Assembly (NCBI RefSeq): GCF_028369135.1
Contig: NZ_JAPWHW010000012.1
Location: forward strand, 1 to 64,000
Direction: 5' to 3'
Length of the DNA stretch: 64,000 nt
Origin: Roseovarius sp. ZX-A-9
Lineage (GTDB): Bacteria; Pseudomonadota; Alphaproteobacteria; Rhodobacterales; Rhodobacteraceae
The position numbers and the translations under genes were made by a program. This document shows, in pieces, positions 1-64,000 of the stretch (within the stretch, counting starts at the first letter, position 1; each line of letters opens with the position of its first letter). The notes under the pieces were generated by a model, which was not told the origin of the DNA, did no database searches, and saw nothing but the letters and a program-made list of their open reading frames with translations.

Positions 1-51
1 GTTAATGAAGTCGGACATAAGGCCGGACTTACCATCGGATCGATCCCGAGA

Positions 52-177
52 TCAGACGGCCGCCGCCGGAGCCTTACCCTTAAATTCATCACAGCGGAGG
101 TCCATGCTCGATCCGCAGGTCTCGCAATAGAGACCCTGTGGGCGTCCGTCCTTTGGAAAAATATCTACCAGATTCAT
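52..177 (-). CDS. Small zinc-ribbon-like protein, 41 aa, unknown function
   Basis: A 41-residue reading frame starting at an ATG at 177 and ending in TGA at 52-54. A GAGG lies about 7 bases before the start, a weak ribosome site. The middle holds CETC at residues 18-21 and a third cysteine at residue 29, giving a CxxC-x7-C spacing that resembles half of a zinc ribbon. It follows the 189-aa gene on the same strand after about 180 bases and may be the last gene of this island cassette seen here. I do not recognise the family. The frame is short, so coding status rests on the cysteine pattern and strand agreement. Confidence 0.45.
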   Translation of the reverse strand: MNLVDIFPKDGRPQGLYCETCGSSMDLRCDEFKGKAPAAAV

Positions 178-358
178 TCTCGCCCTCGTCGGCTGAACTT
201 CTATCTGGAGTAACTCGATCTCAAAAGTTCCTTTTGGCGACCAAGTTGCGGTCGTGCTTCAGGCTGACACTCCGAGCTTCCGTGCATGACGGATATGAAT
301 GGCCTCAAGGCTCGCTTCGCGTTTGTAAAGCCTGCGAACGATTGAGGCCAACTAGGTC

Positions 359-928
359 CTAAGCAGCGCCAAGCCCCGTCCGTAGGGCTCCCTGGCGCCC
401 AGGGTGCTGCGCCTTCGGATTGTCCCTCCATTGGAAGTGAACCTCGACAGGAACTTGGAATTTAGTCGCCAACCTCTCGCATTCCTTCCAAGCATCCTGG
501 GCTGACTGCCCTTGAACCGAAATCCCGAGGTGCTGGTAATAGGTGTAACCTTGGGTGTTCAGCCTCGATCGGCTAGCTGGGATATCGAGCGCCTTTACAA
601 GCTCATCCGCCGAGAGCCCCTGGTTCTTGATGGCTGCAACGACCGCAAGAAGGAGCGACGCCCAATTCGCCTTGGGAAGCGGCTGACCATCGACGGTAGC
701 ACTCAGCACACGTGTGAATGCCAAACCAGGCGCCGCTTTGAACTCCAGTAAGTCGCTGTCGTTATTTTCGCTGGCAACCTCATCAACATCCCTTTCCAGG
801 TCGAGCTTTCTCATTGTTTGCGCGACGATCGCATCGATCGTTTGCGATGGCGTCTCCGTGCTTAGCCATGTCGCCAACGTCTTCAGGTCGGAAAACGTCG
901 CATCGTTTAATCTTACTACGGGCATCAT
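359..928 (-). CDS. Uncharacterised protein linked to the EVE-HNH nuclease gene
   Basis: A 189-residue protein of unknown family. I place the start at the first of two adjacent ATG codons (928), because GGAG sits 6 bases upstream; a TTG at 949 is in frame but has no such site. The N-terminal 60 residues look like a short helical or ribbon-helix region (LNDATFSDLKTLATWL). The C-terminal part is better ordered, with a YTYYQHLGISVQGQ segment and a basic tail near VHFQWR. No membrane segment or signal peptide is visible. It lies downstream of the EVE-HNH gene on the same strand but has its own promoter-like region with paired direct repeats. A role as regulator or partner of the nuclease is inference from position only. 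Confidence 0.7.
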   Translation of the reverse strand: MMPVVRLNDATFSDLKTLATWLSTETPSQTIDAIVAQTMRKLDLERDVDEVASENNDSDLLEFKAAPGLAFTRVLSATVDGQPLPKANWASLLLAVVAAIKNQGLSADELVKALDIPASRSRLNTQGYTYYQHLGISVQGQSAQDAWKECERLATKFQVPVEVHFQWRDNPKAQHPGRQGALRTGLGAA

Positions 929-966
929 GTTCTTCTCCGTTCGATCCAATCATCAGCTAGGACATG

Positions 967-1010
967 TGTTACATATATGCTTTTCTGGAGTCAAGGCGGC
1001 ATGTTACATA
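967..1010 (-). promoter_or_regulatory. Promoter with paired direct repeats upstream of the 189-aa gene
   Basis: The 9-mer tgttacata occurs at 967-975 and again at 1002-1010, 35 bases apart, within slightly longer similar flanks. Read on the minus strand, a TTGACT at 994-989 lies between the two copies and is followed after 17 bases by TAACAC, so a sigma-70-like promoter would be bracketed by the repeats, one upstream of -35 and one over -10. This geometry suits a dimeric or cooperative repressor. The regulator is not known; the downstream gene itself is one candidate. Confidence 0.45.
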
Positions 1011-1247
1011 TTTTCTGAAGGCGCGCTGCGCCTCGGTGGGCACTACTCACGGCAAGACCTTCTTCGCGAATATGCAGCGGCTCAGACTCGTGCAGCACTT
1101 TCCCCGGAGCGAATCCAGCTAACTGCCGTCGGCGCTGGTACCCCACCCCGTGCACGGGTCTTCTTACCGCAAGCCCAATCGGCCCGCTCCACTGGACCTG
1201 GTTTGAGCGCAAGGGGGAATCGTTATGTCGGCCTTCAATTTGATTGT

Positions 1248-3098
1248 TCAGACCGTTGGTCTCAGAATGCTGATCTGGTGGCCTTCGATCTTTAGCCCAA
1301 ACTTCTCATCTCCGATGCTGACATCGATTCCGCCGTAGTGCAGTTGTCGGTGGTGGTTGGCACAAACCGTCATGATATTCGCTGCATGCAAGGAACCCTT
1401 TTCGAGCTTTGACACTGGCATGACGTGATGGGCTTCAACATAAGGCTCGCCACTGGGCTTTCTAAACGCGATTGGAGCCCAGCCAAGAGCCTCGCAGATT
1501 TGGCACTTGAAGCCGTTGAGTTTCTTCACCTTTGCGCCCACAGGCCCGCGTTCGATGTACTGGCTTTGCCGCTGCTTTACCTCAGGCGCGGCATCCTTGT
1601 ACTTATCCTCGATATTCTGCAGCACCTTCGCCAGATCGGGCGCATCTTGGGGTTTTGGAAGATCATCAATCCGCATGCCTAGAAGGGCTGCAACCGCCCG
1701 AAAGTCATCGCCAGAAATCGGAAAGGTGGAGCCCTGAAACCCTTCCAGTAAAAGCTTTGACACGACCGGTGCCTTTTCCTGCAGGGTCTCGATACGCAGC
1801 GGGCTATCCAGGAATGTCTTCAAGTAGCGAATACCGACTGTCGGCCAACCTGCTTCTCGTTCACTCCCCGGAGACCAGAACTCATCACTCGCGCCAGTAG
1901 CTTCGTACGGGTCAGTCAGAACCTGACAGATGGCGTAGATTCCGGGGTCAAGCTGAGGCCGTCCATCCCGTTCTGACTTGCTGCGCCTATCCTGTCCAAC
2001 TCGGATGATGGCCAGCTGACCAGGCTTGATTTTGCCACGATCAGAGCGGCGAACTCCCCATGAGGCCACCTCAATACCTCGCACTAGGAATTCATCGATC
2101 GCCCATTTTTGCGGGTTGCATACGAGCACCCAGAAAGACTCTTCCTCGGCGGGTGCAAGGCCGCTTGCCCAAGACTGGATGGCCTCCGGATGTTGTGCCG
2201 CCTCGTCCTTCCAGAGCTTCGACGATCCACCGGGCAAAGTGCGCGTCATATGCAGAACGCGTTCGAAATCGTCGTCTGACCAAACCCTGCTCTGCGCGGC
2301 TTTCTGCATATCGTCGCGCGGGAAGTCCCACCCTGTCTCACCCCAGTTCCACGCGCGCGAAAACCACTGCTTCGCCGTCATGCCCAAAGGCGGCAGGCGC
2401 AGCCGATAACACGCGAAATCAAGCCGCGATTGTATGTTGCCATGTGTGCGGCCGAACTTCGCCATGTCCCCGATGCCCATGGCCACTGCTGCCTCGGCAT
2501 TGCTGTAGGGTGTGATCGTCCCAGGCGAGGACGTCCGGCGCACCTTGAGCCAATCTAAGAGCAACTCGGTTCGGGTCTGAGTTGATGCATCTTCGTTCGT
2601 GGGGGGCTTGGCTGTGGCATTTGGCAACCCTAGCGCTCTATGGGCATACCAAAGGGCCCGCTCCGAGAACTCCTCGGGATGATCGATGATGATCTGCTCA
2701 TAGGATAGGTCAGCGCGATCCGCATCGCTCAAGACCGTGAAACCTTGGGTTGGCTTGGCCCTTGAGACTGCGGTTTCTGCGGCTCCGATCAGGCCGCGGT
2801 TTTTCAATTGCTGAAACGTTCGAGACGTAGTCTTGTGGTCTCGCTTCATGAGGCCGACGTATTCGGCAACAGCCAGGACGATCTTTTCTTCGGCTGGTGT
2901 CAGGTTGGTCAGGTCGATGCCGGTCTTGTCGGCTACTACCTGTCGCGCGAGTGACCCATAGTGCGCCTTTATCGCCGCCTCTATCTCAGGTGTCATCGCA
3001 TCGTTGTTGGCGATGTTCGTCTCAAGGTTCCGCAGCTTGTCGTAGTTTGGCGTTTTTCTAATCCGCTCAATGATTACCTGCTGGTCTATTTCTGCCAC
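1248..3098 (-). CDS. EVE-domain / HNH endonuclease fusion, probable type IV modification-dependent restriction enzyme
   Basis: A 616-residue protein. Residues 1-300 form an unrecognised helical region that may include a winged helix near 195-240. Residues about 320-430 look like an EVE (PUA-like) domain: FWVLVCNPQKW at 322-332 and later SWGVRR and PGQLAIIRVG strands are typical of the fold that reads modified bases. Residues 525-595 are an HNH nuclease with CQIC at 532-535, EAHHVMP at 555-561, N574, C579 and NHH at 581-583, so the metal and zinc ligands look intact. EVE-HNH fusions are known as predicted type IV restriction systems that cut DNA carrying modified cytosine. The gene sits at the edge of a tRNA-linked island with an unknown gene downstream. 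Modification specificity cannot be read from sequence. Confidence 0.85.
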   Translation of the reverse strand: MAEIDQQVIIERIRKTPNYDKLRNLETNIANNDAMTPEIEAAIKAHYGSLARQVVADKTGIDLTNLTPAEEKIVLAVAEYVGLMKRDHKTTSRTFQQLKNRGLIGAAETAVSRAKPTQGFTVLSDADRADLSYEQIIIDHPEEFSERALWYAHRALGLPNATAKPPTNEDASTQTRTELLLDWLKVRRTSSPGTITPYSNAEAAVAMGIGDMAKFGRTHGNIQSRLDFACYRLRLPPLGMTAKQWFSRAWNWGETGWDFPRDDMQKAAQSRVWSDDDFERVLHMTRTLPGGSSKLWKDEAAQHPEAIQSWASGLAPAEEESFWVLVCNPQKWAIDEFLVRGIEVASWGVRRSDRGKIKPGQLAIIRVGQDRRSKSERDGRPQLDPGIYAICQVLTDPYEATGASDEFWSPGSEREAGWPTVGIRYLKTFLDSPLRIETLQEKAPVVSKLLLEGFQGSTFPISGDDFRAVAALLGMRIDDLPKPQDAPDLAKVLQNIEDKYKDAAPEVKQRQSQYIERGPVGAKVKKLNGFKCQICEALGWAPIAFRKPSGEPYVEAHHVMPVSKLEKGSLHAANIMTVCANHHRQLHYGGIDVSIGDEKFGLKIEGHQISILRPTV

Positions 3099-3141
3099 GC
3101 CTCACTCCCGCATTAACATTCCAAAAATGGTCTCATAATGC

Positions 3142-3464
3142 CCGCTTGGTCAATGATGGTAATCGGTACCGGTTTCTTATTGACGCTATGGCGGGGCAGA
3201 CCGCTCTTGGTCCGCGCTCTCTGCCGACCTATTTGGACGCCTTTTGCGCGCGCCGACGGCATCATCGACCTGACCTTGGTCTAAAGGACATGGTTGGAGG
3301 CACACTTCGCAGTCGACCAGTCGCGCCCCGAGCGTTTTACCCGGTTCATCGGTGACAAGGTGCACTTTGCAAACAACATCGTGCCGCATGTTGAAGCAGA
3401 ACATTTTGCGAGCTTTGCTCCAATTTTTTTGAATGTCGAAAGCATCATTGCTGCAGGTGCTTAG
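3142..3464 (+). pseudogene. Possible decayed coding remnant with an in-frame stop
   Basis: The 420-base gap between the nuclease gene and tRNA-Thr has no intact gene. One plus-strand frame starts at ATG about 3152, runs to TAA at 3282-3284, and continues in the same frame to TAG at 3462-3464. The second part looks protein-like (for example PERFTRFIGDKVHFANNIV). This suggests a real gene inactivated by a nonsense mutation or cut off at its 5' end. I cannot name the family. Both pieces could also be chance open frames. Confidence 0.3.
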
Positions 3465-3518
3465 GCGCCAGGCACCATTGTCAATCGCTTCTGTAAGTGT
3501 CTGATTTTTAAAGAGAAG

Positions 3519-3592
3519 TGGTGCCGCTGAAGGGACTCGAACCCCCGACCCCATCATTACGAATGACGTGCTCTACCAGCTGAGCTACAGCG
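3519..3592 (-). tRNA. tRNA-Thr (anticodon CGU)
   Basis: On the minus strand the acceptor GCCGCTG pairs with CAGCGGC before CCA. The D arm GCTC...GAGC is present, the anticodon stem CGTCA/TGATG encloses the loop TTCGTAA with anticodon CGT, and the T arm contains GGTTCGAGTCC. CCA is encoded. All cloverleaf stems pair, so this copy should be functional. It borders the restriction-enzyme island on one side and a truncated tRNA copy on the other. Confidence 0.95.
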
Positions 3593-3681
3593 GCTTTCCG
3601 GACCCTACTATGGCCCTACTAGTTCTACTCCTTTGCCGCGAACTCGTTGGTTTCGCAAGTCATTTTCGCGGGGACCCGCTA

Positions 3682-3720
3682 ATTACGAATGACGTGCTCT
3701 ACCAGCTGAGCTACACCGGC
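3682..3720 (-). repeat. Truncated 5' half of a tRNA-Thr gene (att-like duplicate)
   Basis: This 39-base segment repeats the 5' half of the neighbouring tRNA-Thr up to the anticodon loop; 34 bases (3682-3715) are identical to 3556-3589. The acceptor here is GCCGGTG rather than GCCGCTG, so it would not pair fully with the intact gene's 3' end. After the anticodon loop the sequence diverges and no 3' half follows. Such a half-copy is typical of a leftover attachment site or of a partial duplication. Confidence 0.7.
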
Positions 3721-3958
3721 ATGTTGCCCGGCACAGGCGCGATCTTGGCCCTGGCTGCGCAACACGGCGCTTCTACACGAATGACGCGGGAGGTCAATCG
3801 GGGATCGTCAGGCTTTTTGCCCTGCAAGAGATGTTTGCGCGATGCGGCCTGCCAGCGGTGTGAACCCGAGCCATTCCCGTCGGCGCAGCCATGTCTGGAT
3901 GGACAGGAGCGTGAAATGTACTTATCTCTTCGCCTTCCGGAACCGGAAAAGGCACGGC

Positions 3959-4993
3959 ATGGTAAAGCGTGAGGCATTTGACATCGGCGGGCAGCGGATT
4001 GCGCCGGGAACGAGGATGACTGTCGATATTCCGGTCAGTACGCTTTCGGATCACACGCCGGTCAACCTGTCGGTGCATGTGGTCCACGGGCGCAAACCCG
4101 GGCCGGTCATGTTCGTCTCGGCTGCCGTGCATGGCGACGAGGTGATCGGGGTCGAGATCGTGCGTCGCCTTCTGAAAGCCAATGCGCTGAAATCCATGTC
4201 CGGCACGCTGTTGGCCGTGCCCATCGTCAATACTTACGGATTTCTCAACAACGCCCGCTACCTGCCCGACCGGCGCGACCTGAATCGCTGCTTTCCGGGT
4301 GGGCCGACAGGGTCGATGGCCTCGCGGCTGGCGCATATCTTCATGAGCGAAGTCGTGATGCGCTCTGAATTGGGGATCGATCTGCATTCGGCGGCGATCC
4401 ACCGGACCAACCTGCCGCAGATCCGGCTGACGCCCGACAATGACCGGCTTGCGGCGCTTGGGGCAAGTTTCGGCGCGCCGGTGATGCTGAATTCGAAACT
4501 GCGCGAAGGCTCTTTGCGGATGGCCGCCGAGGCGGCGGGCATAGATGTGCTGCTATACGAGGGCGGCGAGGGGCTGCGGTTCGATGAACTGGCGGCGCGG
4601 GCGGGCGTGTCGGGCATCCTGCGGGTGATGCACGAAATGGGGATGCTGGCCCGTCGCGCGGTGCCACGCACCAAGACCCGCACCGTGATGTGCGGCGGGT
4701 CGAACTGGTACCGAGCGCCTGCGGGCGGGTTGTTCCGCGGGTATCTGTCGATCGGCGACACGGTGGTGCCCGGCACGGTGCTGGGCGCGGTCTCCGACCC
4801 GTTCGGCGAGGTTGAGACCGAGGTGGTCGCGGATGCGGAGGGGATCATCATCGGGCGCACCAACATGCCAGTGGTCTACGAGGGGGAGGCGCTGTTTCAC
4901 ATCGCCGAAACCGCGCGCGCCGAGGCCGCGGCAGAAGGCGTGACCGCGCATCTCGACGCGGCGCCGCTCTATGACGAGGACGAGATCATCTGA
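3959..4993 (+). CDS. Succinylglutamate desuccinylase / aspartoacylase family protein
   Basis: A 344-residue M14-type zinc hydrolase. I start at ATG 3959 because GGAAAAGG lies just upstream; longer in-frame starts reach into the tRNA flank. The conserved metal site is visible: HGDE at 58-61, RDLNRCFPG at 106-114 and DLHSA at 141-145, giving H58, E61 and H143 as the expected zinc ligands. The C-terminal third has the biotinyl-lipoyl-like beta region common to this family (GGLFRGYLSIGDTV). Members remove an acyl group from an N-acylated amino acid or act on related amides; the substrate is not predictable. It is a single gene facing away from the island. Confidence 0.85.
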   Translation: MVKREAFDIGGQRIAPGTRMTVDIPVSTLSDHTPVNLSVHVVHGRKPGPVMFVSAAVHGDEVIGVEIVRRLLKANALKSMSGTLLAVPIVNTYGFLNNARYLPDRRDLNRCFPGGPTGSMASRLAHIFMSEVVMRSELGIDLHSAAIHRTNLPQIRLTPDNDRLAALGASFGAPVMLNSKLREGSLRMAAEAAGIDVLLYEGGEGLRFDELAARAGVSGILRVMHEMGMLARRAVPRTKTRTVMCGGSNWYRAPAGGLFRGYLSIGDTVVPGTVLGAVSDPFGEVETEVVADAEGIIIGRTNMPVVYEGEALFHIAETARAEAAAEGVTAHLDAAPLYDEDEII

Positions 4994-5120
4994 TCGGACG
5001 AGGTCAGAGGCTATCGGCATAGGTCCCGATGAGCCGCCCGTCTTGGCGGATCGAGGCCAAACGCGATGCAACCGGACTGCCCTTCGTGGGGGGCGTGACA
5101 GCGGTAGGCAGGTGACGGGA

Positions 5121-5783
5121 CTACGCGACCTTGTCGCGGTTCTGCGGCAACAGGAATATCGAAACGGTCAGCAGGCTGAACACCAGTTCGTAAACCTCCC
5201 ATTTCCGCTCGACGTCGATCAGCGCGATGATGATGCTGGCTGCGACCGCGATCAGGCCGTGGCGCAGCCACGGCACCGGCACCGCCAGCCGATCCGCCAG
5301 CGCCGCGATGCGGGGGCTGCGGGTATAGAGCAGCGGCAACACCAGCAGATAGGCAAGGATGCAGGCTGTCAGGATCGGGCCAAAGAGCGTCTTGGTCAGG
5401 TGGACGTCACCAACGATGAGGTTGTGAAAGTTGGTTTCGAACTGTTTGTTGTTTTCCTGGAAGAATTCGCCGGATTCCCAGCCGAATATCCGCTGGCCCC
5501 ATGATACTTCTTCGCCCGCGGCAAGGAAGAACATCAGCGCATAGAGCAGTGTCATAACGGCGGCCAGGCGCAGGCCCCGCCCCGAGAGGTGGCGCGCGTT
5601 TGCCAGCAGAACCATGCTGGAGACGAGCAGGAAGAATGCGGTGCCATATTCCACCAGTTTGTCTTCGGCGGCGAAGGTGGCCCAGAAATAGGTGGGATTG
5701 ACGAAATAGATCACCACCGACGCGGCCAGAACCGCCGCAATCAGCGCCATCAGGGCGCGGTCAATCTGGGTCAGGACGGTCAT
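5121..5783 (-). CDS. Conserved multi-pass membrane protein, unknown function
   Basis: A 220-residue protein with about six hydrophobic segments (near residues 9-28, 47-62, 73-89, 132-152, 172-186, 198-213). Two polar motifs sit between them: GEEVSWGQRIFGW at 90-102 and NKQFETNFHN at 112-121. The combination of acidic, Trp, Asn and His residues in one loop looks like a conserved active or binding site; I recognise the motif pair from uncharacterised membrane proteins but cannot assign activity. It stands alone between the hydrolase and rpsU. Confidence 0.75.
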   Translation of the reverse strand: MTVLTQIDRALMALIAAVLAASVVIYFVNPTYFWATFAAEDKLVEYGTAFFLLVSSMVLLANARHLSGRGLRLAAVMTLLYALMFFLAAGEEVSWGQRIFGWESGEFFQENNKQFETNFHNLIVGDVHLTKTLFGPILTACILAYLLVLPLLYTRSPRIAALADRLAVPVPWLRHGLIAVAASIIIALIDVERKWEVYELVFSLLTVSIFLLPQNRDKVA

Positions 5784-5942
5784 TTGGGTCTCTTTCCGGG
5801 CAAACAGGTTCTGACGCTGAGATATGCGAGCGGTCCCGCTCCATCAAGGGCTATCACCAAAGCGGCAAACCGCCGCCGGTCGCGGGTGGGAATGGGCTGG
5901 CGTCACGCTGATGCGCGAATCGCCTGACGCCAGAAACGACAA

Positions 5943-5967
5943 ACCCCCGCGGCCGGGCCTCGGGGGT
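5943..5967. terminator. GC-rich hairpin downstream of rpsU
   Basis: ACCCCCG at 5943-5949 pairs with CGGGGGT at 5961-5967 around an 11-base loop. It lies between the convergent end of rpsU (minus) and the start of the membrane protein gene. There is no long T run, so termination strength is uncertain. Confidence 0.4.
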
Positions 5968-6053
5968 CGTCAGTTCTAACTTTTGCACATCTGGTCCGAA
6001 AACCGGTTTCCGGGATGCGCTTTTGCAGTGCGGATCAAGCTATCAAGGGCTGC

Positions 6054-6260
6054 TCAGAGCATACCTTCGCGCTGGGCTTTCTTACGTGCCAGTTTACGGG
6101 CACGACGGATAGCTTCAGCCTTTTCGCGCGCTTTTTTCTCGGACGGTTTCTCGAAATGTTGCTTGAGCTTCATTTCGCGAAACACACCTTCGCGCTGTAG
6201 CTTTTTCTTCAGGGCGCGGAGCGCCTGATCGACGTTGTTGTCGCGTACACTAACCTGCAT
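6054..6260 (-). CDS. rpsU: 30S ribosomal protein bS21
   Basis: A 68-residue, very basic protein that matches bS21 over its full length: [20 protein letters not shown] at the N terminus, then [20 protein letters not shown] and a lysine/arginine-rich tail. It is a small-subunit protein near the anti-Shine-Dalgarno end of 16S rRNA and helps initiation. AAAGGTGG lies 8 bases before the ATG. It is a single-gene unit divergent from coq9. Confidence 0.97.
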
Positions 6261-6385
6261 GTGGTTTTCACCACCTTTCTAAGTTTGAGTTGCAAGTGAT
6301 TGCAGGAGGCGGGTCTATAGCAAAGCCTTCGAGATTTGTCTAGGGTGCGGGCCAAGCCAGGATAGAGAGAACCGGGAGAGCAAAA

Positions 6386-7102
6386 ATGACCGATCCGGAG
6401 CTGACTACCGCGCTGCTGAAGGCTGCCGCCATGCATGTGCCGTTCGATGGCTGGAGCCAGGCCGGTTTTGACGCCGCGGTACGTGATGCGGGTGTCGCGC
6501 CGGGTGTCGCGCGCGCGCTATTTCCGCGCGGCGCGGTCGATCTGGCGCTGGCCTATCATGCGGCGGGCGATGCCGTGATGCTGGCACGGCTGGAAGAGGC
6601 GGATCTGTCCGAAATGCGGTTTCGGGATCGGATCGCCGCCGCCGTGCGTTTCCGGCTGGAGGCGGTCGAGGATCGCGAGATGGTGCGCCGGGGCATGGCG
6701 CTCTTTGCGCTGCCGCATCACGCAGCGGACGGTGCGCGTGCGATATGGCAGACCTGCGATCATATCTGGAGCGCGTTGGGCGATACCTCGGATGACGTGA
6801 ACTGGTACACCAAGCGCGCGACGCTTTCGGGTGTCTATGGCAGTACCGTGCTTTATTGGCTGGGGGATGAGAGCCAGGAACACAGCGCGACCTGGGAATT
6901 TCTGGACCGGCGCATCGACAACGTGATGCAGATCGAAAAAACCAAGGCGAAGATGCGCGAAAACCCATTGCTGAGCCGCGCTCTGGCCGGGCCGCTTGAC
7001 TTGCTGTCGCGGATACGCGCGCCGCAGCCCGGGCCGAGGGCCGACATGCCCGGCCATTGGGGCGCGGCCCGGCCAGATCGTGGCCCGCAGGATCAGACAT
7101 AG
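6386..7102 (+). CDS. COQ9 family protein, ubiquinone biosynthesis
   Basis: A 238-residue protein with a TetR-like helical N terminus (residues 1-60) followed by the COQ9 core around residues 100-195 (AIWQTCDHIWSALGDTSDD, then NWYTKRATLSGVYGSTVLYWLGD, of which only the short elements are quoted). COQ9 binds isoprenoid lipid intermediates and supports COQ7-type hydroxylation in ubiquinone synthesis. CGGGAGAG lies 8 bases before the ATG. The qor-like gene follows after 9 bases, so the two are probably co-transcribed. Confidence 0.9.
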   Translation: MTDPELTTALLKAAAMHVPFDGWSQAGFDAAVRDAGVAPGVARALFPRGAVDLALAYHAAGDAVMLARLEEADLSEMRFRDRIAAAVRFRLEAVEDREMVRRGMALFALPHHAADGARAIWQTCDHIWSALGDTSDDVNWYTKRATLSGVYGSTVLYWLGDESQEHSATWEFLDRRIDNVMQIEKTKAKMRENPLLSRALAGPLDLLSRIRAPQPGPRADMPGHWGAARPDRGPQDQT

Positions 7103-7111
7103 GAGAACACG

Positions 7112-8092
7112 ATGACCGAGATGATGAACGCCGTGGAAATCACCCAGCCCGGCGGGCCGGAAGTTCTGCAAATGGCCAAGCGCCCGATGCCCCGGCCCCG
7201 CGCGGGCGAGGTGGTGATCCGGGTGGCCTTTGCCGGGGTGAACCGCCCCGATGCGTTGCAACGCGCGGGCCTTTATAATCCGCCGGCGGGGGCCAGCGAT
7301 CTGCCGGGGCTTGAGGCCTCGGGCGAGATTGCCGCGATCGGTGCGGGCGTTGCTGACTGGGCGGTGGGCGATGCGGTTTGCGCGCTGCTGCCCGGTGGCG
7401 GCTATGCCGAATACGTGGCAACGCCAGCAGCACATTGCCTGCCGATCCCGCAGGGCATGGCGCTGAAAGAGGCCGCCTGCCTGCCCGAGACATTCTATAC
7501 TGTCTGGTCCAACGTGTTCCAACGCGGCGGCCTGAAGGCGGGCGAGCGGTTCCTGGTGCATGGCGGCTCGTCCGGTATCGGCACCACGGCAATCCAGCTG
7601 GGTGCCGCGTTCGGCGCTCGGGTTTTCACCACCGCCGGATCGGACGAGAAATGCCAGGTGTGCCTGGATCTGGGCGCGGAACAGGCGATCAATTACCGCG
7701 CGCGAGATTTCGTCGATGTACTGCGCGCCGAGGGCGGGGCAAACCTGATCCTGGATATGGTCGGCGGCGACTACCTCCCGCGCAACGTCAAATCCCTCGC
7801 CGATGACGGGCGCCTGATGCAGATCGCGTTCCTGCAGGGCTCCAAGGTCGAACTCAACTTCGCCCATGTCATGATGCGCCGCCTGACGATCACCGGCAGC
7901 ACCCTGCGCCCGCAAAGCGACCTGGCCAAGGCCCGGATCGCCGATGAGTTGCGCACCCATGTCTGGCCGCTGCTGGAAGCGGGCCGCGTCGCCCCGGTGA
8001 TGGATAGCTGCTACCCGCTGGCCGAGGCTGCCGCCGCGCATGCGCATATGGAGGGCAGCACCCATATCGGCAAGATCGTTCTGGCGGTCTGA
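7112..8092 (+). CDS. NAD(P)H:quinone oxidoreductase, zinc-independent MDR (PIG3-like)
   Basis: A 326-residue medium-chain dehydrogenase/reductase. The nucleotide-binding motif HGGSSGIGT is at 150-158, and the N-terminal half has the GroES-like fold with AGVNRPDALQRAGLYNPP, typical of the quinone oxidoreductase/PIG3 branch. The structural and catalytic zinc cysteines of alcohol dehydrogenases are absent. It probably reduces quinones or enones with NADPH. AGGAG lies 9 bases before the ATG. It follows coq9 closely and is followed by the sialidase-like gene after only 4 bases. Confidence 0.9.
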   Translation: MTEMMNAVEITQPGGPEVLQMAKRPMPRPRAGEVVIRVAFAGVNRPDALQRAGLYNPPAGASDLPGLEASGEIAAIGAGVADWAVGDAVCALLPGGGYAEYVATPAAHCLPIPQGMALKEAACLPETFYTVWSNVFQRGGLKAGERFLVHGGSSGIGTTAIQLGAAFGARVFTTAGSDEKCQVCLDLGAEQAINYRARDFVDVLRAEGGANLILDMVGGDYLPRNVKSLADDGRLMQIAFLQGSKVELNFAHVMMRRLTITGSTLRPQSDLAKARIADELRTHVWPLLEAGRVAPVMDSCYPLAEAAAAHAHMEGSTHIGKIVLAV

Positions 8093-8096
8093 GCCT

Positions 8097-9224
8097 GTGT
8101 TGGGCGCCGTGCATGTCGCGATCCTCGGGCTGGCCGCGCTCAGCCTCTGCCTCAGCCTGTGGACCATCCGCCGTGATGTGCCGCTCGAGTGGCGCTTTGA
8201 TGTGCCGCCCCGGATCGAAGCGCAGGGCGCACCCTTTTTCGAAACGGTGCTGGACCATACCGCGCCCAGTGGTCAGGCGCATTCCCCAGCCATTGCGCTG
8301 ACCGACGATGGCTTTGATGTCCTGTGGTTTCAGGGCTCCGAAGAGGCGCGCGCCGATGTCGACATCTTCGCCGCGCGATTGACGCGCGACCCCGAGGGCT
8401 GGACCGCCGCTGCCCCTCGCCGCCATGTGACGCGCCGTGCGCTGGGCGCGGCGATGGCGCCGGGACAACTGGTGGTGACGCTGGGCAACACGATCGAGAA
8501 CGAGGCGGTGCCGGGCGGGCTCTATGCCACGACGGTGTCGGTGGGCGGCTGGGCAATGGCCTCGGTCGCGGATATCCGCATGGGCGCGGATGGCCCGCAG
8601 CACGCGCGCAAGCTGAACCTGTCGCCGCTGCTGAACCGCTCGCACCTGGTGAAATCCCCGATGGTGGCCTATGCCGACGGCTCATATGCTCTGCCCGCCT
8701 ATTTCGAGATGGGGCAGATGCACGGGCTTCTGGTGCGGACAGACGGGCAGGGCAGGGTGCGCGACACAGCCCGCATGGATGCGCGCGGGCTGCAACCGAT
8801 CCAGCCGATGGTGGTGCCGCTGGGCGCGCGCCGCGCGGTGGCATTCCTGCGCGATTTCGACACTGCCCGGGGCCGCCTGCTGATCAGTCACACCGAGGAT
8901 GGCGGCCAGAGCTGGAGCCGCGTCCGCCAGACCGACATCGCCAATCCCAGCGCGCCGGTCGCGGCCTTGTCGCTGGGCGGCGCGCGTATCCTCATCGCGA
9001 TGAACGACGATCCCGCCCGCCCCCAGGATTTGCGCCTGTCGCTCAGCGAGGATGGCGGCGCGCATTGGCGTTTGCTGCATGTCATTGCCCCCGAGGACGG
9101 CGCCCTGCGCTACCCGATGCTGCGGCAGTTGCCGGACGGCGATTTCGCGCTGACCTATTCGCAGGGCACCAAGCGCGGCATCAAGGCGCATGTGTTCAAC
9201 GCGGCATGGCTGGAGACATTATGA
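8097..9224 (+). CDS. Sialidase-like (BNR/Asp-box) protein with N-terminal membrane anchor
   Basis: About 375 residues. The start is uncertain: GTG at 8097 follows the stop of the preceding gene by 4 bases; an upstream ATG at 8040 would overlap it by 53. A hydrophobic segment near the N terminus (VAILGLAALSLCLSLW) is a signal or anchor. At least two Asp boxes are visible, SHTEDGGQSW and SLSEDGGAHW, the hallmark of sialidase-type six-bladed propellers (exo-alpha-sialidase-like family). Some members of this group are not glycosidases. Its stop overlaps the start of the next gene in ATGA, so they are translationally coupled. Confidence 0.8.
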   Translation: MLGAVHVAILGLAALSLCLSLWTIRRDVPLEWRFDVPPRIEAQGAPFFETVLDHTAPSGQAHSPAIALTDDGFDVLWFQGSEEARADVDIFAARLTRDPEGWTAAAPRRHVTRRALGAAMAPGQLVVTLGNTIENEAVPGGLYATTVSVGGWAMASVADIRMGADGPQHARKLNLSPLLNRSHLVKSPMVAYADGSYALPAYFEMGQMHGLLVRTDGQGRVRDTARMDARGLQPIQPMVVPLGARRAVAFLRDFDTARGRLLISHTEDGGQSWSRVRQTDIANPSAPVAALSLGGARILIAMNDDPARPQDLRLSLSEDGGAHWRLLHVIAPEDGALRYPMLRQLPDGDFALTYSQGTKRGIKAHVFNAAWLETL

Positions 9225-9772
9225 ACGCGCTGGTCACAAATGCCGCGCTGGCGGTGATGATCGGCTGGGTCGCCTTCGCGCTGGCGGGGCTGACGCTGAC
9301 GCCACCGCTGGCGGCGGCACTGGGCGCTGTTCTGGGCCTTGGCGCGGTGCTGCTCTTTCACGGCAGCCTTGCGCTGGGCGCGCTCATCGCATTGCTCGCC
9401 CCGTTCGGCGTGCTGCTGCCCGCGCTGGCGCTGCGCCACACGGCGGCCGCGCTGGGCCTGCCGGTACAGCCATTTTCAACAACCGAACTTCTGGTGTTAC
9501 TGATCCTCTACACCGCGTTCCTCGCCGCCGCGACAGGGGCGATCCCGGTCGATCTATACCGCTGGGGCTATGCGCCAATCCCGGTTGCGCTCATGGTGCT
9601 GGCTCTCTGCTGCTACGGCGCGCTGACCAGCAGCCTTTTCGTGCCATTGGTTGCCGTGCTGGGGCAGGCGGTCTGGGCCTTGGGCTGGAGCAGCAGCAAC
9701 TGGTTTGACGAGGTAAGCCATGCAATGCTGGTTCCCATCCTCGTCATCGTGCTGATCACGCGGGCGCTCTGA
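9221..9772 (+). CDS. Multi-pass membrane protein coupled to the sialidase-like gene
   Basis: 183 residues, almost entirely hydrophobic, with about five or six membrane segments. The start ATG overlaps the preceding stop (ATGA), which argues for coupled expression and a shared function. Near the C terminus is a polar stretch, WSSSNWFDEVSHAML, that could be a functional loop. I do not recognise the family. The pairing of a periplasmic propeller protein with a small polytopic membrane protein suggests a surface-glycan or envelope process, but that is inference. Confidence 0.75.
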   Translation: MNALVTNAALAVMIGWVAFALAGLTLTPPLAAALGAVLGLGAVLLFHGSLALGALIALLAPFGVLLPALALRHTAAALGLPVQPFSTTELLVLLILYTAFLAAATGAIPVDLYRWGYAPIPVALMVLALCCYGALTSSLFVPLVAVLGQAVWALGWSSSNWFDEVSHAMLVPILVIVLITRAL

Positions 9773-9840
9773 CACGCCCACCCCTTGGGCTTCATTTTGC
9801 CAAAAATACTCAAATTCCTTCCGCGGTTTCAGGCGTGGCT

Positions 9841-10470
9841 TCAGCGAATGGGCGCAAACAGCGCATCCTTCGCGGGGCAATCGCGCACCACGTCGCGCCC
9901 GCAAGGCACCGGGTCCAGCGTTTTTGACAGGCACAGCCGCGCCTCCTGGATGCGCCCCTGACGGCAGGTGATGGTCAGCATGTCGCGCTCCCAACCCGGG
10001 TTGGCCTTCAGAAACGCCTCTTCGACCACTGCGGCAGGCAGCTTCACCGGTTTTGTCAGCTTGCGGAAGACCTCGGGGCGGTTCACCTTGTTGTAGGCTT
10101 CGCGCGCCAATGCGTAATAGGCCGGCGCGCTCAGCCCAGAACAACGCCCGTGCTTTTTCCACTGGTACCAGGCCTGGCCGGAACTGCCCATGATATCGGC
10201 CATTGCCTGCGTCATGGACCGCGAGGGCGGGCGTTCGGTTGTTTGGCAATGTTCGGGCCAGCCACGGTGGTATTGCGGCCAGAGTCCGTGCAGAATCCAG
10301 CCGGAATCGGCGGCCTTGTGGCATTGCGCCGCGCCGCGCGCGTCGCCCTCCAGAGCGCACCAGGTGGGCGACCAGCTCATGGCCAGAACGTAGTAATCGA
10401 ACTCTCCGGGGCGGTCCTCGCCCGCGAGCGCCGCCGTGGCGTAGAACAAAAAGGCGATGAAGGCGCGCAT
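9841..10470 (-). CDS. Secreted ribonuclease T2 family enzyme
   Basis: 209 residues with a cleavable signal peptide (about residues 1-16, ending ATAALA). The two T2 active-site segments are present: CAS I as HGLWPQ at 61-66, and CAS II as WYQWKKHGRC at 101-110, supplying the catalytic histidines and the lysine. Several cysteines fit disulfides of a periplasmic enzyme. T2 RNases cut single-stranded RNA to 3'-phosphates through a cyclic intermediate. The ATG at 10470 was chosen because the signal peptide starts there. The gene diverges from trcR. Confidence 0.92.
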   Translation of the reverse strand: MRAFIAFLFYATAALAGEDRPGEFDYYVLAMSWSPTWCALEGDARGAAQCHKAADSGWILHGLWPQYHRGWPEHCQTTERPPSRSMTQAMADIMGSSGQAWYQWKKHGRCSGLSAPAYYALAREAYNKVNRPEVFRKLTKPVKLPAAVVEEAFLKANPGWERDMLTITCRQGRIQEARLCLSKTLDPVPCGRDVVRDCPAKDALFAPIR

Positions 10471-10618
10471 TCTTTGGTCTTTCTTTTTTTTCCGGAGGTC
10501 ACTATACAGCGCCCAAGTTCCCCCACAACGGAAACCCGCCCCGGCCCTGGCCCGGGCCTCCTGGAGACAGGAGACAGGGAAGAAGTGTGTGCGCCCCAAA
10601 GACCAAGGAGACAAGACA

Positions 10619-11365
10619 ATGGCAAAACCGCTCATGGCCAAAGCCACCGCCGTCTGGCTGGTGGACAATACCACGCTCACGTTCAAGCAGATCGCGGATT
10701 TCACCGAAATGCACGAGCTTGAAGTGCAGGGCATCGCCGATGGCGATGTGGCTGCGGGCGTCAAGGGGTTCGATCCCGTCGCCAATAACCAGCTGACGCA
10801 GGAAGAGATCGACGCCGCCGAAAAGAACCCGCAGCACAAGCTGAAACTGAAATTCAACGCCTCTGCGGTGGGCGAAGAAAAGCGTCGCGGCCCGCGCTAT
10901 ACGCCGCTGAGCAAACGCCAGGACCGCCCGGCGTCGATCCTGTGGCTGGTCAAGTTTCACCCCGAGCTGGCCGACAGCCAGATTTCCAAGCTGGTAGGCA
11001 CCACCAAGCCGACCATCCAGGCGATCCGCGAGCGCACCCACTGGAACATCGCCAACATCCAGCCGATCGACCCGGTGGCGCTGGGCCTGTGCAAGCAGTC
11101 CGAGCTTGACGCCGCCGTCCAGAAGGCCGCCGCCAAGAAAGCCCGCGAAGGCGAGGCGATGACCGACGATGAGCGCCGCAAGCTGCTGAGCACGGAGCAG
11201 AGCCTCGGGATGGATGCCGAGACCAAAATCCCGACAGCCATCGAAGGGCTGGAGACGTTCACGCTCAGCGAATCGGAGCCCGAAGAGACGGAAAAGAAAT
11301 TCGACGCGGAAAGCCTTTTCAACCTGCCCGACAATCCGGACGAGGACGACGAAGACGAACGTTAA
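10619..11365 (+). CDS. trcR: TrcR-type (DUF1013) cell-cycle transcriptional regulator
   Basis: 248 residues matching the DUF1013 family that is nearly restricted to Alphaproteobacteria: MAKPLMAKATAVWLVDNT at the start, a central DRPASILWLVKFHPEL, and TKPTIQAIRERTHWN. The last 40 residues are strongly acidic. Family members associate with transcription and are described as cell-cycle regulators (TrcR). AAGGAG lies 9 bases before the chosen ATG. It is divergent from RNase T2 and about 190 bases upstream of the LOV kinase gene. Confidence 0.88.
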   Translation: MAKPLMAKATAVWLVDNTTLTFKQIADFTEMHELEVQGIADGDVAAGVKGFDPVANNQLTQEEIDAAEKNPQHKLKLKFNASAVGEEKRRGPRYTPLSKRQDRPASILWLVKFHPELADSQISKLVGTTKPTIQAIRERTHWNIANIQPIDPVALGLCKQSELDAAVQKAAAKKAREGEAMTDDERRKLLSTEQSLGMDAETKIPTAIEGLETFTLSESEPEETEKKFDAESLFNLPDNPDEDDEDER

Positions 11366-11557
11366 GATCAAGATCCGCTCCCGCCGGGATGAAACGGGCG
11401 GGGGCAGGGGGCTTGGTTTGGCCCCTGCGAACAGGGCGACAGGCAATCCATGCGGTTGCCGCGTCGTCGTGCATCGCCAATTCCCTTGGCTCTGATCGGT
11501 GGCAAGACTTATGCTGTCAGGAGAGCCGTTGCGGTTGCAGTATGTTCGGAGGGACTT

Positions 11558-12556
11558 TTGACCAAGGACTTGGCCCAGGCGCGCTGGGATATTGAAAGCG
11601 ATACGGCAATGGCTCAGGCCGTGCGGCAGGCGCGCGTCCCGTTGTGCATTACCGATCCGACATTGCCCGACAATCCGATCGTTTATGCAAACGCCGCGTT
11701 TAGCAATCTGACCGGTTATGATCTGGAAGACGTCATCGGGCGTAATTGCAGGTTTCTGCAGGGGCCGGACACCACGCTGGCCAGCGTGCGATCCATCCAG
11801 CGGGTCGTAGAGGAACAGCGTGTCGATACCGTAGAGATCCTGAACTATCGCAAGAACGGGACCAGTTTCGTCAATGCCCTGCAAATCGGGCCGATCACCG
11901 ACAACGCGGGAAAAACCGTCTTCTATTTCGGATCGCAGCTGGATGTGACGGCCAAGCGCAACATGGAGATCGAGGCGCGCAGGCTGGCGGACGAGGAATT
12001 GGTGCATCGTTTGCGGAACATCATGAATGTGATGAATGTCATCATCAAGATGTCTGCCCGCGAGGAAGCCGATGCGACCCAGCTGGGCGCCGTCATAAGT
12101 GAACGGCTCGCGGCGTTGGGCAATGTTCACTTTCAGACCTTCGGCGGGGTCGGGACGGAAGGGATGGGGCTGGGCGATCTGTCCCGGACCATCCTGACCG
12201 CCTATGCGCCGGGCGGCGTGCGGCAATTCACGCTGACCGGGCCGGATGATGCGCTGCCAACGGGGCTTGTCTCGCCCTTGACGTTGGGATTGCATGAACT
12301 GGCGACAAATTCGGTCAAATATGGGGCGTTGAGTGTCCCGACGGGGGGCGTCGATTTCAGTTGGCAGTTCCGGGCGGATGGCGCTGAGCGGCATGTTGTC
12401 TGCAAGTGGGTGGAGTTGGGCGGCCCGAAAATAACCCGCCCCGAGCGTTGGAACGGGTCGCGTATCGTGTCCGACCTCATCAGGGCGACGGGTGGCACGA
12501 TCGACTTCAAGTGGCCCGAAACCGGGATTGTCGTCGAGGCCGATCTGCCATTGTAG
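11558..12556 (+). CDS. LOV-domain blue-light histidine kinase (HWE/HisKA_2 type)
   Basis: About 332 residues from a TTG at 11558, chosen because GGAGGG sits 6 bases upstream; an in-frame ATG at 11450 would add 36 residues unlike the family. Residues 20-135 are a LOV/PAS domain with the flavin-adduct motif GRNCRFLQG at 61-69 (Cys64). The phosphoacceptor region has ELVHRLRN with His150, and the ATPase has LHELATNSVKYGALS with Asn251 and NGSRIVSDLIRATGG. This is the architecture of photosensory HWE kinases that act in general stress or light responses. No response regulator is adjacent, so its partner is elsewhere. Confidence 0.92.
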   Translation: MTKDLAQARWDIESDTAMAQAVRQARVPLCITDPTLPDNPIVYANAAFSNLTGYDLEDVIGRNCRFLQGPDTTLASVRSIQRVVEEQRVDTVEILNYRKNGTSFVNALQIGPITDNAGKTVFYFGSQLDVTAKRNMEIEARRLADEELVHRLRNIMNVMNVIIKMSAREEADATQLGAVISERLAALGNVHFQTFGGVGTEGMGLGDLSRTILTAYAPGGVRQFTLTGPDDALPTGLVSPLTLGLHELATNSVKYGALSVPTGGVDFSWQFRADGAERHVVCKWVELGGPKITRPERWNGSRIVSDLIRATGGTIDFKWPETGIVVEADLPL

Positions 12557-12684
12557 CGCGCAGGACTGTTTGAAGCCTGCACCACACTCGTGATTTTTCA
12601 TTCGATTTTGGCAGCGGCGCTTGTATCCCGGCAGGGTGCGCAAGCAAAGTGGCAACAGCCGCCAATCATTCAGTGGATGTATCG

Positions 12685-12948
12685 ATGAATTTCAAGATCA
12701 GTTTGTCACTCGTTTCAGTCTTGGCGCTTGGCGCCTGCATGGAGGCCGGAACATCCGCGAGCACGGAACCCGTCGTGAAGTTACCTGAAAGCATCGTCGA
12801 GATGGCGGCACCAGGGCAGGATCTTGCCACTGTGCGCGTGCAGCCGGACGGATGCCTCTGGTATCGCTATGCCGGCCCGGTCGAGACTACAATGCTGCCG
12901 CTGCGGACCACCGACGGGCGGCCGATCTGCACAAAAGTCGCGTCCTGA
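12685..12948 (+). CDS. Small predicted lipoprotein, unknown function
   Basis: 87 residues with a lipobox (ALGACM), so Cys near residue 18 should be lipidated after cleavage by signal peptidase II. The remainder is a short periplasmic domain with a YRYAGPVETTMLPLRT segment and two more cysteines (GCLWY and PICTK) that could form a disulfide. The ATG at 12685 gives a normal lipoprotein signal; an ATG 12 codons upstream would not. It resembles other small uncharacterised alphaproteobacterial lipoproteins. Confidence 0.7.
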   Translation: MNFKISLSLVSVLALGACMEAGTSASTEPVVKLPESIVEMAAPGQDLATVRVQPDGCLWYRYAGPVETTMLPLRTTDGRPICTKVAS

Positions 12949-13020
12949 GCCACGCGTGGTCGGCGCGGGCATTCCGCCCGCTGCCGTAACCGGTTACGGT
13001 CTGTTCCGAGATGAACCGCC

Positions 13021-13683
13021 TTAGCTGGTGGCGGTTACATAGCTTTCGGGCGCATAGAGATGCGCGGTCGAGCCGATGGCAACATGATCGTAAAGCCCGA
13101 TGATATGCGCCATCACCATGCGGACACAGCCGGAACTGGCCCGACCGCCGACAGAGCGCGGGCTGGGTGTTCCGTGAATGCGCAGGTAGGTGTCGCGATT
13201 GCCCACATAGAGATAGAAAGCGCGTGATCCCAGCGGGTTGGTCGGACCACCCGGCACACCGTCTTCGTACTTGGCATAGTACGGGTCGCGTTTGATCATT
13301 GCGGCGGTGGGGGTCCATTTCGGCCATTTCGCCTTGCGCCGGATCGTATATGTCCCCGGCTCGTAGAGGTTGCCGCGCGCAATGGCGACGCCGTAGCGCA
13401 TCGCCGTTCCGTCACCGTTGATGTGATACAGATACCGCGCCACCGCATCCACGTGGATGTCCCCCGGTGTCAGCCCATCATTCGCCTCGACCAGCACCGG
13501 CAGAAAGCGCGGATGCAAGCCCCATGGGTTCGATGTGGCAGGGTCGTAGTTAGGTGGTGTCACCCGCGCGTCCCAGGCCGCCCAGCTGCTTTGCGCTGAC
13601 GCCGACGTGGCGAGCGATGCTGCTGGAATCGCGGTGGAGAACAGCGCGGCTGTGGTCTGAATGAAATGCCGTCTGGTCAACAT
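13021..13683 (-). CDS. L,D-transpeptidase (YkuD domain) with Tat-like signal
   Basis: 220 residues. The N terminus TRRHFIQTTAALFSTAIPA has a twin-arginine followed by a hydrophobic stretch and an ASA cleavage site. The YkuD catalytic motif is split as HGTPSP at 170-175 and SSGCVRM at 183-189, with Cys186 as nucleophile. Such enzymes make 3-3 peptidoglycan crosslinks or attach proteins to the wall. It stands alone, convergent with the lipoprotein gene. Confidence 0.93.
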   Translation of the reverse strand: MLTRRHFIQTTAALFSTAIPAASLATSASAQSSWAAWDARVTPPNYDPATSNPWGLHPRFLPVLVEANDGLTPGDIHVDAVARYLYHINGDGTAMRYGVAIARGNLYEPGTYTIRRKAKWPKWTPTAAMIKRDPYYAKYEDGVPGGPTNPLGSRAFYLYVGNRDTYLRIHGTPSPRSVGGRASSGCVRMVMAHIIGLYDHVAIGSTAHLYAPESYVTATS

Positions 13684-14172
13684 TGGTCTGGTACTCCCGG
13701 TGAAATCATTGGCGTTTTCGTCCGTAGCTTACTTTATTAACGACTTTACGGCAGGATTTAGGTCAAGGCGTATCATTCACAATAACGTGCTCAGGGGCGT
13801 TTTGCGGGCCATTCGTTGCATCATCGCCTGATTTTTTCAGAGCCAGGTGCAGATATGGTGTCTGCCCGCCGCAGCCCGGCGGGGTGATTCGATGCAGGTA
13901 TTGCCGGATCGGGTGGCCCTCCGGCGCCAAGCCTGCGCCTACGCGCCTGTGAAAAGGTGGCCAAAATCCTCGTGGCCGCAGAAATTTCGATACCGCATAC
14001 GATTTCAACTTGCGCGAATCTGCAATCGGTATACATGCGCAATTCAGACGCCAACGCACGCGCCTCTGGCCGGTCAGCTTCCTTCTGACTGACCCGCGTT
14101 TATGTAGCGACGGTAACGTCTCTGACTGCTGTACTGACCCGGACGATCCGGGGGTTCCTTTTGGAGATGACC
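13684..14172 (+). promoter_or_regulatory. Long untranslated leader upstream of ornithine decarboxylase, candidate speF-type RNA
   Basis: This 490-base gap precedes the decarboxylase gene. It holds several GC-rich inverted repeats, for example GTCTGCCCGCCGC/GCCCGGCGGGG near 13860-13885, and a 17-codon open frame at 14035-14088. Alphaproteobacterial ornithine decarboxylase genes are known to carry a conserved structured speF leader RNA. I infer that this is one because of position and length; I have not matched its consensus. The upstream part also holds the promoter of the L,D-transpeptidase gene. Confidence 0.4.
14035..14088 (+). CDS. Possible 17-aa upstream ORF in the ornithine decarboxylase leader
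   Basis: An ATG at 14035 opens a 17-codon frame ending TGA at 14086-14088, 84 bases before the decarboxylase start. The product is Arg/Ser/Ala-rich (it begins MRNSDANARA). No strong ribosome site precedes it. In other bacteria ornithine decarboxylase is controlled by leader peptides that sense ornithine or polyamines, so an uORF here is worth noting, but it may be chance. Confidence 0.25.
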   Translation: MRNSDANARASGRSASF

Positions 14173-15345
14173 ATGACCGCTATATTCCCGGGCGCGCTTG
14201 CGCCTGTCGTTCCCGCTGCATTCGACGATGTTGCCGATTTCATTTCCGCATCGAGTTTTGACAAACCCACGCTGGTGATCAGCCGTGCCCGTATCGCGGC
14301 GCAGTATGACGCGCTGGCCGCTGGTCTGGGCCATGCCCGCATCCACTATGCCGTCAAGGCAAACCCCGCTCCCGAGATCATCCGCATGCTGGTCGGGAAG
14401 GGCGCGCGTTTTGACGCCGCCAGCCGCGGCGAAATCGAGCTGTGCCTCAGCCAGGGTGCCAAGGGGCGCGACATCTCTTTTGGCAATACCATCAAACGCC
14501 CCGCCGACATCGCGTTTGCCTATGATGCGGGTGTGACGCTCTTTGCCTCTGACAGCGATGCCGAGATCAACAAGATTCGCGATCATGCTCCCGAGGCGCG
14601 CGTCTACCTGCGCGTGATCGTCGAGAATTCTGCAGCTGACTGGCCGCTCAGCCGCAAGTTCGGCTGTGCGCATTCCGCGCTGCCGGGCCTGCTGGAACAT
14701 GCAAAGGCGCAGGGCGTGACCGTCGCGGGCCTATCGTTTCACGTTGGCAGCCAGACCCGCCGCCCCGAGTACTGGACCCCGGTGCTGGCCCAGATCGCTG
14801 AGCTGTGGCATGCCGCCCGCGCGGCGGGTCATGACCTGAACGTGCTGAACCTTGGCGGCGGTTTTCCCGCCAGCTATGACACCGCCGTGGAAGGTGCCAC
14901 ATCCTATGCCGCCGCCGTCATGCAGACGGTTGGCGAACTGTTTGGCGACGTGCCCTATATCATGGCAGAGCCGGGTCGTGGGCTGGTGGCGGAATCCGGT
15001 CACATCGCGGCCGAAGTGATGCTGGTGTCGCGCAAGTCGGACGATGACCTGCACCGCTGGGTTTACCTGGATATCGGCATGTTCTCGGGCTTGGCTGAAA
15101 CCATGGGCGAGGCGATCCGCTACCGTGTCGAAACCCCGCATGATGGCGGCGAGGTCGGCCCCTGCGTGCTGGCTGGCCCGTCATGTGACAGTGCCGATAT
15201 CCTTTACGAACAACGCCCGGTGATGCTGCCGCTGGCGCTGCAATGCGGCGACAAAGTGATGATCCGCAACTGCGGCGCCTACACCAGCAGCTATTCGTCT
15301 GTGGGGTTCAACGGTTTCCCGCCACTGGATGTGATCGTCCTCTGA
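14173..15345 (+). CDS. Ornithine/lysine decarboxylase, fold-III PLP enzyme
   Basis: 390 residues of the alanine-racemase-fold (eukaryote-like) decarboxylase family. The PLP lysine is in HYAVKANP (Lys62). SFHVGSQ, the phosphate-binding LNLGGGFP, AEPGRGLV and the catalytic-cysteine motif GPSCDSADI follow in the expected order. It decarboxylates ornithine to putrescine, the entry to polyamines; lysine is a possible second substrate. The ATG at 14173 has GGAG 6 bases upstream, so I prefer it to a TTG 12 bases earlier. It has a long leader that may be regulatory. Confidence 0.92.
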   Translation: MTAIFPGALAPVVPAAFDDVADFISASSFDKPTLVISRARIAAQYDALAAGLGHARIHYAVKANPAPEIIRMLVGKGARFDAASRGEIELCLSQGAKGRDISFGNTIKRPADIAFAYDAGVTLFASDSDAEINKIRDHAPEARVYLRVIVENSAADWPLSRKFGCAHSALPGLLEHAKAQGVTVAGLSFHVGSQTRRPEYWTPVLAQIAELWHAARAAGHDLNVLNLGGGFPASYDTAVEGATSYAAAVMQTVGELFGDVPYIMAEPGRGLVAESGHIAAEVMLVSRKSDDDLHRWVYLDIGMFSGLAETMGEAIRYRVETPHDGGEVGPCVLAGPSCDSADILYEQRPVMLPLALQCGDKVMIRNCGAYTSSYSSVGFNGFPPLDVIVL

Positions 15346-15443
15346 CGGGTCCGAGACCTGATCGCTCGCGTGGGGAGGCGCGGGTGGTCAGCTCAAGGAG
15401 TGACGGCCTGCCTCGTCCCGAAGGGTCATGGTCCGGCAGGTCG

Positions 15444-15860
15444 TCACGGTTTTTGGGGGGCAAACAGGCTCTGCACCCAGGGGATCAGCCCGAAAGCGAT
15501 CTGTGCGGCCAATCCCAGCGCGCCGTGCAATGTGGACAGCCTCGCGAAAAAGGCCGCCACACCATCGCCGGTCAACGCCGCGCCGAGCGCCAATTCCATC
15601 GCGATCAGCAAGACAAAGGCGAATCCGCCCATCGCTAGACGTTGTAGGCGTGACCAGTCGCCATGGGATTTGCGCAGCAAGGCTGCACTCACGGCCCATG
15701 AAATCGCCAACATGATCGGCAATTCCAGCGCAACCGCCCCCAAAGGTCCGAAGCTTGGCGCCAGCCAGAGCACCCGGACCACGCCAAGTGCGAACCCGGC
15801 ACAAAACACACATCCTGCGTAGATTGCGGAATGACGGATAATGCGAAAAGCCGCGCTCAT
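15444..15860 (-). CDS. Small membrane protein coupled to recR
   Basis: 138 residues with four hydrophobic segments (about 10-33, 40-60, 78-96, 110-130). Its ATG overlaps the recR stop (ATGA), so it is the last gene of the ybaB-recR run. I do not recognise a family; it looks like other four-helix membrane proteins of unknown function in Rhodobacteraceae. Nothing in it suggests a DNA-repair role; the coupling may only set expression level. Confidence 0.75.
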
Positions 15861-16450
15861 ATCTCCTTGCGCGCGTTTAGTGCTGCCGTGATCGTGCCTT
15901 CGTCGAGATAGTCCAGCTCGCCACCGATTGGCACGCCCTGGGCCAGCGAAGTCAGGCGGACGCTGTCCTCGATCTGGTCGGCGATGTAATGCGCGGTGGT
16001 CTGCCCGTCGACGGTGGCGCCGAGGGCGAGGATGACTTCCACGATCCCTTCTGCCTCGATCCGGGCAATCAACTGCGGAATGCGAAGCTGCTCCGGCCCC
16101 ACTTGGTCCAGCGCGCTGAGCGTGCCGCCGAGCACGTGGTAGCGCCCCTTGAATACGGTCGCGCGTTCCATCGCCCAGAGATCGGCCACGTCCTCGACCA
16201 CGCAGAGCATGCCGTTGGCGCGTTTCTCGGACAGGCAGATATCGCAGATCTCGGCGTTGCCGATATTGCCGCAGCGGGTGCATTCGCGCGCGGTGGCGGC
16301 AACGGCCTGCATCAGGTCGGCCAGCGGGGTCAGCTTCAGCTCGCGTTTGCGGATCAGGTGCAACACCGCGCGCCGGGCCGAACGTGGCCCGAGGCCCGGC
16401 AGCTTGGCCATCATCTCGATCAGGGCGTCGATGTCGCGGGTGGAGCTCAT
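15857..16450 (-). CDS. recR: Recombination mediator RecR
   Basis: 197 residues, the usual RecR length. The N-terminal helix-hairpin-helix has [11 protein letters not shown], the zinc finger has C57, C60, C69 and C72 (CTRCG and CDIC), and a Toprim domain follows with [12 protein letters not shown]. With RecO and RecF it loads RecA onto gapped DNA. It lies directly downstream of ybaB, and a membrane-protein gene overlaps its stop codon. Confidence 0.97.
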
Positions 16451-16529
16451 GGGATCCTGACTTTGCCGACGCTACTCCGCAGAAAATCCTGGATTTTCCG
16501 CTCTCTGGCGCAACGGATTTGAAACGGCC

Positions 16530-16874
16530 CTAGAAGGGGAGTTTCATATCCTTGGGCAGCCCCATGCCTTCGGTCAGCTTGCCCATCTCTTCCTGCGCGC
16601 GGTCCGAGGCCTTGCCCTGGGCGTCCTTGATCGCGGCGAGGATCAGATCCTCGACCACTTCCTTGTCGTCGCTGGAGAAAATGGACGGGTCGATATCGAG
16701 GCTCTTGAGCTCGCCCTTGCAGGTGGCCACGGCCTTGACCAAGCCGGCGCCGCTGACCCCGGTGACGGTGAGGCTGTGCATCTCTTCCTGAAGCGCGGCC
16801 ATCTTGGTCTGCATTTCCTGCGCAGCTTTCATCATCTTGGCCATGTCGCCCATCTGGCCCAGTCCCTTGAACAT
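16530..16874 (-). CDS. ybaB: YbaB/EbfC family nucleoid-associated protein
   Basis: 114 residues. The helical N terminus MFKGLGQMGDMAKMMKAAQE and the central GVSGAGLVKAVATCKGEL strands are the signature of this family, which forms tweezer-like dimers that bind DNA. GGAGGAAGAGC precedes the ATG. It lies between dnaX and recR, the classic dnaX-ybaB-recR order, though a small membrane protein gene is inserted between dnaX and ybaB here. Confidence 0.95.
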   Translation of the reverse strand: MFKGLGQMGDMAKMMKAAQEMQTKMAALQEEMHSLTVTGVSGAGLVKAVATCKGELKSLDIDPSIFSSDDKEVVEDLILAAIKDAQGKASDRAQEEMGKLTEGMGLPKDMKLPF

Positions 16875-16943
16875 GCTCTTCCTCCGGTTGGGTGGTCATC
16901 GTTGCCTTCTTAGATACGTGCGGCAGGGGGCGCGCACAAGGTC

Positions 16944-17336
16944 TCAGCCCTTTTGTACCCGGCGGCTGGTGTAGACGATCATCGCGCCGCTCAAAAGCGC
17001 GATCACCTCAATGAACAGGATAGGTGAGCCGACGCAGCCCTCGTTTACGGCCAACGCACGGGTTTTCGGGTCAAATGATATGATGCCCAAGGCCAGAAAC
17101 GACCACAACACGCAGACGACCAGCGCGCCCGATTGACTGCGCAGCGCCACCGCTACGGCGGACGCCGCCAGCAGGAACAGTGCCGCCGGGCTGGAGAACA
17201 GCGCCAGCGCCTCGCCCCAGATGGTGACAGGCTGGCCATTCCATTCCGGTCGATGGGAGCGACAGACGTCGGCGAACGCGACGCCCGGCAGGCTGCACAT
17301 GAGAGCGGTGATTAATCTTCCTCGAATGGGTCCCAT
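16944..17336 (-). CDS. Small membrane protein between dnaX and ybaB
   Basis: 130 residues with a signal-like N terminus (LITALMCSLPGVAFA) and three membrane segments (about 47-65, 72-88, 104-122). The proposed ATG at 17336 overlaps the end of dnaX by 25 bases in another frame. No family is recognised. It interrupts the usual dnaX-ybaB neighbourhood. Confidence 0.6.
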   Translation of the reverse strand: MGPIRGRLITALMCSLPGVAFADVCRSHRPEWNGQPVTIWGEALALFSSPAALFLLAASAVAVALRSQSGALVVCVLWSFLALGIISFDPKTRALAVNEGCVGSPILFIEVIALLSGAMIVYTSRRVQKG

Positions 17337-19084
17337 TCCTCTTCAACGATGGGCAGGGCCTCTGCTTGGGCCTTTTGCGCCAGTTCCTCGGGGGTGCGGA
17401 TGCTGAGGATCTTTGCGCGGGGAAAGACCGATATCACGGCTTGCACCAACGGATGTTCGCGCGCCTCGGTCTTGAGCGCGAGATCCGCGGCATCGCGGGT
17501 TTCGGCAATGGTGTCGGCTCCGCCTTCGTTCACGATGCTGACCGCCCACCGATTGCCGGTCCAGCGTTGCAGCGCGCTGCCCAGACGCTGCGCAAGATCG
17601 GAGGGCGCATCGTCAGTGGGCACGAATTCGATCCGGCCCGGCTGATAGGCGGCGAGGCGCAGGCAGGTTTCGACCTCGACCAGCAATTTCACGTCGCGGT
17701 TCGCGCGGATCAGATCGACCACATGCGCAAAGCTGGGATAGTGCGCCAGCGCCTGATCGGTGGCCAGCGCGGGCGTTTGCCCGGACATGCTGACGCCTGA
17801 CGCGCCATTCACGGGGCGGCTGGGCTGGGCGAAGGACGGGCCTGCCGCATGGCCCGTGGGCCCGGATGCGCCATTGCCGCCACCCTGCATCGGTGCCGGG
17901 CCGGGCGCGGGTGGGGGCGGTGTGTCCTGCAATTTGCGCAAAAGCTCGTCCGGGCTGGGCAGGTCGGCCACATGGGTGAGGCGGATCACCGCCATTTCGG
18001 CGGCCATCATCGCGTTGGGCGCGGCCGCGACTTCTTCCAGCGCCTTGAGCAGCATTTGCCACATGCGGCTCAGTACGCGCATCGGCAGCGTCTCCGCCAT
18101 CTGCGTGCCACGCATGCGTTCATCGGGGCTGACGGTGGGGTCTTCGGCGGCTTCGGGCGTGATCTTGACCACGCTGATCCAGTGGGTGATCTCGGCAAGG
18201 TCGCGTAGAACTGCCACCGGATCGGCACCTTCGGCGTATTGCGCGCCCAGTTCGGTCAGCGCGCCCGCCGCGTCGCCCTTCATGATCAGGTCAAACAGGT
18301 CCAGCACGCGGCCCCGGTCGGCCAGACCCAGCATGGCGCGCACCTGTTCGGCGGTCGTCTCGCCCGCGCCGTGACTGATTGCCTGATCCAGAAGCGATGT
18401 GGCATCGCGGGCCGAGCCTTCGGCGGCGCGGGTGATCAGCGCCAGCGCGTCATCGGTGATTTCGGCCTCTTCCGAGGCTGCGATCTTGCGCATCAGCGCG
18501 ATCATCACTTCGGGTTCGATCCGGCGCAGATCAAACCGCTGGCAGCGGCTAAGCACCGTCACCGGCACCTTGCGGATCTCGGTGGTGGCAAAGATGAATT
18601 TCACATGCTCCGGGGGCTCTTCGAGCGTTTTCAGTAACGCGTTGAAGGCCGAGGTGCTGAGCATGTGCACCTCGTCGATGATGTAGATCTTGTAGCGGGC
18701 AGAGGCGGCGCGGTAGGCGACGCTGTCGATGATCTCGCGAATGTCACCGACGCCGGTGCGCGAGGCCGCGTCCATCTCGAGCACATCGACATGGCGGCCT
18801 TCCATGATCGCGGTGCAATGCTCGCACACGCCGCAGGGTTCGGTCGTGGGGCCGCCATTGCCGTCCGGCCCGACGCAGTTGATGCCCTTGGCGATGATCC
18901 GCGCGGTGGTGGTTTTACCGGTGCCGCGGATGCCGGTCATGATAAAGGCCTGCGCGATGCGGTCCGCCTCGAACGCGTTCTTAAGCGTGCGCACCATGGC
19001 ATCCTGCCCGACCAGATCGGCGAAGGTTTCGGGCCGGTACTTGCGGGCGAGAACGCGGTATCCGGTGGACGGGGTATCAGTCAT
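17312..19084 (-). CDS. dnaX: DNA polymerase III subunits gamma and tau
   Basis: 590 residues from ATG 19084 (MTDTPSTGYRVLARKYRP), which matches usual DnaX starts; a GTG at 19150 would add 22 unlike residues. The AAA+ clamp-loader domain has Walker A GIRGTGKTTTA at 51-61, a four-cysteine zinc site (C70, C84, C87, C90), IIDEVHML and the SRC sensor motif (LSRCQRFDLRR). A Pro/Gly-rich linker near residue 375 leads to the tau C-terminal domain. It loads the sliding clamp and links polymerase to helicase. Confidence 0.96.
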   Translation of the reverse strand: MTDTPSTGYRVLARKYRPETFADLVGQDAMVRTLKNAFEADRIAQAFIMTGIRGTGKTTTARIIAKGINCVGPDGNGGPTTEPCGVCEHCTAIMEGRHVDVLEMDAASRTGVGDIREIIDSVAYRAASARYKIYIIDEVHMLSTSAFNALLKTLEEPPEHVKFIFATTEIRKVPVTVLSRCQRFDLRRIEPEVMIALMRKIAASEEAEITDDALALITRAAEGSARDATSLLDQAISHGAGETTAEQVRAMLGLADRGRVLDLFDLIMKGDAAGALTELGAQYAEGADPVAVLRDLAEITHWISVVKITPEAAEDPTVSPDERMRGTQMAETLPMRVLSRMWQMLLKALEEVAAAPNAMMAAEMAVIRLTHVADLPSPDELLRKLQDTPPPPAPGPAPMQGGGNGASGPTGHAAGPSFAQPSRPVNGASGVSMSGQTPALATDQALAHYPSFAHVVDLIRANRDVKLLVEVETCLRLAAYQPGRIEFVPTDDAPSDLAQRLGSALQRWTGNRWAVSIVNEGGADTIAETRDAADLALKTEAREHPLVQAVISVFPRAKILSIRTPEELAQKAQAEALPIVEEEWDPFEED

Positions 19085-19253
19085 GAGCGCCTGCGTTTGC
19101 GGGGATTCGGATCGCTCCCCAGAGTAAGCGTGCTGAAGGGTGAGGTCCACCGCCCCGGCGACTTTACCCTACGACAGTTGCAAGAAGGCGGATCACCAAC
19201 GCATGTGGCGGTGCCGAAATGCCCGCTGCGGCCGGGCGATCAGGGGATTGGGT

Positions 19254-20519
19254 TTAACGATCCGGCGGTGTCCAGTCCTTCTCCATCTCCACATTGTGCC
19301 GCCTCAGCCGCAACGCAAGGCCGATGGATACGCCCACGCCGATGGCGATGGTCAGATCCGCAAATACCGTCAGAACCATCGTCAGGATCAACAGGATCTG
19401 ATCTGACCGGCGCTGCTGCATGTATCCGCGCCATTTATGCGGCTCGCTCATGTTCCAGGCGGTCAGAATCAGCAATCCGGCCAGCGCAGGCATGGCCAGA
19501 TAACCGGCCAGCGGGGCGGCCAGCATCATGACCAGCAGGATGGCCAAGGCATGCACGATCCCGGCAACCGGAGTTTTGCCGCCTGCGCGGACATTGGTGG
19601 CGGTGCGGGCAATCGCGCCGGTCGCTGGAAGGCCCGCGAAGAGGGCCGAGCCGATATTGGCAAAGCCCTGCGCCAGCACTTCGGCGTTTGGCCTGTGATG
19701 GCCGCCGATCATCCTGTCGGCCACCATTGCCGACAACAGCGATTCAATGCTGGCCAGAAAGGCAATGACCAAGGCCGAGGGCAGCAGTTCCACGATCCGC
19801 GCCCAGCTGATCTCGGGCAGGGCGGGCATCGGCAGCGTGCTGGGCAGCGCCCCGAAGCGGGAGAAGATGGTATCGACCGGCATTGCGGCCATGGCCACGA
19901 CCGCCGAGGCGAGGGCGACTGCAATGAGCAATCCGGGGAATCTTGGCGCGAGCCGCCGCAGCCCGACGATCACCACCATCGTCGCAAGCCCGATGCCGAA
20001 CGCAAGCATGTTGAGGGAGTCGCGCGCGCCCCAGAGCGTCTCGATTTTTGCGATGAACTCGGCTGGTACGTCGGCAATCGACAGGCCGAGCAGGTCCTTG
20101 ATCTGGCTTGTCGCAATGATGACGCCGATCCCGATGGTAAAGCCGTTGATCACAGGCTCTGGCACATAGGCGACCAGATTTCCCGCACGAAAATACCCCG
20201 CGAGCAGCATGATGATCCCGGCCATGAACGTCGCCAGAACCAGCCCGTCATAGCCATGTTGCGCGATGACGCCATATACGACGACGATGAATGCGCCGGT
20301 CGGGCCACCGATCTGCACACGGCTTCCGCCCAGAAAAGAGATGAGAAACCCCGCGACAATGGCGGTTACCAATCCCTTTTCCGGCCCCGCGCCCGACGCG
20401 ATGGCGATGGCAAGGCTGAGCGGTAGGGCGACCATCGCCACCGTCACCCCGGCAAGCAGGTCGGCGGTGAATTGCTGACGGTCATAGGTTGCCAGCGTTG
20501 TGAGTATCTTGGGTTTCAT
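19254..20519 (-). CDS. SulP (SLC26) family anion transporter lacking a STAS domain
   Basis: 421 residues with about 11-12 membrane segments. SulP features are clear: LLAGVTVAMVALPLSLAIA early, GGSRVQIGGPTGAF, and PEPVINGFTIGIG. Most SulP proteins are 500-600 residues and end in a cytoplasmic STAS domain; this one stops about 15 residues after the last helix (RLRRHNVEMEKDW). Family members carry sulfate, bicarbonate or other anions; specificity is not predictable. It starts at ATG 20519 and stands alone. Confidence 0.9.
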   Translation of the reverse strand: MKPKILTTLATYDRQQFTADLLAGVTVAMVALPLSLAIAIASGAGPEKGLVTAIVAGFLISFLGGSRVQIGGPTGAFIVVVYGVIAQHGYDGLVLATFMAGIIMLLAGYFRAGNLVAYVPEPVINGFTIGIGVIIATSQIKDLLGLSIADVPAEFIAKIETLWGARDSLNMLAFGIGLATMVVIVGLRRLAPRFPGLLIAVALASAVVAMAAMPVDTIFSRFGALPSTLPMPALPEISWARIVELLPSALVIAFLASIESLLSAMVADRMIGGHHRPNAEVLAQGFANIGSALFAGLPATGAIARTATNVRAGGKTPVAGIVHALAILLVMMLAAPLAGYLAMPALAGLLILTAWNMSEPHKWRGYMQQRRSDQILLILTMVLTVFADLTIAIGVGVSIGLALRLRRHNVEMEKDWTPPDR

Positions 20520-20816
20520 GTGCTTGTCCGAAAAGGGTTATTGAGGAAGAAGAAGGGCAATCATGTTGCCGTTTTTCCAAAATGAGTCTGAAACTCTGCC
20601 GTAACCTTCTGGCCGGATGAGTGGAATATGACAAACAGGCGCAGCCGGGTGGGGCGGGAGTTGTGGCACAAGTTATTCGGGAGCGTCGGCTGGGCGACTC
20701 TCTGATTGGTTGTTGCGAGCCTCATACTGGCATTTGCGAACATCCCTGCATTTGTTTTTGTCTTTGATGTATGGGGGGTTATAGTCGCTGTGATGGGCCA
20801 GTCAAAGGGGTGACGG
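20520..20816. other. Intergenic region between sulP-like and metallopeptidase genes
   Basis: A 297-base divergent region. No convincing gene, RNA or strong hairpin is visible. It must contain the promoters of both flanking genes; AT content rises near 20750-20770 (ttgtttttgtctttgatgtat), which may mark the metallopeptidase promoter. Confidence 0.4.
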
Positions 20817-21668
20817 ATGCGCTTGAAGGGAATACGCGGCAGCCGGAATGTCGAGGATCGTCGCCGCTCGGGTCGGCGCGGTGGCGGCCGTGCGGCGGGC
20901 GGGATCGGCGGTGTCGGTCTGCTGGTCGTTCTGGCCATCGGCTATTTCGCCGGGATAGACGTCACGCCGCTTCTGCAGGGGGCCGTCCCCGTGGAGCAAA
21001 ACAGCGCCCCGCGCGAGCTGAGCCCGCAAGAAGAGCAGGCGGCACAGTTTGCCTCGCGTGTTCTGGCGACCACGGAAACGGTTTGGGAGGATGTTTTTGC
21101 CGATCAGCTGGGGCTTGAATACGTTCCGCCGGTGCTGGTTCTCTTTTCCGTTGCCACAGGCAGCCCCTGCGGCGGGGCCTCTGGCGCCACGGGGCCGTTT
21201 TACTGCCCGGCAGACGGCAAGGCCTATCTCGACACCGATTTCTTTGCCACGCTGTCGCGCCAACTGGGGGCGCGAGGCGATTTTGCCGCGGCCTACGTGA
21301 TCGCCCATGAGGTCGCCCATCATGTCCAGAACGAGCTGGGCATCCTGCCCGAGGTCAGCGCGATGCGTCAGCAGGCAGGCCAGACAGAGGCCAATGCCCT
21401 GACCGTGCGGCTGGAACTACAGGCCGATTGCCTGTCGGGGGTCTGGGCCTCGCGGGTCGAGGGGCTGCTGGAACCGGGTGATATCGAGGAGGCGCTGAAT
21501 GCGGCCCGCAAGATCGGCGACGATCATCTGCAAAAGCGCGCAGGTCAGGTGCCGCAGCCGCATACCTTTACCCATGGCACGTCGAAACAGCGCGCCCGGT
21601 GGTTCGCCACCGGATACGAGACCGGGCAGGTGCAGCAATGCGACACCTTCGGCGCGGTCAAGCTATGA
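20817..21668 (+). CDS. YpfJ-type neutral zinc metallopeptidase
   Basis: 283 residues. An Arg/Gly-rich N terminus precedes one membrane helix (about 31-46), with the rest probably periplasmic. The zinc motif HEVAHH is at 164-169, preceded by CGGASGATGPFYCPAD, the family signature around two cysteines, and followed by LELQADCLSGVWA, which supplies the third ligand region. Family members (PF04228, YpfJ) are predicted peptidases of unknown substrate. The tyrosine phosphatase gene follows after 15 bases. Confidence 0.92.
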   Translation: MRLKGIRGSRNVEDRRRSGRRGGGRAAGGIGGVGLLVVLAIGYFAGIDVTPLLQGAVPVEQNSAPRELSPQEEQAAQFASRVLATTETVWEDVFADQLGLEYVPPVLVLFSVATGSPCGGASGATGPFYCPADGKAYLDTDFFATLSRQLGARGDFAAAYVIAHEVAHHVQNELGILPEVSAMRQQAGQTEANALTVRLELQADCLSGVWASRVEGLLEPGDIEEALNAARKIGDDHLQKRAGQVPQPHTFTHGTSKQRARWFATGYETGQVQQCDTFGAVKL

Positions 21669-21683
21669 CGCGCGGCTGAGCAG

Positions 21684-22205
21684 ATGACAGGTTTCGTCAT
21701 CCACGCGCTTCCTGTCGCGGGCGGTATCCTCGCGCTGGCACCGCTGCCGGGCCGGTCAGGTGACTATGCGGCGGACCTTGCGCATTTGCACGACTGGCGC
21801 CCGGCGCTGGTGATCACCATGACCACCGAGTTGGAGATGCTGGAAGGTGGGGCGACCAATCTGGGCCAGCATCTGCAGGACAAGGGAACGCGTTGGGTGC
21901 ATCTGCCAGTGAAGGATTTCGGCACGCCGGGAGCGGACCAGCATCAGGCCTGGGCCAGTGCGAGCCGCGCGGCGCTGGCCGCCCTTGCCGGTGGTGGCCG
22001 GGTGCTGATCCATTGTCGGGGCGGTTGCGGGCGGTCGGGCATGGCCGCGCTGCGCTTGATGATCGAGGCGGGTGAAGAACCCGGCGCCGCGCTGGCGCGG
22101 TTGCGCGTGGTGCGCCCCTGTGCAATCGAGACAGAGGCGCAGGGCAATTGGGCGCGGTCCGCGACGGCCTCGGCGGCGCGGTGGAGTACCACGCGCAAAG
22201 GCTGA
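21684..22205 (+). CDS. Dual-specificity / protein-tyrosine phosphatase-like protein
   Basis: 173 residues. The phosphatase signature HCRGGCGRSG is at 110-119 with Cys111 and Arg117, and the general-acid loop is probably VKDFGTPGADQ around 76-86. The fold fits cyclin-dependent kinase inhibitor 3-like or DSP-type phosphatases. It could act on phosphoproteins or on small phosphates. It follows the metallopeptidase by 15 bases, suggesting co-transcription. Confidence 0.85.
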   Translation: MTGFVIHALPVAGGILALAPLPGRSGDYAADLAHLHDWRPALVITMTTELEMLEGGATNLGQHLQDKGTRWVHLPVKDFGTPGADQHQAWASASRAALAALAGGGRVLIHCRGGCGRSGMAALRLMIEAGEEPGAALARLRVVRPCAIETEAQGNWARSATASAARWSTTRKG

Positions 22206-22320
22206 CCGGCGCTGCGCATCCGGGCAATGCGAGCAACCTGCAACACGACCTGGTCCGGGATTTTCGCCCGTTCGTCAATCCGTGCATCCGAATGCCACCT
22301 TGTGGCCCCCGCTGCGGCAG

Positions 22321-22536
22321 ATGAGCGCATTTTATATCGCCAAAGGTTGTTTTGACGTGTCCGACACCAAACCTTTCACACAGGTGGTCTTGGCGTGCGC
22401 TCACGGATGTCAGGACGCGGCCCCAAGTGTGACCGACGTTTTCCAGGGTGTGATCGACCATCTGTTGGGCCTGCCCCAAGAGCGGCTGGGGCGTGAGATC
22501 GCCAAAGAAACGCCCCGGCTCAACCTGTGCAACTGA
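22321..22536 (+). CDS. Possible small protein upstream of the STAS-like gene
   Basis: An ATG at 22321 opens a 71-codon frame ending 12 bases before the next start. The product (MSAFYIAKGCFDVSDTKP at its N terminus) has three cysteines and a helical C terminus. Codon choice looks ordinary for this genome and strand and spacing fit an operon with the following gene. No family is recognised and there is no strong ribosome site, so coding status is uncertain. Confidence 0.35.
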   Translation: MSAFYIAKGCFDVSDTKPFTQVVLACAHGCQDAAPSVTDVFQGVIDHLLGLPQERLGREIAKETPRLNLCN

Positions 22537-22547
22537 AAGGAAACGAC

Positions 22548-23309
22548 ATGCTCAAAGTTCGGGAACTCAGCCGGAATGTCTATGAATTGACGCTGTCCGG
22601 TGTCGTGGAAAAGACGGACATCGAGACGATGGCGCGCGAATTGACACCGGTGTTGCAAGGCGATGGCCCGCTGGGCCTGATCGTGCGCGCCGAAGATTTG
22701 GCCGATGTGACCGCCGACGCGATAATCGAAGATGCCAAGTTCGAATTCGGGATGCTGAACCAGTGGACAAAGATTGCGAAACTGGCTGTCGTGACGGACC
22801 TTCAGGCATTTTCGGCCCTGTTGAAATGGATCGATCCGGTTCTGCCGATGATCGACATGCGCAGCTTTCCATCATCCGACATTGCCGCCGCCGAGGCCTT
22901 CGCCTCTGATCTGCCCGCGCCGCAGGCCGGTGCCGATGCTTCCGGCATGAGGCTGCTGGCGGATGGGTCCGATGGCGTGATCGCCTTCGAGATCGACGGG
23001 CTGATCACCCGCGAAGACGTGCAAAAGGTGATGGCCCCCCTGGAGCCGATTCTGCGCGGCGACAAGAAGATAAACCTGTTTGCCAAGTTCACGAGTTACG
23101 GTGGGTTTGACCCGGCGATCCTGATGGATGGGTCTTTCATGGGGTCGAAAATTGACGCCATCGCTCATGTGGGGCGCTACGCCATCGTCGGCGCGCCGTC
23201 ATGGATGAAAGCCCTGACCGCCGGCGTGAGCCCGATGATGCCGTTCGAAATGCGCCTGTTTGATGCGGCAGACGAGGCTGAAGCGCGCAGTTGGGTCGGC
23301 ATGAAATAA
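22548..23309 (+). CDS. Tandem STAS/SpoIIAA-like (UPF0477-type) protein
   Basis: 253 residues that appear to be two copies of a SpoIIAA-like domain: residues 1-125 and 130-253, each with a beta start (VYELTLSGVVEKTDIE and VIAFEIDGLITREDVQ), a central LxLIVRAEDL or INLFAKFTSY strand and a late W(T/M)K segment (WTKIAKLAVV, WMKALTAGVS). Single-domain relatives bind lipids or nucleotides; a function is not known. GAAAGGAAAC precedes the ATG at 22548. Confidence 0.75.
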   Translation: MLKVRELSRNVYELTLSGVVEKTDIETMARELTPVLQGDGPLGLIVRAEDLADVTADAIIEDAKFEFGMLNQWTKIAKLAVVTDLQAFSALLKWIDPVLPMIDMRSFPSSDIAAAEAFASDLPAPQAGADASGMRLLADGSDGVIAFEIDGLITREDVQKVMAPLEPILRGDKKINLFAKFTSYGGFDPAILMDGSFMGSKIDAIAHVGRYAIVGAPSWMKALTAGVSPMMPFEMRLFDAADEAEARSWVGMK

Positions 23310-23349
23310 GTCCCGCGAAGGAATATCGCAGGAAAACCAAGGAGGGAAA

Positions 23350-23449
23350 GGTGAGAGGCTGGACAACGACCCAAGCGGGGCTCGTTACGGCTGCTTCCTT
23401 CCGGATCTGACCGGGTTGGCGAGGTGCCTGCCCGCGCCAACCTCTCAGA
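23350..23449 (-). ncRNA. ffs: Signal recognition particle RNA (4.5S, small type)
   Basis: Read on the minus strand, the ends pair as GAGAGGTTGG/CCAGCCTCTC, and the apical part carries the conserved SRP signature GGTCAGATCCGGAAGGAAGC with the GGAA tetraloop and the symmetric internal loop. This is the Ffh-binding domain. Length is about 100 nucleotides, as in other Proteobacteria. It scaffolds Ffh for cotranslational targeting. Confidence 0.95.
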
Positions 23450-23573
23450 TTTCGATATAGGGCGGTGCGGGGGGATTCGCAAGGCTTGAGGTCGGATCAG
23501 GCTGGCCGGTGGCGGTGGCGCTGATGGCGGTGGCGCCCGATGCTGTTCCAATGTGAAATGGTGACGATTGCGG

Positions 23574-25473
23574 TCAGAGTGCGAGGCGAAGTCGAGCAAA
23601 GCCGCGGTCTGTCTGGCCCAGATCGATCGCGCCGGCCCGGATCAGCGCGCCGGGCACATCTCGGACCCCCGGCCCGGTGTCCAGCACGACCGTCGTGCCC
23701 GGCATCAGGGCAAAGCGCCACATAGGTGTGACGGCGGGTACGGGGCCGGTGCTGCGCAGGTGGCCCACCACAATCTCGCGTATGGTGGTCTGCCCCTGGT
23801 ACACCACCGCCGCGTCGGGCCAGGCGCGGTACGAGCCCGCTCCGGAAGCGCGGTAGCTGTTGGTGGCCAGCAGGAACATCGCGTCGTCGTCGATGGGGCG
23901 CCCATCATGGCGCAGATCGCGAATTCGGTGGGCATCCGGATTCACCAGCACGCCTGCGCCCGAGTGGCGTGGCGGCACGCTGAGGTCGATCTGGTAGTTC
24001 AGGCCGTCGATCAGATCAAAGACATGTCCGGGCACTCCCAGGTCGCACAGCATCTGGTCAGTGCCGCCGGGAATGATCTGGTGAAAGCAGACCGCTGCCC
24101 GCTCCAGCCAGTCGCGCAGTTCGGCACCGCTGAGGCGCAGCCCGCAGAGCGTGTTGGGAAAACCGCAGAGATCGGCGGCATGGCGAAGGCTGAGCGGGCC
24201 TGCGGGAATGTCGGTGAAATGCAACGGCCCGCCACGTCCGCCGGTCTTGAAAGGGGGCGGAGGCCGACAAGATCGGCAGGCCCTCATGCGCTGTCCCGGC
24301 TACTGCGCGTGACAGGGCGGCGCGCTGGGTTCGGGTGACGACGCGCACGACGGTCGAGCACGGGGCCATCGCCAGATAGGTGTGCAATGGTGCAGCACTG
24401 TGGCCGACGCGCCGCGCGATGAGCGCAAGCGTTGCATCATGAGCCGTCTTCAGCGCGGCGCCTAGCGTAGGATCGGCGGGCACAGGGGCCTGATTGCGCA
24501 CCGGGACGACGGGGCGTGCCTCGGCCCGGTGGCTTTGGACACGCCATTTGCCGCCGCGCCGCACGAGGCCTAGATCCAGCACGCCCAGATGCGAGCCGCG
24601 AAAGCCCGCCATCACCGCGGGGATTCCGCTGGGTGTGCCGGCCTCGGGGTCAACCGCTGCCTGCCGCAAGTTGCCAACTTCGGGAAAGACCTGATGGCTG
24701 TGCCCGGCAATGATCGCATCGACACCCGGCACCGCTGCCAGCGGCAGCGCCGCGTTCTCCATCCCCGGCAGGTGGGGGCCTGCGTCGATACCGGTATGGG
24801 CCAGAACAATCACCAGGTCGGCCGCCTCGCGGCGCATTTGCGGCACGAGGCGGCGCGCGGTCTGGACCATGTCATGCGCGGTCAGTTGCCCGGCCAGGTG
24901 ATGGGTGTCCCAGACAGTGATCTGGGTCGGCACCAGCCCCAGAACGCCGACGGTCAGCGGGTGGCAGCCCCCCTGGCGATCGGTGATTTGCCGGGCCAGC
25001 AGCAGGTAGGGGGACAGCAGCGGCGGCCCCGGCACGTCCGGGCCGGAATGGACATTGCCGCAGGTGATCAGAAACCGTGCCGCCGCCAGGGACCGCATCA
25101 ACCAGTCGAGGCCGAAGTTGAACTCGTGGTTGCCCAACCCCGCCGCATCATAGCCCAGATGGTTCATCGCCGTGATCATCGGGTGCGCCCCCGACCAGCC
25201 GCTGTCAGCCTGCGCGGTGATGTCGCTCAGCGGTGCGCCCTGCAAAGCGTCGCCATTGTCGAAGAGCATGACATTTGCCGCTTCGGCCCGTGCGGCACGG
25301 ATCAAGGTTGCCGTGCGCGCCAGCCCGTAAGGCTGATCGCCCTTGTCTGCATAGTAATCATAGGGCAGCAGATTGGCGTGCAGGTCAGTCGTGGCCAGCA
25401 GGCGCAGCGTGGCGCTCAGATCGTTGGGCCGCAAGTGCGGCGATGGTTGCAGTGAAGGGTCATGTGTTGTCAT
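23574..25473 (-). pseudogene. 2',3'-cyclic-nucleotide phosphodiesterase / 5'-nucleotidase (CpdB-like), frameshifted
   Basis: Two frames together encode one protein of about 630 residues. The N-terminal metallophosphatase (from ATG 25473) has TTDLHANL, FDNGDALQG, GLGNHEFNFG and AGHSHQ, all metal ligands intact. In the C-terminal 5'-nucleotidase domain the frame breaks at a run of five C (plus-strand G run 24253-24257). Removing one C restores a continuous PFKTGGRGGPLHF and the rest to 23574 (including LFLLATNSYRASGAG-type substrate motif as FLLATNSYRASG). It lacks an obvious signal peptide. Either the gene is broken, or this homopolymer is a sequencing error; a programmed frameshift is least likely. 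Confidence 0.85.
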
Positions 25474-25667
25474 GGGCGTGCGGGGGGGGAATTGATTATG
25501 CGAGCTGACGGGTAGTGGCTACGCCCTGAGGATTAAGTGGTTGCATTCAGCACAAATCTAGGTTGATTTTTTTCCGAGCCGCAAGTTTTGCGACCTGCTG
25601 CTTGACCCGCAGCTTGCTCTTGCCCTTGGATCGTGGCACCTGAGCAACAAATCGAGAGAGGGCAGGA

Positions 25668-26651
25668 ATGCGGCACGCAGAGACGGTGACGTTCGGCGGT
25701 TCGGGTCTGGATCGCGCGGCGGAGCTGCGTGGGCGCGCAGACCTTTGGGACAGAGCCCGGCAGGACGGTGCGGCATGCAGCATCTTGCTGTGGCGGGGCA
25801 AACCGCTGGTGCGCGCCGGCACGCTGGACAGGCTGGTTCGGCTGCCAATGGATCATCCAGTCATCTCGGGCGGCGATGACATCCACGCCAAGGATCCGAT
25901 CCTGCTTGGTCGTGACGAGACTGGTACATTGATCTTTGCCCATGACATTTCGGGCTGGACCCCGGCGGGGGCAGAGGATGCGCCGCTGAACACCTTTCTC
26001 GATGCCTCGGAGCAGCAGCACCCGGATTTGCCGCAAGACGCGGTCTTTGCAGAGTTGCGGCGGATCATGACGCATCTGGACGTGCGCGATGCAGAGCTGT
26101 CAGCGACCGCCAAGGCGCTTTATTCTTGGCATGCGAGCCACGGGTTCTGCGCCTGTTGCGGCACGGCCAGCGAAATCTGCCAGGCCGGGTGGCAGCGTTT
26201 CTGCCCCGCCTGTGGGGCAGGGCATTTCCCGCGCACGGACCCGGTTGTGATCATGCTGATCCTTCGTGGCAATTCGGTGCTGATGGGCCGCTCGCCTGGC
26301 TGGCCGGAGGGGATGTATTCGCTGCTGGCCGGGTTTGTCGAGCCGGGCGAAACGATCGAAGCCGCGGTGCGCCGTGAAGTATACGAGGAAGCGGGGGTAC
26401 GTGTCGGCGCGGTTCGCTATCTGGCCAGCCAGCCCTGGGCCTTTCCGACATCTCTGATGATGGGCTGCGAGGGGATCGCCCTGAGTGACGAGATCACTAT
26501 TGATCCGGTCGAAATCGAAGACGCGGTATGGGTCACGCGAGAGGAGATCGCGCAGGCCTTCGCCGGAGAGCATCCGCGTCTGGCACCCGCGCGAAAGGGC
26601 GCGATTGCTCAATTCTTGCTGCGTAACTGGCTTGCGGATACGCTGGATTGA
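25668..26651 (+). CDS. nudC: NADH pyrophosphatase / RNA NAD-decapping Nudix hydrolase
   Basis: 327 residues with the NudC layout: N-terminal domain, zinc ribbon with CACCG and CPACG pairs, then the Nudix domain. The Nudix box reads GFVEPGETIEAAVRRE followed by VYEEAGV, and the NudC-specific SQPWAFP motif follows it. It cleaves NAD(H) to NMN(H) and AMP and removes NAD caps from RNA. GAGAGGGCAGGA lies just before the ATG. It is divergent from the nucleotidase gene. Confidence 0.95.
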   Translation: MRHAETVTFGGSGLDRAAELRGRADLWDRARQDGAACSILLWRGKPLVRAGTLDRLVRLPMDHPVISGGDDIHAKDPILLGRDETGTLIFAHDISGWTPAGAEDAPLNTFLDASEQQHPDLPQDAVFAELRRIMTHLDVRDAELSATAKALYSWHASHGFCACCGTASEICQAGWQRFCPACGAGHFPRTDPVVIMLILRGNSVLMGRSPGWPEGMYSLLAGFVEPGETIEAAVRREVYEEAGVRVGAVRYLASQPWAFPTSLMMGCEGIALSDEITIDPVEIEDAVWVTREEIAQAFAGEHPRLAPARKGAIAQFLLRNWLADTLD

Positions 26652-26689
26652 GGCGACAATGCCGCAAAAGGCACGAAAGAGGCTGAGCA

Positions 26690-27157
26690 ATGAAATTCTC
26701 CACCAGAGAAGACATCGAGGCCCCCATCGAGTTCGTATTCGATCAGGTCTCGGATTTCGCGGCGCTGGAGCGGTCGGCGCTGCGGCGTGGCGCCGAGGTA
26801 CAGCGGATCGACGACAAGCCACAGAATGGTGTGGGAATGATGTGGGACACCGCGTTCGAGGTGCGCGGCAAGCGGCGCGAAATGCGGCTGGAGCTGACCG
26901 AATATGACCCGCCCAGCGGGATGTGTTTTATCGCGACATCGCCGTCGCTTCATTGCGATCTGGTGCTGGACCTTGTGGCGCTGTCACGCGGGCGCACACG
27001 GATGTCCATCGAGATGGAACTGAAAGCCCAGAACCTGTCGGCGCGGCTGCTGGTGCAATCGCTGAAACTGGCCCGGTCGAGCATGTTCAAGCGGTACGAG
27101 ATGCGCGCGGCTTCCTATGCGCGCGATCTGGAAGACAAGTATAGCCGCCGGGCTTGA
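26690..27157 (+). CDS. SRPBCC (START-like) domain protein
   Basis: 155 residues of the polyketide cyclase/dehydrase-like superfamily: MKFSTREDIEAPIEFVFDQV gives the first strand and helix, and a long C-terminal helix (SARLLVQSLKLARSSMFKRY) would close the ligand cavity. The ligand is unknown. The start follows nudC by 38 bases, so they may share a transcript that ends at the hairpin at 27181. Confidence 0.85.
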   Translation: MKFSTREDIEAPIEFVFDQVSDFAALERSALRRGAEVQRIDDKPQNGVGMMWDTAFEVRGKRREMRLELTEYDPPSGMCFIATSPSLHCDLVLDLVALSRGRTRMSIEMELKAQNLSARLLVQSLKLARSSMFKRYEMRAASYARDLEDKYSRRA

Positions 27158-27180
27158 TCCGCCGGCATCGTTAGGTCGAA

Positions 27181-27217
27181 AAAAGCCGCCCGGTCAATTT
27201 GGCCGGGCGGCTTTCGT
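27181..27217. terminator. Rho-independent terminator after the SRPBCC gene
   Basis: AAAGCCGCCCGG pairs with CCGGGCGGCTTT around a short AT-rich loop, with A-rich sequence before and CTTTCGTC after. The symmetric A/T flanks allow it to act for both the SRPBCC gene and the convergent repeat-protein gene. Confidence 0.85.
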
Positions 27218-27278
27218 CTGGGCGGCATATGGGGGACGGGATGTCATGCCGCGCCAGTGTCCGGGATAAGGGCCGGGA

Positions 27279-27557
27279 TCAGAGGCCGGGCTGACGCTCG
27301 GCCGCGCTCAACTCGCTGAGTTGAAAGATCTTCTCGCGCTCTTTGCGGTCACCGGGATCAAGGGCGCCGGTCCGGGTAAGACCGTTGCGTTCGCTGCCGG
27401 AAAGCTCGCTGGTGTCAAAAATCTTGGCCCGTTCCTGACGATCGCCGGTATCGAGGGCGCTGTAGGGCGCGGGCTGTGCGACGTCGGTTGCCGGAATGCT
27501 GGCCAGGGCAGGTGAAGCGGTGGCGGCGATGAGGGCGATTATGGTGAGAGTTCGCAT
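27279..27557 (-). CDS. Small secreted protein with two tandem sequence repeats
   Basis: 92 residues from ATG 27557, with AAAGGAG 8 bases upstream. A signal peptide covers about residues 1-20 (ending ASPALA). The mature part contains two near-identical blocks of about 26 residues: DTGDRQERAKIFDTSELSGS and DPGDRKEREKIFQLSELSAA, each followed by ER. Both are highly charged and probably helical. I do not know the family. The duplicated unit looks like a binding module, partner unknown. Confidence 0.75.
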   Translation of the reverse strand: MRTLTIIALIAATASPALASIPATDVAQPAPYSALDTGDRQERAKIFDTSELSGSERNGLTRTGALDPGDRKEREKIFQLSELSAAERQPGL

Positions 27558-27859
27558 GATATGCTCCTTTGGTGTCAGATAGTGTTGGCAGGCAGGTTGT
27601 GTGCCTTGCATGACCAACCATCTGGGGTGTTTTCCGCGCCGGGAAATAGGCGGTCTCGGCGTCGTGAATAACCGCTCTCCGGAACGCGCGAAGCTGTTAC
27701 CGGGGAAGTATCGCGGCGTGATGGCGCGTGATCGCAACAGGCGTGAACAGCCTTGCGCGGCATCGACCCGCTGGCGGGTTGATCCAAGTCAAGATGTTGA
27801 AATTTATGATGATTTATGATCAGCGGACAGGAGAGAGCCTGTCGAGATCATGGCCTGCG
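27558..27859. other. Intergenic region between the repeat-protein gene and pheA
   Basis: A 302-base gap on the upstream side of the repeat-protein gene and downstream of pheA, both on the minus strand. It has an AT-rich stretch near 27795-27820 that could be a promoter. I see no convincing gene or strong hairpin. Confidence 0.3.
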
Positions 27860-28693
27860 TCAATCTCGGGCCGGATCGCGCGGGTAGACGCCCAGAATGT
27901 CGAGCTGCGATGTGAAGTAGCGCAGTTCATCAAGCGCCAGCTTGACGTTTGGATCATCAGGGTGGCCTTCGATATCGGCATAGAACTGGGTGGCCGAGAA
28001 CGAGCCGCCGACCATGTAGGATTCAAGCTTGGTCATGTTCACGCCGTTGGTGGCAAAACCACCCATCGCCTTGTAGAGCGCGGCGGGAATGTTGCGCACG
28101 GTAAAGACAAAGCTGGTGAGCATCCCGTCGGTGCCGCGCCGTGACATGTCCGGCTCCGGCGACATGACCAGAAAACGGGTGGTGTTGTTGCCTTCGTCCT
28201 CGATATGGCGCGCCAGAACATCCAGCCCATAGATCTCGCCCGCCAGTTCACTGGCCAGTGCGGCAGTGGTGGGGTCGCCATCCTGTGCCACCTGTCGGGC
28301 CGATCCAGCGGTGTCCGCGCCGGTCACGCGGCGGATGCCGTGCTCTTCCAGGTAGGCGCGACACTGCCCCAGCAGCATGGTGTGGCTCATCGCCTGTTTC
28401 ACATCCGCCAGCTTCGTGCCGGGCAGCACGAGCAGATTTATATGCACCCGCACGAAAGCCTCGTTCACGATATGCAGCCCGCTGGCCGGCATCAGGTGGT
28501 GAATATCCGCCACCCGACCAAAGGTCGAATTTTCGACCGGCAGCATCGCCAACGCGGCGTCCCCGCTGCGCACCGCCTCCATCGCATCCTCAAAAGTGCG
28601 GCACGGCAAGGGATCGAGATCGGGGTAAGTATCCACGCAAGCCTGATGCGAATAGGCCCCCGGCTCGCCCTGAAAGGCAATACGCTTCGTCAT
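27860..28693 (-). CDS. pheA: Prephenate dehydratase
   Basis: 277 residues from ATG 28693 (MTKRIAFQGEPGAYSHQA). The dehydratase domain has LPVENSTFGRV and the conserved TRF in NNTTRFLVMS; the C-terminal ACT domain (about 195-270) has a LESYMVGGSFSATQFYAD segment where phenylalanine normally binds, with Tyr-Met in place of the common Arg-Pro of LESRP. It makes phenylpyruvate for phenylalanine. No chorismate mutase domain is fused. It is divergent from the cytochrome c gene. Confidence 0.94.
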   Translation of the reverse strand: MTKRIAFQGEPGAYSHQACVDTYPDLDPLPCRTFEDAMEAVRSGDAALAMLPVENSTFGRVADIHHLMPASGLHIVNEAFVRVHINLLVLPGTKLADVKQAMSHTMLLGQCRAYLEEHGIRRVTGADTAGSARQVAQDGDPTTAALASELAGEIYGLDVLARHIEDEGNNTTRFLVMSPEPDMSRRGTDGMLTSFVFTVRNIPAALYKAMGGFATNGVNMTKLESYMVGGSFSATQFYADIEGHPDDPNVKLALDELRYFTSQLDILGVYPRDPARD

Positions 28694-28825
28694 GATGTCG
28701 TTATCCTGTCGTCGATGCTTGCCCCTCGGGCATTTAGTCGCGGAAACTATACCTTGCGCACGCCTAGGGGAAGCGGATAGATACGCGGCCAAGAGACCTA
28801 AAAAAACTCAAATGGAAATTGGCCT

Positions 28826-29344
28826 ATGTTCGATACGATGACACTGACCAAGCTGCTGGGCGGCTTTTGCGGGGCGTTTTTGGTGTTCCTGTTGGGCAAA
28901 TTTGCCGCCGAAACGATCTACCACGGTGGTGGTGGGCATGGTGATGCCCATGCGCAGGGTTATGTGATCGAGATCAGCAGCGGCGACGACAATGCCGTGG
29001 CCGAGGAAGGCCCGAGCATCGAAGAGTTGTTGGCTTCGGCTGATATCGGCAAGGGCGAGCGCGTCTTCAACAAGTGCAAGGCGTGCCACAAGCTGGAAAA
29101 AGGCGCGAATTCCACCGGGCCGTATCTCTACGGTGTGGTCGGTCGCCCGGTCGACAGTGCCGAGGGCTATACTTATTCCGGCGCGCTGGAGAAGGTCGCC
29201 GATGTCTGGACGCCCGAGCATCTGAACGGCTTCCTGACCAATCCGGGCGGTTATGCGCCGGGCACGACGATGGGCTTTTCGGGCCTCGGCAAAGCCGAAG
29301 ACCGTGCGAACGTGATTGCGTTCCTCGACAGTCTCGACGACTGA
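28826..29344 (+). CDS. Membrane-anchored c-type cytochrome (cytochrome c552/CycM-like)
   Basis: 172 residues. An uncleaved N-terminal helix (about 10-28) is followed by a glycine/histidine-rich and acidic linker and a class I cytochrome domain from about residue 70. The heme motif CKACH is at 84-88 and the distal methionine is in PGTTMGFSG. This matches anchored cytochromes of Alphaproteobacteria that pass electrons from the bc1 complex to an oxidase. That fits the cbb3 genes elsewhere in the window. Confidence 0.92.
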   Translation: MFDTMTLTKLLGGFCGAFLVFLLGKFAAETIYHGGGGHGDAHAQGYVIEISSGDDNAVAEEGPSIEELLASADIGKGERVFNKCKACHKLEKGANSTGPYLYGVVGRPVDSAEGYTYSGALEKVADVWTPEHLNGFLTNPGGYAPGTTMGFSGLGKAEDRANVIAFLDSLDD

Positions 29345-29365
29345 TTTCTCTTCGTTTGAAAAATC

Positions 29366-29402
29366 AAAAGCCGCCAGACCTGCGAAGGCCCGGCGGCTTT
29401 TT
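29366..29402 (+). terminator. Rho-independent terminator after the cytochrome c gene
   Basis: AAAAGCCGCC at 29366-29375 pairs with GGCGGCTTTT at 29392-29401 across a 16-base loop, followed by T residues. It lies 22 bases after the cytochrome stop codon. Confidence 0.85.
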
Positions 29403-29537
29403 GCTGCGCGCTGCAAGGGCGCGTCATGTTTCGCCGCGCGCTTGCCGATCAGCGCTTGAACATCGCCACGAGCCTCCATTAGCTTGCAGCGGACAATATG
29501 CACCCCAGATGAATGGGGCAGCAACATGGAGGACGGG

Positions 29538-31517
29538 ATGATCAGGCGCTCAGATCACCAAGCAGACCACCAGCAGGCACGCACCGCAAAGAGCCGCGCC
29601 ATCGCGGCCACGAGAAACCGTGCGGGAAAGCGGTTGGTCTGGACCGCGCTTCTGGGGCTGGGTATCGCCGCACTTATGGCACAGGCGGCTCTGGCCGAAG
29701 ACAAGATCATCCGCAGCCACGGCTATTCTTATTTCGGCGATCTCAGCTATCCTGCCGATTATCCGCATTTCAACTATGTGAACCCCGACGCGCCCAAGGG
29801 CGGTGAAATCTCGCTGGCGGCGTCCGGCACCTTCGACACGCTCAACCCCTATGCGCTGAAGGGCGTACCGGGTTCGGGCACGTCGCTGCTCTACGAGTCG
29901 CTGCTGGCCGAGGATCCGCTGAGCAACACCAGCTGGGTGCCCGCCGACGCTTATGGCGAAAGCTACGGGCTGCTGGCCGAGAGCCTGGAATATGACGAGG
30001 GCAAGACCTGGGTGATCTTTCACCTGCGCCCCGAAGCGCGCTTTTCAGATGGCACGCCGGTGACCGCGCATGACGTGGTGTTCTCGCATAACCTGTTTCT
30101 GGAGCAAGGCATTCCGTCTTATGCCGAAGCGGTCAAGAAGCGTGTTCTGACGGCCGAGGCACTGGATGATCACCGGGTAAAATTCACCTTTGCAGAAGAC
30201 CCCTCGCGGCGCTCGATGATCGATCAGGTCGGCTCGACCCCGGTATTTTCCAAGGCGTGGTACGAGCGCACGGGCGCCATGCTGAACGAATCGCGGCTCG
30301 ATCCGGCCATCGGGTCGGGGCCCTATGTTCTGGAGAGCTACGATGTCGGTCGCCAGATCGTCTATCGCCGCAATCCCGATTACTGGGGCTGGGATTTGCC
30401 GGTCAACAAGGGGCGGTTCAACTTTGACCGTATCCGCATCGAATATTTCCTCGATGACGCTGCGACGTTCGAATCGTTCAAGGCGGGTGAATACCTGTTC
30501 CGCTCGGAAACCAGCTCGAAAAAATGGGCGACGGCCTATGATTTTCCGGCGGTCCAGAACGGACATGTCGTGCTTGAGGAACTGCCCGACGGCTCGCCCC
30601 CCGGCGCGTCGGGATTCGTGTTCAACCTCGGGCGCGAGAAGCTGAAGGACAAGCGGGTGCGTCAGGCCATCGCGCTTGCGTTCAACTTCGAGTGGACCAA
30701 TGCCTCGTTGCAGCACAGCCTGTTCAAGCAGCGCAATTCATTTGCGCAGGGCACCGAACTGGAGGCCAAGGGCCCGCCCGAAGGGCTGGAGCTGGAGCTG
30801 CTCAAGTCGCTGGGCGATCTTGTCCCGAGCGAGATGCTGACCGAACCGGCGGTCACCGCGCACAGTTCGAACGGCAAGAAACTGTCCGACCGGCGCAACC
30901 GCGCCAAGGCGTCCAAGCTGCTCGACGAAGCCGGCTGGCTGGTGGGTGCCGATGGCAAGCGGCGCAATGCCGATGGCGAGCTGTTGACGCTGAACTTCCC
31001 GATCCCAGCCCCGAGTGCCGCGACACTGGGCGGAATTGTCGAGAATTTCATGAGCAACGTCAGTCAGCTGGGAATCACGACCCAGTATGAGACGATTGAT
31101 GTGTCGCAATTTACCCTGCGGCGGCGCGAGCGCGACTATGACATGCTGTTCGCGTCCTATTACCCGTTGACAGGGGCGGGCACCGGGCTGCGCCAGATGT
31201 ATGGGTCCGAGGCGGCGGCCTATTCGGTATTCAACCCCGCAGGCATTGCCAGCCCGCTGGTGGATGCGATCATCGACGCCTCGCTGGCGACGGAAAGCCA
31301 GGCCGAGGAGGACGCGGCGTTGCGCGCGCTTGACCGGGCGCTGCGCTACGAGTTCGCGATGGTGCCGGTGTGGTACAATGACAAGCATTGGGTCGCCTAT
31401 TGGGACGTATACGACCATCCCGAAAAGCAGCCGCCTTACCAACTCGGCGTGCTTGATTTCTGGTGGTATGACGCGGAAAAGGCCGCCGCGCTCAAGGCGG
31501 CTGGCGTGCTGAGGTAG
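29538..31517 (+). CDS. yejA: YejA-like ABC transporter periplasmic peptide-binding protein
   Basis: About 659 residues. I place the start at ATG 29538, where GGAGGACGGG lies just upstream; an ATG at 29526 is also possible. A long positively charged leader precedes a signal helix ([18 protein letters not shown]). The mature part is a family 5 solute-binding protein: [12 protein letters not shown], the [10 protein letters not shown] strand, YESLLAEDP and the DARFSDG-type signature as [18 protein letters not shown]. YejA proteins bind peptides such as microcin C in other bacteria. The permease genes follow at once. Confidence 0.92.
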
Positions 31518-31524
31518 TCCGGAA

Positions 31525-32613
31525 ATGGGCGCCTATATCCTGCGGCGGCTCTTGCTGATCATTCCCACGCTTGTGGGGATCATGATCATCAACTTTGCGC
31601 TGGTACAGTTCGTGCCCGGTGGCCCGGTCGAACAGATCATCGCCAAGATGCAGGGCGAGGGTGACGTGTTCGAGGGGTTCTCGGGCGGCGGCGCGGATGC
31701 GGGCGGCCAGATGCTGAGCCAGGGCAACGAGAAATATGTCGGCGCGCGGGGCCTGCCGCCCGAGTTGATCAAGGAACTGGAAAAACAGTTCGGCCTGGAC
31801 AAGCCCCCGTTGGAGCGGTTCGCCGGCATGATGTGGGATTATGCCCGGTTCGATTTCGGAGAGAGCTATTTTCGCAAGATCGCGGTGACAGACCTGGTGC
31901 TGGAAAAGATGCCGGTGTCGATTACCCTTGGGCTGTGGTCAACGGTGATCGCCTATCTCATCTCGATCCCGCTGGGCATCTCCAAGGCGGTGCGTGACGG
32001 CAGCGCGTTTGACACCTGGACCAGTGGCGCGATCATCATCGCCTACGCGATCCCCGCGTTTCTCTTTGCGATCATGCTGCTGGTTCTGTTCGCGGGCGGA
32101 TCATACTGGAAATGGTTCCCGCTGCGCGGGCTTACATCGGATAATTTCGACCAGTTGAGCGCGCTGGGCAAGGCGGCGGATTACCTGTGGCACATCACGC
32201 TGCCGGTGATGGCGAGCACCATTTCGGCCTTTGCGACGCTGACCTTGCTGACCAAGAACAGCTTTCTCGACGAGGTCAAGAAACACTACGTGATGACCGC
32301 CCGCGCCAAGGGGCTGAGCGAAAAGCGCGTGCTCTACGGCCATGTCTTTCGCAACGCGATGCTGATCGTGATCGCGGGGTTTCCGGCGGTCTTTATCGGC
32401 GTGTTCTTTGGCGGCTCGGTCCTGATCGAGACGATTTTCTCGCTCGATGGTTTGGGGCGGTTGGGTTTCGAGGCCGCAGTGGGGCGCGATTACCCGGTGA
32501 TGTTCGGGACGCTGTTTTTGTTTGGCCTGATCGGTCTGCTGGTCGGCATCGTCTCGGACCTGATGTATGTGTTGGTCGATCCACGGATCGACTTTGAAAA
32601 GCGCGAGGGCTGA
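31525..32613 (+). CDS. yejB: YejB-like ABC transporter permease
   Basis: 362 residues, with a first helix ([20 protein letters not shown]) followed by a long soluble loop, and a DppB-type permease core with an EAA-like loop ([20 protein letters not shown]). The extended N-terminal loop with [14 protein letters not shown] is usual for YejB. It starts 8 bases after yejA. It makes the membrane channel with YejE. Confidence 0.94.
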
Positions 32614-32724
32614 CGGGATGCGCGCGAATAATCACAAGACCCGGGCCAACCCGGATAGAAGGCCCGGGGCGCTGCCCCGGACACCGGGATGTTTCCGGCC
32701 AGAAGATGCAAGGGGGCGTGTCTG

Positions 32725-33827
32725 ATGGCTCTGTCTCCGCTCAACCAGCGTCGCTGGCGCAATTTCCGGCGCAACAAGCGGGCGTTCTGGTCGCTGATCC
32801 TGTTCACTATCGTATTCGGCATAACCGCCTGTGCTGAATTCGTGGCCAATGACAAACCGATCCTGATCCAGTATCGGGGCGATTATTACGCGCCGATTTT
32901 CCGCTTCTATCCGGAAACCGCCTTTGGTGGCGATTTCGAGACCGAGGCCGTCTACCGCGATCCGGAGGTGAACTGCCTGATCGTGTCGGGCGGGTTGGAT
33001 ATCTGTTTTGACGATCCCGAGGCCGTCATTGCGGACGCCGCCGACGGTATCGTCGAGGGAGAGGCGATCGAGAAGGGCTGGGCACTCTGGCCGATCATTC
33101 CCTATAGCTTCAACACCGCCGTTGACCGGCCCGGCGCAGCGCCCCTGCCGCCTAATGCGCAGAACTGGCTGGGCACCGATGATACCAAGCGCGATGTGAT
33201 GGCGCGGGTGATTTACGGTTTCCGCCTGTCGGTTCTGTTCACGCTCATCGTGACCGCGACGGCGTCGATCATCGGGATCGTCGCCGGGGCGGTGCAGGGC
33301 TATTTCGGTGGGCTGACCGATCTCATCTTTCAGCGCATCATCGAGATCTGGAGCGCCACGCCGCAGCTCTATGTGATCATCATCCTCTTTGCGGTGCTGC
33401 CGCGCAGTTTCTGGCTGCTGGTGGCGATCACGGTGTTTTTCGGCTGGATGGCGCTGGTGGGTGTGGTGCGGGCCGAGTTCCTTCGCGCGCGCAACCTGGA
33501 ATATGTCCGCGCGGCCAAGGCGCTTGGCGTGAGCAACCTCAAGATCATGTTCCGCCACATGCTGCCCAACGCGATGGTGGCGACGCTGACCATGCTGCCC
33601 TTCCTGATCACCGGCACCATTTCGCTATTGGCACAGTTGGATTTTCTGGGCTTCGGTCTGCCGTCCTCTGCGCCGTCATTGGGCGAATTGACCCTGCAGG
33701 CAAAACGAAACCTGCAGGCGCCGTGGCTGGCGTTCACCGCGTTCTTTGCCTTTGCGATCATGCTGTCGTTGCTGGTTTTCATCTTTGAGGGTGTGCGCGA
33801 CGCGTTCGACCCCAGAAAGACGTTTGA

Positions 33828-33831
<4 letters not shown>
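32725..33831 (+). CDS. yejE: YejE-like ABC transporter permease
   Basis: 368 residues from ATG 32725, where AAGGGGGCG lies upstream; an in-frame ATG at 32689 has no such site. One helix near the start is followed by a long periplasmic region with NWLGTDDTKRDVMARVIYG, then a DppC-type core with EAA loop (KALGVSNLKIMFRHMLPNAM). It follows yejB after about 110 bases. Its stop overlaps the yejF start. Confidence 0.94.
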
Positions 33832-35702
<1,871 letters not shown>

Positions 35703-35847
35703 CGCTGCATAGAGGCCGGCCACGATAGATGCGCTGGAAGACAGGCTGCGCCATTTCGTGACCGAGGCCGCGCTGGCGGCGGCGGCGCGGTTCAGGCGGC
35801 GCTGACGGGGGAAAAGACAGTCGGCAAGGGCTGAACGAGCAGGCGCG
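35703..35847. other. Spacer between yejF and hemN
   Basis: The two genes converge here. A short frame encoding an Ala-rich, charged segment (about 35725-35805, ending TGA) is open but has no start codon, and it is preceded by a stop. It may be a decayed gene end or chance. Confidence 0.25.
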
Positions 35848-37203
35848 TCAGATCGCCGAACTGTGCCCGGTACTGCGCATCTCGTAGCTGTCGAAACGCT
35901 GCGCGATCATACGTGTCAGGGGGCGCGCGGGGGGCGGAATGGCCAGACCTTCTTCGCTAAGTTGCAGCAAGCCGGGGAACTGCGCGGCAACATCCGACAG
36001 CATCGTGTGCAACGCGTTGGCCGTGATGTCGAACCGTGCGGTGATCTCGGCGCTGCGCACGGCGAAATCGCACATCAGCGCCTCAATGATGCGCCCGCGC
36101 ATCAGGTCGTCATCTTGAAAAACATGCCCTCGGTGGGTCGAATATGTCCCGGCCCGGATGCAGCCGGTATGCAGCCCGGTTGCGGCTGCGTTCTGCGCGT
36201 AGCCTTGCGGAAAACGCGAGATTGACGAAGCGCCCAGACCGATCAGCACATCCGCCTGATCGTCCGTGTATCCCTGGAAATTGCGCCGCAACCGCCCGCT
36301 GCGCTGCGCCTGTTGCAACCCGTCACCGGGGGCAGAGAAGTGATCGATTCCGATCTCGGCATAGCCATCCCAGACAAAGAGCTTTTGTGCAGCCTCGAAG
36401 AGCGCCAGACGCTCTTTCGGCGTCGGCAGGTCCGCCGAGGGGATCAATTGTTGGCGCTTGGCCATCCAGGGCACATGGGCGTAGCCATAGAGCGCGATCC
36501 GGTCCGGGCTGAGCGACAGCAGTTTCTGCACGCTTGTCGTGATGCGCTTTTGGGTCTGATGCGGCAGGCCAAAGAGGATATCGGCATTGAGGCTCTGCAC
36601 CCCGCGCGCGCGCAGTTCCAGCGCCGCATCACGGGTGGATTCAAAGCTTTGGATACGCCCGATGCTTTCCTGGATCATCGGATCGAAATCTTGCACCCCG
36701 ATCGAGGCGCGCGTCATGCCGGCACGTGCCAGCGCGTCAAGGCGCGGGGCATCGATCTCGTTCGGGTCGATCTCGACCGAGAATTCGGTATTTCCCGAAA
36801 ATGGCACGACCTCGCGAATCGCGCCTGCCAACTCGTCCATCATCGCCGGGTTCAGCAATGTCGGCGTGCCGCCGCCCCAATGCAATCTCGAGAGGGTGAC
36901 CCCCTGCGGCAAATCGGCGCTGAGCAGCGCGAGTTCGGCTTTCAAGACCTCAAGATAGGCGGCAACCGGGCGGTCGCTTTGCGTGCCTTGCGTGCGGCAG
37001 GCGCAGAACCAGCACAGCCTGCGGCAGAAGGGAACATGCACGTATAGCGAGATTTCACTGCCTTCCGGAATGCCCCTGATCCATTCCGAATGACGTTGCG
37101 GTCCGACCCCGCAAGAAAATTGCGTGGCGGTCGGATAGCTGGTATAACGCGGAACCTTGGCGTCAAAAAGGCCAAGCCTGTCCAGTTGTGCTTTGTTGTC
37201 CAT
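35848..37203 (-). CDS. hemN: Oxygen-independent coproporphyrinogen III oxidase
   Basis: 451 residues from ATG 37203. The radical-SAM iron-sulfur motif is CRRLCWFC (CxxxCxxC), followed by HWGGGTPTLL and the HemN-type EIDPNEID. It converts coproporphyrinogen III to protoporphyrinogen IX under low oxygen. The FNR box at 37238 lies 35 bases upstream of the start, shared with fnrL, so anaerobic induction is expected. Confidence 0.97.
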   Translation of the reverse strand: MDNKAQLDRLGLFDAKVPRYTSYPTATQFSCGVGPQRHSEWIRGIPEGSEISLYVHVPFCRRLCWFCACRTQGTQSDRPVAAYLEVLKAELALLSADLPQGVTLSRLHWGGGTPTLLNPAMMDELAGAIREVVPFSGNTEFSVEIDPNEIDAPRLDALARAGMTRASIGVQDFDPMIQESIGRIQSFESTRDAALELRARGVQSLNADILFGLPHQTQKRITTSVQKLLSLSPDRIALYGYAHVPWMAKRQQLIPSADLPTPKERLALFEAAQKLFVWDGYAEIGIDHFSAPGDGLQQAQRSGRLRRNFQGYTDDQADVLIGLGASSISRFPQGYAQNAAATGLHTGCIRAGTYSTHRGHVFQDDDLMRGRIIEALMCDFAVRSAEITARFDITANALHTMLSDVAAQFPGLLQLSEEGLAIPPPARPLTRMIAQRFDSYEMRSTGHSSAI

Positions 37204-37237
37204 GCGCCTAGTTAATGCACGCCGATATCCACTAACG

Positions 37238-37251
37238 TTGACCCAGATCAA
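37238..37251. promoter_or_regulatory. FNR/FnrL box between hemN and fnrL
   Basis: TTGACCCAGATCAA matches the FNR consensus TTGAT-N4-ATCAA in both half-sites TTGA and TCAA. It lies in the divergent promoter region of hemN and fnrL, 35 bases from the hemN start and 26 from the fnrL start. It could activate hemN and control fnrL itself; at 26 bases from the fnrL start, autorepression is possible. Confidence 0.9.
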
Positions 37252-37276
37252 GATTACCAGAATCGGATCCGAAAAC

Positions 37277-38023
37277 ATGGGAATTCCATCTATCCGGACG
37301 CTACCGCAGGATTGTGGAGCGTGCCCGATTCGGCATCGCGCCGTCTGCGCGCGGTGCGAGGCAGACGAGTTGGAGCAACTCGATCAAATCAAGTATTACC
37401 GGAACTTCCAGGCGGGCCAGACGGTCGTCTGGTCGGGCGACAGGATGGATTTTGTCGGGTCCGTGGTGTCCGGAATCGCCACGTTGACGCAGACAATGGA
37501 GGACGGGCGGCGGCAGATGGTCGGATTGCTTCTGCCCAGTGATTTCGTCGGGCGCCCCGGACGCGCTGTCGCGGCCTATGATGTTGTCGCGACCAGCGAT
37601 CTGGTGATGTGCTGCTTCCGCAAGAAACCCTTCGAAGACCTGTTGGGCCGGACACCTGCCGTGTCGCAGCGCCTGCTGGAGATGACCCTTGATGAGCTGG
37701 ACGCGGCCCGCGAATGGATGCTTGTGCTGGGGCGCAAGACGGCCCGCGAAAAGATCGCTTCGCTGCTGTCGATCATCGGGCGGCGCAGTGCGGCACTCAA
37801 CATGGTCGACGGGAACAGCACGCTGGTGTTCGAACTGCCGCTGACCCGAGAAGCGATGGCCGATTATCTCGGGCTGACGCTGGAGACCGTGAGCCGCCAG
37901 ATTTCCGCGCTCAAGCGCGAGGGCGTCATCCAGCTTGAAGGCAAACGCCGCGTCACGGTTCCGGATTTTGAAGGACTGCTGGCCGAGGCCGGCGATGACA
38001 GCGATGGCGGGATGCTGGTCTGA
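37277..38023 (+). CDS. fnrL: FnrL, oxygen-sensing CRP/FNR-family regulator
   Basis: 248 residues from ATG 37277. The N terminus has C13, C16, C24 and C27 (CGACPIRHRAVCARC), which with one cysteine in the cyclic-nucleotide-binding-like domain (CCFRK region) can hold a 4Fe-4S cluster. The C-terminal helix-turn-helix reads REAMADYLGLTLETVSRQ, with the E..SR recognition pattern of FNR. Without oxygen it dimerises and binds FNR boxes. Three such boxes lie in this window, at hemN/fnrL, usp/ccoN and ccoG. Confidence 0.96.
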   Translation: MGIPSIRTLPQDCGACPIRHRAVCARCEADELEQLDQIKYYRNFQAGQTVVWSGDRMDFVGSVVSGIATLTQTMEDGRRQMVGLLLPSDFVGRPGRAVAAYDVVATSDLVMCCFRKKPFEDLLGRTPAVSQRLLEMTLDELDAAREWMLVLGRKTAREKIASLLSIIGRRSAALNMVDGNSTLVFELPLTREAMADYLGLTLETVSRQISALKREGVIQLEGKRRVTVPDFEGLLAEAGDDSDGGMLV

Positions 38024-38298
38024 CCGCTCGGGTAGAGAAATCAACCATCATGGGGCGTCCACACGCGGCTGGCCCGGCCATCTGCAGGCATCGCGCCGAC
38101 AGCAGCCCGCCTGACCTCTCCGGCAATGTATGAATAAACCGCGGACCGCAGATGACATCGCCGTGAAAAAAAGTCGGTCAGATCGCGACCGCACTGACGA
38201 TATGCCTTGCCCATTTCCGCATTCTGCCGCGCCTCTCCCTGCAATCTAGGGTGAGACGCGGCAGCGCAGGTAGTCAAGTGAAAGCTATGTGAGCTGCT

Positions 38299-39138
38299 TT
38301 AGTGGGCCATGAACAATGGAAGGGTGGCGTGTTCCAGCAGATTGCGGGTTGCGCCGCCAAAGACGGCCTCGCGGAACCGCGAATGCCCATAAGCGCCGAG
38401 CACCATCAGGTCCGCATCCATATCCGCAGCATGCCGCATCAGAACATCCGACACGCGCGGTAGCGTCTTGGACAGCACATCAATCTCGACCCGCACGCCG
38501 TGCCGCGCCAGAAACTGCGACAAGAGCCCGCCGGGGTCCGAGCGGCCTGCACCGTGGGCGGGCGGATCGACGATGACCACATGCACCTTCTCGGCGCCTT
38601 GCAGGAACGGCAACGCCGCACGCACCGCTGTCATCGCTTCGGCGCTTTCATTCCAGCCGATGGCGATTCGCTGGGGTTTGACTGCAGGCTTTACGTCGTC
38701 GGGCACGATAAGGACTGGCACCTGGGCGTCAAAGAGGCAGGCTTCTGTCACTGGCTCCAGCTCTGTACCGCGCCCTTCGCCGTAGGGTTGCGGCAGGATC
38801 GCCAGATCAGCGAACCGCGCGCGCTGGGCCACCCGCCGCGGCAATTCGACAAGTTGCGCCACATCGGAATCGCAGGACCAGCGCAGTTCGCTCTTGGTCA
38901 GACGCGATCGCGCGGCGGCCATGATCTTGTGCGCTTCTTCGTCGGCGTGCGCGATCGACTGTTCCAGCACAAGCGCCGAAGCCCCGGCGTAGTAATACCC
39001 GGTTGAAGATCGGTCGACCCCCAGCGTCAGAACATCGAGATGCGCATCATACGCACGCGCCGCGTTCATCGCGCAATCAAGCGCGGGGGCCATGAGGCTT
39101 TCATCGGTGAGGATGGAGACGATCGATTTATAGGCCAT
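38299..39138 (-). CDS. Tandem universal stress protein (UspA family)
   Basis: 279 residues with two Usp domains. The second ends in the ATP-binding type motif VLGAYGHSRFREAVFGG followed by THxx-like ATLPLFMAH; the first, about residues 1-140, has a degenerate version ending AQVPVLIVPDD. The ATG at 39138 lies near a weak site (GGAGCATATC). It is divergent from ccoN with an FNR box between, a typical FnrL-linked arrangement in this family. Confidence 0.94.
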   Translation of the reverse strand: MAYKSIVSILTDESLMAPALDCAMNAARAYDAHLDVLTLGVDRSSTGYYYAGASALVLEQSIAHADEEAHKIMAAARSRLTKSELRWSCDSDVAQLVELPRRVAQRARFADLAILPQPYGEGRGTELEPVTEACLFDAQVPVLIVPDDVKPAVKPQRIAIGWNESAEAMTAVRAALPFLQGAEKVHVVIVDPPAHGAGRSDPGGLLSQFLARHGVRVEIDVLSKTLPRVSDVLMRHAADMDADLMVLGAYGHSRFREAVFGGATRNLLEHATLPLFMAH

Positions 39139-39262
39139 GATATGCTCCGTGCAAAAAGGGGGAAGCGGGGCATCTGCCCCGCCGGTGATAGTGTCCACAG
39201 GCTGGTGTCAAGGCGCGCGACACGATACATCAGATATGTGCCTAGAATTTGGATTCAATTCC

Positions 39263-39276
39263 TTGATGCAGATCAA
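39263..39276. promoter_or_regulatory. FNR/FnrL box between usp and ccoN
   Basis: TTGATGCAGATCAA has exact FNR half-sites (TTGAT and ATCAA). It lies 96 bases before ccoN and 125 before usp, so it can serve both divergent promoters. It predicts activation of cbb3 oxidase when oxygen is low. Confidence 0.93.
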
Positions 39277-39371
39277 AGCAGGTGGTGCCGCAGCGCGGCA
39301 AGAACGCAAATGTCTAAATGCGCACGCGCGGTTCTGGTCGAATCGTGTGAAACAGGACGAAGGGACGTAAC

Positions 39372-40976
39372 ATGTCGAATTATTTCAAGCTGATCGTGCT
39401 TGGCCTGATCACGTTTCTGGCGTTGATCGCAGCAAATTACGCGCGCGATCTGGCCTATCTTGTCAACGCTCTCACAGTTGCGCTGGTCTCCGCAGGGATG
39501 TTCCTGTGGGTGCTGCGTAACACTGATGAGCCGCAGGAAACTGTTGATCTGTCAGGGGAATACATGGATGGCGTGATCCGCGCCGGGGTGATCGCAACCG
39601 CATTATGGGGTGTGGTCGGTTTCCTGGCGGGCACGTTTATCGCCTTTCAATTGGCGTTTCCGCAGCTCAATTTCGAATGGGCTGAAGGCTATGCGAATTT
39701 CGGGCGACTGCGGCCGCTTCACACCTCGGCGGTGATCTTTGCGTTCGGCGGCAACGCCCTGATTGCGACATCGTTCTACGTGGTCCAACGCACCAGCGCC
39801 GCACGGCTCTGGGGCGGAAATCTGGCATGGTTCGTTTTCTGGGGCTACCAGCTGTTCATCGTTTTGGCGGCAACCGGCTATCTTTTGGGCGCCACCCAAT
39901 CCAAGGAATACGCAGAGCCGGAATGGTATGTGGACTGGTGGCTGACCGTTGTCTGGCTGGCGTATCTGGCGGTTTTCATCGGCACGCTGGTCAAGCGCCG
40001 CGAGCCGCATATCTACGTGGCAAACTGGTTCTACATGTCGTTCATCATCACCGTGGCCATGCTGCATGTGTTCAACAACCTCAGCATCCCGGTCAGCATC
40101 TTCGGCTCGAAATCCGTGCAGGTCTTCTCGGGTGTGCAGGACGCCATGGTGCAGTGGTGGTACGGGCATAACGCCGTGGGCTTTTTCCTGACGGCCGGCT
40201 TTCTGGGTATGATGTACTACTTCGTGCCGAAGCAGGCGGAACGTCCGGTCTTTTCGTACAAGTTGTCGATCATCCACTTCTGGGCGCTGATCTTCCTGTA
40301 TATCTGGGCCGGTCCGCACCACTTGCACTACACGGCGCTGCCTGACTGGGCCTCGACCCTTGGCATGGTGTTCTCTATCATCCTGTGGATGCCCAGCTGG
40401 GGCGGCATGATCAACGGCCTGATGACGCTCAGCGGGGCTTGGGACAAGCTGCGTACCGATCCGATCATCAGGATGATGGTGATTTCCATCGGCTTTTACG
40501 GCATGTCCACGTTCGAGGGTCCGATGATGTCGATCCGTGCGGTCAACTCCTTGTCACATTACACCGACTGGACCATCGGCCACGTTCATTCCGGCGCATT
40601 GGGCTGGAACGGCATGATCACCTTTGGCGCGCTTTATTTCCTGGTGCCGAAGCTGTGGAACCGCGAGCGGCTCTATAGCCTGAGTCTGGTCAGCTGGCAC
40701 TTCTGGTTGGCCACCATCGGGATCATCCTCTACGCGGCATCCATGTGGGTGACCGGCATCATGGAGGGCCTGATGTGGCGCGAAGTGGATGCCAATGGCT
40801 TCCTCGTGAACTCTTTCGCCGACACTGTGGCGGCCAAGTTCCCGATGCTGGTGGTGCGCGGTCTTGGCGGGGTGCTGTTCCTGCTGGGTGGCATCATCAT
40901 GTGCTACAACCTTTACATGACCGTCAGACGGAGCCCTGCTGTGACAGCAGAAAACTCCGCTGTCCCGGCTGAATAA
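39372..40976 (+). CDS. ccoN: cbb3-type cytochrome c oxidase subunit I
   Basis: 534 residues with 12 or more membrane helices. Histidines of the heme-copper core are visible in [33 protein letters not shown] and [16 protein letters not shown]. It catalyses oxygen reduction with high affinity and pumps protons. First gene of ccoNOQP, preceded by an FNR box. Confidence 0.98.
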
Positions 40977-40992
40977 GAAAGGGGACCGGTAA

Positions 40993-41718
40993 ATGGCAAT
41001 CCTGGACAAACACGCAATCCTGGAAAAGAACGTGACCCTTCTGGCGATCTTCGCCTTCCTGGTGGTCACGATCGGGGGGCTCGTGCAGATCACGCCGCTC
41101 TTCTGGCTGGAAAATACCATCGAGGACGTGGAGGGCATGCGCCCCTACTCCCCGCTGGAGCTGACCGGGCGCGACATCTACGTGCGCGAAGGCTGCTACA
41201 CCTGCCACAGCCAGATGATCCGTCCGATGCGCGACGAGGTCGAGCGCTATGGACACTACAGCCTTGCGGCAGAGTCGAAATACGATCACCCGTTTCAATG
41301 GGGGTCCAAGCGGACCGGGCCGGATCTTGCCCGTGTCGGCGGGCGCTACTCGGATGAATGGCACGTAGACCACCTGCGCAACCCGCAATCGGTCGTGCCG
41401 GAATCGGTGATGCCGAAATATGGCTATCTCGAAAGGGTGATGATCGAACCGACGCACATCACGGACCTGCTGAAGACGCACAAGCTGGTCGGGGTGCCCT
41501 ATACCGACGAGATGATCGAGAACGCGGCGGCTGACTTCAAGGTGCAGATCGACCCGTTTGGCGATTACGATGCCATGCTGGAGCGGTATCCGGGCGCGCA
41601 GATCCGTAACTTTGACGGCAAGCCGGGTATTTCAGAGATGGATGCGCTGATCGCCTATCTGCAGATGTTGGGCACGCTGGTCGATTTCTCGACCTTCACG
41701 CCCGACGCCAGCCGCTAG
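40993..41718 (+). CDS. ccoO: cbb3-type cytochrome c oxidase subunit II (mono-heme)
   Basis: 241 residues. An N-terminal anchor helix ([18 protein letters not shown]) is followed by the heme-binding motif in [15 protein letters not shown]. The distal ligand is probably the methionine in SVMPKYGY. It starts 16 bases after ccoN with AAAGGGGACC upstream of ATG. It passes electrons to subunit I. Confidence 0.98.
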
Positions 41719-41733
41719 GGAAAGGGGAGCGAT

Positions 41734-41931
41734 ATGGAAACCTATTCACTCTTGCGCGAATTTGCCGACAGCTGGATGCTCCTGGTTCTCTTCGCCTTTT
41801 TCGTCGGTGTGATCCTCTGGGTGTTCCGCCCGGGCGGCACCAAGAGCTACGAGGAACCGCGCAACATTCCGTTCCGTCACGAAGACAAGCCCGCGCCGCT
41901 CCGCAAACCCATTGATGCCAAGGAGGGTTGA
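41734..41931 (+). CDS. ccoQ: cbb3-type oxidase small subunit CcoQ (FixQ)
   Basis: 65 residues with one membrane helix (about 14-31, SWMLLVLFAFFVGVILWVF) followed by a charged tail. Small size, topology and position between ccoO and ccoP identify it. It stabilises the oxidase complex. Confidence 0.96.
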   Translation: METYSLLREFADSWMLLVLFAFFVGVILWVFRPGGTKSYEEPRNIPFRHEDKPAPLRKPIDAKEG

Positions 41932-41935
41932 GATC

Positions 41936-42802
41936 ATGGCCAAGAAAACACCCAAGAAAATGGACGATGATCCCAGCACGACAGGCCATTCCTGGGACGG
42001 GATCGAAGAGTTCAACAACCCGCTGCCGCGCTGGTGGCTGTGGACCTTTTATGCCTGTATCGTCTGGGCCATCGGCTACTCTATCGCTTATCCAGCATGG
42101 CCGATGATCAACAGTGCCACCGCGGGCGTTCTGGGCTGGTCGACACGCGCAAACGTGATCACCGAGATTGCAGCCGTCGAAGAGGCCAATGCCGAGAACT
42201 GGGAGCAGTTGGCGGCGGTCGATCTGACACGGCTGGCCGAGAATCCCGAGCTGAACGACTATGCCACGAAGGCGGGTGCGTCAGTGTTCAAGACCTGGTG
42301 CGCACAATGCCACGGATCGGGGGCCGCAGGCGCCAAAGGGTATCCCAACCTGCTGGACAATGACTGGCTCTGGGGCGGTGACATCGAGTCGATTTACACC
42401 ACCATCGCGCATGGTGTCCGCAACGAGGAAGACGCGGATGCGCATTATTCCGAGATGCCCGCCTTTGGTGAGATTCTGTCGCGCGACGAGATTGAACAGG
42501 TGGTGAACTACGTGATGTCGCTGTCGGGCACACCGCGCGATGAGAGCCTTGTCAGTGCGGGCGAAACCGTCTTTGCCGACAATTGCGCCGCCTGCCATGG
42601 CGAGGATGCCAGTGGCGATCAGATGCAGGGCGCGCCGAACCTGAAGGACGCGATCTGGCTCTATGGTGGGGATTATGACACCGTGAAGACCACCGTGACC
42701 TATAGCCGCTTTGGCGTCATGCCGGCGTGGAGCGGACGCCTGACCGATGCCGAAGTGCGCGCGGTTGCAGCCTATGTCCACCAGTTGGGCGGCGGCGAAT
42801 AG
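41936..42802 (+). CDS. ccoP: cbb3-type cytochrome c oxidase subunit III (di-heme)
   Basis: 288 residues from ATG 41936, with AAGGAGG 9 bases upstream. An N-terminal helix (WWLWTFYACIVWAIGYSIA) precedes two cytochrome c domains with CAQCH and CAACH heme sites. It receives electrons from soluble or anchored cytochrome c, for instance the anchored cytochrome encoded at 28.8 kb. Last gene of ccoNOQP. Confidence 0.98.
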   Translation: MAKKTPKKMDDDPSTTGHSWDGIEEFNNPLPRWWLWTFYACIVWAIGYSIAYPAWPMINSATAGVLGWSTRANVITEIAAVEEANAENWEQLAAVDLTRLAENPELNDYATKAGASVFKTWCAQCHGSGAAGAKGYPNLLDNDWLWGGDIESIYTTIAHGVRNEEDADAHYSEMPAFGEILSRDEIEQVVNYVMSLSGTPRDESLVSAGETVFADNCAACHGEDASGDQMQGAPNLKDAIWLYGGDYDTVKTTVTYSRFGVMPAWSGRLTDAEVRAVAAYVHQLGGGE

Positions 42803-43127
42803 CCCCTTTGGGCGGTCAAATACCCGCAGGCCGGTTTCGGCCCGCGGGGAGGCACCGGCCTCCCGTCCTGTTCGCGCGTTTCAGGGAGGGCCGGTGCCAA
42901 TTTCCCCTGAAAATACAAGAAAATGCTCAGTGAATGAGCCAAACCCCCATCATATGTTGATGAGGCGATGCGGCACGGTTGCCCATGACCTGAAGGCGCC
43001 TTGAACCTTTATAGAACTTACTCACAAGGATCAGAGAGAGTCCTTGCCGCGCCAAGAGATTAATCTTGCTTGGCGAACAGGATAGGCTTGCGCATTCGCA
43101 GAACAGTCATTTTTATGAAAGTCGCCC
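42803..43127 (+). other. Intergenic region after ccoP
   Basis: A 325-base gap. It contains the hairpin at 42851-42898 and presumably the promoter of the quinone-reductase-like gene. AT-rich sequence at 43009-43020 (aacctttatagaac) could be the -10 region. I see no gene. Confidence 0.4.
42851..42898 (+). terminator. Long GC hairpin downstream of ccoNOQP
   Basis: GGCACCGGCCTCCC at 42851-42864 pairs with GGGAGGGCCGGTGCC at 42884-42898 (one bulge), across a 19-base loop. It lies 48 bases after the ccoP stop. No T run follows, so it may act with Rho or stabilise the mRNA 3' end rather than be a classic terminator. Confidence 0.6.
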
Positions 43128-43748
43128 ATGCATGTATTGACTGTCCTAGATCACCCCGACCCATCCTCGTTCAGCGCGGCTGTTGCCCGGCAATTCATGG
43201 CTGGCGGCAAATCGGCTGGCCATTCCGTCGAGCTTGCGGATCTGCATGCCGAAGGTTTCGACCCGCGTTGGACGATGGAAGACATTGCCGCAGATCGCGG
43301 CGAAACCACACCGTCGGACGTGGCCAAAGAACAAGAACGGATCGCGCGCGCAGATGCGATATGCCTTGTTTTCCCGCTGTATTGGTGGGGCATGCCATCC
43401 ATGATGAAAGGCTGGGTTGATCGCGTGTGGTCTTGGGGATGGGCCTACGATCAGATGGATGATCCGGAAGGGTCCCTTCAACCGTCCCGGTCCGGCGTTC
43501 TTTTGGTACCTGCTGCTGCGCGATCGGACGAAGTGGAGGATGCTGGTTACCTCGCCGCGTTGGATACAGCGTGGATGAAGGGGACATTTGGGTATTTCGG
43601 GTTTTCTCCACGAAGGCTGGAGGTGCTTCATGGCTCGAAAGGGTCAGAAAATCGCAGGCAGGCTCTGTTGGAGAAAAGCTATCACGTTGGCCAGACCTTG
43701 GCGCCACCCGCACCGCATAACGTAAAAGGCTCAGCACCGGGGTGCTAA
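43128..43748 (+). CDS. Flavodoxin-fold NAD(P)H:quinone oxidoreductase (NQO/KefF-like)
   Basis: 206 residues. The flavodoxin-like start HVLTVLDHPDPSSFSAAVA and the FMN/FAD-binding FPLYWWGMPSMMKGWVDRV with VWSWGWAY are diagnostic of the NQO1/WrbA-related two-electron quinone reductases. It probably reduces quinones with NAD(P)H and FAD or FMN. It sits between ccoP and ccoG and is not part of the usual cbb3 set. A terminator hairpin overlaps its stop codon. Confidence 0.9.
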   Translation: MHVLTVLDHPDPSSFSAAVARQFMAGGKSAGHSVELADLHAEGFDPRWTMEDIAADRGETTPSDVAKEQERIARADAICLVFPLYWWGMPSMMKGWVDRVWSWGWAYDQMDDPEGSLQPSRSGVLLVPAAARSDEVEDAGYLAALDTAWMKGTFGYFGFSPRRLEVLHGSKGSENRRQALLEKSYHVGQTLAPPAPHNVKGSAPGC

Positions 43749-43757
43749 GCCTTGATT
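43726..43757 (+). terminator. Hairpin overlapping the quinone-reductase stop codon
   Basis: AAGGCTCAGCACC at 43726-43738 pairs with GGTGCTAAGCCTT at 43741-43753, with one mismatch and a 2-base apex, followed by GATTGTTT. The TAA stop (43746-43748) lies inside the right arm. A compact terminator that shares bases with the coding end. Confidence 0.7.
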
Positions 43758-43793
43758 GTTTCTAGCGGCATGCGTTGCCCGTCACAGGCTGTA

Positions 43794-43859
43794 CCCAGCG
43801 GCTGCCTCGCCAGGGCCAGCGGCGGGAGTGACCGCCGAACCTGGCGAGGGTGCGCTGGG
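43794..43859. repeat. Long nested inverted repeat (strong hairpin)
   Basis: Three nested arms: CCCAGCG (43794-43800) with CGCTGGG (43853-43859), CTCGCCAGG (43806-43814) with CCTGGCGAG (43840-43848), and an inner GGCGG/CCGCC. It lies just downstream of the small minus-strand ORF and convergent with the quinone reductase, so it could be a terminator for the minus strand or a structured RNA element. Confidence 0.7.
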
Positions 43860-43867
43860 TTTCGGGA

Positions 43868-44006
43868 TCAATCACGCCGACGCGCGACGGTATGCGCCTC
43901 GACCTCTGCGTCCTTGCGGGTGTCAAAGCGTTGATAATCGCCCCAATGGTTGGTCGTTTCAGAGCGGGTAGCGGTCAAGAAAGATTTTGCGAAGATACTC
44001 AGCATG
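43868..44006 (-). pseudogene. Small protein gene with a probable one-base frameshift
   Basis: An ATG at 44006 is preceded by AAAGGA, a good ribosome site. It opens MLSIFAKSF and then stops after 15 codons. Dropping one T from the run of four T at about codon 9 gives a continuous 45-residue charged protein ending TGA at 43868 (later part SETTNHWGDYQRFDTRKDAE). The good start and protein-like remainder suggest a real small gene of unknown family with a frameshift or base-call error. It is divergent from the LysR gene. Confidence 0.45.
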
Positions 44007-44106
44007 GGATGTCCTTTCGACTGCTGTGTTGATGACTTGAATATGGGGCATGTCCTGTCATGATGCCATTCAGGAACATTTCTGATGTGTAAGGAAATCT
44101 AACATC

Positions 44107-44994
44107 ATGGATTGGCAATCGCTCCCGCCTCTGACGGCATTGCGCGCCTTCGCCGCACTGGCCGAGACTGGATCGGCCAGCGCGGCGGGCGCGCGGCTCA
44201 ATGTCAGCCATGCCGCGATCAGCCAGCAGGTCAAGGCGCTGGAGGCGCATATGGGGCTGTCGCTGGTGGATCGGTCGGGCCGGGCGTTGTCGCTCACGAC
44301 CGAAGGCGAGATGCTGGCGGTATCGCTGGCCGAGGGGTTTGGCGCGATTGCGCTATGTGTGGCACAGCTAACAGGTGCGGATGCCGAGCGACCGTTGCAG
44401 ATCTCGACGACGCCGCAATTCGCCGCCAACTGGCTGATGCCGCGCTTGCGCGATTTCCAAACCTTCCATCCGGGCATCGATCTGATGGTCAACCCGTCGC
44501 CAGTGCGCGCCGATCCCACGCCCGGCGGTATTGATCTGGCCGTGCGGTTCGGCGCCGGGTCTTGGCCGGGGCTGGAGGCGGAATTGCTGGTGCCCACCGA
44601 CATCGTCGTGGTGGCGGCGCCATCGTTGGTCGGCGACCGGGTGTTCGAGCAGGCAAGTGATTTGCTGGAGTTTCCCTGGCTTGACGAGCTGGAGGCGCTG
44701 CAGGCGCAGGACTGGCTCTATAGCGCGGGCGTGACCGAGGGGCGTGCGAAGTCGGTGACGATGCTGCCCGGCAACCTGATGCTGGAAGGCGCGCGCGACG
44801 GTCAGGGCATTGCCGTGCTGACCGCGAAATGGGTGGAGCGCGACGTGGCCGAAGGCAGGCTGCGCATCCTTTTCCGCGACAAGGGCGAAACGGGCTATTA
44901 CATCGTGACGCGCGCTGATGTGCTGCGTCCGCCCGCCCGGACTTTCGTGCGCTGGCTGCGTCGCCACCGGGAAGATGGCGTGGTCCCGGAGTAA
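44107..44994 (+). CDS. LysR-family transcriptional regulator (GcvA-like)
   Basis: 295 residues. The N-terminal helix-turn-helix (LTALRAFAALAETGSASAAGARLNVSHAAI region, only partly quoted) fits LysR regulators, with the GcvA-type start DWQSLPPLTALRAF. The effector-binding domain covers about residues 90-290. The natural target is probably the divergent small gene or the upstream quinone reductase; the effector is unknown. A short stretch of AT-rich DNA upstream should hold the operator. Confidence 0.92.
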   Translation: MDWQSLPPLTALRAFAALAETGSASAAGARLNVSHAAISQQVKALEAHMGLSLVDRSGRALSLTTEGEMLAVSLAEGFGAIALCVAQLTGADAERPLQISTTPQFAANWLMPRLRDFQTFHPGIDLMVNPSPVRADPTPGGIDLAVRFGAGSWPGLEAELLVPTDIVVVAAPSLVGDRVFEQASDLLEFPWLDELEALQAQDWLYSAGVTEGRAKSVTMLPGNLMLEGARDGQGIAVLTAKWVERDVAEGRLRILFRDKGETGYYIVTRADVLRPPARTFVRWLRRHREDGVVPE

Positions 44995-45103
44995 AACCGG
45001 CGCTCCCGCTCATGACAATGCGGTCGCAAATGACCTTAGCCCACATGATGTGAGGTTGATTACCGGGGCGCGCTGCATAAATCATCAATTTGAGACTCGG
45101 AAT

Positions 45104-45117
45104 TTGATGCAGGTCAA
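45104..45117 (+). promoter_or_regulatory. FNR/FnrL box upstream of ccoG
   Basis: TTGATGCAGGTCAA has FNR half-sites TTGAT and GTCAA, one base off the consensus in the right half. It lies 65 bases before the ccoG start, a usual position for activation. It makes ccoGHIS an FnrL target independent of ccoNOQP. Confidence 0.88.
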
Positions 45118-45181
45118 TGCTGTGCTCTGTGCACGCTGCGACAAAGGGCCAATAATGCCCGCAAGATCGGAGTGATTCCCC

Positions 45182-46744
45182 GTGGCCGATGCCCCTGATA
45201 CCGCCCCTCCCAACCTCTATGCCGCCCGCGAGCCGATCTTCCCCAAGAAGGTCTACGGTAAATTCCGTAACCTCAAATGGGCGATCATGGCCATCACGCT
45301 GGGCATTTACTACATAACGCCCTGGATTCGTTGGGATCGTGGCCCGAACCTGCCGGATCAGGCGGTGCTGATCGATTTGGCAAACCGCCGGTTCTACTTC
45401 TTCTGGATCGAGATATGGCCGCACGAGTTCTATTTCGTCGCGGGCCTGCTGGTGATGGCGGGGCTTGGCCTGTTCCTGTTCACTTCGGCGCTCGGGCGGG
45501 TCTGGTGCGGCTATGCCTGCCCGCAGACCGTCTGGACCGACCTGTTCATCCTGGTGGAACGCTGGATCGAAGGGGATCGCAACGCCCGCCTGCGGCTGCA
45601 TCGGCAGAGCAAATGGGATTTCCGCAAGGCGCGTCTTCGGCTGACGAAATGGATCACATGGCTGCTGATCGCCGTGGCGACGGGCGGCGCGTGGATCTTC
45701 TATTTTGCAGATGCGCCGACGCTGCTTGTTGATCTCTTTACTCTGAACGCCCACCCGGTGGCCTATACCACCGTGGCGATCCTGACCGCGACGACCTTTG
45801 TCTTTGGTGGGTTCGCGCGTGAACAGATCTGCATCTATGCCTGCCCCTGGCCGCGCATTCAGGCGGCGATGCTGGACGAGGACACGCTGACCGTTGCCTA
45901 TCGCGAATGGCGCGGCGAACCCCGTGGCAAGAGCAACGTGCGCCGGCGCGACGCCGCAAAGGCCGCCGCAGCCGAGGCTGCGTCGCGGGCGGCAGGGCCG
46001 GGGGGCGCGAAATATGCGCCCACCCCTTATCCGGGCGTGCCGCTGAACGATCCCACCGCTATTGCCGCCGCCAAGGAGGAGCCGGGCGATTGCATCGACT
46101 GCATGGCCTGCGTCAACGTCTGCCCGATGGGGATCGACATCCGCGACGGGCAGCAGATGGAGTGCATCACCTGCGCGCTGTGTATTGATGCCTGCGACGA
46201 CATCATGGCCAAGATCGGCAAGCCGCGCGGGTTGATCGACTACATGGCGCTCACCGACGAGCAGAACGAGCGTGCGGGCAAGCCTCCGCGCCCGATCATC
46301 AAGCATATCCTGCGCCCGCGCACGCTGATGTATAGCGGGTTGTGGGCGCTGGTCGGCGTCGGCTTGGTCTTTGCGCTGTTTATCCGGTCCGACATAGAAA
46401 TGACCGTGGCCCCGGTGCGTAACCCCACCTTCGTGACCATGTCCGACGGCACGATCCGCAACACTTATGAGGTGCGGCTGCTGAACAAACATGGTGAAGC
46501 GCGCCCCTTCGTCCTGTCGGTCACGGGCGATGCGGCAATTCGGCTGTCGCTGGAGGGGATCGAGGGTGATACAATCACCGTGCCCGCAGACGACACCACC
46601 AATCAGCGGGTTTATCTGGAGGCGCCAGCCGGATCGCAAGCGGCGCAGAGCGCGCGCACCGATGTGCGGCTGTGGGTCGAGGACGAGGCGAATGGCGAAC
46701 GCGCCAGCAAGAGCACCGTGTTCAACGGAAAGGCACAGAGATGA
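45182..46744 (+). CDS. ccoG: CcoG, cbb3 oxidase accessory ferredoxin-type protein (FixG/RdxB)
   Basis: 520 residues from GTG 45182 with GGAGTG upstream. Several membrane helices precede two 4Fe-4S clusters: CIDCMACVNVCPMGIDI and CITCALCIDACDDI. An Ig-like C-terminal domain ends the protein. CcoG is thought to reduce Cu(II) for the cbb3 copper-delivery path. Its stop overlaps ccoH in ATGA. Confidence 0.96.
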   Translation: MADAPDTAPPNLYAAREPIFPKKVYGKFRNLKWAIMAITLGIYYITPWIRWDRGPNLPDQAVLIDLANRRFYFFWIEIWPHEFYFVAGLLVMAGLGLFLFTSALGRVWCGYACPQTVWTDLFILVERWIEGDRNARLRLHRQSKWDFRKARLRLTKWITWLLIAVATGGAWIFYFADAPTLLVDLFTLNAHPVAYTTVAILTATTFVFGGFAREQICIYACPWPRIQAAMLDEDTLTVAYREWRGEPRGKSNVRRRDAAKAAAAEAASRAAGPGGAKYAPTPYPGVPLNDPTAIAAAKEEPGDCIDCMACVNVCPMGIDIRDGQQMECITCALCIDACDDIMAKIGKPRGLIDYMALTDEQNERAGKPPRPIIKHILRPRTLMYSGLWALVGVGLVFALFIRSDIEMTVAPVRNPTFVTMSDGTIRNTYEVRLLNKHGEARPFVLSVTGDAAIRLSLEGIEGDTITVPADDTTNQRVYLEAPAGSQAAQSARTDVRLWVEDEANGERASKSTVFNGKAQR

Positions 46745-47196
46745 CTGAGCGGCAAATTACCGGGCGGCAGGTATTCTTCGGTTTTTCTGCCGCGTTCGGT
46801 GTCATCATCGCTGTCAACCTCGCGTTGGCCTATAACGCGGTGCGGACCTTTCCGGGGCTTGAGGTCGCCAATTCCTATGTCGCGAGTCAGCAGTTTGATA
46901 TCCGCCGCACGGCGCAGGAGGGGTTGGGCTGGCAGGTCGAGGCTTCGCATCATGCGGGCATTCTGACACTGGCCATCACTGGGGAGGACGGCGCCCCGGT
47001 AGAGGTGGCAACACTCGACGCGGTTCTTGGGCGCGCGACCAATGTGCGGGATGATGTGACGCCCGATTTCACTTTTGACGGGCAGGCCTACACCGCTCCG
47101 CTCGATCTGGGCGCGGGCAATTGGAACATTCGCATGCTGGCCACGGCTGAGGACGGGACCGAATTTCGCCAGCGCGTTGTGCTGATCAAGAGATGA
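46741..47196 (+). CDS. ccoH: CcoH, cbb3 oxidase assembly protein (FixH)
   Basis: 151 residues with one N-terminal helix (VFFGFSAAFGVIIAVNLALA) and a soluble domain. Family FixH/CcoH; it binds the oxidase during assembly. Start overlaps ccoG (ATGA); its stop overlaps ccoI in the same way. Confidence 0.94.
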   Translation: MTERQITGRQVFFGFSAAFGVIIAVNLALAYNAVRTFPGLEVANSYVASQQFDIRRTAQEGLGWQVEASHHAGILTLAITGEDGAPVEVATLDAVLGRATNVRDDVTPDFTFDGQAYTAPLDLGAGNWNIRMLATAEDGTEFRQRVVLIKR

Positions 47197-49391
47197 CCGT
47201 CGCGCTGCATCCTCCGGCTTCGGCCTGTCCGGCCTGCGCTGTTGCCCCGGCCGCGCTGGAGGTGGCAGGCGCGCAAGAGGCACAGCCCGGCGAGATAGTC
47301 CTCTCGCTTCCGACGATCCACTGCGCGGCCTGCATCGCAAAGGTCGAGGGCGGGCTGGCCCGGCATGAAGGCGTCAACGCCGTGCGGGTGAACCTGACAC
47401 TCAAGCGCGCCACGATCGACGCGGCACCCGACGTGACTGCCTCCGACATGATCGAAGCGCTGGCCGCACTGGGCTATGAAGCACATGAATTGGACGCCGG
47501 CGCGCTGAGCGCCACGGCGACGGACCGGGCGGGTCGTGACCTGCTGATGCGCCTTGCCGTTGCGGGTTTTGCCAGCATGAATGTGATGCTGCTGTCGGTC
47601 GCGGTCTGGTCCGGGGCCGAGGACGCGACGCGCGACATGTTCCACTGGATCTCGGCGGCCATTGCGCTGCCTGCCATCGCCTTTTCCGGTCAGCCGTTTT
47701 TCCGCAACGCATGGGCTGCGCTGCGGGCGGGGCGGCTGAACATGGATGTTCCGATCACGCTGGCGATCCTGCTGGCGATCGGCACATCGCTTTGGGAAAC
47801 CGCGCTGAGCGGCCACCACGCCTATTTCGACGCGGCGCTCACGCTGACCTTCTTCCTGCTGGCCGGGCGCTATCTTGACCATCGCACGCGGGCCATTGCG
47901 CGCTCTGCCGCCGAAGAGCTGACCGCGCTCGAAGTGCCGCGCGCGTGGCTGTTAGAGGACGGCACCGAGCGCGAAGTGCCGGTGGCACAATTACGGGCCG
48001 GCGATCTGATCGTGGTGCGGCCCGGCGGGCGGATGCCGGTCGACGGTGAGATTGAGGCCGGAGTGTCCGAACTCGACCGCGCCTTGCTGACGGGCGAAAC
48101 CCTGCCGGTATTTGCCGGGCCGGGGCAGGCGGTGTCGGCGGGCGAGTTGAACCTGACCGGGCCGCTGACCGTCCGCGCCACCGCCGTGGGACGTGATACG
48201 TCGCTGCACCGCATGGCTGATCTGGTCGCGGTGGCCGAATCCGGGCGCGCCAATTACACATCACTGGCTGACAAGGCGGCCAAGCTCTATGCGCCGGGGG
48301 TGCATATCCTGTCGGCGCTGGCATTCCTTGGCTGGTATCTGGCCACGTTCGACATGCGGACCGCGCTCAACATTGCCGCCGCCGTTCTGATCATCACCTG
48401 CCCCTGCGCGCTGGGCCTTGCGGTGCCTGCGGTGACGACAGCGGCCAGCGGGCGGCTCTTTCGGCGCGGCATGCTGATCAAGGATGGGACAGCGCTGGAG
48501 CGGCTGGCAGAGGTCGATACCGTGGTATTCGACAAGACCGGCACGCTGACCACGGGCACGCCTGTGCTGATGGGGTTGGACCAGATCGACACGCGCGAGG
48601 CAGGCATTGCGCTGGCGCTGGCGATGGGGTCGGCGCATCCGCTGTCGCGGGCGATCGTGCAGGCGGGGCAGGCGGCAGGTATTGCGCCTGCGTCGGTCAG
48701 CGAGATCGAGGAGGTGCCGGGCTACGGGACCCGCGGTATCTGGCAGGGGCAGGTCGTCCGGCTTGGTCGCGCGTCCTGGGTGGGCGCCGTGCCGCTGGCG
48801 GTCACTGCGAGTTACCTGCAGGTGGGCGAGTGCGCTCCGATCTCCCTGCAATTCGAAGACCGGTTGCGGGACGGCGCAGCTGACACGGTTGCGCAGTTCA
48901 TCGCTCGCGGGTTCGAAGTCTACCTGATTTCCGGCGACAGCGCTCCCAGCGTCGAGGCGATGGCTGAACGGCTCGGGATCACCCGTTGGATGGCCGAGAC
49001 GCTGCCTGCGGACAAGGCCGCGCGGGTGGCGGCGCTGGGCGAAGCGGGCCGCCGCGTGCTGATGGTCGGGGATGGGCTGAACGACACCGCCGCACTGGCG
49101 GCGGCACATGTGTCGATTTCGCCTGCCAGCGCGCTTGATGCGGCGCGCGTGGCGTCGGACATGGTGCTGCTGGGGTCTGATCTGGGCGTGCTGGCCGAGG
49201 CCAGTACCATCGCCAAATCCGCCACCAGACGGATCCGCGAGAATTTCCGCATCGCCACCGTCTACAATCTGGTCGCGGTGCCGCTGGCGGTGGCGGGGTT
49301 GGCGACGCCGTTGATCGCGGCGCTGGCGATGTCCAGCAGTTCGATCATTGTTTCGCTCAATGCCTTGCGGCTGCGCGGGGGGCGGGGATGA
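47193..49391 (+). CDS. ccoI: CcoI, copper-transporting P1B-type ATPase (FixI)
   Basis: 732 residues. An N-terminal heavy-metal domain has CAACIAKVEGG, preceded by CPACAVAP. The transmembrane copper motif is CPCALGLAVPA. The phosphorylation site DKTGTLTTG and hinge GDGLNDTAAL are intact. It exports copper to the periplasm for cbb3 assembly. Overlaps ccoH upstream and ccoS downstream. Confidence 0.97.
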   Translation: MTVALHPPASACPACAVAPAALEVAGAQEAQPGEIVLSLPTIHCAACIAKVEGGLARHEGVNAVRVNLTLKRATIDAAPDVTASDMIEALAALGYEAHELDAGALSATATDRAGRDLLMRLAVAGFASMNVMLLSVAVWSGAEDATRDMFHWISAAIALPAIAFSGQPFFRNAWAALRAGRLNMDVPITLAILLAIGTSLWETALSGHHAYFDAALTLTFFLLAGRYLDHRTRAIARSAAEELTALEVPRAWLLEDGTEREVPVAQLRAGDLIVVRPGGRMPVDGEIEAGVSELDRALLTGETLPVFAGPGQAVSAGELNLTGPLTVRATAVGRDTSLHRMADLVAVAESGRANYTSLADKAAKLYAPGVHILSALAFLGWYLATFDMRTALNIAAAVLIITCPCALGLAVPAVTTAASGRLFRRGMLIKDGTALERLAEVDTVVFDKTGTLTTGTPVLMGLDQIDTREAGIALALAMGSAHPLSRAIVQAGQAAGIAPASVSEIEEVPGYGTRGIWQGQVVRLGRASWVGAVPLAVTASYLQVGECAPISLQFEDRLRDGAADTVAQFIARGFEVYLISGDSAPSVEAMAERLGITRWMAETLPADKAARVAALGEAGRRVLMVGDGLNDTAALAAAHVSISPASALDAARVASDMVLLGSDLGVLAEASTIAKSATRRIRENFRIATVYNLVAVPLAVAGLATPLIAALAMSSSSIIVSLNALRLRGGRG

Positions 49392-49546
49392 ATATTCTGG
49401 TCTACCTCATCCCGGTTTCGCTGTTCCTTGGGGGGATCGGGCTGGTCGCGTTCATCTATACGGTGCGCAGCAACCAATATGACGACCCCGAGGGCGACAG
49501 CCGTCGCATCCTGTCGGACGAGTGGGACGACCGGCCCAAGCCGTAG
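49388..49546 (+). CDS. ccoS: CcoS, cbb3 oxidase assembly protein (FixS)
   Basis: 52 residues. One membrane helix (about 4-25) followed by a short tail with YDDPEGDSRRIL, the conserved CcoS motif. ATG at 49388 overlaps the ccoI stop. Needed to insert cofactors into cbb3 oxidase. Last gene of ccoGHIS. Confidence 0.96.
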   Translation: MNILVYLIPVSLFLGGIGLVAFIYTVRSNQYDDPEGDSRRILSDEWDDRPKP

Positions 49547-49562
49547 GCGCCCGCGTGGCCGC

Positions 49563-50633
49563 TCAGGCGGCACTCCGTGCGTCAGGGCTGTCGGCCAGAT
49601 CAAGGCTGTCATCACCTGCCTGCCGCAGAACCAGCTCTGCCTCGGTCCGTTTGATCACCATGCGCGCCGTCGGCCGATAGCTGAGCGGGTCCGACGCAAG
49701 GCGCGGGAGCGCGCGGTGGATTTCTGCGCGCGTGGCAGCCTCAAACGCCCCCAACCCGACAGGTTCGGGGTGAAAGCTTTCGCAGGCAAGGCCCGCGGCT
49801 CGCAGCACATGGTGACCGGCCAGAAGGATGTGATGGTAGCACACCGGCATGGGAACGGGGGCATGCCCGATGCCGCGATGCCCCACGAGAGCCTTGGCCG
49901 GAGCGAAGACTTCTCTTTCCCCGAAATAGAGTGCGCAGAGCGGATGCGACAGCACGGCGCGGTGGTTGGGGGACAGGTAGAGATCTTGCAACGGCGTGCC
50001 GGGGCCGAACGCGCCCGCCGGAATGCGCACCGGGCGTAGTGCCGGATCGCCGCTGTGGTTCAGCGGCAGGGTCCGCCCCCCGGCCCAGATCACGGGCTGC
50101 AGCCCGGCGTCTTCGGTCCAGACCAGATCGCCCGCGCGCAGCGTCTCGACAGGGCGCGGCCCTTGCGCCGTCAGGATCGGCGTGCCGCTGACAAAGCAGG
50201 GCACCGTGTCGGGGTTTGGTGTCGACTGCACATCGTAGCTGGTGCCGCCATCGCTGGATTCCAGAGATTCGCCCGCTCCCGTGGGGCCGAGCGCGGTGGA
50301 GGTCATGCCAATGGCCGGGCCGTTGGTTGCGGTCACGATGCTGTCGAAGGACACGAATTGCGTCACGATGCCATCGACGACCAATGCGGCCGCACCGTCC
50401 TTGTGCACTCCGGTGAAGCTGGCGGATGTGGCTTGGTCGATTACATAGACATCGCGCCCGGCGACGGTGCCATCCACTGCCCCCAGATCGTTGACCGAAC
50501 GCACTGTACCGTTGGGGTGGTAGATGATGACCTGGATGTTGCTGACATCCAGCCCCTGATTCACGGCCACTTCGATGAAATCGAGACTGCCCGCACCAAG
50601 GAACTTCAATTCAGAGAAATAGGGATCGGGCAT
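49563..50633 (-). CDS. Hint-domain (intein/hedgehog-like) protein
   Basis: 356 residues from ATG 50633. The second half is a Hint_2 domain: CFVSGTPILTAQGPRPVETL with the nucleophile Cys at the start, LRAGDLVWT, and a conserved PVRIPAGAFGPGTPLQDLYLSPNHR. The N-terminal about 150 residues are beta-rich. Hint domains self-cleave or splice in other contexts; the alphaproteobacterial Hint_2 proteins are of unknown role, often secreted. Convergent with ccoS. Confidence 0.9.
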   Translation of the reverse strand: MPDPYFSELKFLGAGSLDFIEVAVNQGLDVSNIQVIIYHPNGTVRSVNDLGAVDGTVAGRDVYVIDQATSASFTGVHKDGAAALVVDGIVTQFVSFDSIVTATNGPAIGMTSTALGPTGAGESLESSDGGTSYDVQSTPNPDTVPCFVSGTPILTAQGPRPVETLRAGDLVWTEDAGLQPVIWAGGRTLPLNHSGDPALRPVRIPAGAFGPGTPLQDLYLSPNHRAVLSHPLCALYFGEREVFAPAKALVGHRGIGHAPVPMPVCYHHILLAGHHVLRAAGLACESFHPEPVGLGAFEAATRAEIHRALPRLASDPLSYRPTARMVIKRTEAELVLRQAGDDSLDLADSPDARSAA

Positions 50634-50778
50634 GGCACACCTGTAAAAGGACTGGTGCCAGTGTCGCAAAGCATAGTGATCAAACTGTGATCCAAATGGG
50701 GCGTAGCCCCCCGCAGGCACGCCATAATCACGGTCAGGCGACCCTGCGTTTTGCCTTGCCGTAGCAGGGCGGGTCGGG

Positions 50779-52236
50779 TCAGCCCGGTTCAATCATGAAG
50801 CAGGTGAATTTCTTGGCGTGAAGTCGACGGCAGGCCAGATCGGCGGTTTCGCGGGTCAGTCCCATAAAATTGGCGTCGAACCCGTTCGACCGTTTCACGA
50901 CCTTGCGCAAGGACCCGTCAAGCGTGCTGATTTCGCTCAGCGCGGTTTTGAGAAGGACTTTGTGCGCCTTGTACTGGCTGGGATAGCGGCCCACGTTTAC
51001 GCCCCAGTTGCGCCCGCCCGAAGTGGAGATGCGGGTGACGACCTCGCGCACCGGGTCGGACTGGGCATCGGAGACCAGTGATGCCGGGCGGGTCACAGGC
51101 TTGACCGTGTCCGTCGGCAATGCGGCGACCATCACTTTTTCGACGCTGACTTTCGGTTCCGGTTTCGGTGCGCTCTTGGCGGCAAGGGTTGCGGCCTGCG
51201 CGGCCATCACGGCCTTTTCGATATCCGACTGAGATGCAATCAGCACCGGCTCTGCGGTGGTGGCGGGCGCTTCGGGGACCGGGCGCGCATGTGGTCTGAG
51301 GCTCTTCTTGACGGCGGCGGCACTGGCCAGCCGAACGGTGCGACCGACGCCACCGGGGGTGCCAGCCTTGCCCATGTAGGGTGGTACCTTTGGCTTTACG
51401 ACGGCCACGCGCGTGGGGGCGCGGCGAAAGCCGAGGTCGAGTAGCTCTGCCACCCGCGCGTTGCGCGTTGCGGTGGAGCGCCCGCCGAAGACAGTGGCAA
51501 TCACTCGCTCGCTACCGCGTTCGGCGCTGGCCACGAGGTTGAACCCGGCCGCGCGGGTATAGCCGGTCTTGATCCCGTCTGCGCCCTTGTAGGAATTCAG
51601 CAGCCGCCGGTTGGTGTGCTGAACGGTGCGCACGCCGGCATAGGCCTCGCGGCGGGAAAACAGGTTATAATATTCGGGATAGTCGTAAAACAGGTGCCGC
51701 CCCAGCACGGTCATGTCCCGCGCGGTGGACAGATGCCCCGATTCCGTCAGCCCATGCGCGTTCTTGAAGGTGGTGCGGGTCATGCCCAGTGCCTTGGCGG
51801 TGCGGTTCATCCGGCGGGCAAACTTGGCTTCCGAGCCCTCGATGGCTTCGGCGATGGCGGTGGCGGCGTCATTCGCCGACTTTACCGCCGCCGCGCGGAT
51901 GAGAAACCGCAGCTTGATCCGCTGCCCGGCCTTGAGGCCCAGTTTCGAAGGGGGTTCATTCGCGGCATGGCTCGACACCAGTACGGTGTCGTCAAGGCTG
52001 ATCTCGCCGTTTTCGATGGCCTCGAAGGCGATATAAAGCGTCATCATCTTGGTCAGCGAAGCCGGATGGAGCCGGCTATCGGCGTTTTCCGCGTGCAGCA
52101 CCTTGCCCGTTCGGGCATCCATAACCAGCGCCGCGTAAGGTGCCGCCGCCGCGCTTAGCGGGACGATCACGAACATCCAGATCGTGGCGATGGCCAACAG
52201 ACCCCACCGGATCGGCTGCGTTTTCCGAGCCTTCAT
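50779..52236 (-). CDS. D-alanyl-D-alanine carboxypeptidase with SPOR domain
   Basis: 485 residues. Signal peptide to about residue 31. The penicillin-binding motifs are SLTK at 60-63, SAN at 120-122 and KTG at 223-225. A Pro/Ala-rich linker follows and the C terminus (about 405-485) is a SPOR domain (NWGVNVGRYPSQYKAHKVL), which binds denuded septal glycan. It trims the terminal D-Ala of pentapeptides, probably at division sites. Confidence 0.95.
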   Translation of the reverse strand: MKARKTQPIRWGLLAIATIWMFVIVPLSAAAAPYAALVMDARTGKVLHAENADSRLHPASLTKMMTLYIAFEAIENGEISLDDTVLVSSHAANEPPSKLGLKAGQRIKLRFLIRAAAVKSANDAATAIAEAIEGSEAKFARRMNRTAKALGMTRTTFKNAHGLTESGHLSTARDMTVLGRHLFYDYPEYYNLFSRREAYAGVRTVQHTNRRLLNSYKGADGIKTGYTRAAGFNLVASAERGSERVIATVFGGRSTATRNARVAELLDLGFRRAPTRVAVVKPKVPPYMGKAGTPGGVGRTVRLASAAAVKKSLRPHARPVPEAPATTAEPVLIASQSDIEKAVMAAQAATLAAKSAPKPEPKVSVEKVMVAALPTDTVKPVTRPASLVSDAQSDPVREVVTRISTSGGRNWGVNVGRYPSQYKAHKVLLKTALSEISTLDGSLRKVVKRSNGFDANFMGLTRETADLACRRLHAKKFTCFMIEPG

Positions 52237-52549
52237 GGAACTACTACTCTTCTTCTGCCTCGCGCCGCCGGTTTTCCGGCTGGCATTTATTATGCTCAGA
52301 AGGCTAGCACATGAAGGAATCTCGATAAAGCCCTCATTTTAATTGAATTAATGTCATTTGACATAACGTGCCATCCACATGTTGGGCGCCGTGCAGATCC
52401 ACCCACAACACTGTCCAATGTGGCAGCATTGTGGCGAATCCGGGCGGAAAATGTGGCGGGGCAGGGGCGGGTTTTTCAGCCGTCACGCAGGGCTTGCGTG
52501 TATCGTTTCGGGCGGGGTTCCCGCAGGGCGGCACTCCACCGGCGGCCGT
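52237..52549. other. Intergenic region upstream of the carboxypeptidase gene
   Basis: A 313-base gap. It contains an AT-rich stretch (52338-52365) and a perfect inverted repeat ATGTCA-TT-TGACAT at 52351-52364 that could bind a regulator. It should hold the carboxypeptidase promoter. No gene is evident. Confidence 0.4.
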
Positions 52550-53122
52550 CTATCTGACGAGTTTCGCAACCTCTCCGTGCCGGTGGCAAGTGACCAGATG
52601 ATCGTTCACGAGCCCGCATGCCTGCATGAACGCATAGACGATGGTCGGCCCGCAAAAGGTGAAACCACGCTTCTTGAGGTCCTTCGAAATCGCTGTGGAC
52701 AGCGGTGTGTGCGCGGGGACGTCGGCCATGCTGTCCCAGGTGTTTTGCATCGGCACGCCATCGACATAGCCCCAGAGATAGTTGTCGAACCCCTGTTCGG
52801 CTTCGATGCGCTGCCAGGCGCGCGCATTCTTGATCGTCGCCTCGATCTTGCCGCGGTGCCGTATGATGCCCGGATCAGCCAGCAGGCGGTTGACCTCGGG
52901 CTCGCCCCAAAGGGCAATCACATCGGGGTCGAACCCGGCAAATGCCGCGCGAAAATTATCGCGCTTTTTCAATATGGTAATCCAGCTCAATCCGGCCTGG
53001 AACCCGTCAAGAATCAGCTTCTCCCATAGGGCGCGGCTGTCATATTCCGGCACGCCCCATTCGGTGTCGTGATAGGTCATGTAAATTGCCTCGTGCCCCA
53101 CCCAATCGCATCGCTGGCTCAT
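52550..53122 (-). CDS. tag: DNA-3-methyladenine glycosylase I
   Basis: 190 residues from ATG 53122 (MSQRCDWVG), preceded by GGGATGAGCC. It has the Tag core with YHDTEWGVP, LILDGFQAGLSW and the zinc-associated FCGPTIVYAFMQACGLVNDH. It removes 3-methyladenine from alkylated DNA. Single gene divergent from the EAL gene. Confidence 0.96.
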   Translation of the reverse strand: MSQRCDWVGHEAIYMTYHDTEWGVPEYDSRALWEKLILDGFQAGLSWITILKKRDNFRAAFAGFDPDVIALWGEPEVNRLLADPGIIRHRGKIEATIKNARAWQRIEAEQGFDNYLWGYVDGVPMQNTWDSMADVPAHTPLSTAISKDLKKRGFTFCGPTIVYAFMQACGLVNDHLVTCHRHGEVAKLVR

Positions 53123-53212
53123 CCCGGCCTCCGTCAGTTCGTTCAAATTGTCACCTTAACTGTTCCTTATCTCCAAAGGAGGAGGCTGGGCGAGGAAAAT
53201 TCGGAGAGGCTG

Positions 53213-54055
53213 ATGAGCGCGCATATCAAACGCAAATGGGCTGACGTTCCGGCGGACCATATGGATCCGCTGTCATATGCCGTCTCTGCCCGGGACCGGT
53301 CGGTGATTTCCATGGTGGATCAGGTGGTGCGGCACAAACAGGTCGTGCTGGCCTTTCAGCCGGTCGTGGCGGCAGGCCGGGCCACCCGCGTCGCGTTTTA
53401 CGAGGGGTTGATCCGCGTTCTGGACGAAACCGGGCGGATCATCCCGGCAAGGGATTTCATAGATGTGATCGAATCCACCGAAACGGGGCGCGTGATTGAC
53501 TGCCTGGCCCTGGAAAATGGGCTGCGCAGGCTGGCACGGCATGACGACCTGCGGCTGGCGATCAACATGTCGGCACGCTCGATCGGGTGCGAGCCGTGGA
53601 TGCAGACCCTGCGAAACGGCCTCGGGGCCCATCCGAGCGTGGGTGAGCGCCTTATCCTGGAAATCACCGAAAGCTCGGCGATGATCGTGCCAGAACTGGT
53701 GGTGAGCTTCATGGAAGAGGCGCAGAAAAACGGGATCAGTTTCGCGCTGGATGATTTCGGGGCTGGCTTCACCTCGTTCCGGTATCTCAAGCAGTTTTAC
53801 TTCGACATCCTCAAGATCGATGGCCAGTTCATTCGCGGCATCGCGCAGGACCCGGACAATCAGGTGCTGACCACCGCGCTGGCCACCATCGCGCGGCAGT
53901 TCGACATGTTCACCGTCGCAGAGAGCGTCGAGCTGGCCGAGGATGCCGCCTACCTGACCTCTATCGGAATTGACTGTCTGCAGGGCCATATCTTTGGCGC
54001 GCCGACGGTCAACCCGACGTGGCTGAATGCGGGGGCGGCCTGTGCCAGCGCCTGA
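53213..54055 (+). CDS. EAL-domain protein (c-di-GMP phosphodiesterase-like), variant motif
   Basis: 280 residues from ATG 53213. A single EAL domain with no GGDEF, PAS or membrane segment. The signature is YEGLIR at 63-68 instead of EAL, a permitted variant. EITES, ALDDFGAGFTSF, ILKIDGQFI and AESVE provide the other metal and catalytic residues. It is probably an active phosphodiesterase, although the motif difference leaves room for a binding-only role. Confidence 0.9.
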   Translation: MSAHIKRKWADVPADHMDPLSYAVSARDRSVISMVDQVVRHKQVVLAFQPVVAAGRATRVAFYEGLIRVLDETGRIIPARDFIDVIESTETGRVIDCLALENGLRRLARHDDLRLAINMSARSIGCEPWMQTLRNGLGAHPSVGERLILEITESSAMIVPELVVSFMEEAQKNGISFALDDFGAGFTSFRYLKQFYFDILKIDGQFIRGIAQDPDNQVLTTALATIARQFDMFTVAESVELAEDAAYLTSIGIDCLQGHIFGAPTVNPTWLNAGAACASA

Positions 54056-54215
54056 GCGTTCTCCACCAGATGTGACAATGCGACCGTTGAAGCGACCCCG
54101 TGCATGCGATATGTGGTGAGGCAGGAGGGTGGGGATGCCGCCGGGCGCGGCGCTGAGCCGTCGCGTGTCGCAATCACTGCCAACCGGGAAATTTTTCTGG
54201 TGGAGAGACGTATAC

Positions 54216-55391
54216 ATGACCAACGTTGTTATTGCATCCGCAGCCCGCACGGCTGTCGGCTCTTTCGGGGGCGCGTTCGCAAACACGCCTGCGCATGATC
54301 TGGGCGCCGCCGTACTTGAGGCCGTCGTGGAACGTGCCGGGATCGACAAATCCGAAGTGTCCGAAACAATTCTCGGTCAGGTTCTGACCGCGGCCCAGGG
54401 CCAGAACCCTGCGCGTCAGGCACATATCAACGCCGGTCTGCCGATCGAAAGCTCCGCTTGGGGTCTCAACCAGGTGTGTGGCTCTGGCCTGCGTGCCGTC
54501 GCGTTGGGCGCGCAAAATATCCAGTTGGGTGATGCCTCGATCATCTGTGCGGGCGGGCAGGAAAACATGACGCTCAGCCCCCATGCCGCGAATCTGCGCG
54601 CCGGGCACAAGATGGGCGATATGAAATACATCGACACGATGATCCGCGATGGCCTGTGGGATGCGTTCAACGGCTACCACATGGGTCAGACCGCTGAAAA
54701 CGTCGCCGAGCAATGGCAGATCAGCCGCGAGATGCAGGACGAATTCGCCGTCGCCAGCCAGAACAAGGCCGAAGCGGCGCAGAAGGCAGGGAAATTCGAC
54801 GACGAAGTGATCGCGTTCACCGTCAAGACCCGCAAGGGCGATATCGTCGTGGACAAGGACGAATATATCCGCCACGGCGCGAATATCGAAGCCATGCAGA
54901 AGATGCGCCCGGCCTTTACCAAGGACGGCAGCGTGACTGCTGCCAACGCTTCGGGCCTCAACGATGGCGCCGCCGCAACCCTGTTGATGAGCGCTGACGA
55001 AGCCAACAATCGTGGCATTGAACCGCTGGCGCGCATCGCCAGCTACGCCACTGCGGGGGTCGACCCGTCGATCATGGGCGTCGGCCCGATCTATGCCAGC
55101 CGCAAGGCGCTGGAAAAGGCGGGATGGTCCGTGAACGACCTTGATCTGGTCGAGGCCAACGAAGCCTTTGCCGCGCAGGCATGTGCCGTCAACAAGGAGA
55201 TGGGCTGGGATCCGGCCATCGTGAACGTGAACGGCGGCGCGATCGCCATCGGCCACCCGATCGGTGCCTCGGGCTGCCGGATTTTGAACACCCTGCTCTT
55301 CGAGATGAAGCGCCGGGGGGCCAAGAAGGGCCTCGCGACACTCTGCATCGGTGGCGGCATGGGAGTCGCCATGTGCGTCGAGCGGGACTGA
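54216..55391 (+). CDS. phaA: Acetyl-CoA C-acetyltransferase (beta-ketothiolase)
   Basis: 391 residues from ATG 54216 with GGAGAGACG upstream. The nucleophile Cys88 is in [19 protein letters not shown] supplies the catalytic histidine, and CIGGGMG the second cysteine. It condenses two acetyl-CoA into acetoacetyl-CoA, first step of polyhydroxybutyrate synthesis. phaB follows, separated by a terminator. Confidence 0.97.
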
Positions 55392-55416
55392 CGCGGCGGC
55401 CGAGGGTATAGAGCAT

Positions 55417-55449
55417 AAAAAAGGGCGCCGATTTCGGCGCCCTTTTTTG
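55417..55449 (+). terminator. Rho-independent terminator between phaA and phaB
   Basis: AAAAAAGGGCGCCGA pairs with TCGGCGCCCTTTTTT around TT, a strong hairpin with a 3' T run. It predicts that phaB needs its own promoter in the 150 bases that follow. Confidence 0.93.
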
Positions 55450-55597
55450 GGAGCGCGGCCCAGCATTGCCAAATAAGTCGGGCGAAAGGGCAAATCGGAA
55501 GAGTAATAATATTGCGCACCGGAGGTCAAAATAGTAACAGAGTTACTAGTCCAACTTACATCACTCACTCAAGACACGGATATGAAGGAGAGACATC

Positions 55598-56320
55598 ATG
55601 GCACGAACAGCACTCGTCACCGGCGGCTCGCGCGGTATCGGCGCGGCCATTTCCAAGGCCCTCAAGGAGCAGGGCTGCAACGTCGCTGCGACCTATGCAG
55701 GCAATGACGAAGCCGCCGCTGCTTTCACCGCCGAAACCGGCATCAAGACCTATAAATGGAACGTCGCCGACTATGACGCCAGCAAGGCGGGCATCGCCCA
55801 GGTGGAAGCGGATCTTGGCCCGATTGATATCGTCGTGGCCAATGCTGGCATCACCCGCGACGCACCTTTTCACAAGATGACGCCGGAGCAATGGCATCAG
55901 GTGATCGACACCAACCTCACAGGCGTCTTCAACACTGTGCACCCGATCTGGCCCGGCATGCGCGAGCGCAAGTTTGGCCGCGTGATCGTCATCAGCTCGA
56001 TCAACGGTCAAAAGGGCCAGTTCGCCCAAGTCAATTATGCCGCGACCAAGGCAGGCGATCTGGGCATCGTGAAAAGCCTGGCCCAGGAAGGCGCGCGCGC
56101 AGGCATCACCGCCAACGCCGTCTGCCCGGGTTATATCGCGACCGAGATGGTCATGGCCGTGCCTGAAAAGGTGCGCGAATCGATCATCAGCCAGATCCCA
56201 GCGGGCCGTCTGGGCGAGCCGGAAGAGATCGCACGCTGCGTGGTCTTCCTGGCCTCGGACGATGCGGGCTTTATCAACGGCTCGACCATTTCGGCGAACG
56301 GTGCGCAATTCTTTGTTTGA
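55598..56320 (+). CDS. phaB: Acetoacetyl-CoA reductase
   Basis: 240 residues, short-chain dehydrogenase. NADP site GGSRGIG at 10-16, catalytic serine in VISSING, and YAATK with Tyr and Lys. The end GSTISANGAQFFV is usual for PhbB. GGAGAG lies 8 bases before ATG. Reduces acetoacetyl-CoA to (R)-3-hydroxybutyryl-CoA for PHB. Confidence 0.97.
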   Translation: MARTALVTGGSRGIGAAISKALKEQGCNVAATYAGNDEAAAAFTAETGIKTYKWNVADYDASKAGIAQVEADLGPIDIVVANAGITRDAPFHKMTPEQWHQVIDTNLTGVFNTVHPIWPGMRERKFGRVIVISSINGQKGQFAQVNYAATKAGDLGIVKSLAQEGARAGITANAVCPGYIATEMVMAVPEKVRESIISQIPAGRLGEPEEIARCVVFLASDDAGFINGSTISANGAQFFV

Positions 56321-56426
56321 CGCATGAGAAACAGCGCCATAGCGTGCGGCGGCTGTCCCAATGGGGCAGCCGTTTTCGTTCAAGGTGTTGGGCATTCAGC
56401 CTGACGCTCGGAAGGGTGGGGGAGCG

Positions 56427-57290
56427 ATGACACGAAACAAGGCAACGGCAATCGGATTCGCGGCAGTGCTGCTGTGGTCGTTGCTGGCCCTCTTTACCGT
56501 CGGCTCCGCGCCGGTTCCGCCGCTGCAACTGAACGCGATGTGTTTCGCTATCGCTACCCTGATCGGCTTTGTCTGGGTCGCCCGTAGCGGCAGGATGGCC
56601 GATCTGCGCAAGGTGTCCTGGCGCGTCTATGTTTTCGGGACGGCGGGGCTCTTTGGCTATCATCTGCTGTATTTCACCGCACTGCGTCTGGCCCCGCCTG
56701 CCGAGGCGGGATTGATCGCCTATCTCTGGCCGCTACTGATCGTGTTGTTCTCGGGCCTGCTGCCGGGCGAGCAGTTGCGCCCGGGGCATCTGATCGGTGC
56801 GCTTGCAGCCTTTGCCGGGGCGGCCTTGATCATCGCGCGGGGCGGGGCCAGTTTCGAGGCCAGCGCCTTGCCCGGTTACGGCGCGGCGGCGCTCTGCGCC
56901 TTGACCTGGTCCAGTTACTCGGTGCTGTCGCGGCGGCTGGGAGATGTGCCCACGAACAGCGTCGCGGTATTCTGTGCTGGCACCGCCCTGCTGTCGCTGA
57001 TCGCGCATCTGGCGTTCGAGACGACGGTCTGGCCCGCAGATGCGCTGGGCTGGGCCTCGGTTGCGGCGCTGGGCTTGGGGCCGGTCGGGCTGGCCTTTTA
57101 CGTCTGGGATATCGGGGTGAAACGCGGCGATATCCAGCTGTTGGGTGTGGCGTCCTATGCCGCTCCTCTGCTGTCTACCTTGGTATTGATCCTTGCTGGC
57201 GTCGCTGCACCTAGCGCGATCTTGCTGATTGCGGCAGTGCTGATCGCCGGTGGCGCGCTCTTGGCGGCCAGGGCAGGCGGGACGAAGTGA
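56427..57290 (+). CDS. DMT-family (EamA) exporter, YddG-like
   Basis: 287 residues with ten membrane segments in two EamA repeats. The N-terminal region (ATAIGFAAVLLWSLLALFTV) and LRLAPPAEAGLIAYLWPLLIV resemble YddG-type aromatic amino acid exporters. GGTGGGGGAGCG lies before the ATG at 56427. Substrate is not certain. Confidence 0.88.
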   Translation: MTRNKATAIGFAAVLLWSLLALFTVGSAPVPPLQLNAMCFAIATLIGFVWVARSGRMADLRKVSWRVYVFGTAGLFGYHLLYFTALRLAPPAEAGLIAYLWPLLIVLFSGLLPGEQLRPGHLIGALAAFAGAALIIARGGASFEASALPGYGAAALCALTWSSYSVLSRRLGDVPTNSVAVFCAGTALLSLIAHLAFETTVWPADALGWASVAALGLGPVGLAFYVWDIGVKRGDIQLLGVASYAAPLLSTLVLILAGVAAPSAILLIAAVLIAGGALLAARAGGTK

Positions 57291-57481
57291 GACAGGTTGT
57301 AGCGCGGCCAGTCGCGGGTGCCTAGTATGGCCGGTAGATTTGCATCCCTCCGCGCCCGTGGCGCAGAGGGCAGGCCCTCGTCAGGGCGTTCCATCTATGA
57401 CTGTGGCATTTGACGAACTATGGTGTCCACTGTCGGGGCGGGCGCCGCCGAAGCGATGCCCGTGGTCTGGCCTAATTGATG

Positions 57482-57652
57482 TCAGGCCTCTGCCGAAAGG
57501 CGAGTGATCTCTTCTTTCAGGCGCAGCTTCTGCTTCTTCAGGTTGGCGATATGCAGATCGTCGACGGCAGGCGCGCGCTGCGCCTCATCGACCTGGATCG
57601 AGAGTGCCTGGTGTTTCTTCTTCAACTCCTCGACATGCGAACTCAAGCTCAT
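57482..57652 (-). CDS. DUF465 (YdcH-like) small coiled-coil protein
   Basis: 56 residues from ATG 57652 with GAGAGGAG 8 bases upstream. MSLSSHVEELKKKHQALSI, a short linker and HIANLKKQKLRLKEEI make two helices of a hairpin coiled coil, the DUF465 pattern. Function unknown. Too short for many gene finders. Confidence 0.9.
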   Translation of the reverse strand: MSLSSHVEELKKKHQALSIQVDEAQRAPAVDDLHIANLKKQKLRLKEEITRLSAEA

Positions 57653-57767
57653 GTGGGTTCTCCTCTCTGGTTGGTTTCAACTAACTAGATGAGTGCACCA
57701 CAAATAAATGGTTCTGTCACGCTGCGTGCGCAATAGTCGGTGGTAAAGTGCCGATAATTTGGTGAAA

Positions 57768-58526
57768 TCACGCCCCGATCGGCAATGCAGCCCCGTGCCG
57801 GAGGATCCGCGCGGTGTGTTCGGTATAGTTTTCGCGATCCCCGTCATGAGAATCTCCGGCGTGCAGAACCCATGGCGCATGCAGGCGAAACGCCCCCCGG
57901 CCACCCTTGCGGCCGCACATCAGTACCCGCGTCGCGGCGCGCCCATTGCGCGGTGTCAGTGGCAGAATCTGGAGACTGCCCAGATGGGCGGCGGCATGGG
58001 TCAGCAGGTCGGGCAGCCGCTCGATTCGGTGGATGATATGCACATAGCCGCCCGGCGCGGTCCGTCGCGACGCGGCTTGCAGCCATGCCGCCAGCGGCGT
58101 GACCTCGCCCAACGCGGTCTCGCGCCCCGGATCATGGGCAGCCTTGCCTGCGCTGCGGTCGAAATAGGGCGGATTGGCGATGACATGATCGAAGCGGCGC
58201 TGCGCGATCTCGGCGGGCATGGCGGCCAGATCGCCGGTCACAACTTCGAGATCAATATCGTTCTCTTCGGCGTTGCGCTGGGCCAGCGCGGCGTATTCGG
58301 CCTGCACCTCCAGCCCGGTCAGGCGCAGTCCTGGCACCCTGGCGCCCAGGCAAAGGATCGCGGCCCCCACGCCACAGCCCAGTTCCAGCACCGTCTGGCC
58401 GGGCCGTGCATCGACCGAGGCGGCCAGCAAAACAGGGTCCACCCCTGCACGATAGCCCGTGCGTGGCTGATAAAGGTGCAGTCGTCCCCCCAGAAACGCA
58501 TCATGGCTCAGGTCACGGGTGGTCAT
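57768..58526 (-). CDS. tRNA1(Val) (adenine-N6)-methyltransferase-like protein
   Basis: 252 residues from ATG 58526. SAM-binding VLELGCGVGAAIL at about 44-56, and the amino-methylating signature IANPPYFDR. Family TrmN6/YfiC, which modifies A37 in tRNA-Val. The gene overlaps the DUF2007 stop by 14 bases. Confidence 0.88.
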   Translation of the reverse strand: MTTRDLSHDAFLGGRLHLYQPRTGYRAGVDPVLLAASVDARPGQTVLELGCGVGAAILCLGARVPGLRLTGLEVQAEYAALAQRNAEENDIDLEVVTGDLAAMPAEIAQRRFDHVIANPPYFDRSAGKAAHDPGRETALGEVTPLAAWLQAASRRTAPGGYVHIIHRIERLPDLLTHAAAHLGSLQILPLTPRNGRAATRVLMCGRKGGRGAFRLHAPWVLHAGDSHDGDRENYTEHTARILRHGAALPIGA

Positions 58527-58734
58527 AAACCTCGATCCCGTTATCTCGCATCGCCCGTGCGGCTGCCGTGTAATCATCGGGGCGTACCATCAGGCGGCGG
58601 GGGAAAATGCCGATGCCGCCTTCGAGAACGCTCATGTTTACGTCCATTTCAAAGCAGTCTATACCCTCGCCCTGAAGCAAGGCCTGCGCGAACGCGATGA
58701 TCGACATGTCGGAGGTACGCAAGAGCTGTTTCAT
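58513..58734 (-). CDS. DUF2007 family protein
   Basis: 73 residues. MKQLLRTSDMSIIAFAQALL, ILPRRLMV-type core as IFPRRLMVRPDD and YTAAARAMRDNGIE match DUF2007, a small ferredoxin-like fold predicted to be a signal-transducing or regulatory unit. Overlaps the methyltransferase start. Confidence 0.88.
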   Translation of the reverse strand: MKQLLRTSDMSIIAFAQALLQGEGIDCFEMDVNMSVLEGGIGIFPRRLMVRPDDYTAAARAMRDNGIEVYDHP

Positions 58735-58788
58735 GAATTTGACTTAAGGATTGCGGCACGCAATGTCGAGCCGTCCGTGGGGAGAGGG

Positions 58789-59790
58789 ATGGGACTGGAT
58801 CACGCTGCCACAAAACCGCACGAGCAACTGGCCGAGCGTTTCGAAGCCAAGCTGGCTGACGTCAATGCCCTGATCGCTCAGCGTATGGCCTCGCGGCACG
58901 CGCCGCGCATCCCCGAAGTGACCGCGCATCTGGTCGAGGCGGGAGGCAAGCGCCTGCGCCCGATGCTGACCCTCGCAGCGGCGGAGCTGAGCGGCTATGT
59001 CGGTGAGCATGACGTCCGCTTGGCGGCGACGGTCGAGTTCATCCATACCGCGACATTGTTGCATGACGACGTGGTGGACGAGAGCGCGCAGCGCCGGGGA
59101 CGTGCCACCGCGAACCTGTTATGGGACAACAAGTCCAGCGTTCTGGTGGGCGATTACCTGTTCTCCCGCGCTTTCCAGCTGATGGTTGAGACCGGATCGC
59201 TGCGTGTGCTCGATATCCTGGCGAATGCTTCGGCGACGATCGCAGAGGGCGAGGTGCTGCAACTGACCGCCGCGCGCGATCTGGCCACCACCGAGGAGAC
59301 CTACCTGCAAGTGGTGCGCGGCAAGACGGCGGCACTGTTCTCTGCCGCAACCGAAGTCGGCGGCGTGATCGCGGGCGCGCCAGATGAATGGACCCGTGCG
59401 TTGTTTGATTATGGTGATGCGCTGGGGATCGGGTTTCAGATCGTCGATGACCTGTTGGATTTCCGAGGTGACGCGGCGGCGACGGGCAAGAATATTGGCG
59501 ACGATTTCCGCGAGCGCAAGCTGACCCTGCCGATCATCAAGGCGGTGGCGGTGGCGGACGCATCCGAACGCGCGTTCTGGCAGCGCACCATCGAAAAGGG
59601 CGATCAGCGCGATGGCGATCTGGAACAGGCGATTGCCCTGATGCACGCCCACGGAACGCTGGAGGCCACGCAGGCCGATGCGCAAGCATGGATCACGCAG
59701 GCCAAAGACGCGCTTGCAACATTGCCCGAACACCCGGTGCGCCGGATGCTGGCGGATCTGGCCGATTACGTCGTCGCGCGGGTCAACTGA
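58789..59790 (+). CDS. ispB: Polyprenyl diphosphate synthase (octa/decaprenyl)
   Basis: 333 residues from ATG 58789 with GGAGAGGG upstream. First Asp-rich motif LLHDDVVDES, second DDLLDF. GGKRLRPML is present. Makes the side chain of ubiquinone by adding IPP units; chain length cannot be read with confidence. Convergent with ispE, which feeds the same pathway. Confidence 0.95.
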   Translation: MGLDHAATKPHEQLAERFEAKLADVNALIAQRMASRHAPRIPEVTAHLVEAGGKRLRPMLTLAAAELSGYVGEHDVRLAATVEFIHTATLLHDDVVDESAQRRGRATANLLWDNKSSVLVGDYLFSRAFQLMVETGSLRVLDILANASATIAEGEVLQLTAARDLATTEETYLQVVRGKTAALFSAATEVGGVIAGAPDEWTRALFDYGDALGIGFQIVDDLLDFRGDAAATGKNIGDDFRERKLTLPIIKAVAVADASERAFWQRTIEKGDQRDGDLEQAIALMHAHGTLEATQADAQAWITQAKDALATLPEHPVRRMLADLADYVVARVN

Positions 59791-59915
59791 CGCAGGCGCT
59801 CAACGCGCCCATGCCTGATTTGCCCGTGCCGGACCTGCGCCGATCAAGGTGTCCGGCACGCCGCGCGCGCCGGAGTATTGCAGAAATTCGTCTATAAGGC
59901 GTTTCGCGAGGCGTT

Positions 59916-60779
59916 CTAGCTGTTCAACTGCGTTGCCGTGACCCACCAGCTGGGGAAGGCTTGGCTCAGGCGGCCAGCGGCGGACGCGGCGGTTTCTTCG
60001 TCGCCGTACAGGCCAAAGCATGTCCCGCCAGAGCCCGACATCCGCGTCAGCAGACAGCCCGGCGTCACTTCGAGCGAAGCAAAGACCTGCCTGATGATCG
60101 GCTCGCATTCGATTGCCGCTTCCTGGAGGTCGTTGCGCATGTCGGCAAGCCAAGAGATCAGGCCCGCAGCATCCACTCCGACCGGCATCGTGTCGGGCAT
60201 CGCCGGATTGTTCCAGTTCTTGATCCGCGAGAACACTTCGTTCGTCAGCACGGGTATCTTGGGGTTCACCAGAACCGCGTGCAGTGTCGGCAGGCCCGGA
60301 ACCGGGGTAATCAGATCGCCGATCCCTGTCATCCGGGCTGCGCCCACCCCTGCTGCACAGACCGGTGCATCGGCACCCAGCGCCAGCACATCGTCCGGAA
60401 TTGGCCGCCCGCTCAGTTCCGAAAGGGCGCGGAAGGTGGCCGCCGCATCAGACGAACCGCCGCCGATGCCCGCAGCCACCGGAAGGTTTTTTTCCAGCGT
60501 CAAGGATGCTGACACGCCCATCATCGCGGCGGCCCTGAGAACGAGGTTATCCTCGCCTTTGGGAACGCTGTGCCCCGTGGGGCCGACCACATGCAGGGTG
60601 GTCTTCGAGGCCGCAGAGGCGCGCACGTGGTCGCCGACATCCGCGAACATCACCAGTGAATCGAGTGTATGATACCCGTCCTCGCGCCGGCCCGTCACGT
60701 GCAGCGTCAGATTGATCTTGGCCGGAGCAAAGGCTTCGACGACCCTGTTCAGCGCGGCGTGGTGCATCGTGTCACCCAT
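59916..60779 (-). CDS. ispE: 4-diphosphocytidyl-2-C-methyl-D-erythritol kinase
   Basis: 287 residues of the GHMP kinase fold. PAKINLTLHVTGRREDGYHT at the start, ATP loop PVAAGIGGGSSDAAA and C-terminal MSGSGGTCFGLY. Phosphorylates CDP-ME in the MEP isoprenoid path. It follows the TPR gene with 5 bases, so they are co-transcribed. Confidence 0.97.
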   Translation of the reverse strand: MGDTMHHAALNRVVEAFAPAKINLTLHVTGRREDGYHTLDSLVMFADVGDHVRASAASKTTLHVVGPTGHSVPKGEDNLVLRAAAMMGVSASLTLEKNLPVAAGIGGGSSDAAATFRALSELSGRPIPDDVLALGADAPVCAAGVGAARMTGIGDLITPVPGLPTLHAVLVNPKIPVLTNEVFSRIKNWNNPAMPDTMPVGVDAAGLISWLADMRNDLQEAAIECEPIIRQVFASLEVTPGCLLTRMSGSGGTCFGLYGDEETAASAAGRLSQAFPSWWVTATQLNS

Positions 60780-60784
60780 ATTTC

Positions 60785-62500
60785 CTATCCTTCGTCATCT
60801 GCGACACGAAGGGGCGGTGCGCCCTCCTCGGCCAATACCTTGTCCAGCCCCACTTCAAGCTTGCGCCGGATGCGGTCCGGTTTCACGTCGGGGGCGGGGT
60901 TTTCCTTGTCCACGAAGGACAGTGCCCGGCGCCATTGGAAACGCGCTTCGGTGAAGCGCCCCACGGCCCAGAGGACATCGCCCAGATGGTCATTTACGAC
61001 CGGATCGACGGGCATCAGCTCTGCCGCGTGTTCCATATGTCCGATCGCTTCATCATAGCGGCCCAGACGGTAAAGAACCCACCCAAGCGAATCCACGATG
61101 AATCCGCTGTCGGGCTGTGCCGCCACCGCACGCTCGATCATGTCCAGCGCCTCATCGAGCTTGGTGTTTTTCTCGACCAGAGAGTAGCCCAGATAATTCA
61201 GGACCTGCGGCTGCTCGGGATTCAGTTCCAGCGAGCGCCGAAAATCTGCTTCTGCCCGGTCCCAAAGGCCCTGACGCTCCAGCGTGATGGCGCGGGCATA
61301 GTGGACGAACCATTGCGGATTTTCCCGCGCATCATAGAGCGCGATGGCCTCATCATAAGCGGCGCTGGCCTTGTCGAACTGCTCCATCTGACGATAGAGG
61401 TCGCCGGCGGCTGCGGCGGCGATCGGCAACTCTGGGTGCGAGCGTCTTAGCTGTTCCAGAACTTCGATCGCGCCATCGGTCTTGCCCGCGCGGCGCAACG
61501 CCTCGGCGCGGCCTAGCTCGGCGGCGTGAAAGGCAGGATGATCGCGCGGCACGCGTTTGTAGGCCTCCGTGGCCAGATCAAACTGTCCCAACTCGTCCAG
61601 CAACTCCGCAGACATGATCCGCGAGTCGATATGGGTTTCGCTGAGGTATTCGGCGAGGCGAGAATAGAATAAAACGTAATCCTCGCTGGTATCGGCCAAC
61701 AGGGCGCGCCCCAGGGAATAGAACACTTCGGCGACGCCTTCGCGGGCGGTGTCGATGCGACTGAAATTCAGCCGTTCGCCAGCTTCCAGCCGCTCGCGCA
61801 GTGACGCAATCTGGGGGTCCTGGTCGCTGCCGAACGCCTCGTCGATCACCTTGATGGCGTCTTCGTTGCGCTCCAGCTGGCTCAGCACTTCGGCCCAGGC
61901 AATGGTACCGCGCCGCGTGGTCTGCATCGGCCCGTCAGCTTCGCCCGAATAGATCGCATCGGCGGCTTCGTAGTCGCCCACGGATGCCAGCGCGAGCGCC
62001 TTGTGGTAAATGGCAAAGCTGCGCAGGCCGCGCTCGTCTGCGACCTCGTCAAAGAGCGCCAGCGCGCTCGCCATGTCGCCCTTTCCCAGCGTTGCCCAGG
62101 CGGCGATCAGCCCATCGGCCAGCGGTCCGACGCCGCGTTCATCCGCGATCCGGGCCAATACCGCGTCATAATCGCCTCGGTTGATCTCGGTGGCGATCAG
62201 CACCATTTGCGCGACCTGGCTGGAGAAGCCCCCCTCTTCCATCCGGCGGGCGACGGGAAGCGCGCGTTCTACTTGCCCCAGCGACAGCTGTGCTGCGACG
62301 GCATGTTCCAGAATGTTCGGGTTTGACGGGTCTCCGGTCAACGCGCGGGTGAAATAAAGCGCGGCGTTCTCGTAGTCATTGAGATAATGCGCTTGTCGGG
62401 CAGCCAGATAAGCCCCGGCTGGTTCGTTCGCATGGACGGGCAGGGGCGGCGTCGCCAGCACGGCGGCCAGGGCGAATAAGGTCAGGGATCTGAAAATCAC
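60785..62500 (-). CDS. Secreted tetratricopeptide-repeat protein
   Basis: About 571 residues from GTG 62500, chosen because a signal peptide (FRSLTLFALAAVLATPPLPVHA) starts there; an earlier in-frame start at 62596 is possible. Ten or more TPR units run to the C terminus (for example DFRRSLELNPEQPQVLNYLG and ALDMIERAVAAQPDSG). Probably a periplasmic scaffold. Upstream of ispE with 5 bases between. Confidence 0.88.
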   Translation of the reverse strand: MIFRSLTLFALAAVLATPPLPVHANEPAGAYLAARQAHYLNDYENAALYFTRALTGDPSNPNILEHAVAAQLSLGQVERALPVARRMEEGGFSSQVAQMVLIATEINRGDYDAVLARIADERGVGPLADGLIAAWATLGKGDMASALALFDEVADERGLRSFAIYHKALALASVGDYEAADAIYSGEADGPMQTTRRGTIAWAEVLSQLERNEDAIKVIDEAFGSDQDPQIASLRERLEAGERLNFSRIDTAREGVAEVFYSLGRALLADTSEDYVLFYSRLAEYLSETHIDSRIMSAELLDELGQFDLATEAYKRVPRDHPAFHAAELGRAEALRRAGKTDGAIEVLEQLRRSHPELPIAAAAAGDLYRQMEQFDKASAAYDEAIALYDARENPQWFVHYARAITLERQGLWDRAEADFRRSLELNPEQPQVLNYLGYSLVEKNTKLDEALDMIERAVAAQPDSGFIVDSLGWVLYRLGRYDEAIGHMEHAAELMPVDPVVNDHLGDVLWAVGRFTEARFQWRRALSFVDKENPAPDVKPDRIRRKLEVGLDKVLAEEGAPPLRVADDEG

Positions 62501-62617
62501 GCTTGGGTTTGCCTGTTCTGGTTGCCTCAGTATCGCATAACCTAAACCGCGCGGCATCCAGAGGCAATGGTCGGCGGCATGGTGCCGCCTGACCAAAGCG
62601 CGAAGTTCACCGAAGTT

Positions 62618-64000
62618 TTACATGTTGGGATAGTTCGGTCCGTCGCCCCCCTGCGGCGTGGTCCAGTTGATATTCTGGGACGGATCCTTGATGTCGCAGG
62701 TCTTGCAATGCACGCAGTTCTGGAAATTGATCTGAAAGCGCGGTTCCTTGCCATCCTCCTGGATGAACTCATAGACGCCCGCCGGACAATAGCGCGCCGA
62801 AGGACCGGCGTATTTCGGCAGGTTCACCGCAACCGGGATGTTCGGATCCTTGAGCTTGAGATGCGCAGGCTGGTTCTCGTCATGGTTGGTCATCGCAAAG
62901 CTGACATTGGTCAACCGGTCAAAGCTGAGTTTACCGTCGGGCTTGGGATAGCTGATTTCCTTGTGCATGTTGGCCGGTTCCGTCGCCTCGGCGTCGGTCT
63001 TGCCGTGCTTGATCGTGCCCAATAGCGAAAAGCCCAGCGTGTTGGTCCACATGTCCATCCCGCCCAGCGTGAGGCTGGCCAGCAGCCCGTATTTCGACCA
63101 CAGCGGTTTGACGTTGCGGACCTTTTTCAGATCCTTGCCGATGGCACCTTTGCGCACTTCCGTCTCGTAATCGTTCAGCTCATCGCTGGCGCGCCCGCCT
63201 TCGATGGCAGCGTGCGCGGCCTCTGCTGCGGCCATGCCGCTGAGCATCGCGTTATGGTTGCCCTTGATGCGCGGCACGTTGACCATGCCCACCGAGCAGC
63301 CCAGCAGCGCCACGCCGGGTGCGATCATCTTGGGCATCGACTGATACCCGCCCTCGGAAATGGCGCGCGCGCCGTAGGCCACGCGTTTGCCACCCTCGAG
63401 CAGTTCGGCCACCATCGGATGATGCTTGAACCGCTGGAACTCCATGTAGGGGTAGAGATGCGGGTTCTTGTAGTTCAGGTGAACCACGAAACCGACATAG
63501 ACCTGATTGTTTTCTAGGTGATAGATGAACGATCCGCCGCCCGCATTCTTGCCCAGCGGCCAACCCATCGTATGGGTGACGCTACCCTCGCGGTGCTTTG
63601 CCGGGTCGATTTCCCAGATTTCCTTCATCCCGAGGCCGAATTTCTGCGGCTCCTTGCCTTGGCTGAGGTCATATTTCGCGATCACTTCTTTCGACAGCGA
63701 ACCGCGCACCCCTTCGGAGAGGAAGACATATTTGCCATGCAGCTCCATGCCGGGCTCGTAGTTCGGACCCTTTGAGCCGTCCGGTGCGATTCCGAATTCA
63801 CCGGCGACCACGCCTTTGACTTCGCCATTGTCACCGTAGACCAGCTCCGAGCAAGCCATGCCGGGAAAGATCTCGACGCCCAGTTCCTCGGCCTGTTCGG
63901 CCATCCAGCGGCAGACATTGCCCATGGAGACGATGTAATTGCCGTGATTGTTCATCAGCGGTGGCATGGGGAAGTTGGGGACGCGAACACCACCCGCTTC
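62618..64000 (-). CDS. Electron transfer flavoprotein-ubiquinone oxidoreductase, 3' part
   Basis: The reading frame is open to the window edge, so the N terminus with its FAD-binding site is missing. About 460 residues are seen. VGMVNVPRIKGNHNAMLSGM and EPRFQINFQNCVHCKTCDIK with four cysteines for the 4Fe-4S cluster are diagnostic. It passes electrons from ETF to ubiquinone in fatty-acid and amino-acid oxidation. Confidence 0.96.
   Translation of the reverse strand, partial: EAGGVRVPNFPMPPLMNNHGNYIVSMGNVCRWMAEQAEELGVEIFPGMACSELVYGDNGEVKGVVAGEFGIAPDGSKGPNYEPGMELHGKYVFLSEGVRGSLSKEVIAKYDLSQGKEPQKFGLGMKEIWEIDPAKHREGSVTHTMGWPLGKNAGGGSFIYHLENNQVYVGFVVHLNYKNPHLYPYMEFQRFKHHPMVAELLEGGKRVAYGARAISEGGYQSMPKMIAPGVALLGCSVGMVNVPRIKGNHNAMLSGMAAAEAAHAAIEGGRASDELNDYETEVRKGAIGKDLKKVRNVKPLWSKYGLLASLTLGGMDMWTNTLGFSLLGTIKHGKTDAEATEPANMHKEISYPKPDGKLSFDRLTNVSFAMTNHDENQPAHLKLKDPNIPVAVNLPKYAGPSARYCPAGVYEFIQEDGKEPRFQINFQNCVHCKTCDIKDPSQNINWTTPQGGDGPNYPNM

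Follow-up and report, generated by a model that had tools for sequence, protein, structure and literature searches.

The window, that is, the whole stretch of 64,000 nucleotides analyzed here, starts at base 1 of contig C3 of the Roseovarius sp. ZX-A-9 genome (4.69 Mb in 62 contigs). Close to this contig edge lie a repeat end, a 41-aa open reading frame (ORF), a gene of the T4SS_SepA_fam family, and a nuclease gene that encodes an EVE domain and an HNH region behind a long N-terminal module (N-module). Beyond the nuclease gene follow the tail of an AAA gene, a complete tRNA-Thr(CGT), and the 5′ half of another tRNA-Thr (Table 1).

Table 1. Positions of the genes, domains, and island parts in the window
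Feature	Position	Strand	Description
Repeat end, contig boundary	1..77	.	100% over 77 bp with the end of contig C36
41-aa ORF	52..177	-	Probably a gene truncated by the repeat end
T4SS_SepA_fam gene, 189 aa	359..928	-	NCBIfam NF047386, 1.8e-65, 220 bits versus a cut-off of 110
Nuclease gene, EVE-HNH with N-module	1248..3098	-	616 aa, GTG start, no internal stops
HNH nuclease region	1332..1586	-	Residues 505-589; McrA-type
EVE domain	1686..2135	-	Residues 322-471; PF01878, 4.1e-10 (Pfam, over cut-off)
N-module, residues 1-316	2151..3098	-	Constant module, predicted all-helical; alignments of relatives
N-module residues 5-165	2604..3086	-	Similar to stand-alone alphaproteobacterial proteins of ~150 aa
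AAA (PtuA-like) gene remnant, last 56 codons + stop	3294..3464	+	100% protein identity, L078/L105 residues 560-615
Complete tRNA-Thr(CGT), island-carried, GCCGC acceptor variant	3519..3594	-	ARAGORN; only tRNA found in the window
Island left end, 87 bp	3595..3681	.	Motif TAGTAGGGCCATAGTAGGG on the minus strand
Host tRNA-Thr 5′ half, GCCGG variant	3682..3720	-	Ends in core ATTCGTAAT

The nuclease gene and its N-module

The first-pass annotation, made from the letters of the sequence, proposed an EVE-HNH fusion with an intact HNH, and both points were borne out. The HNH region matched the PADLOC model mREase_IV (6e-8) and EcoKMcrA (6ghc; 1.5e-5); the Pfam HNH score (8.8e-4) is under Pfam's own cut-off. 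The HNH motif residues line up with the window protein in the EcoKMcrA alignment, and H557, H558, N574, H583, H587, C532, C535, and C579 are invariant across eight aligned full-length sequences. The EVE domain was placed correctly, but it extends well past the proposed limits (about 320 to 430). A structural model of residues 313 to 616 (mean pLDDT, 72.5; pTM, 0.59) matched EVE-type proteins (E value, 4e-7) and VcaM4I (6yex; 2.6e-5) in Foldseek searches. In VIA comparisons, the same model matched 1zce (Z, 13.7; rmsd, 3.0; 138 residues aligned) and 6yex (Z, 11.7; rmsd, 3.3; 140 residues aligned). VcaM4I was recovered by fold and did not appear in the sequence searches. Both VIA matches cover the EVE part, and the HNH part of the model is of low confidence; the HNH assignment rests on sequence, and the model does not confirm an HNH fold. 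With a true EVE domain and a McrA-type HNH, the protein can very probably be classed among the type IV (modification-dependent) restriction enzymes, as had been predicted.

The 616-aa gene is real and intact, and every part of it is under purifying selection. Between the window and its nearest relative, L002, dN/dS was 0.17 for the gene (without the start codon), 0.17 for the N-module, 0.28 for the EVE domain, and 0.02 for the HNH. Between two other relatives, L003 and L004, the ratio was 0.12 for the EVE domain and for the N-module alike. Because the ratio for the N-module is like that for the whole gene, the N-module is kept by selection as the rest is. In the window/L002 pair, the EVE domain is the fastest-changing part, as a reader might be.

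The N-module gave no significant match in Pfam, NCBIfam, PADLOC, or PDB sequences, in agreement with the earlier view that the first 300 residues hold no known domain. No noteworthy match emerged from PDB profile searches that started from the whole N-module, from its second half alone, or from the family of stand-alone proteins. An AF2 model of the N-module, built from an eight-row alignment, was all helical and of medium confidence (mean pLDDT, 71.9; pTM, 0.48), and Foldseek returned no match to it at an E value of ≤0.001. In VIA, the top match reached a Z of 6.0 (rmsd, 3.1; 64 aligned residues, within residues 1 to 72), which is of little weight for a helical model. A likeness to RecX was dropped as too weak (NCBIfam E value of 0.02 for a stand-alone relative; VIA Z of 3.5). 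Using hhalign, residues 5 to 165 were aligned with the stand-alone family (probability, 97; E value, 9e-11; three-row alignment), and residues 80 to 162 with a second small family (probability, 96.6; three-row alignment). Several of the stand-alone relatives adjoin metabolic genes (ORFs judged by eye), a setting that does not point to DNA binding. Six aligned N-module sequences have in common a conserved block, GNIQSR-D--CY.

The N-module was found in ten distinct loci (the window, L002 to L007, L010, L045, and L111), and the identity of the relatives to the window over the N-module ranged from 95% (L002) to 49%. Loci L003 and L004 are two copies on one contig of genome G775, L005, from Albibacillus kandeliae, lies on the same contig as the G092 island, and L010 belongs to genome G140; L045 is a viral contig from IMG/VR, and L111 is on the S. 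meliloti plasmid pAK76. Six loci (the window and L002 to L006) have the layout N-EVE-HNH. In L007 and L045, a further domain, the head, is present (N-head-EVE-HNH); L010 combines the N-module and the head with a different HNH and is without EVE; and in L111, the N-module is followed by the head, with the HNH of the EVE-HNH family in an overlapping frame. The head, which we take to be ScoMcrA-like, was recognized as a PADLOC PDLC04132 match in L007, L010, and L045 and by eye in L111, for which PADLOC was silent at 1e-8. Readers (EVE, the McrA-type head, or both) and HNH domains are thus exchanged around a constant N-module. A tree built from the ten N-modules places L010 inside the EVE group (moderate support, 83/82), the position expected if its C terminus was exchanged. 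The N-terminal region, which had been called unknown, matches no known family but recurs across the ten loci, in some of them with other readers.

Among 394 genomes of the same family, the N-module is present in three (the window's genome, G092, and G140), and weak partial matches were obtained in three more (G363, G064, and G167). In all, 29 of the 394 genomes were matched, the remaining matches falling on the HNH. A search of 385 genomes of the class with an N-module profile recovered the window and six weak matches, all of them short frames of 121 to 194 aa. A viral origin of the nuclease was rejected: phage records contained no match to the nuclease or to the N-module, and the one viral match was the IMG/VR contig L045.

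Contig edge and the SepA-family gene

The 41-aa ORF is most simply explained as a gene cut off by the repeat end. Its last codons lie inside the 77-bp stretch that is common to the end of contig C36, and tblastn searches of the collected loci with this ORF gave only matches with E values above 0.5. The shared 77 bp is a repeat boundary, conceivably that of an insertion sequence, and may be an IS66-like end. The only further match between C36 and the islands described below was one 58-bp piece (81%).

The 189-aa gene lies 319 bp downstream of the nuclease gene. It had been described as an unknown gene on the strand of the nuclease; the strand was correct, but the gene is a clear member of the SepA family. 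At L003, a SepA-family gene that is 77% identical to that of the window follows the nuclease gene in the same order and on the same strand. This shared order is real and speaks for some link between the two genes, but it looks like common descent. No SepA-family gene was seen in the stretches examined at the other eight N-module loci; downstream, these reach about 0.4 kb in L045 and about 2.5 kb in L002. The family is found in 13 of the 394 family genomes (over the cut-off in 11), and of the three genomes with the N-module gene, only the window's is among them.

Twelve other SepA-family loci in the family genomes were inspected by eye. Integrase-like genes are located near the family member in L060, L061, and L069, restriction-type genes in L063 and L067, and a PLD-like gene in L062. 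In L069 (genome G271), a SepA-family fragment adjoins another HNH gene together with the integrase-like gene, a further point in favor of some link. No clear restriction neighbor was noticed in L059, L064, L065, L066, L068, or L070. The family also occurs in six plasmid records, five of which were examined. A Ketogulonicigenium plasmid carries the gene upstream of SNF2, methyltransferase, and helicase genes and also has Drt2, a Thioclava plasmid has it beside SNF2, and in Mesorhizobium its neighbors are AbiE genes and, at a greater distance, an N-6 methylase gene; the Rhizobium and Paracoccus plasmids revealed no obvious defense neighbor. Searches of viral contigs with the SepA-family alignment and of phages with the protein found nothing.

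The SepA family roams among mobile and defense regions and is not a dedicated partner of the nuclease. Its name says nothing on function here and, judging from the wording, presumably goes back to a Brucella protein. A general partnership between the 189-aa gene and the nuclease was rejected on the basis of the count of 2 of 10 N-module loci. The first-pass suggestion that linked genes could be partners of the nuclease is accordingly weak, given this count, the scant co-occurrence in the family genomes, and the probable truncation of the 41-aa ORF. Nor is that ORF at a tRNA, as had been stated: it is at the contig edge, and the nuclease gene lies between it and the tRNA-Thr(CGT).

tRNA-Thr islands and the remnant in the window

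In four of the N-module loci (L003, L004, L005, and L010), a tyrosine integrase gene (PF00589) is located just upstream of the N-module gene and reads away from it; in L010, one 248-aa gene separates the two. Such an integrase was absent from the stretch examined at the other six loci, and the island is therefore one vehicle among others. A tRNA 3′-end pattern flanks four islands: one of 23.8 kb in G092, one of 22.0 kb in G140, and a tandem pair of 22.8 and 19.6 kb in G775. Two further pairs of the pattern were detected, with a spacing of 13.0 kb in G128 and of 31.0 kb in G366.

The contents of the islands were assigned by eye with partial checks. Type I restriction-modification (RM) genes are carried by G092 and the first G775 island (PADLOC) and by G140 (ORF likeness to G092); none were noticed by eye in the second G775 island. 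An AAA gene is PtuA-like in G092 and of the AAA_21 type in the first G775 island. Primases are of the Prim-Pol type in G140 and the first G775 island and of the AEP type in G092, and the G140 island has an exonuclease. The combination of an integrase with a Prim-Pol/AEP primase, a trait of phage satellites of the P4/PICI type, is thus present in the relatives (PF00589, PF09250, and PF22548) and not in the window.

The same integrase was detected in 13 of the 394 family genomes, with 62 to 73% identity in 12 of them and 63% in G342, whose copy has two stops; a 14th match, in G314 (38% identical), was left out of this count. Only 2 of the 13 genomes have the N-module gene. Of nine cargo proteins scanned near such integrases, those of G128 and G013 were type I RM proteins, that of G197 was a type I methylase, and that of G042 was a DNA cytosine methylase; for G112, G366, and G337, one protein each was scanned, without a match. 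Because G013 shows no island end bearing the pattern, its type I RM cargo is not proved to be inside an island.

All nine of the motif-bearing left ends that could be read whole have the same layout. First comes the 5′ half of a tRNA-Thr, which extends approximately to CATTCGTAA (L105, L108, and L109 differ at some bases); it is followed by a short stretch containing the motif TAGTAGGGCCATAGTAGGG and then by a complete tRNA-Thr(CGT). Locus L107, which has the motif and the complete tRNA, was left out of this count, its host half being off the stretch. Nine right ends carry only the 3′ half of tRNA-Thr, starting ATTCGTAATGAT. The two host halves overlap in the core ATTCGTAAT, and the complete tRNA is cargo. 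The split tRNA was seen at both ends in the relatives G092, G140, G775, and G128. An exact-string search within 400 bp found an extra half or the motif in none of 12 control genomes, which have one tRNA-Thr pattern and no such integrase and were hand-picked among the exact-match genomes. One control, L122, was flagged as having the 3′ half only, owing to a single base difference; its tRNA is whole. An interpretation in which the att site is simply a 52-bp repeat of the tRNA 3′ end was abandoned once the left ends had been examined.

The acceptor variants of the host half and of the complete tRNA (Table 1) are reversed relative to the window in G337 (L106) and G098 (L108), and this swap assigns the complete tRNA to the island. 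The remaining six left ends have copies that are alike at the acceptor or a half that has diverged too far for the comparison. Islands at tRNA-Thr(GGT) in G013 (L104) and G266 (L105), beside the same integrase, are built likewise and lack the exact motif: about 100 bp separate the 5′ half from a complete tRNA-Thr(GGT).

Positions 3292 to 3720 of the window are 96.5% identical to L078, the left end of the G092 island, and 97.7% identical to L105 (G266). The whole AAA gene of L078 matches PtuA models. Past the AAA tail in the window, the homology ends; 136 bp on, at position 3155, homology with the region upstream of the L002 nuclease begins. Between its AAA gene and its nuclease gene, the full G092 island has a 255-aa gene, type I RM genes, an exonuclease-like gene, a primase, and an integrase, and all of these are missing from the window. 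The window's genome contains no close relative of the island integrase (best match, 24% identical). The island's tRNA 3′ half was not found in this genome, and the right end is off the contig; island parts may therefore persist elsewhere. The simplest account is that the window holds a deletion remnant of a tRNA-Thr-splitting island, in which case the ancestor would have resembled the G092 island and would since have lost the missing genes. A possible alternative is that the same parts were assembled differently. Under the deletion account, the nuclease and SepA-family genes would have been stranded when the type I RM genes, primase, and integrase were removed.

Proposed mechanism and comparison with known systems

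We consider it about 75% probable that the locus encodes a type IV EVE-HNH enzyme with a helical N-module, stranded on a deleted tRNA-Thr defense island. The domains, the exchange of parts, the purifying selection, and the island remnant were observed directly; the modified base that is read, the dimerization, the cutting, and the role of the N-module are inferred. The gene would have arrived on a defense island targeting tRNA-Thr and would later have been stranded by deletion. Its EVE reader would bind a modified base in incoming DNA, most likely a 5-substituted cytosine. By analogy with VcaM4I, the reader may flip the modified base, and binding may relieve an auto-inhibition of the HNH dimer. 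The C-terminal McrA-type HNH would dimerize and cut both strands near the modified cytosine. Because the N-module stays while the reader and even the nuclease are exchanged, it would most likely serve for gating or for holding the DNA, in combination with any of the readers; its role as a gate is suggested by this co-occurrence.

The islands of G092 and G775 (first island) that carry EVE-HNH genes also carry type I RM genes, and the G042 island with a cytosine methylase is without the N-module gene. Type I RM systems usually methylate adenine. This distribution of cargo fits cytosine reading, a hint that comes from few islands.

Alternatively, the N-module might itself recognize a base modification, a sequence, or a DNA structure; as a second reader, it would make cutting dependent on two signals. 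It is kept in all ten loci while the other reader changes, its GNIQSR-D--CY block is strongly conserved, and the N-module, the head, and EVE are stacked in L007 and L045. However, a structural or gating role explains this constancy equally well, and neither the sequence nor the medium-confidence model provided a convincing link to a DNA-binding domain; we regard a second reader as unlikely. It is distinctly improbable that the gene is a decaying passenger left by the deletion and no longer useful. The integrase and its neighbors are missing and the repeat end cuts the downstream ORF, but the frame is intact and dN/dS relative to L002 is low for the gene and lowest for the HNH. Most of the divergence from L002 may predate the deletion, and a recent onset of decay would thus be compatible with these ratios. 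Finally, we give very little credence to a nuclease that acts on modified RNA or, in an abortive response, on the DNA of the cell itself and is regulated by the SepA-family gene. Marks on RNA are likewise read by EVE/YTH-type folds (YTH matches were obtained in Foldseek), L003 keeps the order and strand of the two genes, and the G271 fragment adjoins another HNH gene, but the HNH is closest to the DNA-cutting McrA, and SepA-family genes are absent from the stretch examined at 8 of the 10 N-module loci.

We tentatively suggest, at rather under even odds, that the N-module is the constant chassis of an undescribed family of restriction enzymes with swappable readers and HNH domains, and that its vehicle is a class of satellite-like islands that split tRNA-Thr (CGT or GGT) and carry a complete replacement. 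If the former is true, the islands could change the DNA modification they target by swapping one domain; if the latter is true, the complete replacement tRNA ties host translation to the island. A limited literature search found no description of the N-module or of whole-tRNA islands, either of which may be in print. The window protein offers a concrete, testable example of a restriction enzyme with a fixed front module and exchangeable readers of modified DNA, which could be used for mapping which phage modifications bacteria attack. The locus also illustrates a probable route to fixation, in which a tRNA-replacing island loses its integrase and the nuclease stays behind.

Like VcaM4I, and with it TspA15I and CmeDI, the window protein has an EVE reader followed by a C-terminal HNH, and the EVE fold was matched. 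VcaM4I is a protein of 309 aa with EVE at residues 1 to 147 and HNH at residues 179 to 309; its EVE domain flips 5mC or 5hmC into a pocket (P24, W82, and Y130, with Q128 intercalating), and a linker helix inhibits the HNH dimer (PMC7897488). In contrast to VcaM4I, in which EVE is at the N terminus, 316 residues precede the EVE region of the window protein, and its HNH has HH, N, and H where VcaM4I has S-H224, N241, and D250. The N-terminal position of EVE is no catalytic requirement, and the window protein can therefore be regarded as a variant of the EVE-HNH enzymes. The EVE-HNH core is treated as that of putative type IV enzymes, often with additional domains, in the survey by Bell et al. 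(2020) (PMC7641849). The window protein has the same core as the EVE fusions of that survey, the available part of which does not describe the N-module. With enzymes of the EcoKMcrA/ScoMcrA type, the window protein has the HNH in common, but it has EVE and not the head.

Brucella SepA, a type IV secretion (T4SS) effector, is a protein of 130 aa encoded in a horizontally transmitted region (PMC4602199). The 189-aa gene product scores twice the family cut-off, and the relatives considered here, in contrast to the Brucella protein, are located on chromosomes, islands, and plasmids of environmental bacteria. The tRNA-Thr islands resemble Islander-type islands, which have a tRNA fragment in attP (PMC4383910), in their tyrosine integrase, split tRNA target, displaced 3′ fragment at the far end, and tandem arrays. 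They differ from those islands in that a complete tRNA-Thr, and not a fragment, lies beside the host's 5′ half. As a rule, islands of this kind bring along no more than a fragment of the tRNA, and a whole tRNA as cargo is an exception.

Split tRNA-Thr genes and island cargo

The anticodon loop is where the islands split tRNA-Thr, and they bring a complete replacement tRNA-Thr. This split-plus-complete layout was present at all nine island left ends counted (that of the window and those at loci L078, L080, L082, L085, L105, L106, L108, and L109) and at 0 of 12 controls, which were genomes with one tRNA-Thr pattern and without an island-type tyrosine integrase. Where tRNA-Thr(GGT) was the gene affected, the split and carried tRNAs corresponded. 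On contig C16 of genome G775 (L082 to L084), two tRNA-Thr-splitting islands formed a tandem pair, and both had an integrase and an EVE-HNH gene of their own.

Features at the islands and related loci
Locus	Positions	Feature	Details
Window	3519-3720	Island left end	
L104	4480-4800	tRNA-Thr(GGT) version of layout	Adjoins integrase of same family
L105	3150-3450	tRNA-Thr(GGT) version of layout	Adjoins integrase of same family
L083	5897-7726	GT4-conflict protein	PF20706, 3.5e-76; cargo in EVE-HNH island
L045	8016-10274	N-module-head-EVE-HNH protein, 752 aa	IMG/VR viral contig
L007	7956-10838	ChaC domain continuous with N-module-head-EVE-HNH protein	PF04752
L111	8004-9928	N-module and head (head by eye)	S. 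meliloti conjugative plasmid pAK76
L009	3358-4740	Additional HNH gene, type IV-like, 460 aa	PADLOC HNH, 3.7e-21; mREase_IV, 1.7e-16

Other architectures of N-module proteins

The N-module (residues 1 to 316 of the window's nuclease) also occurred with a McrA-type N-terminal domain, the head. Near the gene for the viral protein of this kind lay RecD-like helicase and LexA-like repressor genes, both identified by eye. On pAK76, the HNH sat in an overlapping frame relative to the N-module and head, and EVE was not found at this locus.

Neighboring genes

The additional HNH gene at L009 lay immediately behind the EVE-HNH gene of genome G092. Genes for stand-alone proteins related to the first half of the N-module (L032, L035, L040, and L044) adjoined metabolic genes, identified by eye as preTA-like, amidase-like, queG-like, and oxidase-like. 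SepA-family genes (NF047386, the family of the window's 189-aa gene) at L119, L115, L116, and L069 adjoined SNF2/methyltransferase/helicase, SNF2, AbiE, or HNH genes.
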